Origin: Desulfobacterales bacterium
GTDB taxonomy: Bacteria; Desulfobacterota; Desulfobulbia; Desulfobulbales; VMSU01
NCBI GenBank assembly: GCA_011330685.1
Contig: DRPV01000118.1
Location: forward strand, 1-42,361
Direction of reading: 5' to 3'
Length of the DNA: 42,361 bases
Shown piece after piece: positions 1 through 42,361 of this stretch. How positions within the stretch are numbered: position 1 is the first letter of the stretch; the number at the start of each line of letters is the position of its first letter. The position numbers were made by a program, and so were the translations under genes. The notes below the pieces were generated by a model. It did no database searches. It was given only the letters and a program-made list of their open reading frames with translations, and was not told the DNA's origin.

Positions 1-2
1 AG

Positions 3-380
3 ATTAAAGAGGTTTTTAAGCGTACCGGAAAGCAGGCTCATGGCGGGTACTGTGGTCTCACTGGAGTCTGTGGTATTGCTCCGGCCCTGGGCGCCTGTAT
101 AAGTGTCTTAACCGGTTCAAAATGCGGCAAAGACAAGGAACAGCGTCTTACCATGGAGCTTGTAACGAGGGTATCAAGGGCGATAACCGATCTAACCGGG
201 CCAAGTTGCTGTAAGGCCTATGCTCGTACCTCTCTCAAGGTCGCGGTCGATTTTTTGCAGGATAATTTTGCTGTAAAACTGCCCATGGACAGTAACTCTT
301 CATGTCGGTATATGAGCAAACATCCCCATGGCTGCCTGAAGAACTGTCCTTATTTCCCAATAAAAAAGGGGATTGATTAG
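3..380 (+). CDS. DUF5714-like Cys-rich protein, C-terminal part (5' end outside window)
   Basis: Open frame from base 3 gives IKEVFKRTGKQAHGGYCGLTGVCGIAPALGACISVLTGSKCGKDKEQR...SCRYMSKHPHGCLKNCPYFPIKKGID; GYCGLTGVCGIAPA and the C-terminal Cys pattern are typical of DUF5714 proteins. Confidence 0.75.
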   Translation: MKEVFKRTGKQAHGGYCGLTGVCGIAPALGACISVLTGSKCGKDKEQRLTMELVTRVSRAITDLTGPSCCKAYARTSLKVAVDFLQDNFAVKLPMDSNSSCRYMSKHPHGCLKNCPYFPIKKGID

Positions 381-388
381 TGAAGCCA

Positions 389-411
389 GCCTCCGAAGGG
401 TAAGCGTCTCA
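389..411 (-). repeat. Short dispersed repeat R1
   Basis: gcctccgaagggtaagcgtctca, just after the DUF5714-like stop. Confidence 0.5.
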
Positions 412-710
412 AAAGAACCATCCTCCTGTTTTACTCCCAGCCGCTCTCCAGCCACAATCCCAAAGATGCTCGGCGTTTTAATGCCAATATCTTCACCGTG
501 AACTTGTTCCGTCATGAATTCGTCGGCAACACGGAGGGCATCAAACCATTCATCCCACGAGGGCAATTGCGGCAATATCACTATTCTGATTTTGCCAAAC
601 TATGACTATGGATGTATAAAAAAATGGCAAATAATATCAGGCTGTGACATAATAACACCAATAGCGGTACGGTAAAAAATGAAGAGTAAAATAACAAATG
701 GGTGGTAATT

Positions 711-1799
711 ATGAAAAAACTCGTTATCTCAACAGGTGGGGGTGACGCTCCCGGGCTTAACGCGGTAATATATGCGGTGGTTATGTCAGCCGAATTAAGG
801 GGGTGGGAGGTCTACGGCAGTCGGTGCGGGTACAGGGGGCTCATCGACGTGGATGAACTGGTACGGCTGACCCCGCAGAGCGTGACTGATATTACAACCC
901 AGGGTGGTACCATTCTTGGTTCCACCAATAAGGGTAATCCCTTTGCCATGCCGGTGAAAAATCTGGCCGGGGAAACAGAGATCCGTGATATGTCGGACCG
1001 GATTATGAAAAATTTTACCCGTATGGGTTTTATGTGTCATATCGCGGTGGGTGGTGACGGCAGTCTTGATATTGCCCGTCGTTTTCAAGAGGAGAAGGGC
1101 ATGCCGGTGATCGGTGTTCCCAAGACCATTGACAACGATCTCTATGCCACTCAGCTGACCTTTGGTTTTGATACCGCCGTTTCCACTGCCACCGAGGCCC
1201 TTGACAAACTCCATTCCACCGCTAAATCGCATGACCGGGTTATGGTGGTGGAGGTTATGGGGCGGGAAGCGGGTTGGATTGCCTTGAATTCAGGGATCTC
1301 CGGCTGTGCCGATGTCATTTTGATTCCGGAGATTCCCTTTGACCTGACCAGGGTCTGTGAGAAAATCGCCGACAATGACCTGCATGGTAAACATTACGCC
1401 ATTGTGGTAGTGGCCGAGGGGGCTAAAGCCAATGATTCCGAGGTCATCTGTCAGAAGGGCAGCTGCGAAGTCGGCAGAGAGGAGGTACTTCTCGGCGGTA
1501 TTGGCGACTGGGTGGCCCAACAGATCAGGGAACGGACGGATAAGGATGTCCGCTCTCTGGTGCTTGGTCATCTGCAGCGCGGTGGTTCACCAACCACCTT
1601 TGACCGCCTGTTAGCCCTGCGTTTCGGGGCGGCGGCAGTGCGGATGGCCGAGGCCGGTATGTTTGGTCATATGGTGGCTTTGGTTAACGGCGGGATGCAG
1701 AAGGTTACCCTGGAGGAGGCCACCAGAATCCGTAAGCTGGTTGGTAAGGATGACGATAAACTGCAAACCGCCCGTGAGATTGGGATCTGTATGGGATGA
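711..1799 (+). CDS. pfkA: 6-phosphofructokinase (ATP- or PPi-dependent)
   Basis: STGGGDAPGLNAVIY, GGDGS, PKTIDNDL, VEVMGREAGWIAL, LGHLQRGGSPTTFDR motifs. ATG at 711 preferred over 702. Confidence 0.95.
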   Translation: MKKLVISTGGGDAPGLNAVIYAVVMSAELRGWEVYGSRCGYRGLIDVDELVRLTPQSVTDITTQGGTILGSTNKGNPFAMPVKNLAGETEIRDMSDRIMKNFTRMGFMCHIAVGGDGSLDIARRFQEEKGMPVIGVPKTIDNDLYATQLTFGFDTAVSTATEALDKLHSTAKSHDRVMVVEVMGREAGWIALNSGISGCADVILIPEIPFDLTRVCEKIADNDLHGKHYAIVVVAEGAKANDSEVICQKGSCEVGREEVLLGGIGDWVAQQIRERTDKDVRSLVLGHLQRGGSPTTFDRLLALRFGAAAVRMAEAGMFGHMVALVNGGMQKVTLEEATRIRKLVGKDDDKLQTAREIGICMG

Positions 1800-1803
1800 G
1801 GCC

Positions 1804-1827
1804 TGAAACACTTGCCCCTCGGAGGGT
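1804..1827 (+). repeat. Short dispersed repeat R3
   Basis: ctgaaacacttgcccctcggaggg just after the pfkA stop. Confidence 0.45.
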
Positions 1828-1832
1828 GTTTT
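1804..1832 (+). terminator. Putative terminator hairpin downstream of pfkA
   Basis: AAACAC..CCCTCGGAGGG.GTGTTTT inverted repeat just after the stop codon. Confidence 0.45.
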
Positions 1833-1882
1833 CTCACCTCTGTGGTTTATTGAGCGTTTTCTTTTTTTCTTTTTTCCATGTC

Positions 1883-1896
1883 TTGATTTAAGTCAA
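1883..1896. promoter_or_regulatory. CRP/FNR-family (FNR/HcpR-like) operator upstream of hcp
   Basis: TTGATTTAAGTCAA, a near-perfect palindrome of TTGAY-N4-RTCAA type, about 147 bp upstream of hcp. Confidence 0.5.
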
Positions 1897-2042
1897 TGTT
1901 TCTATCTGTCATTCGCGGTAGATTCATAATCAAGTTTGATGCTTATTGGCCTGTGTCAACGATTGCTTGAGACACAAAAATACCCGGTTGAATCATTTTA
2001 ATTATTTTAAGCGGGCATAATTTAAACATAGAGGAGAAAAAA

Positions 2043-3677
2043 ATGTTTTGTAATCAATGTGAACAAACTGCCAAGGGAATCGGTTGTACCAAGGTTGGAG
2101 TCTGCGGTAAGGGCCCCTCAACTGCCGCTCTGCAGGATCTGCTGATTCACGCCCTCCAGGGGCTGAGTGTCTATGCTGTGGCCGGCCGCGAGGTCGGGGT
2201 GGTGGATTCTGAGCTGAATCTCTTTGTCTGTGAGGCGGTATTCTCTACCTTGACCAATGTGAATTTTGATGATGATCGTTTAATCCCCCTGATTAAAAAG
2301 GCGGTTGAGCTGCGTGAGAGTATGAAGGAGAAGGTCGCCGCGGCCGGTGGTAAGGTGGATAACAGTTCCGCCGCGGTTAACCTGACTCTGGCCGCCGATC
2401 ATGACGGCATGGTGAAGCAGGGCGAAGCTGTTAACTGGCACGCTCAGGGTCAGAAAATTGAGGAAGATGATATCCTCTCCCTCAAGGAAATTCTGGTTTA
2501 CGGACTTAAAGGGGTAGCGGCCTATGCCGATCACGCCCGTATTCTGGGCCAGGAGGACGACGCGGTTTACGCCTTTGTTGAGGAAGCCCTGGCCGCTACC
2601 CTGCGTGATGATATCAGCCTGGAGGACTGGGTGGCCATGGTTCTGAAATGCGGGGCCACCAATCTGCGGGCCATGGAACTGTTAGATGCCGCCAATACCG
2701 GCACCTATGGTCATCCGGAGCCCACCGAGATTTCCCTTGGGGCCAAAAAGGGCAAGGCTATTCTCGTCTCCGGTCATGACTTAAAGGATCTGGAGGATAT
2801 TTTAAAACAGACCGAGGGCCGGGGAATCAATGTCTATACCCATGGTGAGATGCTGCCCTGTCATGCCTATCCGGGCCTGAAAAAATATGCTCATCTCTGC
2901 GGCCATTACGGTACGGCCTGGCAGAATCAGCATAAGGAATTTGATGTCTTCCCCGGCGCCATTATCATGACCACCAACTGTATTCAGAAGCCCAAAGAAT
3001 CATATATGGCCAATATCTTCACCACCGGTCTGGTGGCCTGGCCCGGTGTTACCAATATCGCGGACAAGGACTTTACCCCGGCCATTAACCGGGCTCTGGA
3101 ACTGCCCGGTTTTAGCGAGGATACCGATAAGGGAACAATTATGGCCGGTTTTGCCAGAAATACCGTTTTGTCGGTGGCCGACAAGATTGTGGCGGGGGTC
3201 AAGAACAAGGATATCAGGCATTTTTTCCTGGTGGCCGGTTGTGACGGTGCCAAGCCGGGCCGTAATTATTATACGGAGTTTGTTGAGCAGGTGCCGGAGG
3301 ATTGTTTTGTCCTGACCCTGGCCTGTGGTAAATTCCGCTTCTTTGACAAGGATCTGGGAACCATCGGTGGTATCCCGCGCCTCCTCGATATTGGCCAGTG
3401 TAACGATGCCTATTCGGCTATTCAGATTGCCGTGGCCCTGGCCAAGGCCTTTGACTGCGGGGTAAATGATCTGCCTCTGTCCATGGTACTGTCCTGGTAT
3501 GAGCAGAAGGCGGTGGCAATTCTGCTTACCCTTTTCCACCTCGGCATTAAGGATATCCGCTTAGGACCCACATTGCCGGCCTTTATCAGCCCCAATGTTC
3601 TGGATGTGCTGGTCAAGAATTTCGCGGTTAAGCCCATCACCAATCCAACTGATGATATGAAGGCTATATTGGGATAG
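2043..3677 (+). CDS. hcp: Hybrid cluster protein (hydroxylamine / NO reductase)
   Basis: MFCNQCEQTAKGIGCTKVGVCGK N-terminal Cys motif and full-length Hcp-like sequence; RBS gaggag upstream. Confidence 0.97.
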   Translation: MFCNQCEQTAKGIGCTKVGVCGKGPSTAALQDLLIHALQGLSVYAVAGREVGVVDSELNLFVCEAVFSTLTNVNFDDDRLIPLIKKAVELRESMKEKVAAAGGKVDNSSAAVNLTLAADHDGMVKQGEAVNWHAQGQKIEEDDILSLKEILVYGLKGVAAYADHARILGQEDDAVYAFVEEALAATLRDDISLEDWVAMVLKCGATNLRAMELLDAANTGTYGHPEPTEISLGAKKGKAILVSGHDLKDLEDILKQTEGRGINVYTHGEMLPCHAYPGLKKYAHLCGHYGTAWQNQHKEFDVFPGAIIMTTNCIQKPKESYMANIFTTGLVAWPGVTNIADKDFTPAINRALELPGFSEDTDKGTIMAGFARNTVLSVADKIVAGVKNKDIRHFFLVAGCDGAKPGRNYYTEFVEQVPEDCFVLTLACGKFRFFDKDLGTIGGIPRLLDIGQCNDAYSAIQIAVALAKAFDCGVNDLPLSMVLSWYEQKAVAILLTLFHLGIKDIRLGPTLPAFISPNVLDVLVKNFAVKPITNPTDDMKAILG

Positions 3678-3713
3678 TCAGTCTCCCGGTATAACTGATA
3701 AATTGTCTAAAAC

Positions 3714-3741
3714 GCGGCACAGTCCGGCCGGGCTGTGCCGC
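3714..3741 (+). terminator. Strong GC hairpin after hcp
   Basis: GCGGCACAGTCCGGCCGGGCTGTGCCGC, near-perfect stem 36 bp after the hcp stop. Confidence 0.6.
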
Positions 3742-3753
3742 TTATCTTTAAGG

Positions 3754-3906
3754 GTAACTATTCAGCAAAGGCAACAGATTACCCGAAACTAGAAACCGTA
3801 ACCGTTCAGATGTGCTCCAGGTTTGTTCGTTTTGACCTCCGAGTCTGTACTCCCTGTACGTGAGGAGGGCAAAACGGACGAAGATGGAGTGCAGCTGAAT
3901 GGTTAC
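3754..3906 (+). repeat. Dispersed modular palindromic repeat, copy A (tail + core hairpin)
   Basis: gtaactattcagcaaaggcaacagattacccgaaactagaaacc followed by gtaaccgttcagatgtgctccagg...gatggagtgcagctgaatggttac; shared with copies B, C, E, F. Confidence 0.85.
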
Positions 3907-3922
3907 CTTTAAGGAGTGATAA

Positions 3923-4492
3923 ATGCAATGTCCTGGACAAGACAGTCGTTTTTGGGATGGGGCAGCGGTTTTTGAATATAAGTGCCCCAAATGCGGCCAT
4001 ATGCTGGAGTTCTTTAAGGATGACAGCAAGCGGCGCTGTAAGAATTGCGGCAATGAGGTCTTTAATCCCCGGATGGATTTTGGCTGCGCCGCCTACTGCC
4101 CTTACGCGGAACAATGTCTTGGTCAGCTGCCGCCGGAGCTTTTGGCCAAAAAGCAGGAAAAGCTCATTACCGATACCGGCGCTGAGCTGAAGAGGCGCCT
4201 GAAAGATGATTTTAAGGCCATTGGCCGGGCAGGGCGCGCGGCACGGCGGGCGGCTGAACTGGCGGCGGATAACGAGGGCAGTAATAAAGCGGTTATTGTT
4301 TTAAGTGTTTATTTTGTGATCTTGGCCGAGGCCGCGGGCGGCAATGCCGCTGAACTGAGTCAAAGTATTATGACCCACTTCGGGGCTAATGAAGGATTGA
4401 AAAATGAAATTCGTGCCCTCCTTGAACATCAGGGATCGGCCGGTGATGAAGATTTAAATTTACGCCTGGTGCGTCAGGCCCTGGTGCCGTAG
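3923..4492 (+). CDS. Hcp-associated zinc-ribbon protein of unknown function
   Basis: YKCPKCGHMLEFFKDDSKRRCKNCGNEVFNPRMDFGCAAYCPYAEQC, then a helical region; SD aaggag upstream; lies between hcp and a ferredoxin gene. Confidence 0.85.
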   Translation: MQCPGQDSRFWDGAAVFEYKCPKCGHMLEFFKDDSKRRCKNCGNEVFNPRMDFGCAAYCPYAEQCLGQLPPELLAKKQEKLITDTGAELKRRLKDDFKAIGRAGRAARRAAELAADNEGSNKAVIVLSVYFVILAEAAGGNAAELSQSIMTHFGANEGLKNEIRALLEHQGSAGDEDLNLRLVRQALVP

Positions 4493-4583
4493 ATAAGGTG
4501 ACATTACTGCTTCATTAGTTTGAGGCTTATAGCGGGGCTTGCGATGCTAAAATCCCATAAAGCCCCAATGGACTGGAGATGAG

Positions 4584-5285
4584 ATGAAGATAACCAGAAA
4601 AATTATTACAATAGACGAAGATTTATGTAATGGCTGCGGCCAGTGTATTGTCGATTGCGCCGAAAGCGCCCTGCGGATTATTGACGGCAAGGCCCGGCTT
4701 ATTGCCGAAAAATATTGTGACGGACTGGGAGCCTGCCTGGCCGGCTGCCCCACTGGCGCCTTACAGATTGAGGAACGGCAGGCCGATGACTTTGACGAGG
4801 AGGCGGTTGAGGAATTAATTCGCTCCGAGAAAAAGGGCAGTGGCTGTCCATCGGCCAATTTACAGAGTTTTCAACCCCAGACCCCATGTCAACAGGCTAA
4901 TCAGCCCATAGGAATTAGCGGTTCGGCTCTGAGCCATTGGCCGGTGCAGATACGTCTCGTGCCGCCCGATGCCCCCTTTCTGCGTAATGCCGATTTGCTG
5001 ATTGCCGCGGATTGTACCACCATCGCCTATGCCGGATTTCACCAGGATCTGCTGCCGGGGCGGGTGGTATTAATGGGCTGCCCTAAATTTGATGATGTCG
5101 AGTCTTATATTCATAAGTTGAGCGAAATATTTGCCGGCGCGGCCATAAAATCAATCACCATTGCCATCATGGAGGTACCCTGCTGCCAGAATATGAGGAA
5201 CGTAGTTCAGTCCGCCCTGCAGAAGGCCAAGGCTCAAATTCCCTTAGAGGTAGTAGTAATCGGGGTAAGAGGCGAAAAAAGATAA
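4584..5285 (+). CDS. 4Fe-4S ferredoxin-type protein with extra C-terminal domain
   Basis: CNGCGQCIVDCAESAL and CDGLGACLAGCPTGAL double-cluster motifs. Confidence 0.9.
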   Translation: MKITRKIITIDEDLCNGCGQCIVDCAESALRIIDGKARLIAEKYCDGLGACLAGCPTGALQIEERQADDFDEEAVEELIRSEKKGSGCPSANLQSFQPQTPCQQANQPIGISGSALSHWPVQIRLVPPDAPFLRNADLLIAADCTTIAYAGFHQDLLPGRVVLMGCPKFDDVESYIHKLSEIFAGAAIKSITIAIMEVPCCQNMRNVVQSALQKAKAQIPLEVVVIGVRGEKR

Positions 5286-5326
5286 AATACCACAACTCAC
5301 AATAAGGGCTGATTCCCGCCCTCCGT

Positions 5327-5350
5327 AGGGGCGTATTGCGATACGCCCTT
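5327..5350. terminator. Bidirectional terminator-like palindrome
   Basis: AGGGGCGTATTGCGATACGCCCTT, 8-bp perfect core stem with TGCG loop between convergent genes. Confidence 0.55.
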
Positions 5351-5354
5351 CACC

Positions 5355-6899
5355 CTAAAACGTTAAGCCCTTGGTAACATTTGTCCAGGTTTTGTTTAAT
5401 TCCTCGTCAAATTGCTCAATAAAATCAGGGAGATTTACATCCAGAAATGGCCGGTGCTTCTCCTGGATTAATATCCAGGCAAATGATTTTGTGATCTTAT
5501 CAGTTGTAACATCGCTGAACTCAAAGCCACAGCCATGATGGGAGGCGAATAGATCCGCTAAATGAATCAGGGCAATAATCAGGCTGTGGGAGCGGGCCAT
5601 ATCTGGTGAATGGTGCAGACGCATTACATTAAGATAGACCTCCGGCAGACCAAGGCTCTCCCCGAGCCAGAATCCGGCCTGGCCGTGATCAATACCGATA
5701 TAGGATGTTTCAGCTTTCAGAAAATTGGTGGCAATCTCCGAGGATGGATTTGAGATATGGGGATAAACCGCTGGTTCGATGAGATCAAGACCGATAATAC
5801 CCAAATCGTGTGTAAGCCCGGCCAGATATATATCTGCCGGGCTGGAGACGCGGATAGACTCGGCCAACAGCACGGCTATTCTTGCTACCACCACCGAATG
5901 ACGCCAGAATCGAGAGGCGACCTTGCGAAAGCCGCTGAAGGCCTTGGGGGTATCAGCGAGTGAAATTATATCGTTGATGGATTCCTGAATATGACGAATT
6001 CCCACCGTAATCATAGCATGGGGGACAGTTCCCACCGGAGCTGTCCGCCGGAAGAATGAGGAATTGGCAATCTGTAATATTTTGCAGGTCAGAACCGGAT
6101 CAAGCTGAATATAATCAGCCAGCACCCTGGTATTATCGACCTTGCCGCTTAACATAGGCTCCAGAATAGCGGCAACGGCCGGATTAAAGGGCAGATCAAG
6201 AACGGCACTCAAGCGCCTCTGCATGCGGCTGCGGACAATGCGGTCTTTTTTGGCGGGCAGCGGCGGTAATTCATCGTAGCTTGCTTGGCTTGTAACTGAT
6301 TGTCCTGCCGGCTGTTTCTTTATCGCGGCTGGTTGAGAGGTGATTTCAGGTTTTTGATCTTCGGCGGGTAAATCAATTTCCTTGAGGCTCTGCAGGTCAA
6401 TATCCTTTTCCAGACCGGCCAGGCGCTCGTTGGCAATAATCAGTCGGCCCACAAGTATTTCGCAGAAGCGTTTATAAAATTTGAGCTGGAGAAAAACATT
6501 GGACGAACTTATAACCTCCGGATTAATAACCAGTATAAAACTATTGCTCCTGGTTATTACTCCGGCAGTACGTTTAATATCCATCACCATGGACATTTCA
6601 CCAAAACAGGCCCCGGCCTTTAATCTTGTCAACTCCACGGCCCGCCGCTTTTTGTGGGCCACGGATTTGACCACCGATACCTCACCCTTGAGCAGGATGT
6701 AGAATACCCGCTCCATGGTGTCTTCCTTGATGATATACTGCCCTGCTTTAACCCTTAAAATTTTACAGACCCCAAGGAGCTGGCGCAGTTCGTGATCATC
6801 GAAATTATTAAAAAAGTCGATACCTTGGAGAAATTTTATCTGTTGCTCAAGGTCAGGAGCCTTATTGGCTCCTTTTGCGGTTGCCATCTTAATCACCAC
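5355..6899 (-). CDS. Cyclic-nucleotide-binding domain + HDOD domain protein
   Basis: N-terminal LLKGEVSVVKS...GACFGEMSMVMDIKRTAGVI (CNMP) and C-terminal HDOD-type region (LPPLPA..., HSVVVARIAVLLAE..., GLTHDLGIIGLDL). ATG at 6887 is an alternative start. Confidence 0.85.
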   Translation of the reverse strand: MVIKMATAKGANKAPDLEQQIKFLQGIDFFNNFDDHELRQLLGVCKILRVKAGQYIIKEDTMERVFYILLKGEVSVVKSVAHKKRRAVELTRLKAGACFGEMSMVMDIKRTAGVITRSNSFILVINPEVISSSNVFLQLKFYKRFCEILVGRLIIANERLAGLEKDIDLQSLKEIDLPAEDQKPEITSQPAAIKKQPAGQSVTSQASYDELPPLPAKKDRIVRSRMQRRLSAVLDLPFNPAVAAILEPMLSGKVDNTRVLADYIQLDPVLTCKILQIANSSFFRRTAPVGTVPHAMITVGIRHIQESINDIISLADTPKAFSGFRKVASRFWRHSVVVARIAVLLAESIRVSSPADIYLAGLTHDLGIIGLDLIEPAVYPHISNPSSEIATNFLKAETSYIGIDHGQAGFWLGESLGLPEVYLNVMRLHHSPDMARSHSLIIALIHLADLFASHHGCGFEFSDVTTDKITKSFAWILIQEKHRPFLDVNLPDFIEQFDEELNKTWTNVTKGLTF

Positions 6900-6985
6900 T
6901 TATAATTTCAAATTCAGGTGTTTATTGTTAATTCAGAGATCACGCTAAAGTTACGAATTGTCTATTCAGCCCCAAAATGATAAAT

Positions 6986-8371
6986 TTATTTGCCAAGGCA
7001 GAAGTCACTGAAAATCTTATCTAAAATATCTTCCGTTGTGGTGTATCCCACTATCTCACCAAGATAATCCAGGGCTGTCTGCAGGTCTATGGCCATGAGA
7101 TCAGGGGCAAGCTCGTTATTCAGGCCCCGTAGAAAAGAGCGACCGGCCTTTAGAGCCTTGGTCATTGCCGCCTGGTGGCGCAAGTTGGGGATGGCCTGCC
7201 TGGATTCAGCAGAGTAGTCATCCCCGGTTATGGTCTTGTAGATCAATCCCTCTAACTGCGGCAGAGAATCTCCGGTTTTGGCCGAGATGGTAACTATGTT
7301 GGTATCAGGGAATCTGGCATAATGCTCCCTGATGATCTCCGGTCGTTTGATGTCGCTTTTGTTAATAACTATGATTAAGGGTTTGCCGGCTGCTTTGGCA
7401 AAAAGCCGCTCATCGTCAGCATGGGGAGGGCTGCCGGCATCAAGGAGCATGATTACCAGATCGGCCGTCGTCAGCTTGGCCATGCTGCGCTGAATGCCGA
7501 TCTCCTCTACCTCGCCCCTGGCCTCACGGATACCCGCCGTGTCAACAATGTGAACCGGCAGTCCCAATATATCAAGATACTCCTCAACTGTATCCCTGGT
7601 GGTACCGGGAACCGAGGTGACAATGGCCCGATCCTCCCTCAGCAGGGCGTTTAACAGACTTGATTTCCCCACGTTGGGCCGCCCGATGATTACGGCGGAA
7701 ATTCCATCTTTTATAATTTTACCATGTTCGGCAGCTGAGATCAAATCTTCCAGCCCCTTAAGCGCCGGTTCTATTTGCCGCCTTAAATCATCGGCATTAA
7801 GTATTTCCGCCTCTTCGTCAGGAAAGTCAATCGCTACTTCCACCATGGCCTTTATGGTGGTGAGCTGTTCGCTGATTTTTTTGATTTCATTTTCAACTCC
7901 ACCCCCTAATTGTGCGACGGCGGCTGAAAGTCCCTGGCTTGTTTTGGCCCGCAGAAGATCAATAATTGCTTCGGCCTGGGTAAGGTCGAGGCGGCCGTTT
8001 AAAAAGGCGTTTTTGGTGAATTCACCGGGATCCGCCAGCCGAGCGCCGTTGTTTATAACCAGGGCCATAATCTGCTGGAGAGCGGTAAAACTGCCATGGG
8101 CGTGGATCTCGACTACCTCATCTCTGGTGTAGGTGTGCGGCGCCCGCATATACACGGCCAGCACCTCATCGAGGCAGCGGTTGGTTTCAGGCTCCTTTAT
8201 CCAGCCATAATAAAGGCGGTGGCTGATAAAGGAACAGGAAGGGTTTTTGGGAATAAAGATTTTTTTTAGAATATTGAGGGCGGCCGGCCCGCTTATCCTG
8301 ATTATACCAATACCGCCAAGCCCCGGTGGGGTAGCAATAGCCGCAATAGTTGAATCTAATTTTAAAGGCAT
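6986..8371 (-). CDS. mnmE: tRNA modification GTPase MnmE (TrmE)
   Basis: MPLKLDSTIAAIATPPGLGGIGIIRISG N-terminus, GRPNVGKSSLLNAL, DTAGIR, C-terminal FSDFCLGK. Start trimmed from the ORF track (8437) to the conserved Met. Confidence 0.97.
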   Translation of the reverse strand: MPLKLDSTIAAIATPPGLGGIGIIRISGPAALNILKKIFIPKNPSCSFISHRLYYGWIKEPETNRCLDEVLAVYMRAPHTYTRDEVVEIHAHGSFTALQQIMALVINNGARLADPGEFTKNAFLNGRLDLTQAEAIIDLLRAKTSQGLSAAVAQLGGGVENEIKKISEQLTTIKAMVEVAIDFPDEEAEILNADDLRRQIEPALKGLEDLISAAEHGKIIKDGISAVIIGRPNVGKSSLLNALLREDRAIVTSVPGTTRDTVEEYLDILGLPVHIVDTAGIREARGEVEEIGIQRSMAKLTTADLVIMLLDAGSPPHADDERLFAKAAGKPLIIVINKSDIKRPEIIREHYARFPDTNIVTISAKTGDSLPQLEGLIYKTITGDDYSAESRQAIPNLRHQAAMTKALKAGRSFLRGLNNELAPDLMAIDLQTALDYLGEIVGYTTTEDILDKIFSDFCLGK

Positions 8372-8428
8372 GGATGATGGCCTCGGTAAACAGGCGGGAG
8401 AAAGGTAAACTCGTGCAGCATGACGTTC

Positions 8429-8450
8429 CTGAAACACTTACGGTGTAAGC
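8429..8450 (+). repeat. Short dispersed repeat R5 (partial)
   Basis: tcctgaaacacttacggtgtaagcg just downstream of jag. Confidence 0.35.
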
Positions 8451-8478
8451 GCATTCCAGTAAGCATTGCAGCTGATTT

Positions 8479-9339
8479 CTATCGGCGTTTTGCAGATTTG
8501 CCGCCCTTTTTGGAGGGCACGTAAATTCTGATCTTTTTAAACAGGCCGTCACCCATGCTGACACTGCGGATTTCTCGATCATTCTGCAGGGCAAGGTGGA
8601 CAATACGGCGCTCAGCGGGGTTCATGGCGGCAATGGTCTCTGTGATACCACTGCTCTTAACCTTTACCGCCAGCTCCAGGGCCAGTTTCTCTAATTCTTC
8701 CCGGCGTTGGCTGCGGTAATTACCCACATCAAGGGCAAAGAAAAGTTTGTGAGGAAATTTGTGACTGATAATTTTGCGGACAAGATATTGAATGGCATCT
8801 ATGGTTTCGCCTCTCCGGCCAATTATCAGTTCGTTGTCGGGGCCGTCAATTACGGCTTTTATTCGATTCTTGACCACAGTGGCTTCTACTTCGGCCTTCA
8901 GGCCCATGAGACCTATTATTTCTTTGATGACCGTGGTTATTTCTATTATCTCCGCGGAATCAGGTTGGGCGGGCTCCTGACGGCTGCCGCGATAAGCTGG
9001 TCTCTGGTCTTTTTGAAATTTACGGCCGGTTTGTCTCTGTGTTGTTGCGGATGATGTGTCTGCTTCTGTCGTGGCGGGTTTATCCTGCGGGGCTGTTATG
9101 GATTCACTACCGTCATTTTTCGGAGCTGCCGTGATTTGAGCTTGACGACGACCAAAGCCCAAAAAGCCCTTACTGCCGGGGGTGATGACTTTTATATTGA
9201 GATCTTCACGGGCAGCGTTAAGATTCCGGCAGGCTTTATCGATTGCCTCCTCCACTGTTTTCCCGCTGTATTGCAGTTTAACTGTCATTGTTTCTATTCC
9301 ATTTTGCTGTTGTTGAAGCAGGGTGCTGTCTATCTGCAA
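8479..9339 (-). CDS. jag: Jag/KhpB RNA-binding protein (Jag-N, KH, R3H)
   Basis: Jag-N KTVEEAIDKACRNLN; KH IIGRRGETIDAIQYLV; R3H MNPAERRIVHLALQ. Alternative start at MTVKL. Confidence 0.93.
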   Translation of the reverse strand: MQIDSTLLQQQQNGIETMTVKLQYSGKTVEEAIDKACRNLNAAREDLNIKVITPGSKGFLGFGRRQAQITAAPKNDGSESITAPQDKPATTEADTSSATTQRQTGRKFQKDQRPAYRGSRQEPAQPDSAEIIEITTVIKEIIGLMGLKAEVEATVVKNRIKAVIDGPDNELIIGRRGETIDAIQYLVRKIISHKFPHKLFFALDVGNYRSQRREELEKLALELAVKVKSSGITETIAAMNPAERRIVHLALQNDREIRSVSMGDGLFKKIRIYVPSKKGGKSAKRR

Positions 9340-9348
9340 ATCCTGTAA

Positions 9349-11019
9349 TTAATCATCTATGGATTTGTTAATATAGTATTGTTGACCAATGGAAAGCAGA
9401 TTGTTTACAAACCAGTACAATACCAGCCCGGAGGCGAAATTTAAAAACATAAAGGTAAAAACTACCGGCAGAAACAGCATAATTTTAGCCTGAGTCGGAT
9501 CGCCGGTGGTGGGGGTCATCTTTTGTTGAACAAACATGCTGACTCCCATGAGCAGGGTAAGTACCGGTATGCCATGCAGGTATGGAATATTAAAGCCGAT
9601 GGAGAGACGATCCGGGGCCGATAAATCGTTTATCCACAACATAAAAGGGGCGTGTCGTAATTCAATAGTCTGCAGTAATACCCGGTAGAGGGCAAAAAAT
9701 ACCGGGATCTGAACGACCATCGGCAGACAGCCGCCGAGAGGATTAATTTTATAGGTCTTGTAAAGCAGGATCATCTCCTGGTTCAGCTTGTCCTTGTTAT
9801 CCTTATATTTCTCCCGCAGCTTGGCCATTTTGGGCTGGATCTTCTGCATGGTCTTCATGGATTTCATGCCCTTGTGGGAGATGGGCCAGAGAATGAGCTT
9901 GAAAAGGATGGTAACCAGGATAATGGCTACTCCATAATTGTGAACATATCCATCCAGGAAGTTTAGGAGATAGAGGGTCGGCTTGGCTATAAGATCGAAC
10001 CAGCCGAAATTAACTGTCTTGTCAAGGTTGAAGCCCACGCTTTTGAGAATTGACAGTTTCTTGGGGCCAAAATACAGGCCGTAGGAATATGTCTGGTCGC
10101 TGCCGGCGGTAATGGTGGATAAGCTGCCGCTGACGGTAGTCATTATGGTGTCTTTACCGGTTAAGGCCATTTGTACGGTGCTGGGAGATTTGGTTTGGGG
10201 GATGATCCCGCACATGAAATAGGTACCTTCATAGGCGGCCCAGTCTAACTTACCCTGAAAAACTTTGGGGCCCTTTTTGCGGAGTGTTTTTGCCTTGATC
10301 TCTTCTAACTTGCCATTGACGTATGAGGCCGGGCCGTTAAAGAGAAAGGAGGTTTTGGCACTGCCCTGGGCAAATGGACGGTTGATTAATTGCAGATAGG
10401 GGGCACCGCGCAGAGGGGACAGTGTCTTGTTTTCTACTGTAATAGTTAATCCTATTAAATAGGAGCTATCCCTGAAGGTCATTACCCGTTTGATTTTAAG
10501 CCCCGATTTAAGAGTGGCGGTCATGGTCAGAGTCTGTTGGCCGTTAGGAGAGGTGGTTATCTGCAGACGGTTGGCCTTAAAGAGGGGGAGGGTCATGCTG
10601 CCGCCCTGTCCCCAATAAAAATTCAAGGGTAAATTCCGGGGAGAAGAAGTTTTAATTAATTCCTTCTGGGGTGAGTCAGCGGCCAGGGATTCGCGATATT
10701 TATTGAGCGTGAAGCTCTTGATAACGCCGCCGTTTTCTGAAATTACCGCCGTGTACAAGCTGGTTCTTACGGTAATATCGCGGCCGTTCATGGCTGGAGC
10801 CGCGGTATTATTGGCCGCGGCTGGTGCCACCGCTGGTTGTGGTAGTTGAGGAGCCGCAGTTTGGGGGGCAGGCTGAGCCAGTTTCGGGGCATTAGTTACG
10901 GCCTGTTGCTTCTGCTGCTGCACCGGGGGCTGATGGACGCTGGGCATAAACAGGTACTGATAGCCTACCAAGATAACAAGGGATATGATAACCGCGATAA
11001 AGGCTCTTTTGGTTTCCAT
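9349..11019 (-). CDS. yidC: Membrane protein insertase YidC
   Basis: METKRAFIAVIISLVILVGYQYLF and PLGGCLPMVVQIPVFFALYRVL, YWFVNNLLSIGQQYYI. Confidence 0.97.
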   Translation of the reverse strand: METKRAFIAVIISLVILVGYQYLFMPSVHQPPVQQQKQQAVTNAPKLAQPAPQTAAPQLPQPAVAPAAANNTAAPAMNGRDITVRTSLYTAVISENGGVIKSFTLNKYRESLAADSPQKELIKTSSPRNLPLNFYWGQGGSMTLPLFKANRLQITTSPNGQQTLTMTATLKSGLKIKRVMTFRDSSYLIGLTITVENKTLSPLRGAPYLQLINRPFAQGSAKTSFLFNGPASYVNGKLEEIKAKTLRKKGPKVFQGKLDWAAYEGTYFMCGIIPQTKSPSTVQMALTGKDTIMTTVSGSLSTITAGSDQTYSYGLYFGPKKLSILKSVGFNLDKTVNFGWFDLIAKPTLYLLNFLDGYVHNYGVAIILVTILFKLILWPISHKGMKSMKTMQKIQPKMAKLREKYKDNKDKLNQEMILLYKTYKINPLGGCLPMVVQIPVFFALYRVLLQTIELRHAPFMLWINDLSAPDRLSIGFNIPYLHGIPVLTLLMGVSMFVQQKMTPTTGDPTQAKIMLFLPVVFTFMFLNFASGLVLYWFVNNLLSIGQQYYINKSIDD

Positions 11020-11137
11020 TATTGTTCCATTTTACTTTTTAAAGTTTTTGAGTATCAGCCGTGATAATTGTTGTTTGGCACGGATCTGCGTCTGCCTCTC
11101 ATGGCGTTAATAAAACATCAGAGGTTGTGAACGGGAT

Positions 11138-11166
11138 GATAAACCCGACGAGGCGGCAGGTTTATC
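11138..11166. other. Hairpin between yidD and yidC
   Basis: GATAAACC-N13-GGTTTATC perfect 8-bp stem. Confidence 0.5.
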
Positions 11167-11196
11167 TTCGACAAGCCACTTTCGAAGGGGTGATTA

Positions 11197-11220
11197 GCCT
11201 CCGAAGGATAAGCGTTTCAG
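11197..11220 (-). repeat. Short dispersed repeat R2
   Basis: gcctccgaaggataagcgtttcag just downstream of yidD. Confidence 0.55.
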
Positions 11221-11222
11221 CA

Positions 11223-11432
11223 TTATTTAACAGGATCGTAGCCCCCGGCATGAAAAGGATGACAACGGCAGATACGCCGTATGGCAAGCCAGCCGCCGCG
11301 CCATATACCATAACGGTTTATGGCCTCGATGGCGTACTGCGAACAGGACGGAATGTAACGGCAACGAGGAGGGAATAGAGGAGAAATGAAGATCTGATAA
11401 GATCTAATTAGAGATAGAAGAAAACGCTGCAA
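11223..11432 (-). CDS. yidD: Membrane protein insertion efficiency factor YidD
   Basis: [59 protein letters not shown]. Confidence 0.96.
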
Positions 11433-11448
11433 TTTTACTTACCGCTGT

Positions 11449-11877
11449 TTAAGTTATTATTTCTCTCTTTTGTCGACTGAGAGCATCAGTACAATTACTC
11501 CTGGAAGATAAAAAGGATGAAAATATTTCCTGGAGATCATTTAGATCAGCAGGGTTAAATCTTTTGGTGGCCGTAATTACCAAATCAACCCCAGCCCCCC
11601 CCTCATTAAGCAGTGCTATTTTGGCGGGAAAGGCTGGATTCAGTCTGAAATATTCCCGGATCAGCCGTTTTAATCTATTCCTCTTAACCGCTGATTTGAC
11701 CCCGCTTATACTTATTCCGAGCCGATGACAGCTAAGTTCGTTCAGGGTGAAAATAAAGTTAAATCCATTGGCACGCAACCGGCTGCCATGCCGGTACACA
11801 TGGTCATATTGCCATTTTTTCGTTATTTTTGCTGTTTTCGTTGTTAGAGGCCGGTGGGGCAGAGCTGGCTGCCGCAT
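11449..11877 (-). CDS. rnpA: Ribonuclease P protein component
   Basis: GISISGVKSAVKRNRLKRLIREYFRLN RnpA motif; position between rpmH and yidD. Confidence 0.94.
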   Translation of the reverse strand: MRQPALPHRPLTTKTAKITKKWQYDHVYRHGSRLRANGFNFIFTLNELSCHRLGISISGVKSAVKRNRLKRLIREYFRLNPAFPAKIALLNEGGAGVDLVITATKRFNPADLNDLQEIFSSFLSSRSNCTDALSRQKREIIT

Positions 11878-11915
11878 ATTAATTGTAATCCTGAATAATT
11901 AAACGGAGGAAACTG

Positions 11916-12053
11916 TCAGGCAGATAAGCGCCGACGGCCCTTGGCCCGGCGGTTATTAATAATAGTGCGTCCCGCTTTTGTACTCATCCGTAACCGGAAG
12001 CCGTGAGTGCGATGTCGTTTTGTGTTGCTGGGCTGAAATGTTCTTTTGCTCAT
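11916..12053 (-). CDS. rpmH: 50S ribosomal protein L34 (absent from the supplied ORF track because it is short)
   Basis: Reverse complement translates to [45 protein letters not shown] (45 aa). Confidence 0.97.
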
Positions 12054-12267
12054 GGTGTTGTCCTTGGATATGTTTAGTAACAGGCATGACTACTGACCGG
12101 TTGTGATGTCAGCTCATTTAGAAAATGCCAAATATTAATAATAAAGAAATATAAAAAACCTTGTTGTAGGCTTTCTTGATCAGCAAAGTAGAGCAAAATA
12201 TATTAATCTCATCAGCTAAGTATGTCAATTTATTTCCTTGTTAGCTCTAAAATAATATTCGCCACCC

Positions 12268-12295
12268 TTGACAATTTGGAGGTTATTTGTATAAT
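12268..12295 (+). promoter_or_regulatory. Sigma70-type promoter for tRNA-Gly
   Basis: TTGACA - 16 bp - TATAAT, about 20 bp upstream of the tRNA. Confidence 0.8.
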
Positions 12296-12315
12296 ATTAG
12301 GTTGAAGTGCGCAGG

Positions 12316-12391
12316 GCGGGCATAGCTCAGTTGGTAGAGTACAAGCTTCCCAAGCTTGGTGTCGCGAGTTCGAATCTCGTTGCCCGCTCCA
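12316..12391 (+). tRNA. tRNA-Gly (anticodon CCC), CCA encoded
   Basis: Acceptor GCGGGCA/TGCCCGC, D-arm, anticodon arm CAAGC-TTCCCAA-GCTTG, T-arm GCGAG-TTCGAAT-CTCGT, then TCCA. Confidence 0.95.
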
Positions 12392-12495
12392 TTTTTAATG
12401 TGGCTCATGTGGATTGGTATTAGCTTAACAGCATTAAAAATGATTTTTAGATTTATGGATACAGCGGTAATTCGTTGATGATCCTTAAACTGGAA

Positions 12496-12524
12496 AGTGG
12501 GTTTTTACCCGCTTTTTTTATTTT
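12496..12524 (+). terminator. Rho-independent terminator between tRNA-Gly and rimP
   Basis: AGTGGGT-TTTT-ACCCGCT followed by a T-tract. Confidence 0.75.
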
Positions 12525-12547
12525 ATAGGGCGTAAGATATAAAAAAA

Positions 12548-13000
12548 ATGGACCCACGAACAGACCGGATTAAGGCCCTGATCAGTCCGATTATTGATGA
12601 TCTCGGGCTTGAGTTAGTTGAACTGGCACTTAGAAATGAGCAGGAGGGCTTGACCCTGCGGGTTTTAATATATCAGGAGGAAGGGGTTAATATTGACCTC
12701 TGCGCCAGGGTGAGCAGAGAAATAAGCCGTTTGCTGGAGGTGGAAGATCCAATCACCTCGGCCTATAAGCTGGAGGTTTCGTCACCTGGGTTGACCAGGC
12801 CGCTTACCACCAGCCGTGATTTTATGCGTAATCAGGGTAAAAAGGTTAAAATAAAATTTGCCGGCCGGCAAGGCCCTTTGACATCTATTGGAATTATTCA
12901 AAAGGTCGATGACGAGAAGGTGCTGTTAACAGTAGAAGGGGAAGAGCTGGCAGTCAATCTAACGGATATCTATAAGGCTAAATTGGTAATTGAATTTTAA
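12548..13000 (+). CDS. rimP: Ribosome maturation factor RimP
   Basis: LGLELVELALRNEQEGLTLRVLIYQEEGVNIDLCARVSREISRLLE...YKLEVSSPGLTRPL. Confidence 0.96.
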   Translation: MDPRTDRIKALISPIIDDLGLELVELALRNEQEGLTLRVLIYQEEGVNIDLCARVSREISRLLEVEDPITSAYKLEVSSPGLTRPLTTSRDFMRNQGKKVKIKFAGRQGPLTSIGIIQKVDDEKVLLTVEGEELAVNLTDIYKAKLVIEF

Positions 13001-13163
13001 AATGCAGATCGATCGCTAACTTCTTATGTGTTGTTGTGTCTGAGGGATCGGGCTGGGATGTTAGGTACGATACAGCATGCTATACTCATAAATAATAAAT
13101 TTATAACTCTTAATACCGGTATTAGTATTTCGAGTTTTCAAGGCTCAAGTTGGAGAAGCAGCT

Positions 13164-14597
13164 ATGATGTCAAATCTACGAAGAATTATTGATCAGATAA
13201 GCAGGGATAAAGGCATTGATCGTCAAATGCTGATAGAAGGTCTGGAAGAGGCGGTTATGTCGGCCGCCAAAAAAAAATTCGGCATGCGGCGTGAAATGGA
13301 GGCCCAGTTTAATGAGGAGTCCGGGGAAATAGAATTATTCCAATTCCGCACGGTGGTTAATCAGGTCGAAGATGAACAGACGGAGATTGCTTTAAGCGAG
13401 GCTCAACAGCTTGATCCCGAGGTGGAGCTGGCCGATGAGATCGGCAGTCAGATGACCGAGGTCTCTGAGCTGGGCCGAATTGCCGCTCAATCCGCCAAAC
13501 AGGTTATTATTCAAAAGATGAAGGATGCCGAGCGTGAGGTGGTCTATGAGATGTTTAAAGACCGCAAGGGCGATATTGTCAATGGCATTGTGCAGCGTTT
13601 TGAACGAGGGAATATTATTGTTAATCTTGGCCGGACGGACGCTATTCTCCCTCGCAGTGAACAGATGCCGCGTCGTTCATACCGACAGGGTGATAGAATC
13701 AGAGCGATCCTGCTGGACGTAAAGCAGACAGCCCGTGACGCTCAGTTGATTTTGAGCCGCACCAATAAAGATTTTATCGTTAAGCTCTTTACCATTGAGG
13801 TTCCGGAAATGGCTGAGGGCACTGTTTCGATTATAGCGGTGGCAAGGGAGCCGGGTAATCGTGCCAAGATTGCCGTGGTCTCCAGTGCTTCGGACGTTGA
13901 TCCGGTGGGAGCCTGTGTGGGTATGAAAGGCTCACGAGTTCAGAATGTGGTGCAGGAATTACAGGGTGAACGTATTGATATTGTCCCCTGGAGCCCTGAT
14001 CCGGCCAAATATGTTTCAAACGCCCTGGCTCCGGCCGAGGTCTCAATGGTGGTAGTTGATGAGGAGCGTAAGACCCTGATGGTGATCGTGGCCAATGACC
14101 AGCTTTCCCTGGCCATCGGCCGCGGTGGTCAGAATGTCCGTCTGGCCTCGGAACTTCTGGGCTGGAGAATTGATGTTAAGAGTGAAGAAAAATATTCACA
14201 GCTCATGGAGGATGACTACCAATCGCTGACCGCTGTTGCCGGTATTGATAAACGTCAGGCTGACCTGCTCTATGAGAATGGAATTAATTCCGTGACTGAA
14301 TTAAGCCTGGCTGAGCCGGGGGAGATCGCGACTCTGCTTGAGATTACCGAGCCTGAGGCTGAGGCCCTGAAAGAGGCGGCCGCGGTTTCCCTTGCCGCTG
14401 AGCAGACAGGGGCTGAAGATGTTGTCGCGGAGCCCGAAGCTACAGGCGTTGAGGATACCGCTGAGGTCGAGGAGTTAGAGACGGATGCCGCCGCGTCTGA
14501 GAGTCACGGGGCAGAAATGCCTGAGGCGGAAAAAGTTGATACTGAAGATGACGGGGCGGCTGTGCCGGAGAAGACTGTTGCAGCGGAAGAGGAATAA
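13164..14597 (+). CDS. nusA: Transcription termination/antitermination factor NusA with acidic C-terminal tail
   Basis: S1/KH signatures, DPVGACVGMKGSRVQNVVQELQGERIDIV, SLAIGRGGQNVRLASELLGWRIDV. Confidence 0.97.
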   Translation: MMSNLRRIIDQISRDKGIDRQMLIEGLEEAVMSAAKKKFGMRREMEAQFNEESGEIELFQFRTVVNQVEDEQTEIALSEAQQLDPEVELADEIGSQMTEVSELGRIAAQSAKQVIIQKMKDAEREVVYEMFKDRKGDIVNGIVQRFERGNIIVNLGRTDAILPRSEQMPRRSYRQGDRIRAILLDVKQTARDAQLILSRTNKDFIVKLFTIEVPEMAEGTVSIIAVAREPGNRAKIAVVSSASDVDPVGACVGMKGSRVQNVVQELQGERIDIVPWSPDPAKYVSNALAPAEVSMVVVDEERKTLMVIVANDQLSLAIGRGGQNVRLASELLGWRIDVKSEEKYSQLMEDDYQSLTAVAGIDKRQADLLYENGINSVTELSLAEPGEIATLLEITEPEAEALKEAAAVSLAAEQTGAEDVVAEPEATGVEDTAEVEELETDAAASESHGAEMPEAEKVDTEDDGAAVPEKTVAAEEE

Positions 14598-14630
14598 CCG
14601 TCTCCGCTGCAATTTTTTGTTCGTTCTGTC

Positions 14631-14897
14631 ATGATTATCAAGCATGTGCCAGGAAGAATGTGTGTTGTTTGCGGCAAACGGGCTGCCAAGCCTGATTTAT
14701 CCCGTTTTATCTGGCGGGAAGGACGATTGTGTGAAGACCAGCAGCAAAGAGCAGATGGCCGCGGGATTTATGTGTGTCGAGCATTGTCATGCCGGCGGCG
14801 TTTATGTGTAAGTCATAAAAAATTGGCCAGGGCGTTAAGATGCCCGGAGATTGCCGCGGCCCCCAAGCCCTTGAAAATAGACGGGGTTATGAAATAA
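14631..14897 (+). CDS. ylxR: YlxR-family (DUF448) RNA-binding protein
   Basis: RMCVVCGKRAAKPDLSRF...ADGRGIYVCRALSCRRR between nusA and infB. Confidence 0.9.
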   Translation: MIIKHVPGRMCVVCGKRAAKPDLSRFIWREGRLCEDQQQRADGRGIYVCRALSCRRRLCVSHKKLARALRCPEIAAAPKPLKIDGVMK

Positions 14898-14947
14898 GGT
14901 AATTTACCGGGTCGGGTTTACAATATATAGGTGGGAGTTTAAGCGTA

Positions 14948-17761
14948 ATGAAGGTCAGAGTTTATGAGTTGGCTAGAGAAGTTGGGATGGACAGCAAGTT
15001 GTTGGCGGTCAAGCTCAAGGACTTCGGGTATGATGTAACTACCCATAGTTCCAGCCTTGATGAAGCCACTGCCGCGGAAATCAGGAAACGTCTGTCGGCG
15101 ACTCATACCGAGGTTCAGGAGAAGAGGATTTTGACCAAGGGTCATAAAACCATTATCCGGCGGCGTACCAAGGCGGTTAAACCCCCTGTAGTGGATGAGA
15201 TTGAGCTTCCAGAGCCGCCGCCTCACATTGTTGAACCAGAGACGGAGATCAGCGAGGCCGCCCCTCCCAAGCCTGAGGCCAAAACAGATAAGGCTCCTCC
15301 GGAAGCGGAAGCTGTGGTTGAATTATCGGTGGAGCAGGTCGATAATGCAGAGCCTCCGGTTGCGGGTCTGAAGGTAGAGTCTCCTGCTGTTACGGCATCT
15401 GAGCAGTCTGAGGCTGTAACGGTATCGGAAACTGAAGCCGCGCCGGAGCCTGAAGTGGCGGTGGTGGAATCAGCAGAGCAGGGTGAGGCCGCGCCGCCGG
15501 AAGCTGTTAAGGCTGAGGAAGAGACAACTGCGGAGTCCAAAGCAAAGGAGATTACCCCGGTTCAGCATGTAGAAAAGCCGGAACCGGTAGCGGCCAGCCG
15601 CAAAGGATTAGCCAGGGTTATTAAGCGGGCGGCAATTAAACTGCCGGTTGAGGAAGAACGGCCGCGGCCGAAGAAGAACAAACCCAAGGGCGGCAAGACG
15701 ACGGCCCGGCCCCCTTACAGGAGTGCCTCCGGAGGAGGAGCCGCGCGGCCCTTTAATGGCGGCCCCGGTAATGACCATAATGCAGCGCCGGGCAAGGGAA
15801 AAAGAGGAAAACGGTTTGTGAAATTTCACCATGAGCCGGGTGCCAAGGCCAAGCGGGGCCGTAAGCAGGGTTACGGCGTTGTGGATATGGAAGATGTTGC
15901 CATGGCCGGTGGACGGTTGTCATCGGCTTTGAAGCTCGATCGTCAGCGTCGTGGCGCTAAAAAGATGGCCAGAGGCGGCGGCAGTGAGGCCGGAGAGGCC
16001 AAGGCCATTAAGCGGCGTATCCAGATTTATGATACCATTTCCATTGGTGATCTTGCTCACCGCATGGGAATCAAGGCCAATGAGTTGATTGTTAAATTAA
16101 TGGGGATGGGAGTTATGGCCACCGTTAATCAGATCATTGACCTTGATACCGCGGTTCTGGTGGCGGCTGAATTTGGTTATGATGTGGAACAGGCCATGAC
16201 CGAAGAGCTTAACATCCTCAATCTTGAGGATAACGAAGCCGGCGGCGAGATGCTGCCCCGGCCCCCGGTGGTCACCGTTATGGGGCATGTCGATCACGGT
16301 AAGACCTCTATCCTTGATGCCATTCGTAATTCAGATGTGGCGGCTGGTGAGGCCGGCGGTATAACTCAGCATATTGGAGCCCATTATGTCCGCTCCCCGC
16401 AGGGTGAGGTGGTTTTCTTAGATACCCCAGGCCATGCCGCGTTCACCGAGATGCGTTCCCGGGGGGCGCAGGTTACCGATATTGTTGTCCTGGTGGTGGC
16501 GGCCGATGACGGGGTGATGGATCAAACCAAGGAGGCCATTAATCATGCCAAGGCTGCTGAGGTGCCCATCGTGGTGGCCATCAACAAAATTGACAAGGAT
16601 GATGCCGATCCCATGCGGGTCAAAAGAGAACTGGCTGAATATGATCTGGTTCCGGAAGACTGGGGTGGGAACACTATTTTCTGTGAAGTTTCGGCTAAAC
16701 AAAATATTGGTATAAATGAACTCTTGGAGCAGATTTTACTCCAGTCCGAGATTCTGGAACTAAAGGCCGATCCAAAACGCCGGGCCCGCGGCCGGGTGGT
16801 TGAGGCCAAACTTCACAAGGGGCTGGGGGCCGTCGCCACCATTCTTATTCAGCAGGGAACCCTGCGGGATGGAGACGCCTTCGTGGTGGGCGAATTTTAT
16901 GGTAAAGTTCGTTCCATGTTTAATGATAAGGGCGAGACTGTGCCGGAGAGCGGCCCATCCATGCCGGTTGAGGTTCATGGTTTAAGCGGTGTACCCAGTG
17001 CCGGTGATGAGTTCATCGTGATGCCGGATGAAAAGACCGCCAAGAACATAAGCAGTCAGCGTCAGACCAAAAGCCGGGAAAAATATCTGGCTCAGGGTAG
17101 TAAAATCTCCCTTGAGAATCTCTTTGAAAAGCTTCAGGAAGGTGCCATGAAAGAGTTATGTGTCCTGTTGCGGGCCGACGTTCAGGGAACCTTGGAGGCC
17201 TTTGCCAAGACCTTGAAGAAATTGAGTACCAAAGAGATTAAGCTCAGTATCATTCATGAGGGTACCGGTACGATTACGGAATCTGATGTTCTGCTGGCTT
17301 CGGCCTCTGATGCCATTATCCTGGGTTTCAATGTGCGGCCCAATGCCAAGGTGCAGGAGATGGCCAAGAAAGAAAATGTCGACATCCGTTTTTATGATGT
17401 CATTTATCACGCGGTGGATGATATAACTAAGGCTATGACCGGCATGTTGGATCCCACCTTCGAAGAGAGGGTTATCGGGGCGCTTGAGGTTCGTCAGATC
17501 TTCAGTGTTCCCAAAATCGGGGTTATCGCCGGCTCTTATGTTACTGATGGCAAGATTACCCGTAATGCCAAGGTTCGTCTGCTGCGTGACGGGGTCGTGG
17601 TCTATACCGGCAATATATCTTCTCTCAGGCGTTTTAAAGATGATGCCAAGGAGGTTGCAAGCGGTTACGAATGCGGGGTAGGCATCGAGAACTATAATGA
17701 TATTAAAGTCGGCGATACCATGGAAGCCTTTGTTATGGATGAAGTTGAAGCCATCCTTTAG
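14948..17761 (+). CDS. infB: Translation initiation factor IF-2
   Basis: [48 protein letters not shown]. Confidence 0.98.
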
Positions 17762-17794
17762 TAAACGTTCCATGAACATCCTGTTGCACGCGAT

Positions 17795-17818
17795 ATACCT
17801 CCCAATATACGGAGGTAT
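17795..17818 (+). other. Perfect hairpin in the infB-rbfA gap
   Basis: ATACCTCC-CAATATAC-GGAGGTAT. Confidence 0.5.
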
Positions 17819-17849
17819 TATCGGGAGTTTTGGTCGTGGGCAACGGGCG

Positions 17850-17874
17850 TCCCTGAAACGCTTACACCTCGGCG
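17850..17874 (+). repeat. Short dispersed repeat R4
   Basis: ccctgaaacgcttacacctcggcgg between infB and rbfA. Confidence 0.5.
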
Positions 17875-17918
17875 GTTTGGTTATAATTATCGCTAACCTT
17901 TAAACAGTTGATTTTATA

Positions 17919-18326
17919 ATGGGTAGAAAGGATAAAAAGGTAAGTGATTATGCCATTGCAGACCTGGGCCGGAGGGTTAATCGGCGGCCGGGACGGGTGG
18001 CGGAGGTTATTCGAAACGAGTTGTCCATGCTTTTGCTGCGTGAGACGCGTGATCCCCGTTTGCGGGCGGTAACCCTGAGCCGGGTTGAAGTCAGTCCTGA
18101 TTTGCGGGCCGCGGTGATTTTTTTTAATTGTCAGAAAGACGAGGTTAAGGATGTCTTATCCGGCCTGACAAGTGCCCGTGGTTTTATGCGTAGTACGCTG
18201 GCTCAACGTATCAGCCTGCGTTACATGCCCAAACTGGTTTTTAAGCATGATCTTGCCGCTATGTATCAGGCCGAGATGGATCAGGTTTTCAGGGAGATTG
18301 CCAATGACCACCCACAAGATGAATGA
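17919..18326 (+). CDS. rbfA: Ribosome-binding factor A
   Basis: RVAEVIRNELSMLLLRETRDPRLRAVTLSRVEVSPDLRAAVIFF. Confidence 0.95.
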   Translation: MGRKDKKVSDYAIADLGRRVNRRPGRVAEVIRNELSMLLLRETRDPRLRAVTLSRVEVSPDLRAAVIFFNCQKDEVKDVLSGLTSARGFMRSTLAQRISLRYMPKLVFKHDLAAMYQAEMDQVFREIANDHPQDE

Positions 18327-19281
18327 AATTGCCAGGGTTATAGAGGAGTCCGGTTCCATTCTGCTGGCCACTCATACCTTCCCTGATGGTGACGCCCTTG
18401 GTTCGCAGCTTGGGCTGGGCCATATTCTGCAGGATATGGGAAAGCAGGTAATTCTCTATAGCGAGGGACAGATTTCATACCTCTATAAATTTTTGCCGCG
18501 CTGTACCGAGCTGTTTGATACTCCCCCCTGTGACAGCCAGATAGACTGCGCCATTGCTCTTGATTGCGGTGATCGTTTTCGCCTGGGGCGTGAGGTTGAT
18601 AATCTACTGAAAATTAAGCCTTTTTTGGTTATTGATCATCATACCGGCCATAAAAATTTTGGTGATCTGCGTTGGGTTGAATCCGGCCGGTCATCAACGG
18701 GTGAAATGGTATATGAGCTTGCCAGAAAATTAGGGGCCGAAATTTCTTATGAGGCGGCTTATTGTCTCTATACTGCTATTGTGGCGGATACCGGCTCATT
18801 CAAATACGCCTCTACCACGGCAGAGACCTTTCGGATAGCGGGTGAATTGGTCAGCATAGGGGTTAAACCGGAAGATGTGGCCGGTAAACTCTTTGATAAC
18901 TATACGGAAAGTCGTTTACAATTATTACAGGCCGTACTTTCCACCCTCGAGTTATACAGTATAGGTCGGTTGGCTATTATCAGCGCCACCAAAAAGATGT
19001 TTGAAATAACCGGTGCTGAATTGGCTGATACGGAGAATTTTATTAATTATCCCCGTTCGCTGGCTTCGGTACAGGCGGTGGCTCTAATCAAGGAAACCGA
19101 GGATGGTATCAGCGTCAGTATGCGCTCCAAGGGCGATTGCGATGTGGCAGAGGTAGCCCGCAAGTTTAATGGCGGCGGTCACCGCAACGCGGCCGGTTGT
19201 AAATTTAAGAACGGCGAGAGCTTAAAAGAGGTGCGTGACCTGATCTTTAATGAATTATTGCCCCTTGTGGAGGGTTATTGA
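18304..19281 (+). CDS. nrnA: DHH/DHHA1 phosphoesterase (NrnA-type oligoribonuclease/pAp phosphatase)
   Basis: THTFPDGDALGSQLGL, VIDHHTGHKNFGDL, FNGGGHRNAAGCKF. Start moved from 18172 to ATG at 18304 (MTTHKMNEIARVIEESGSILLATHTFPDGD). Confidence 0.93.
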   Translation: MTTHKMNEIARVIEESGSILLATHTFPDGDALGSQLGLGHILQDMGKQVILYSEGQISYLYKFLPRCTELFDTPPCDSQIDCAIALDCGDRFRLGREVDNLLKIKPFLVIDHHTGHKNFGDLRWVESGRSSTGEMVYELARKLGAEISYEAAYCLYTAIVADTGSFKYASTTAETFRIAGELVSIGVKPEDVAGKLFDNYTESRLQLLQAVLSTLELYSIGRLAIISATKKMFEITGAELADTENFINYPRSLASVQAVALIKETEDGISVSMRSKGDCDVAEVARKFNGGGHRNAAGCKFKNGESLKEVRDLIFNELLPLVEGY

Positions 19282-19287
19282 GGGCTT

Positions 19288-20085
19288 ATGCCGGTTAAAC
19301 TCCCTGAGGAGCGGCCGCCTGGTGTTTTTTTGATTGATAAACCATGCGGCCCGACCTCCTTTAAGATTGTCCATTATATTCGTAAGGCCCTGGGCATAAA
19401 AAAGGTTGGTCATAGCGGTACCCTGGATCCTTTTGCCTCCGGGCTGCTTATTGTCTGTGCCGGGAGACCTGCCACCAGAATCATATCGCAACTGATGGGC
19501 GGTGATAAGGAATATCTGGCTATTTTACGTCTTGGGGTAAGCACTGACACGCAGGATTTTACCGGCCGGATTGTCTCTGAGCGCCCGGTGCCTGAATTTG
19601 AGCGATCGGTAATAGATCAATGTCTAAGCCGTTTTGTCGGTCGGCATTATCAGATGCCGCCAGCCTATTCAGCTTTGAAGCATAAGGGAAGGCCGCTCTA
19701 TTATTACGCGCGGAAGGGGATAAAGATTGATAAGCCGCCCCGGTTAGTGACGATAAATGAGTTGGAGATTGTTGATTCGGTTCCTCCTCGTCTGCGGCTG
19801 GATGCCGGCTCGGACAGCGGGCCTGAGATTTGTATCAGAGTTCGCTGCGGTAAAGGGGTGTATATCCGCACCCTGGCGGCTGATATTGGCGAGGCTCTGG
19901 GCTGTGGAGCTCATTTGCTGGCCTTAAGAAGGACGGTGAACGGGCCGTTCAACGTTAATGAGGCAGTGGATGGAGAAAGGCTTGTTAATGCCGATGAGGC
20001 CTTGACAATATTGCAGGGTGGAATAAAAAGTGTGGAGGAGGTGTTGGCGGCATTTGACCATGAAACCGCCGCACGGCCCATGTAG
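19288..20085 (+). CDS. truB: tRNA pseudouridine(55) synthase TruB
   Basis: [57 protein letters not shown]. Confidence 0.97.
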
Positions 20086-20140
20086 CAGATTAGCAGATAA
20101 TAATAAAACAATTAAAGACAAAAAAATATGGAGGTCTAAC

Positions 20141-20410
20141 GTGACACTACAATTAGAACAAAAAAAAGAGATAATTGCCAAATTTGGCAGCAATGAGAAT
20201 GATACTGGTTCCCCAGAGGTGCAAATTGCCCTTTTAAGCGGCCGGATTACTTATCTCACCGATCATTTCAAGATCCATAAAAAGGATCATCATTCACGTC
20301 GTGGTTTGTTGAAATTAGTTGGTCAGCGCCGCCGGATTCTGAATTATCTGAAGGGCAAAAATGTTGAACGTTATCGGACTGTTATTAAAGAGCTGGGGAT
20401 CAGGAAGTAA
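20141..20410 (+). CDS. rpsO: 30S ribosomal protein S15
   Basis: GTG start preceded by ggaggt; (M)[35 protein letters not shown]...[24 protein letters not shown]. Confidence 0.97.
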
Positions 20411-20440
20411 ATCTCGGCTTTAAGGTCATTAGACTTTTGC

Positions 20441-20486
20441 GGGCAGGTCGCGGACAGGGAATCGAATCCCCGGTCTGTACCTGCCC
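20441..20486 (+). other. Structured hairpin in the rpsO-pnp intergenic leader
   Basis: GGGCAGGT...ACCTGCCC outer stem enclosing GGGA-ATCGAA-TCCC inner stem; no following T-tract. Confidence 0.6.
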
Positions 20487-20628
20487 TTAACAATTTGGGC
20501 TGCTTGATAAATTACAAAACAGTTGTAACTTTAGTTAGTCTGAATAGTTACAAATAAAAATATGAGAGTCCGGCTGCGGTATTGTCTGTCTATTGGTGGT
20601 GTCGGCTGGCGGATAACAAGGAGAAGTA

Positions 20629-22710
20629 ATGTATAAAAAAGTAGAAATGGAACTAAATGGCCGCCCCCTGACCATTGAATCCGGTAAAATTGCTAAACAG
20701 GCTAACGGCTCTGTCGTGGTTACCTATGGCGGTACCGTGGTTCTGGTTACTGCTACTGCGGCGCGGGAACCTCGGGAGTCGGCGGATTTTTTCCCGCTCA
20801 CCGTTGAATATCAGGAGAAGTATTACGCTGTCGGACGCATCCCCGGCAATTTCTTCCGGCGCGAGATCGGCCGCCCCAGCGAGAAGGAGACCCTGACCTG
20901 TCGTTTTATAGACCGGCCTCTGCGTCCCCTGTTTGCCAAAGGCTACATGAATGAGACTCAGGTTATCGCTACTGTAATGTCCATGGACAAAGAAAATGAA
21001 TCTGATGTCCTGGCCATTGTCGGGGCCTCTGCCGCCCTCCAGGTCTCTAATATTCCCTTCTTAGGCCCCATTGCCGGGGTCAGGGTAGGACGGGTGGATG
21101 GCGAGCTGATTTTAAATCCCACGGCCTCTCAGTTGGAAAAGTCCAGCTTGAACATCATTGTCGCCGGCAGTAAAAAAGCGGTGGTAATGGTGGAGGGTGA
21201 AACGGATTACCTCTCTGAACAAGAGGTGCTTGATGCCATCTATTTTGGTCATGAGGGCTTGCAGCCTCTACTGACCATGCAGGATGAACTCCAGGCCGCT
21301 CTGGGTAAGGAAAAGATGAAGGTTAACGCCCCGGTGGTTAATACGGCCCTCCAGGAGCGTATTGATGCTATGGCCCATGAGGAAATGCGGCAGGTTACGA
21401 CCTGTGCCGATAAAATGGAACGTAACGATCTTTATTACGCCCTCCAGACGCGTGTTCTTGATGAATTGGCCGCTGATGAGGATGTCTGTTCTCGTGAGGC
21501 TAAGGATATATTGCATGATCTCATGAAGAGCATGATGCGTGATACAATTGTTAAGGATAAGACCAGAATTGACGGCCGGCGTTTTGATGAGGTAAGGCCC
21601 ATAAGCTGTGAGGTCGGTATTCTGCCCAGAGCCCACGGTTCGGCCCTTTTCACCCGTGGTGAAACTCAGTCCATTGTTACTACTACCCTGGGCAGCGGTG
21701 ATGATGAGCAGCGGGTTGAATCGCTTTACGGCATGAATTTCGAGCCCTTTTTCCTGCATTATAATTTTCCGCCATTTTGTGTTGGTGAGGCTCGCTTTAT
21801 GCGCGGCCCCAGCCGCCGGGATATCGGCCATGGAAACCTGGCCCGGAGATCCATTAAGGGTGTTTTGCCTGCCCACGAAGAATTCCCCTACACCATTCGG
21901 GTGGTCTCCGAAATTATGGAGTCCAACGGTTCATCTTCCATGGCCACGGTCTGCGGCGGAACGCTTTCCCTGATGGATGCCGGTGTCCCCCTGAAAAATC
22001 CGGTTTCCGGTATTGCCATGGGACTTATCAAGGAGGGGGATGATATTGTCATCCTGTCCGATATTCTTGGTGACGAAGATCATCTCGGCGATATGGATTT
22101 TAAGGTAACCGGCAGCAGTGATGGTATTGCCGCTCTGCAGATGGATATTAAAATTGACGGGGTATCAAAGGAGATCATGGCCCAGGCCCTGGAGCAGGCC
22201 AAGGCCGGGCGTATCCATATTCTCGCGAAGATGGCCGAAGCCCTCGAGCAGCCGCGGGCCGATATATCGCAGTATGCCCCCAAGGCTGTGGCTATTCAGA
22301 TTAATCCCGATAAGATAAGAGATCTCATCGGCCCCGGCGGCAAGATGATCAAGGCCCTGACTGCTGAGTTTGAGGTGAAGATTGATGTCGATGACAGCGG
22401 TATGGTGATGGTTTTTGCCCCTGATGCCAAGGTGGCTGTTCAGGTTGAAGAAAAAATCAAGGCCATAACCGCCGAACCGGAGATCGGTCAGATATATGAC
22501 GGACTGGTGGTGAAGATCGTTGACTTTGGGGCCTTCGTCCAGATTATCCCCGGTGTTGACGGTCTGGTACATATCTCTGAGCTGGAGAATCGGCGGGTCG
22601 AGAAGGTGACTGATGTCTTAAAAGAGGGCGAATCAGTCCGGGTCAAGGTGCTGGATATTGATTCACGCGGTAAAATTCGTTTGAGCCGTAAAGCCCTGTT
22701 GGATAATTAA
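20629..22710 (+). CDS. pnp: Polyribonucleotide nucleotidyltransferase
   Basis: RNase PH repeats, IGPGGKMIKALTAEFEVKIDVDD (KH), C-terminal S1 domain. Confidence 0.98.
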   Translation: MYKKVEMELNGRPLTIESGKIAKQANGSVVVTYGGTVVLVTATAAREPRESADFFPLTVEYQEKYYAVGRIPGNFFRREIGRPSEKETLTCRFIDRPLRPLFAKGYMNETQVIATVMSMDKENESDVLAIVGASAALQVSNIPFLGPIAGVRVGRVDGELILNPTASQLEKSSLNIIVAGSKKAVVMVEGETDYLSEQEVLDAIYFGHEGLQPLLTMQDELQAALGKEKMKVNAPVVNTALQERIDAMAHEEMRQVTTCADKMERNDLYYALQTRVLDELAADEDVCSREAKDILHDLMKSMMRDTIVKDKTRIDGRRFDEVRPISCEVGILPRAHGSALFTRGETQSIVTTTLGSGDDEQRVESLYGMNFEPFFLHYNFPPFCVGEARFMRGPSRRDIGHGNLARRSIKGVLPAHEEFPYTIRVVSEIMESNGSSSMATVCGGTLSLMDAGVPLKNPVSGIAMGLIKEGDDIVILSDILGDEDHLGDMDFKVTGSSDGIAALQMDIKIDGVSKEIMAQALEQAKAGRIHILAKMAEALEQPRADISQYAPKAVAIQINPDKIRDLIGPGGKMIKALTAEFEVKIDVDDSGMVMVFAPDAKVAVQVEEKIKAITAEPEIGQIYDGLVVKIVDFGAFVQIIPGVDGLVHISELENRRVEKVTDVLKEGESVRVKVLDIDSRGKIRLSRKALLDN

Positions 22711-22735
22711 TTTACCCTTTACCGAGGAGGTTTCT

Positions 22736-23188
22736 ATGTCTGAGCTGATAGGTGTTAATTTACGCTGGTTGAAGCATGGGTATGATCTGGAGCCTCCACG
22801 TTATCATTCTGAATTGGCCGCTGGTATGGATGTGCGGGCGGCCAATTCAGAGCCCTTAACTATTCAGCCCGGTAGTATAAGCTTACTGCCCACCGGTTTT
22901 GCTGTGGCTCTGCCCCCTGGTTATGAGCTTCAGGTTAGACCGCGTAGCGGTCTGGCGCTGAAATACGGGATTACCCTTATCAATTCACCGGGTACCATTG
23001 ATGCCGATTACCGGGGAGAGGTGAAAATCCCCCTGATTAATCTTGGTAAAGAAGATTTTATTGTCAAACGTGGTGAGCGAATTGCTCAACTTATTCTGGC
23101 TCCGGTCTGCCGGGCGGTTATTCATCTGGTTGACCAGCTGCCGGACAGTGTGCGCCAGGATGGCGGCTTCGGGCATACCGGCTTGTAA
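22736..23188 (+). CDS. dut: dUTP diphosphatase
   Basis: AAGMDVRAA, PRSGLALKYGITLINSPGTIDADYRGEVKIPLINLG, RIAQLIL, DGGFGHTGL. Confidence 0.96.
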   Translation: MSELIGVNLRWLKHGYDLEPPRYHSELAAGMDVRAANSEPLTIQPGSISLLPTGFAVALPPGYELQVRPRSGLALKYGITLINSPGTIDADYRGEVKIPLINLGKEDFIVKRGERIAQLILAPVCRAVIHLVDQLPDSVRQDGGFGHTGL

Positions 23189-23194
23189 TTACGT

Positions 23195-23983
23195 ATGCGT
23201 TTCTGTGTACTGGGCAGTGGCAGCAAGGGAAATTGCACCCTGGTAGAATCATGCGGCTGTGCCCTGCTGATTGATGCCGGCTTCTCCGGCATTGAGCTTG
23301 AGCGCCGTTTGAACAGCGTGGGTCTGAAGCCCGAGATAATAAAGGCTGTCCTTGTTACTCATGAGCATCGGGATCATGTCAGCGGGGTCGGGGTGCTGTC
23401 CCGTAAGTATAAGCTGCCGGTATTTATCAATGCCGCGACCCTAACCGCGGCTGGTAATATTATGGGGAATTTACATGCTGTGGTTGAATTTGAGACCGGC
23501 ACCTCGTTTTCCTGCGCTGGTTTTGATGTTCACCCCTTTGCCATTTCCCATGATACTGCCGATCCGGTGGGATTTACGATTAATGACAGCCATAATCTAT
23601 TAGGGTATTGTACCGATACCGGGATTATATCCCGCTTGATAGCCCGTCATCTCTCGGCCTGTCAGGGACTGGTACTTGAATGTAATCACGATCTGGATAT
23701 GTTGCGTAACGGTAATTATCCACTGAGTCTGCAGCAGCGTATTCGTTCTCAGAGCGGTCATCTTGCCAATCATGACAGCCTCAGTTTTGTTAAAGAGCTG
23801 AGGACGGGTTGTCTGCGTCATGTAGTTATGGCTCATCTCAGCGAATCTAATAACAGCCCTGAATTAGTTCAGCAGGAGATTGATGCCCTGCTGAAAAGTC
23901 TGCCTCGCTCAGATTCTCATCCCCCTTTAAATATCAGCATAGCCGGTCAGCATAAAGCCGGGCCTCTGATTTCTCTTCCTTGA
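23195..23983 (+). CDS. MBL-fold metallohydrolase (YycJ/WalJ-like)
   Basis: MRFCVLGSGSKGNCTLVE, LLIDAGFSGIELERRL, VTHEHRDHVSGVG, LECNHD. Confidence 0.9.
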   Translation: MRFCVLGSGSKGNCTLVESCGCALLIDAGFSGIELERRLNSVGLKPEIIKAVLVTHEHRDHVSGVGVLSRKYKLPVFINAATLTAAGNIMGNLHAVVEFETGTSFSCAGFDVHPFAISHDTADPVGFTINDSHNLLGYCTDTGIISRLIARHLSACQGLVLECNHDLDMLRNGNYPLSLQQRIRSQSGHLANHDSLSFVKELRTGCLRHVVMAHLSESNNSPELVQQEIDALLKSLPRSDSHPPLNISIAGQHKAGPLISLP

Positions 23984-24072
23984 TTACTTCTTCTAACGCC
24001 CATTTGAAAAAATATCAGTACCTGTTATTTTTAAAGATAAAAATGCCGGTAGATGCTATTATATCGTAAAAG

Positions 24073-24242
24073 GTATCTATTTAGCTAAGGCACCGAATTG
24101 CCCTAAACTGTGAGCTGTAACCGTTCAGATGTGCCCCAGGTTCGTTCGTTTTGACCTCCGAGTCTGTACTCCCTGTACGTGAGGAGGGCAGGTAAGCGTA
24201 GACTCCGAAACGGACGAAGATGGGGTGCAGCTGAATGGTTAC
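24073..24242 (+). repeat. Dispersed modular palindromic repeat, copy B1 (long form)
   Basis: gtaaccgttcagatgtgccccaggttcgttcgttttg...cgaaacggacgaagatggggtgcagctgaatggttac; same layout as copy A. Confidence 0.85.
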
Positions 24243-24254
24243 CGTAAAAGATTG

Positions 24255-24351
24255 GTAATTATTCCGCAAAGGCAACAAATTACCTGAAACTCGAAACCGT
24301 AATTGTTCAGGAAAGCGAAGACTCCGAGATGGAGTGCTGCTGAATGGTTAC
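24255..24351 (+). repeat. Dispersed modular palindromic repeat, copy B2 (short form)
   Basis: gtaattattccgcaaaggcaacaaattacctgaaactcgaaaccgtaattgttcaggaaagcgaagactccgagatggagtgctgctgaatggttac. Confidence 0.8.
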
Positions 24352-24372
24352 AAATAATTATAACTATGGAAT

Positions 24373-25851
24373 ATGTTAGGCGAAATTGATCGGCATATAT
24401 TAAACGATATTTTTGATGAATTAGATGATGCCATCTATATTGTTAACCCGGATGACAGCCGCATTCTGCATGTTAATCAGAAGGCCTGTAACATATTAGG
24501 TTATAGCTATGAGGAGTTGACTTCTCTGAGGGTAATTGATATCCAGACGAGCCTGTCTTCCATGGAAAAGTGGAAAAGGATGTTATTTAACCGTCTCAGC
24601 CCCGGCCAGACCTATGACTACATCGGTTCTCACCGTCGGAAGGATGGTACTTCCTTTCCCGTAGAAATTCATGGCAAATACTTTGTTTATAATGGTCGGC
24701 CCTGCCTGATTGGTATTGCCCGTGATATCAGTGCCTGGCGGCAAATTGAGAGCGAATTGCTTCAGGAACGTAATAAATTAGAGGCGGTACTATGCGCTCT
24801 TGGAGACGGTCTCACCATGCAGGACACTAATTTTCGAATTCTTTACCAGAATTCGGCCTTACAGAAGAAGCAGGGACGTCACATCGGGGAATATTGTTAT
24901 AAGGCCTATCATGGCCGCGACCAGGTCTGCGAAGGATGCCTGTTAGTTAAGGTCTTTCAGCATGGCGGCAGTTATCGCCGTGAGACCAGTGTTACCCTGG
25001 AAGACGGTTCTATCCTGTACATGGAGGTTTCGGCCAGTCCGGTACGTGATAGTGAGGATCGAATTATTGCCGGAATTGAAACGGTTCGCGATATTACCCG
25101 CAGCAAGGAGTTGGAGAGCCAGTTTCTGCAGGCCCAGAAGATGGAGGCGGTGGGGCGTCTTACCGGCGGTATAGCCCATGATTTTAATAATATTCTTACC
25201 ATTATTATGGGTTATAGCGAAATGACCATGACCATGGCCCAGGCGGGTACTCCTCTTTTTGAAAACCTCAAAGCCATTAATGAGGCCAGTAACAGGGCCT
25301 CTCTTCTTACTCGTCAGCTTTTGTCCTTCAGCCGTCAGCAGAGTTCTTCGACTAAAAATATAAATTTACTTGATTCTTTGCGGGATATGAGCAAAATGCT
25401 GCGGCAGATTCTGGGTAAAGATATTGATTTACAGCTTGAGTATCCGGACGTTGAGCCCATGATTGCCGTTGATGAAACTCATTTTACTCAAATTATGATG
25501 AATCTGGCTGTTAACGCTCGGGATGCCATGGCTGGCGGCGGTATTTTTACTATCAATGTTAAATGTCTGGAAATCGATGAAACTCAGGCGGAGGAAGAGA
25601 ATCTGACCTCGGGTAATTATGTCTGCTTAAAGGTGTCAGATACCGGTTGCGGTATCAGCCAGGATATAATGGATAAAATATTTGAACCCTTTTTTACCAC
25701 CAAGGCCGTTGGCCGTGGAACCGGCTTGGGGCTGTCTACGGTTTACGGATTAGTAAACAATTATAAGGGCCGAATAGTGGTGGATAGTGTACTGGGGCAC
25801 GGTACTACCTTTACTATTTTGTTATCGCAGGTAGATTTACATGGCGCCTGA
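24373..25851 (+). CDS. PAS-PAS sensor histidine kinase
   Basis: [48 protein letters not shown] (HisKA), FEPFFTTKAVGRGTGLGLSTVYGLV (HATPase). Confidence 0.92.
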   Translation: MLGEIDRHILNDIFDELDDAIYIVNPDDSRILHVNQKACNILGYSYEELTSLRVIDIQTSLSSMEKWKRMLFNRLSPGQTYDYIGSHRRKDGTSFPVEIHGKYFVYNGRPCLIGIARDISAWRQIESELLQERNKLEAVLCALGDGLTMQDTNFRILYQNSALQKKQGRHIGEYCYKAYHGRDQVCEGCLLVKVFQHGGSYRRETSVTLEDGSILYMEVSASPVRDSEDRIIAGIETVRDITRSKELESQFLQAQKMEAVGRLTGGIAHDFNNILTIIMGYSEMTMTMAQAGTPLFENLKAINEASNRASLLTRQLLSFSRQQSSSTKNINLLDSLRDMSKMLRQILGKDIDLQLEYPDVEPMIAVDETHFTQIMMNLAVNARDAMAGGGIFTINVKCLEIDETQAEEENLTSGNYVCLKVSDTGCGISQDIMDKIFEPFFTTKAVGRGTGLGLSTVYGLVNNYKGRIVVDSVLGHGTTFTILLSQVDLHGA

Positions 25852-25855
25852 AAGA

Positions 25856-27472
25856 TTAAAAATCCTCAAAGTCATCGTCATCGTCCATGGGGATAACCTG
25901 TTCCGGCGCGGCCGCCTTTTTGGGTTTTACCCGAGGGGCAGGTAATGGTTTGATCTCAGGAGATTTTTGGGGATTGAGAGGGGCTTTAACCGGTGGACGT
26001 TTGAGCTCATGCGACGAGTTGTTATCGTCAATTTCATTACTGCCGGTGAGCATGAGCATAAGCCGGTTGATATACTGCGTTGTAGTTCTGGCCAGGGAGA
26101 GAAGTTCGGCGGCGGCGCTGGCCGTCTCCTCTGCATTGGCCGCTGAACGCTGAGTTACCTGGTCTATCTCGTTAATTGCCGTATTTACCTGGCTCAAGCC
26201 TATGGTCTGCTCGCTGGAGGCGGTGGAAATTTCAGCTACCAGGCCGCCGGCCATGGATATTTTCTCGGCAACCGCTGAAAAATTCTCGTTGGTCTCCTCT
26301 GCCAGTTTATTACCTTCGCTGATTTTAGCTGTCGTCTCCTCAATAAGCTGAGTAGTATTTTTAGCCGCCTCGGCGGAACGCATGGCCAGACTGCGAACCT
26401 CATCTGCGACTACGGCAAATCCTGCCCCCGCCTCACCGGCTCTGGCCGCCTCAACGGCAGCGTTTAAGGCCAGGAGATTAGTCTGAAAGGCTATTTCATC
26501 AATTGTCTTGATTATTTTAGATGTTTCTTCACTGGCCGTGGAGATGGCGGCCATGGATTCGGTCTGGCGGATGATGGATTCATTGGCCTTGTTTACTACC
26601 TGGCTTACCTCCTTCATCAGGCTGTCGCATTGCCCGGCGTTATCAGAGTTCTGGCGGGTCATGGTGGCGATTTCCTCCATGGAGGCGGAGACCTCCTCAA
26701 GGGAAGCCGCCTGGGCAGAGGAATCATCGGCCAGGGATTGGCTGGAACCGCTTAATTCTCCGGAGGCATCAGAAACTCTGACTGTGGTTTCGGTTAATTC
26801 ATGGCCGATGGTGGTTATCGGTTTGATTACCAGACGCTGGAGGCAAAAATAAATGGTCAGGCAGAGCAGGACAATAAATCCCAGAGCCAGGCCGATGAAC
26901 CATATGGTCAATTGGCGGGTAGAGGCAGCCATGGTCTTGATTATATCAGCCTTTTCGGAGGTGATGTTGTTGTTTAAAATTTTATTTGTTTGATTAATTC
27001 TGGCCATGCTCATTCGTATTATCACATGGCCGACAAGTTTCCCTTCAAATTTTATCGGTTGTTTGACCTCCTTCATGCCGGGATGTATGGGCCAGGCCTT
27101 GGTCAGGGGTTTATTGTTCTGGTCGGTGAAAAAGGCATTGGCCACGTCTTTGTCCATGGCTGCGTGCTTCGCTAATTGCTGCAGGGAATCAAAATCATAA
27201 CCAATGATAAAAGTGGAGCCGATTTTGCCAAGCAGCATGGCAAAGGATCTGCCCTTGGCTATTATGTCTTTTTGGGCCAATTTTTCCTGCGTATCACGGT
27301 CGTGCCCCAGAATTTTGACAAACCCCGTGCCAAGATGTTTTTCTGAATTGCGGGCCGAATTAATGATAACCATGGTCATGAGGCTTAATAAAATAATGGC
27401 CAGAGTTGAAGAAATAAGTACAAATTTAAAGGTGATGCCTTTCTGTCTATCCGCCATCTTGTTTTTCCTCAT
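25856..27472 (-). CDS. Methyl-accepting chemotaxis protein with C-terminal DFEDF
   Basis: [51 protein letters not shown] hairpin tip; two TM segments. Confidence 0.95.
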
Positions 27473-27480
27473 AGGTTAAA

Positions 27481-27569
27481 GTAACCGTTCACCTGCGCCC
27501 CATCTCGGAGTCTGCGCTTACCTGAATGGTTACAGTTTACGAGTTGAGGGTAATTTGTTCAATAGTTAC
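27481..27569 (-). repeat. Dispersed modular palindromic repeat, copy C (short form)
   Basis: gtaaccgttcacctgcgccccatctcggagtctgcgcttacctgaatggttacagtttacgagttgagggtaatttgttcaatagttac; reverse complement aligns with B2. Confidence 0.8.
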
Positions 27570-27601
27570 AACTGGTTTTCAAATTTACCGCTTCTGCCGG
27601 C

Positions 27602-28495
27602 TTAATTGGTTGTGGCCCCCTCATGCTTTATGATCTTCAGGCACTCACTTACCGGGCTGTAGTCAGCGGCCTTAGTCCAGCCCACAATCTTGGCCGCCTT
27701 GGCCGCGGGGCTTCCGGCAGTTATGGCCTTTAAGGCCGCCGCCATCTTGTCGGCCAGAGCCTTGGGTGTAGCTTTAAGGGCGGCCATGGGCCATTCGGGA
27801 TAGAGTCGGGTACTGTGGACAAAGGGGAAATCGTCTTTTATCTGATGAATAATCTTAAAATTAGTCATTTTAATCTTGCCCTCGGCGGTCATACGTTCCA
27901 GGGTATCGGTACGAACTGTACCTGCGTCAACGATACCGTGTTGCACCGCCAGTACTACGTTGTCATGTTTGTTGCCTTGAATAAAAGAGGCAAAATCCTT
28001 CTTGGGGTTGATACCGTTATCGAGGAAGAGACGCCAGGCCATAAGGCCGCCGCCAAAGGAAGAATATTTGACCAGCATGAATTTTTTACCTTTGATATCG
28101 TTCAGTGAATTTATGGGGCTGTCTTTGGTGGTGAAAATTACACCGCCAAAGGATGTTAAGGCCTTACCCTGTCTGGAGTTTATCAAGGTGGCAATGGCCC
28201 TGACCTGATATTTGTTCGCCATATCGACATAGAAGGCGGAGTTAGCGAGTAGAAAATCAATTTTGCCATTCTTGACCATAGGCTCGATGGCTACAAATTT
28301 AAGGGGGATAATAATCACCCGGTCGCCTAATTTTTGGCTGAGGTATGCCCCTGTGGCACCCCATTTCTGCATGGCCTTTGGGACGCCGCGTTTGGCCAGA
28401 ACGCCGATCTTGATTATGGCCTGGGCAGAGAAAGCCATGCTCAGGCTGAAAAATAAGGTGGTTATGATAATTGCCGTTATTCGTCCTTTCTTCAT
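27602..28495 (-). CDS. PhnD-like periplasmic substrate-binding protein
   Basis: Signal peptide then KIGVLAKRGVPKAMQKWGATGAYLSQKLG...IDFLLANSAFY...LNDIKGKKFMLVKYSSFGG...HGIVDAGTVRTDTLE. Start trimmed to ATG at 28495. Confidence 0.85.
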   Translation of the reverse strand: MKKGRITAIIITTLFFSLSMAFSAQAIIKIGVLAKRGVPKAMQKWGATGAYLSQKLGDRVIIIPLKFVAIEPMVKNGKIDFLLANSAFYVDMANKYQVRAIATLINSRQGKALTSFGGVIFTTKDSPINSLNDIKGKKFMLVKYSSFGGGLMAWRLFLDNGINPKKDFASFIQGNKHDNVVLAVQHGIVDAGTVRTDTLERMTAEGKIKMTNFKIIHQIKDDFPFVHSTRLYPEWPMAALKATPKALADKMAAALKAITAGSPAAKAAKIVGWTKAADYSPVSECLKIIKHEGATTN

Positions 28496-28779
28496 TAGTC
28501 CGACCTCTCTTTTAATGGGTATTCTCCCCACTGTTTTAAGAAAATACTTTTTGAGTTTCCTGACACTGTGACCCTCTTTATTGGCAAGCAAGAGTTGAAG
28601 AGCTAAATTCTCTGTCTTGGCTTGTTGACCGATTTCAAGATGAAATGGATAGAGTTAAGGGAGAAATGCGTACCTAAGAACGATTATATAAATTAGAATT
28701 TTAAAAGACAAATTTTTTTAACAAATATTTTTTCTATTCCGGTCATTTGTGCCGCCAATCTTTTTTTGCTATAATTTTT

Positions 28780-28808
28780 GTAAGTGTTCAGCTGCACCCC
28801 AGCTCCGG
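28780..28808 (-). repeat. Truncated repeat arm, copy D
   Basis: gtaagtgttcagctgcaccccagctccgg matches the GTAACCATTCAGCTGCACCCC arm. Confidence 0.55.
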
Positions 28809-28872
28809 ATTGGTATTAATGGTCTTGTGGGAGTACCAACCTGCAGTTTGGCTGTTTGGGCTTGAGGACAAT

Positions 28873-29448
28873 ATGAAAAATATGAAAAATGTTAAAAAAA
28901 TAATGGCCTTGGTGCTGTTTCTCTGCCTGCTGCCCTGGCCGGGGGCAGTTGTGGCCCGTAGTGAGCCGCCTGCTCACAGTCTTAAGGAGCTGGAGGCGGA
29001 CTATCTCTATAATCTACTTCTCTTTATACATTGGCCCGGCCAGCAGAGAGAACGCTTGACTATCTGTGTTCTTGATGCTGAAGGTATGGGTGCCTTTTTG
29101 ATGCCGGAGGCCAATAAGCCGATCAAAGGCAGTTCCCAGAGTATGGGAATAAAATTTCTCACTTCTAATTTCAAATCACGGGACTTAAAATTCTGTTCCC
29201 TTCTTTTTATCAGCAAAAAAGATGGGCCTTATATGAAGCGAATTCTGGATAAAACCAAGGGACTGCCATTGTTGACTGTTTCCGATCTTCCCGGATTCGT
29301 GGAGCGTGGGGGGATGATTGGTCTTGTTATCAGGCATGGCCGTTTGCGCTGGCAGATTAACCAGACTGCGGCTCGGGAGGCCGGACTGAGCTTCGCCGCC
29401 CAGATTTTGCGTAATGCCGACATGATCGTTGGCCGGGAGGGCAAATAA
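28873..29448 (+). CDS. YfiR-family (DUF4154) periplasmic protein
   Basis: Signal peptide; LEADYLYNLLLFIHWP, LTICVLDAEGMG, PLLTVSDLPGFVERGGMIGLVIRHGRLRWQINQTAAREAGLSFAAQILRNADMIV. ORF track start (28747) lies across repeat copy D; start trimmed. Confidence 0.88.
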   Translation: MKNMKNVKKIMALVLFLCLLPWPGAVVARSEPPAHSLKELEADYLYNLLLFIHWPGQQRERLTICVLDAEGMGAFLMPEANKPIKGSSQSMGIKFLTSNFKSRDLKFCSLLFISKKDGPYMKRILDKTKGLPLLTVSDLPGFVERGGMIGLVIRHGRLRWQINQTAAREAGLSFAAQILRNADMIVGREGK

Positions 29449-29449
29449 A

Positions 29450-31651
29450 ATGCGGCGGCCTGTCTTTCGATCTATTAAAAGTAAATTGTTTTTTATCATT
29501 GCCGGAACTGCCAGCGGCGCTGTTCTTGCCGTGGCCTTTTTGTGTTATTGGCAGATTTGCTCCATTTACCGGCAGGCATATCGGGCCGATCTTTTAAATC
29601 AGGCCGCTATTGTCGGAGCCAATAGTCAGGCCGCTCTGTCCTTTGGTATTCCGGAAGACGCGCGGGATATTCTTGCCACCCTGGGGCATCGGCCATCCAT
29701 AATCGGGGCCGCTATTTTTGACAATTACGGCAAACGACTGGCCGCCTTTGGCGCCTTAAAACAGACTTCATTGCTGCGGGGCGATTTTCTAAAGGTGAGG
29801 TATGATATTAATCGGCTGGGCAAGGCCCTGGGGCATATAGAGCTTTGGGATAATATGCGCCCCATCGCGATATTTAAGACTCGGGCAATCATCTCTCTTG
29901 CCCTGGTATCAGTATTGCTGATAACGATATGCGTACTTATTGCCGGTAAACTTTGCCAGGTTATCACTCGGCCCGCTATGGAACTAACCGCCCTCACCAC
30001 CCGGATTGCCGCTGATGGAGATTATGACCTTCGGGCCGTGGTTGGTGCTGATGATGAGATAGGCCTGCTGGCTCGTTCGTTTAACACCATGCTGGATACC
30101 ATTGCCGCACGCAGCGAGCGTCTGCGGACAAGTGAACGGCGATTCCGCCTTCTGGTTGAGCAGGGGGTCGACGCCTTCTTCCTCCATGATATGAAAGGGC
30201 GTTTTGTCGATGTTAATCAGCAGGCCTGTCTTAGTCTTGGTTACAGCAGGGAAGAGTTGTTGAATATGACGGTGGCTGATGTGGAGGCCGATCCAGCCAG
30301 CCGTCAGGCTGGTGAAAAAATTTGGGACAGGCCTGATCCTGGTCAGCCGTTAATGGTTGAAGGCCGGCATAGACGTCGAGACGGCAGTACCTTTCCGGTG
30401 GAGGTGCGCCTGGGGGTTTTTGAAGACAGTGGGCGCCATTATATTATGGGGCTGGCCCGTGATATAAGCGAGAGGATGAATGCCCTTAAAGATAAGCATA
30501 CCTTGGAGCTTCAGATACAGCAGGCCCAGAAAATGGAGGCTATTGGTACCCTGGCCGGCGGCATTGCCCATGACTTTAATAATATCCTAACTGCCATAAT
30601 GGGATATTGTGAACTGGCCATCCTTGAGGTTGAAAAAAATACCCCTCTGTATGGTCATTTGCAACAGGTCAAGCAGGCCGGTAAGCGGGCTATCGGTTTG
30701 ATACGCCAGATTCTGACCTTTAGCCGGAAGAATTACCAAGAGGTCAGCCCCCTGCAGATTTCGTTAATTGTCAAGGAGGCCTTGAAATTATTGCGGGCCT
30801 CAATCCCCACTACCATTGATATCAGGCAGGATATTCAGACCGAGGCCATGGTACTGGCTGATCCGACCCAGATTCATCAGGTGATGATGAATATCTGCAC
30901 CAATGCTTATTATGCCATGGCCGACAGCGGTGGTACGCTTACGATATCCTTAAAGGAGGTTGATTATGACCGGCCAGTTAATGATGCCGGTGAGGAGGTA
31001 CCGCCCGGTCGTTATGTGGTGCTGACCATAACTGATACCGGCCCCGGTATGAGCAGGGAAACTCGAAAGCGTATTTTTGAGCCCTATTTTACAACTAAGG
31101 AGAAGGGCAAAGGCACCGGACTGGGGCTGGCCGTGGTGCATGGTATTATCGAGTCCTGTCATGGCCGGATCGGGGTTTATAGTGAACCTGGACACGGTAC
31201 TACCTTTAATATATATTTACCGGCTCTTAACGGTGATCCTGAACAGCTGCTGGTGGAAAAGAATGACGAAAGTGAATTACACGCCCGACAGGCGGAAAGG
31301 GTGGTCTTTGTGGATGATGAGGAGGCTATTCGTGATCTCGCGGTGCAGTTTCTGACCCAGGCCGGTTACAGAGTCACGACCTTTACAAATGGTCTTGAGG
31401 CCTGGGAGGCAATGAGGACTGATATTACGGCCTGGGATCTCCTTATTACCGATTTGACCATGCCGGAGATGGTTGGCAGTCAACTCGCCTCTCTGGTTAA
31501 GACAATGCGAAACGATTTACCGGTTATTATATGTTCCGGCAATAACGCAGAGGTAAACGGTAGTCATAATAAAGGAATTATATATGCCCATAAGCCTCTG
31601 AGCCGGCGAAAATTTCTGGCTCTAACGGCCCAGGCCCTTAGAAAATCGTAA
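29450..31651 (+). CDS. Hybrid sensor kinase: CHASE8-like sensor, HAMP, PAS, HisKA, HATPase, REC
   Basis: [35 protein letters not shown] (CHASE8-like); [36 protein letters not shown]...[14 protein letters not shown]. Confidence 0.92.
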
Positions 31652-31862
31652 CCGTCCACCTGCACCCCATCTTCGTCCGTTTCGGCCCCCTCACGTACAA
31701 CGGGTCGGAGTCTACGCTTCGCTCCGCTTACCTGCTTCGGAGGCCGAAACGAACGAGGTAAGCGAAGACTCCGAGCTGGGGCACATCCGGAGTCTTCGCT
31801 TTCCTGAACGGTTACAGTTTATACGAGTTGAGGGTAATTTGTTGCCTCTGGTGAACGGTTAC
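31648..31862 (-). repeat. Dispersed modular palindromic repeat, copy E (expanded)
   Basis: gtaaccgtccacctgcaccccatcttcgtccgtttcggcc...cctgaacggttacagtttatacgagttgagggtaatttgttgcctctggtgaacggttac. Confidence 0.85.
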
Positions 31863-31896
31863 AGAAAACCAGAGTCCGGGCCGGATGGAAAAAATA

Positions 31897-32148
31897 TCAG
31901 CTCTTGAGGGTTGAGCCTAAATCTTTAACCTTATCAACCTTTTCTTTGACAGCGGCAGCCTCTTTGAGGCCGGGGATATTCTCCTCCAGCACGTTTTTGC
32001 CGCCTTCTTCCACGTCATTGAGTCCGGTTTTGAAGGCGCGAATGCCTTTGCCTAATCCGGCGCCGAGCTCAGGTAATTTTTTACCGCCAAATACCAGAAA
32101 GGCGATTCCCAGTATAACAATTAATTCCGGTGTGCCTAATCCAAACAT
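31897..32148 (-). CDS. tatA: TatA/E-family twin-arginine translocase subunit
   Basis: MFGLGTPELIVILGIAFLVFGGKKLPELGAGLGKGIRAFKTG. Confidence 0.93.
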   Translation of the reverse strand: MFGLGTPELIVILGIAFLVFGGKKLPELGAGLGKGIRAFKTGLNDVEEGGKNVLEENIPGLKEAAAVKEKVDKVKDLGSTLKS

Positions 32149-32182
32149 AGCTTACTCCTTATCTTTTTGGCCTGAGAAAAGG

Positions 32183-32368
32183 TCAGGCCTTGTGTTCTGG
32201 TTCGTTGTCTTCTATCTTTTCGGGTTTATCGTCCTTCTTGCTGGCATCTTTGAAGTTTTTGATTCCCTTACCGATTCCGGAGCCGATCTCTGGTAGCTTA
32301 CCGGCTCCAAATATTATGACTATAATGACCAGGATTACTAATAATTCCGGCATGCCGAGTCCAAACAT
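32183..32368 (-). CDS. tatA: Second TatA/E-family twin-arginine translocase subunit
   Basis: [43 protein letters not shown] track start (32497) reads into repeat copy F, trimmed to ATG at 32368. Confidence 0.92.
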
Positions 32369-32401
32369 AACGCTTATCTCCTGGTTACGTACCGTTTTTA
32401 T

Positions 32402-32554
32402 GTAACCGTCCAAATGCACCCCATCTTCGTCCGTTTCGCCCCCCTCACGTACAGCGGGTACGCTTCGGAGGCCGAAACGAACGAACCTGGGGCACATTTG
32501 AACGGTTACAGTTTACGAGTTGAGGGTAATTTGTTGCCTCTGCTAAACGGTTAC
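32402..32554 (-). repeat. Dispersed modular palindromic repeat, copy F (long form)
   Basis: gtaaccgtccaaatgcaccccatcttcgtccgtttcg...cgaaacgaacgaacctggggcacatttgaacggttac + agtttacgagttgagggtaatttgttgcctctgctaaacggttac. Confidence 0.87.
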
Positions 32555-32717
32555 GTTTTTATTATTGATTAGCCCTTTACCCACTAATCCGTTTATGCAA
32601 TAATAGCCACAATTATCATTTTAGGCAATATTAAACTCATAGAAATAAAATCAGTATGGCAGTTTTATTTAGTTTTGCGCCCATAGGCTCAAAGTTACTA
32701 AATTCAGGTAAAAAATA

Positions 32718-33770
32718 ATGAATATAAATGACTGGCTTCCTGTCTTCACTCAGCATGATATTATAATTAAGAGATTTATTATCCTGGCCTGTTACGCCTT
32801 ATTGGCCAAGGCCGTTGATATCTTTATTAACCGGGTCTTAGGACGGCTGGTTAGATTGTCAAAGATGGAATTTGACGATGAGATTTTAGGGATTATCCAC
32901 AGCCCGATTTATTGGACGGTATTCTGTCTTGGTATTCTGCACGCTGGTTCCATTGCCCCCCTGCCGCCGCCCTGGGAGATAGTGCTGCCTGGTGCCGCTA
33001 AATCTGTCATTGTGGTTATCTGGTCGGTTACCGCCCTGAAAATTATTCAGCTTACCCTGCGCCAGAAAACGCTGGAGACCTTGCTGCGCCGCCGGATTCC
33101 AGCCACCGCCTTTAATATTATCACCAAAATATTGCGGATTTTTCTTATTATTCTCGCGATAGCCTGGCTTCTCGGGGTCTGGCAGGTGGATCTTACCCCG
33201 TTCTTTGCCTCGGCTGGAATCGCGGGTATAGCCGTGGCTATGGCTGCCAAGGACTCTCTCGCTAATTTTTTCGGGGGGTTAAGTATATTCATGGACAATA
33301 TATTCAAGGAGGGAGACTATATCGTTCTTGATAGCGGTGAGCGGGGTGAGGTGATGGAGGTCGGTATGCGCTCAACCCGCATCAAGACCCGTGACGATAT
33401 TCTGATTACTATTCCTAATTCCATTTTAGCCAATACCAAAGTCATTAATGAGAGCGCCCCTATCCCCAGATTCAGAATAAAAATTCCGGTGGGAGTGGCC
33501 TATGGCAGCAACCCGGAGGTAGTGGGAGAACTTTTGCTGGGGGTGGCCGCCAGAAGTTCATTGGTGAGTAAGGCACCTGGCGTTGAATCGCGGGTACGTT
33601 TCAGGTCAATGGGGCCGTCCTCTCTTGATTTTGAACTGCTCTGCTGGGTGGATGATCCCCGTGACAAGGGCAAGGCGGCTCATAAACTTCTGACTGCCAT
33701 TTACCAGGCTTTGACTGAGGCCGGAATCAGTATTCCTTTTCCCCAAATGGATGTGCATATCATAAACTGA
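32718..33770 (+). CDS. MscS-family mechanosensitive channel
   Basis: FASAGIAGIAVAMAAKDSLANFFGGLSIFMDNIFKEGDYIVLDSGERGEVMEVGMRSTRIKTRDDILITIPNS. Confidence 0.94.
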   Translation: MNINDWLPVFTQHDIIIKRFIILACYALLAKAVDIFINRVLGRLVRLSKMEFDDEILGIIHSPIYWTVFCLGILHAGSIAPLPPPWEIVLPGAAKSVIVVIWSVTALKIIQLTLRQKTLETLLRRRIPATAFNIITKILRIFLIILAIAWLLGVWQVDLTPFFASAGIAGIAVAMAAKDSLANFFGGLSIFMDNIFKEGDYIVLDSGERGEVMEVGMRSTRIKTRDDILITIPNSILANTKVINESAPIPRFRIKIPVGVAYGSNPEVVGELLLGVAARSSLVSKAPGVESRVRFRSMGPSSLDFELLCWVDDPRDKGKAAHKLLTAIYQALTEAGISIPFPQMDVHIIN

Positions 33771-33933
33771 TAATTTCATCATGATAATCAACAATATTAC
33801 GGGTACCAACTAAAAAATATATATCTCCTTGCTTTTTCGCTCTTTCTATTCGTATAATTTTGTAATTGAGGCAGCGGCCTGGTTCCCGTCAGCGGCCAGC
33901 GGTGTTCTTTATTAAAAACGAGGTGGTATTATA

Positions 33934-35583
33934 ATGTTTAAATCTATTAGTGTCAGCAGTCGTCTTATTATCGTTACCTGTCTCTTGTTAAGCTTTGCCC
34001 TGGGTACCGGACTCATGGGTTTGAAGGGCATGCGGGACAATAACCTTGTTTTGTCCTCGGTTTATAAGTATGAGCTCAGCCCCTTGAACGACCTGCGGGC
34101 TTTAGATATTCTCGCGCATAACGGCCTGGTACGGCCCGTTGATCGGCTGCTTTTTAAGCAGATCAGCTGGGATCAATGTCTGATAAGGGTCAATAAAAGC
34201 ATTCACGAGATGAATAAGCGCTGGCGTTCTCTGCGGCAAATCAAGATAACGGATGCTGATTGGCTTAAGGATCTTATTCCGCTGGCCAATCTTTCAAAAC
34301 AGGCCCTTGACCGCCTGTCCGTTATCCTGCAGGATCAGGATCGTGCCAAACTGGATGTTTTCTCGGATAAGGTGCTGGTTCCATTGGCTGACCGGTATTC
34401 CGAGGTAACGGAAAGTTTGACGCAAAACCGACTAACGGCCATGAATAGGCAGTATCAAGAGGCCCAGCGCCATTACCAGTGGGCTCGTAATGTCTTTATT
34501 CTGTCGTTAATCCTTGGGGCCGTGATTGCCGGGATTATGATTTTTATGCTTATCAGCAGTATTAATAAACCATTAGTTGAGATGGCCAGGGCCGTGAAAA
34601 GGTTGATGAATGGTGATTTCAGCCATCGCCTGTCCTATGACGGTGATGATGAATTCGGAATCTTGATTAAAGGGTTTAACAAAACGATGGATGACCTTGG
34701 CAGCTTGATTGCCACCGTTGAAAAGTCAGGCATTCAGGTGACAAGCTCCATTACCGAGATTGCCGCCTCGGCCAAGCAGCAGGAGGCAACGGTTAACGAG
34801 CATGCCGCTACCTCAAACGAGATTGCCGCCTCTACCACGGAGATTGCCGCCACCTCGGAGAATCTCATGGATACCATGTCCAAGGTCACGGATATGGTAC
34901 ACAATACCACCATGGCTGCTTCGCAAAGTCATAAGCGGGTACAGAATATTAATCGAATCATGAAGAAGATGGAAAACGCCGTGAATTCCATTGTCGGCAA
35001 GCTCTCCATCCTCAATGATAAGGCCGATAATATCGCTCTGGTTACCAAGACTATTAACAAAATTGCCGATCAGACCAATCTACTTTCGTTAAACGCCGCC
35101 ATTGAGGCGGAAAAGGCCGGCGAGTACGGCGCCGGTTTCTCGGTGGTCTCCTCGGAGATAAGGCGGCTGGCCGATCAGACGGCGGTGGCCACCTTTGATA
35201 TAGAGCAGACGGTAAACGAGGTGCAGGCGGCAGTTAACAGCGGGGTGATGAGTATCGAGAAATTTGCCGATAATGTTCATCGTGGTTTCTCCGATATCCA
35301 GATAAGCTCCAATCAGATATCTGAAGTCATCAGTCAGGTTGAGGCCCTGCGGCCCCCCATTGAGACGGTGAATGAGGGAATTGAGGCCCAGTTTATGGGA
35401 GCTAAGCAGATCAGCGAGGCCGTTGGGCAGTTAAATGAGGCGGCTCAGCAGATCGCCGAGACGGTGGGGCAGAGCAGCTCTGCCATTGAGCAGTTAAGTA
35501 TGGCCACTGACACCCTGCGCAACAGCGTCTCACAATTCAATCTCAAGGGCGGCTCACCGCCGCCTGATTCGTCTGTCTCCTGA
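33934..35583 (+). CDS. wspA: WspA-like methyl-accepting chemotaxis protein
   Basis: Two TM segments around a 4-helix-bundle-like domain, [54 protein letters not shown]. Confidence 0.88.
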
Positions 35584-35585
35584 AA

Positions 35586-36056
35586 ATGCTGCTGGTCTTA
35601 TTCAATATAGGGGTAGAGCGTTTTGCCCTTTCCTGCCATGCCGTGGTGGAAATTTTACCTTTTCTGCGCCTCAAGGAGGCCTCACCCCGTTGCGAAGAGA
35701 TAAGCGGTTTGATAAATTACCGGGGCCGGCCGCTACCGGTTCTGGATCTGCGAAGGCATTTTGCCGGCTCTCCCTGCTGCCAAGGTCTGAGCAGCAGAAT
35801 TATTGTCGTTAATTATCAGGATGAGCGGGCTTTGGGCCGCCGGGAGAGATATCTGGGGCTGTTGGCGGAGAAGGTCACCGAAACGGTCGTGGCGGCAGAT
35901 GAATTGTTAGAGGCCTGTCTCCAGCGCGCGGCTGGAGAATTAAAGGCCAAACATTACTTAGACGCCAATCTCGTGGGTCGGGAGCTGGTGCAGTGGTTTG
36001 ATCCCCAGGCGGAGATATTGGCCATTCTTGGTGATCGGCTGGATCTGCTGCCATGA
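35586..36056 (+). CDS. wspB: WspB-like CheW-domain protein
   Basis: CheW-like fold: CHAVVEILPFLRLKEAS...ISGLINYRGRPLPVLDLRRHF; start directly after wspA. Confidence 0.85.
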   Translation: MLLVLFNIGVERFALSCHAVVEILPFLRLKEASPRCEEISGLINYRGRPLPVLDLRRHFAGSPCCQGLSSRIIVVNYQDERALGRRERYLGLLAEKVTETVVAADELLEACLQRAAGELKAKHYLDANLVGRELVQWFDPQAEILAILGDRLDLLP

Positions 36057-37255
36057 CCAAAAGCAGTCATAATATTCTGGAGGATAAATTACGGCGGGCC
36101 ATGGGGATTGATTTACAGACCGTGGGTCATAATTCTCTCCGCAACGCGATTGCCAGGCGTATGCGGGTTCTTGGTATAAAAGAGAGACGGCAGTATTACG
36201 AATTGACCGACCGCAGCGCGGCAGAGTTAAATGAATTAATTGATGAGGTAGCTGTTAATGAGACTTGGTTCTTTCGGGATAATACGCCATTTTTGGTTCT
36301 GCAGCGTTACGCCCGCAATTGGTTGAAGAGGGGCCGGGGGTCATGTCTAAGGATATTAAGCGTCCCCTGCGCCAGCGGTGAGGAGCCATATTCCATCGCT
36401 ATTGCCCTGCTGGAGGCCGGGGTTAATGGTCTGTTGTTCAAAATTGATGCCATAGACATCAGTTATCGGGCTCTGCGTCTGGCCCGCCGGGGTATTTACG
36501 GCCGTAATTCCTTCCGGGGCCGCAATAATTTTTTTCAGCGGAAATATTTTCAAAAAACCAAGGCCGGTTATGTAATTGCCAAACATATAAGGCATCCGGT
36601 TAATTTTGTGCGGGCTAATATTTTAGATACCAATCTCCCCATTTTAAACAATCGCTATGATATTATATTCTGCCGTAATTTATTAATTTATCTTGATAAA
36701 GATAATCAAAAACTGGTGGTGTCAATCCTGGATAAACTGCTGGTTCCCGAGGGCCTGATTTTTACGGGTCATGCCGAGCCGGGGGCCTTTGCCGACAGCG
36801 TTTTTATTCCGGCACCCTATCCAAAGGCCTTTGCCCTGACCAGGCGGAGTGCTACGGACTGTAAACCTGATCAGCTTAGTTGTGACCGGCAGGTCTTTCC
36901 GCCTCCTCTGCCGGTTCAGCCGTTATGGTTCACGGAGTTAGATGCTGTTCGAGATCTGGCCGATACCGGTCAGCATGAGGAGGCCATGGAGTGTTGTGAA
37001 CAATATATCCGTCGGCACGGCCCGGATAAGGAGGCCTATTTTCTCATGGGGATGATTCTGGCGGATATGGATGAACCCCGGTTAGCCATTCGTATGCTGA
37101 AGAAGGCCGTATATCTTGATCCTGATCTTGTTAAGGCCATTGACATGTTAGCCCTTCTTTACAAGGGGCTTGGAGATGATAACAATTACCGGGTTTTTAA
37201 ACAGCGGGCTCAGCGGGTCACGGCCCGTAATCAGTCTGCCGGGAAGGGTAAGTGA
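36053..37255 (+). CDS. wspC: WspC-like CheR methyltransferase with C-terminal TPR region
   Basis: VNETWFFRDNTPF, RILSVPCASGEEPYSIAIALLEAG, YDIIFCRNLLIYLD, GHAEP; TPR-like C-terminus. ATGA overlap with wspB. Confidence 0.92.
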   Translation: MTKSSHNILEDKLRRAMGIDLQTVGHNSLRNAIARRMRVLGIKERRQYYELTDRSAAELNELIDEVAVNETWFFRDNTPFLVLQRYARNWLKRGRGSCLRILSVPCASGEEPYSIAIALLEAGVNGLLFKIDAIDISYRALRLARRGIYGRNSFRGRNNFFQRKYFQKTKAGYVIAKHIRHPVNFVRANILDTNLPILNNRYDIIFCRNLLIYLDKDNQKLVVSILDKLLVPEGLIFTGHAEPGAFADSVFIPAPYPKAFALTRRSATDCKPDQLSCDRQVFPPPLPVQPLWFTELDAVRDLADTGQHEEAMECCEQYIRRHGPDKEAYFLMGMILADMDEPRLAIRMLKKAVYLDPDLVKAIDMLALLYKGLGDDNNYRVFKQRAQRVTARNQSAGKGK

Positions 37256-37262
37256 GTGAGAT

Positions 37263-37928
37263 ATGCCTGAACGTGATATAGATGATTGCTGGAACCGCAT
37301 TGGCGAGCGGGCGGATAAAAAAATCCGCTGTCACCGTTTAAAGGAGTTATTTCTCTGCCGCAACTGCCCGCATTTTATTGCCGCGGCCCGGCTCCTCCTT
37401 GACCGGCCCCTGCCGGATGAATATCAGGCTCAACTCACTGAGGAATATGAGCAGCCAATTGCCAAGCCGTTAAAACACGGCAAAACCACCTTTGTATTCA
37501 GGGCTGGATATGAATGGCTGGGACTGCGGGCCTCGCTGATTAACGAGGTGGTGAATATGGGCCCCATACACTCCATACCTCACAAGAGCAGCCGCATATT
37601 CAGGGGGATTGTTAATGTTCGGGGTCGTCTTGAAATATGTGTGTCCGTGGGTGGGGTACTGCGTTTGGAACCTGCTTCCCAACCCCCCAGAGCGGCCTCG
37701 CCGGAGCGCCTTGTAGTGGTGGTCAAGGGAGGGCGGAGTGTGGTTTTTCCGGTGAGTGAGGTTCTGGGGCCGGTACAATACGAGCAAGATGATATTTTGC
37801 CCCTGCCCATTACCATATCAGGCTCTAAGGCCGTTTATACAAAGGGTATTCTCCATTATGATGACAAGGAAATAGGTCTTCTTGACGATGTTTTGCTTTT
37901 TCGTATTTTGATCAGGAATCTGGCATGA
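37263..37928 (+). CDS. wspD: WspD-like CheW-domain protein
   Basis: N-terminal Cys-containing stretch, then CheW region SLINEVVNMGPIHSIPHKSSRIFRGIVNVRGRLEICVSVGGVL. Confidence 0.87.
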   Translation: MPERDIDDCWNRIGERADKKIRCHRLKELFLCRNCPHFIAAARLLLDRPLPDEYQAQLTEEYEQPIAKPLKHGKTTFVFRAGYEWLGLRASLINEVVNMGPIHSIPHKSSRIFRGIVNVRGRLEICVSVGGVLRLEPASQPPRAASPERLVVVVKGGRSVVFPVSEVLGPVQYEQDDILPLPITISGSKAVYTKGILHYDDKEIGLLDDVLLFRILIRNLA

Positions 37929-40609
37929 GCGCCGCTGAGAACTTAAACGATATATCGCTCCTTGATCTCTTTCTGATGGAATGCTGCCATCAATGTGAGA
38001 TATTAAACGAGCAACTGGCTCTGTTGAAGAATAATACTAATCCTCAGGCTGATTTCAGTGCCATGCAAAGGGCATTGCACTCAGTCAAGGGTGCCGCCCG
38101 GATAATCGATCTTAGTCTGATTATTGAGTTGACTCAAGCCCTGGAGAATGTTTTTCGACGACAATGGGGATCGGTGATTCCCTGGAATATTATTGAGGCA
38201 GCGGTTGATGAATTAAATATTTTAAGCCGTCTGCCGGGAGACAGCCTGCGCCTCAAGGTCAAAGAGCGGCACGATATTATCCGTCAGTTGATTAAAAATC
38301 TTGGCGAAGAGCTGGAGACGGAAGAGCCGAAGGTGAGTTCTGCCGCTGATATTGAAAATCAGACGGTTGAGCCGGGGGCGGAAACGCTGCCGCCCCTGTC
38401 CGCGGATCTCTTTGATATCTTCAGGCAGGATGCCGGTCAGCATCTAAGCCTGCTAAGTGAGAATATCCTTAAATTAGAGCGTAATCCCCAGGACAGTCTG
38501 TTACTGACTGAGGGTATGCGGGCAGTTCATTCTATTAAGGGCGCGGCCCGTATCATCGAGCTGCATGATATTGTCGGTCTTACGCACGCCATGGAGGATG
38601 TGCTGGTCAGGATACAGAATAACTCCAACTCCATGCCCCATTCCACCATTGATGTTCTGCTGGGGGCCTGTGATCTGCTGCAGGCACTGATCAACAGTCG
38701 AGCCGGTGAGGTCGATCAATGGCTCACCGGGAACAGGGCAGTAGTGGCGGCCTCCATTAAGCGTCTAAAAGACGAGAGCGCCGGAACCACTGCCGGGCCG
38801 CTACCCGCATTGCAAATTCAGAGCGCTGAAGAGAACGAGACGACCAGCAAGGCCCAGAGTTTAAGGGTGTCGGCCCAGGGCATGGACAGGTTGATGAATC
38901 TGGCTGGAGAGGCCATAATCGAGGCCGACTGGCTGCCGTCAATGTTGACTAATGCCCTGCGCTGGCAGCAGAAGGAAAAGGAAATATGGGCAGCTGTTTC
39001 CGGTATCCGTAAACATCTGCAGGAGCAGGGGATGCCGCAATATCTTGAAGATTCATTCAGCTATCTGCATGATAAGATAAAGTTATGCTCTCATTTAGCC
39101 AATATCAGTCTAACGGATATTGACGATCATGTGCAAAACGCCGCGACTATTTCTCATCGTCTGCGTCAGGAGGTCGTGAATAACCGGATGCAGCCTTTGG
39201 CGGACGGCACCAGGGGGCTGCCGCGTCTCGTCCGTGATTTGAGTCTTAAGCAGGGGAAAAATATCCGCTTTACGATAACCGGGGCGGAGACCATGGTGGA
39301 TAGAGACATTCTGGAGAAATTAGAGGCCCCGCTTACCCACCTCATTACTAATGCTGTGGATCATGGCATTGAAAGCCCTGAGGAGCGGCAGCGGGCGGCT
39401 AAACCTCCTGAGGCGGTGGTGAGTATCAGTGCCAGGCATATGCATGGCAGACTCTATATAACTATTGCTGACGACGGGCGGGGGATTGATCTTCCTGCTC
39501 TGCGTCGCAGGATTGTTGATAAACGCCTGGTTTCAGAACAGGTAGCGGCGGAGCTTAGTGAGGCCGAATTGCTGGAATTTGTTTTTCTGCCTAATTTCAG
39601 CACCAGGGAAATGCCGAATCAGACCTCTGGACGCGGTGTGGGACTGGATGTGGTACGTAATATAATTACCCAGGTCAGGGGCAGCGTTGATCTTACCTCT
39701 ATCCCAGGTTATGGATGCTGTTTTGAGCTCTGTCTACCCCTGACCCTCTCTATTATCCGAGCTCTTATTGTCGAAATAAATAATGAACCTTATGCCGTTC
39801 CCCTGGTTAATATTGATCACACGATTCGTCTCAAACGCTCTGAAATTAAGGCCATGGAGGGGCGGCGTTATATAATCTCCCATGAAAAACGGGTGGGCAT
39901 TATTGCCGCCCAGCAGGTCTTGGATCTTGATGATAACGGGCTGGAAGCGGATCCGATCTCCATTATTGTTCTGGAGAACGAGCATAAGCCCTACGGGCTT
40001 ATCGTCGATGAACTTCAGGGAATTCGTGATCTTGTGGTGCAGTCTTTAAATGACCGGCTGGGCAAGCTCCGCAGCATCAGCGCCGCGGCGGTGGCTCCAG
40101 ACGGCACACCGATTTTGATCCTGGATGTTATGGACTTGATTAATACGATGGATCATATGATATCCGGCAATCGTTTGCGGCGGGTGGAGAGCGGCAGTGA
40201 GACAAGCGGTAAGCAGCGCAAGAGGGTTTTGGTCGTGGATGATTCAGCCACGGTGCGTGAGGTGGAACGTACCATCCTGGCTCGGCACGGCTTTCTGGTA
40301 GATACGGCTGATGACGGGCTGCAGGCCTGGAATAATGTCAGGGAGAAAGATTATCAACTGGTGATTACCGATGTGGATATGCCCAATATGGATGGTATTG
40401 AGCTGCTGTCTCAGATTCGGGAACAGGCGGAACTGGAAGACCTGCCGGTGATAATTGTCTCTTATAAAGACCGGGAAGAGGACAGACAGCGTGGTCTGAC
40501 CGTGGGTGCGGATTATTATCTCACCAAGGGCAGTTTCAGTAATCAGAGGTTTATTGAGGCGGTGGAGGATCTAATCGGCGCTGCCGATGATATCGAAGAG
40601 CCCGCCTGA
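37925..40609 (+). CDS. wspE: WspE-like CheA histidine kinase / response regulator with two Hpt domains
   Basis: HSVKGAARIIDL and HSIKGAARIIEL Hpt motifs; LTHLITNAVDHGIESPEER; GRGVGLDVVRNII; CheW-like; C-terminal REC VLVVDDSATVREVERTIL. ATGA overlap with wspD. Confidence 0.95.
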   Translation: MSAAENLNDISLLDLFLMECCHQCEILNEQLALLKNNTNPQADFSAMQRALHSVKGAARIIDLSLIIELTQALENVFRRQWGSVIPWNIIEAAVDELNILSRLPGDSLRLKVKERHDIIRQLIKNLGEELETEEPKVSSAADIENQTVEPGAETLPPLSADLFDIFRQDAGQHLSLLSENILKLERNPQDSLLLTEGMRAVHSIKGAARIIELHDIVGLTHAMEDVLVRIQNNSNSMPHSTIDVLLGACDLLQALINSRAGEVDQWLTGNRAVVAASIKRLKDESAGTTAGPLPALQIQSAEENETTSKAQSLRVSAQGMDRLMNLAGEAIIEADWLPSMLTNALRWQQKEKEIWAAVSGIRKHLQEQGMPQYLEDSFSYLHDKIKLCSHLANISLTDIDDHVQNAATISHRLRQEVVNNRMQPLADGTRGLPRLVRDLSLKQGKNIRFTITGAETMVDRDILEKLEAPLTHLITNAVDHGIESPEERQRAAKPPEAVVSISARHMHGRLYITIADDGRGIDLPALRRRIVDKRLVSEQVAAELSEAELLEFVFLPNFSTREMPNQTSGRGVGLDVVRNIITQVRGSVDLTSIPGYGCCFELCLPLTLSIIRALIVEINNEPYAVPLVNIDHTIRLKRSEIKAMEGRRYIISHEKRVGIIAAQQVLDLDDNGLEADPISIIVLENEHKPYGLIVDELQGIRDLVVQSLNDRLGKLRSISAAAVAPDGTPILILDVMDLINTMDHMISGNRLRRVESGSETSGKQRKRVLVVDDSATVREVERTILARHGFLVDTADDGLQAWNNVREKDYQLVITDVDMPNMDGIELLSQIREQAELEDLPVIIVSYKDREEDRQRGLTVGADYYLTKGSFSNQRFIEAVEDLIGAADDIEEPA

Positions 40610-40619
40610 AACAACAGGG

Positions 40620-40736
40620 TCAATATTGATGCTCTGGTAAAAAGTCCACATTTGGCAATTTTACCATAGGTAACCCCTTGAAATCATTAGGGGGCAGAAT
40701 TAGATCTTTCGACTTTTTACGATAGCATCAATATTA
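40620..40736. repeat. Inverted-repeat (MITE-like) element between wspE and wspF
   Basis: Left arm tcaatattgatgctctggtaaaaagtc and right arm gactttttacgatagcatcaatatta form a ~26-bp imperfect inverted repeat; internal CCCCT...AGGGG hairpin. Confidence 0.7.
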
Positions 40737-40752
40737 ATAATGAGGGAGCTAT

Positions 40753-41769
40753 TTGAAGATAGGTATTGTTAATGATTCCATGATGGCGGCCGAGGTTCTG
40801 CGCCGCGTTGTGGAAGCGGAACCCAGCCTTGAGGTTATGTGGATGGCTGAGGACGGATTTCAGGCGGTGCGGAATTGCCGGGAATCACGCCCCGATTTGA
40901 TCTTGATGGATTTACTTATGCCGGTTATGGACGGAGTAGAGGCCACCCGCCGGATAACGCGGGATACGCCCTGCGCTATTCTCATTGTTACCTCTTCGGT
41001 TAACGACAATGCCTCTTTAGTCTTTGAAGCTATGGGGGCCGGGGCCATGGATGCGGTTGCTACGCCGGTGCTTGGTGACAGTGGAAACGGCAGGGAGGTG
41101 GCTGATTTATTGCATAAGATCAGAATAATCGCCCGTTTGATTAATTGTCCATTAGAGCTTATCTCTACAGAGGACAGGAGGGGACGGAAAGATGAAGCTG
41201 CTGACCAACTGGTGGTTATCGGTGCTTCCACCGGAGGCCCTCCGGCCTTGGCTGCTATTTTGGCGGATTTGCCTTGTTCTTGTAATGTTCCGGTGGTGGT
41301 GATTCAACATATGGATAAAAAATTTACCCCCGGTCTGGTTAATTGGCTCAATCAACAGATCGATCTGCCGGTTCAGTTGATTAACGAGGGTGATATGCCC
41401 CAAAAAGGGGTTGTTATGCTGCCCAATACCAATGTGCATCTGCAGATGACGAGGCAGGGGCGTTTCAGCTATTCTATTGAACCTGAGGAAAATTTTTATC
41501 ACCCCTCGGTGGATGTATTTTTCGAGACCCTCGCTGCTCACTGGCAGGGTAAAATTATCGCCGCTCTGCTCACCGGTATGGGGCGTGACGGGGCACGCGG
41601 CCTGCTGACGATTAAAAACAGGGGCGGCTATACCATCGCTCAGGACAGGGAAAGCTCGGTGGTCTATGGAATGCCCAAGGCGGCGGCGGAAATTGATGCC
41701 GCCCGCGAGATTCTGCCCATGAAGGAGATCGGCAGCCGGATACTACAATTGTTAGCCAACAGACCTTGA
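40753..41769 (+). CDS. wspF: WspF-like CheB methylesterase
   Basis: MKIGIVNDSMMAAEVLRRVVEAEPSLEVMWMAEDGFQAVRNC...LMDLLMPVMDGVEATRRI; GASTGGPPALAAIL; LLTGMGRDGARGLL. TTG start after gaggga. Confidence 0.93.
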   Translation: MKIGIVNDSMMAAEVLRRVVEAEPSLEVMWMAEDGFQAVRNCRESRPDLILMDLLMPVMDGVEATRRITRDTPCAILIVTSSVNDNASLVFEAMGAGAMDAVATPVLGDSGNGREVADLLHKIRIIARLINCPLELISTEDRRGRKDEAADQLVVIGASTGGPPALAAILADLPCSCNVPVVVIQHMDKKFTPGLVNWLNQQIDLPVQLINEGDMPQKGVVMLPNTNVHLQMTRQGRFSYSIEPEENFYHPSVDVFFETLAAHWQGKIIAALLTGMGRDGARGLLTIKNRGGYTIAQDRESSVVYGMPKAAAEIDAAREILPMKEIGSRILQLLANRP

Positions 41770-42361
41770 AGAATAAAAAACAAGATAAGTTTCTGAAATC
41801 TCCGCCTGCCGACGATTATCAGACATTAAAATCGTATAGGATTACCGTCCTTCTGATTGATGACCAGCCCATGGTGGCAGAGGCGGTACGCCGTGCCCTG
41901 GAGGGTGAAAGTGATATCGATTTTCATTACTGCGCTGATCCGACTAAGGCAATTCAGACTGCTGACCGTATTCAACCGACCTTGATTCTCCAGGATCTTA
42001 TTATGCCGGAGGTTAATGGTCTGATGATGGTTAAATTTTTTCGAGTTAATCAACAGACCGCCAAGGTGCCGATTATCGTGCTGTCCACCAAGGAAGAACC
42101 GGAGGTTAAGAGTGAGGCATTCAAGATTGGGGTCAATGATTATATCGTTAAATTACCGGACAAGATTGAATTAATTGCCCGTATCCGTTATCATTCCCAG
42201 GCCTACATAAATTATATGCAGAAGGAGGAGGCTTTCTGCGCCCTGGAGGAGAGCCAGCGTCGTCTGCATGAGGCCAATTTGACCCTTGAAAAATTATCAT
42301 CTCTTGACGGTCTTACTAATATAGCCAATCGCCGTAAGTTTGATCATACCCTGCGCCAGGA
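41766..42361 (+). CDS. wspR: WspR-like response regulator diguanylate cyclase (REC-GGDEF), 3' end outside window
   Basis: Read directly: TTG start overlapping the wspF stop (TTGA); ITVLLIDDQPMVAEAVRRALEG...LILQDLIMPEVNGLMMVKFFR...LEKLSSLDGLTNIANRRKFDHTLRQ. Missing from the ORF track as it has no in-window stop. Confidence 0.92.
   Translation, partial: MKNKKQDKFLKSPPADDYQTLKSYRITVLLIDDQPMVAEAVRRALEGESDIDFHYCADPTKAIQTADRIQPTLILQDLIMPEVNGLMMVKFFRVNQQTAKVPIIVLSTKEEPEVKSEAFKIGVNDYIVKLPDKIELIARIRYHSQAYINYMQKEEAFCALEESQRRLHEANLTLEKLSSLDGLTNIANRRKFDHTLRQ

Follow-up and report, generated by a model that had tools for sequence, protein, structure and literature searches.

Among described repeats, NEMIS/Correia, ERIC and BOX/RUP elements resemble those analysed here in being small, non-autonomous, palindromic and mostly intergenic, and transcripts of ERIC and Correia are cut by RNases (PMC2229807, PMC10969869). 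They differ from the present repeats in their ends and duplication length, and the latter are set apart by one-strand pairing via G-U in two families and by core lengths that change in 17-bp steps. REP/BIME repeats with RAYT likewise form many intergenic hairpins, whereas the repeats here have 8-bp duplications and IS66-type ends. How IS66 elements transpose is little known. They are characterised by 8-bp direct repeats and GTAAGCG-type ends (PMC11946415). IS66-family elements (PF03050; ISBst12-like, tnpABC-type) share with the repeats described here the GTAA ends, about 12–16 terminal bases (GTAACTGTTCAG, GTAACTATTCAGC) and 8-bp duplications; the repeats differ in their size (42–215 bp), in lacking a transposase gene of their own, in having a core built as a long palindrome, and in an additional internal end.

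The stretch analysed (the window) comprises 42,361 nucleotides of a Desulfobacterales draft genome and holds several copies of such a repeat. Judged from sequence comparison, these repeats are most probably (roughly 0.87) IS66-derived MITEs, present in more than 100 copies, whose one-strand hairpin would be kept within the element's own cycle and not for control of leaders. The IS66 derivation is argued from the match of the ends and the 8-bp duplication to IS66 elements of the same order.

Repeat copies in the window and empty sites in congeners

Copy F is a 153-bp insertion (32402–32554) with an exact 8-bp duplication, GTTTTTAT, on both sides (32394..32401 and 32555..32562, no strand assigned). 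On the + strand its palindromic core (32402..32509) begins with the left arm and is followed by a 45-bp tail (32510..32554) that ends in the inverted terminus TAAACGGTTAC, the hairpin-rich strand being the − strand. At the corresponding site the congener G003 reads CTGGTTATGTACTGTTTTTATTGTTGATC, with one GTTTTTAT and no element, and the congener G002 is likewise empty with a single GTTTTTAT. About 100 bp from its empty F site, G002 carries a distinct element of this type (L191 ~1830–1945, G002:C116) with the duplication GAAATAAA.

Exact 8-bp duplications also flank copy A (3754..3906, − strand; tail 3754–3797, core 3798–3906; CTTTAAGG at 3746–3753 and 3907–3914) and copy B1 (24073..24242, − strand; diverged tail and 126-bp core; CGTAAAAG at 24065–24072 and 24243–24250). 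Copy D (31648..31862, + strand; 168-bp core and tail) is flanked on both sides by gene 3' ends and has the duplications AGAAAATC/AGAAAACC, which match at 7/8 positions. No duplication is left around copies B2 (24255..24351, − strand; tail and 53-bp short core) and C (27481..27569, + strand; 53-bp short core and diverged tail), and a degenerate remnant of one element end occupies 28780..28807 (+ strand). A second MITE family, here family X, is represented by one copy (17761..17911, − strand). The duplications around F, A, B1 and D and the empty sites of the congeners had been overlooked in the earlier reading of this DNA.

Copy D is missing at the orthologous site of G003, and G002 has no element at the C or B sites. 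At site A, G003 has a core-only element about 4 bp away with a different octamer (7/8). A 36-bp remnant occupies that same place in G002, and we read the two as an insertion that arose independently and later underwent internal deletion. The first bases of copy D, GTAA, supply the TAA stop codon of a hybrid histidine kinase ORF (29429–31651), the frame of which is about nine codons longer in G003, where copy D is lacking.

Genome-wide copies and their probable relationship to IS66

The own assembly (G000) is a fragmented draft of 330 contigs, 95.5% complete; less than half of it was examined base by base and the remainder by pattern and family scans. Defined by their ends, 127 main-family copies (126 distinct) were recovered from about 1.23 Mb, and the distinct copies carry the terminal inverted repeats GTAACCGTTCA..TGAACGGTTAC (element ends GTAAC..TGTTCAG; inverted ends GTAAC..GTTAC). 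Exact 8-bp duplications flank 42 of the 62 full-length copies (core plus tail) in this 1.23 Mb, or by arm type 23/34 R-type and 19/28 N-type copies with a tail, while flanks compared at other lengths (5–7 and 9–11 bp) gave one exact match, at 9 bp. A scan of 2.89 Mb for the core-end pattern returned 176 matches as against 0 for the reversed-pattern control. The repeat also occurs in named contigs of a Desulfobulbaceae MAG and of Bacterium BMS3Bbin14, the latter with three copies bearing exact duplications.

Short forms that lack the hairpin (42, 53, 63 and 70 bp) have target duplications too, and the hairpin may therefore not be strictly needed for insertion, unless these forms are later internal deletions. 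Some tail-only copies of 42–50 bp (L067, L083, L097, L122) show exact 8-bp duplications, although they are tiny as transposon-like insertions go. In the main family the core length changes in 17-bp steps (108/109, 125/126, 142/143 and 160 bp), owing to repetition of a module resembling GGTAAGCGAAGACTCCG, of which 136 occurrences lie within or close to elements and two outside them.

In G006, a genome of the same family, a 2414-bp IS66 element (L202, G006:C185, 1240–3653; PF03050 transposase, E 2.4e-41) has GTAACTGTTCAGGTCA at both ends and is flanked on both sides by ATTTTATT. Elsewhere in the order, IS66-family elements that combine ends of this type with 8-bp duplications occur in G031, G132, G114 and G053; PF03050 elements of the order showing both traits include those with GTAACTATCCAGC (1729 bp), GTAACTACTCAGCC (1608 and 1595 bp) and GTAACCGTCAAATGAACCCCATCT (2499 bp). 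The identity of the repeats to known IS66 elements is confined to about 12–16 terminal nucleotides, and to the outer 12 or so for the G006 element. No PF03050 gene was found in the own draft genome, a search for paired ends with 8-bp duplications gave no convincing full-length autonomous copy in 1.23 Mb of it, and no complete IS66 element with long arms was found. The repeats would have been moved in trans by an IS66-type DDE transposase whose source, since it was not found in the draft assembly, may have been lost, may be unassembled or may lie elsewhere. In the G006 element an ORF with a DruA domain (PF14236) adjoins the transposase; DruA-type genes were considered as a partner and rejected, being present in G006, G003 and G002 and absent from G000.

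Orientation relative to neighbouring genes

The first-pass annotation had placed the repeats just 5' of start codons in a single orientation. The copies are present where it put them, and its spacings are correct: 16 nt lie between the end of copy A (3906) and the ATG at 3923, 21 nt between the end of B2 (24351) and the ATG at 24373, 8 nt between the start of C (27481) and the MCP start at 27472, and 33 nt between the start of F (32402) and that of a tatA-like gene at 32368 (32183..32368, − strand; TatA_B_E, E 3.8e-19). At these four places the element does run tail, then core, toward the gene. As a general rule the single orientation fails, both within the window, where D sits between gene 3' ends and the family X copy points its tail toward a gene start at 17919, and across the genome. 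In tandem gene pairs, as delimited by the approximate calls of a simple codon-usage gene caller, the core end of the main family points to a gene start in 33 copies and to a gene end in 28 (p 0.61), or 29 vs 28 without the window copies. When gene starts up to 100 nt away are counted, the core side has 35 and the tail side 31. Orientation in the main family is thus random genome-wide, and because it is so nearly even, one shared orientation at four places in the window is not unusual. Proximity to start codons may instead reflect insertions that survived in short intergenic gaps.

Family X (the own genome holds about 35 copies; GTAAGCGATCAATTAACCACACC tail, core of about 107 bp, total of about 153 bp, 8-bp duplications) typically has its core end at or near the upstream stop codon and its tail toward the next gene start. 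In tandem pairs the core end faces the upstream gene end in 25 cases and the gene start in 4, or in 3 once a mis-scored end is discounted. Its orientation is therefore opposite, so that the hairpin-rich strand is the antisense strand there. With the main family random and family X reversed, the strand asymmetry is decoupled from the sense of host mRNA: the tail-to-core strand has the sense of the downstream gene in no more than about half of the main-family copies, and is usually antisense in family X.

One-strand pairing of the hairpin and its possible causes

Folded as RNA, copy F reaches −79.0 kcal/mol on the − strand vs −54.6 on the + strand, the two strands of B1 and A give −66.5/−50.2 and −63.7/−42.2 kcal/mol, and all 45 cores of 107–109 bp fold more stably on the tail-to-core strand (mean −69.9 vs −50.7 kcal/mol). 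With few exceptions, the tail-first strand also gives the better fold in elements found de novo in G001, G004 and BMS3Bbin14. Stem pairing amounts to 98.5% on the tail-to-core strand vs 87.2% on the other in 43 aligned main-family cores, and to 96.4% vs 78.4% in family X, percentages that are not independent, as copies within a family are related and the independent events number about 13–15. Stem covariation, which the first-pass annotation had proposed looking for, is present: nine pairs of the main family are changed on both sides, a number that none of the 500 shuffles and none of the slid versions reached, and compensatory changes in family X are likewise above all 500 shuffles and the slid controls. 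Covariation alone could arise through selection at the level of the element, or also if one arm served as a DNA template for the other.

The arm differences of copy F are indeed transitions, giving A-C mismatches on one strand and G-U pairs on the other. Among widespread arm differences the G-U direction prevails by 7:0 and 8:0 in the two families, a one-sidedness of 15:0 (p 6e-5) or 13:0 (p 2.4e-4), and the case for a one-strand selection step draws on these roughly 15 ancestral differences, of which two may be common to both families, and on related copies. Rare arm changes show no significant strand bias, either as counted here (7:4 and 19:17, together 26:21) or as 28:21 in the formal test; an earlier count of private changes, 18 vs 17, is superseded, having mixed in copies whose right arm was shifted by a 17-bp insert. 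A one-strand C-to-T mutation bias as the cause of the G-U pairs is disfavoured. Such a simple bias is unlikely because the rare changes are nearly balanced, and the family X tail is C-rich on that same strand. Selection among propagating copies is suggested as the simplest reading of the asymmetry, which would then be a family-level property of the element and not of host leaders.

The proposal of the first-pass annotation, an RNA hairpin in 5' leaders under selection for control over translation or mRNA stability in the downstream genes, draws on the four window copies that read tail, core and gene, on the stable fold of that strand and on the compensatory pair changes. Its hint of selection on a hairpin survives in these changes and in the one-strand pairing. 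Its leader control is not supported, given the random orientation across the genome, which that annotation had itself named among the outcomes that would refute it, the usually opposite orientation of family X, and 8-bp duplications and empty sites that mark dispersed mobile insertions. The element is not conserved at orthologous leaders, with F missing in both G003 and G002 and C missing in G002; a search of Rfam gave no match, which also counts against a leader RNA. A search for sigma-70 promoters found none inside copy F, the three promoter-like sites in 32340–32740 all lying outside the element. We regard leader control as highly improbable; effects on the mRNA of particular genes may occur, and would be incidental. 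For this lineage, replacing the regulatory reading by a mobile-element one means that such repeats should be masked before riboregulators are searched for.

Even for MITEs, the arms might be kept alike by DNA templating (quasi-palindrome correction), with the G-U direction due to chance or to end-specific transposase binding. Compensatory double changes would follow directly from templating, and insertion sequences often have a left end unlike the right one. Templating predicts no strand preference, yet about 15/15 widespread arm differences run in one direction in two families, and we consider this explanation unlikely, though worth keeping in view. REP/BIME-type repeats moved on single-stranded DNA by a RAYT (Y1) transposase would recall the one-strand hairpin, and two full-length Y1_Tnp genes are encoded in the own genome. 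The constant 8-bp duplications and the IS66-type ends speak against such an origin, and Y1 chemistry is not known to make 8-bp duplications; we find such an origin barely credible.

Under the preferred reading as IS66-derived MITEs, selection would have favoured, among copies able to propagate, those whose tail-to-core strand still folds in single-stranded form, be it RNA or ssDNA, and resident copies would decay without a clear strand preference. A broader and more doubtful idea is that IS66-type MITEs cannot propagate unless one of their strands folds into a single-stranded hairpin, of RNA or ssDNA. It draws on the arms of the two families, which differ almost exclusively by changes that preserve G-U/G-T pairs on the tail-to-core strand, whatever the orientation of host genes. 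If true, this would mean that mobilisation by a DDE system supposed to act on double strands includes a single-stranded step specific to one strand. Should one-strand pairing be confirmed in more families, it would suggest that IS66 MITEs pass through a single-stranded or RNA stage, and would give a testable handle on the IS66 family. On its core-to-tail strand, the family X tail contains AGGGGGTTATATGAAGTTGGGTGTGGTTAATTGA, a Shine-Dalgarno-like stretch and a 7-codon ORF, and it might relieve polarity.
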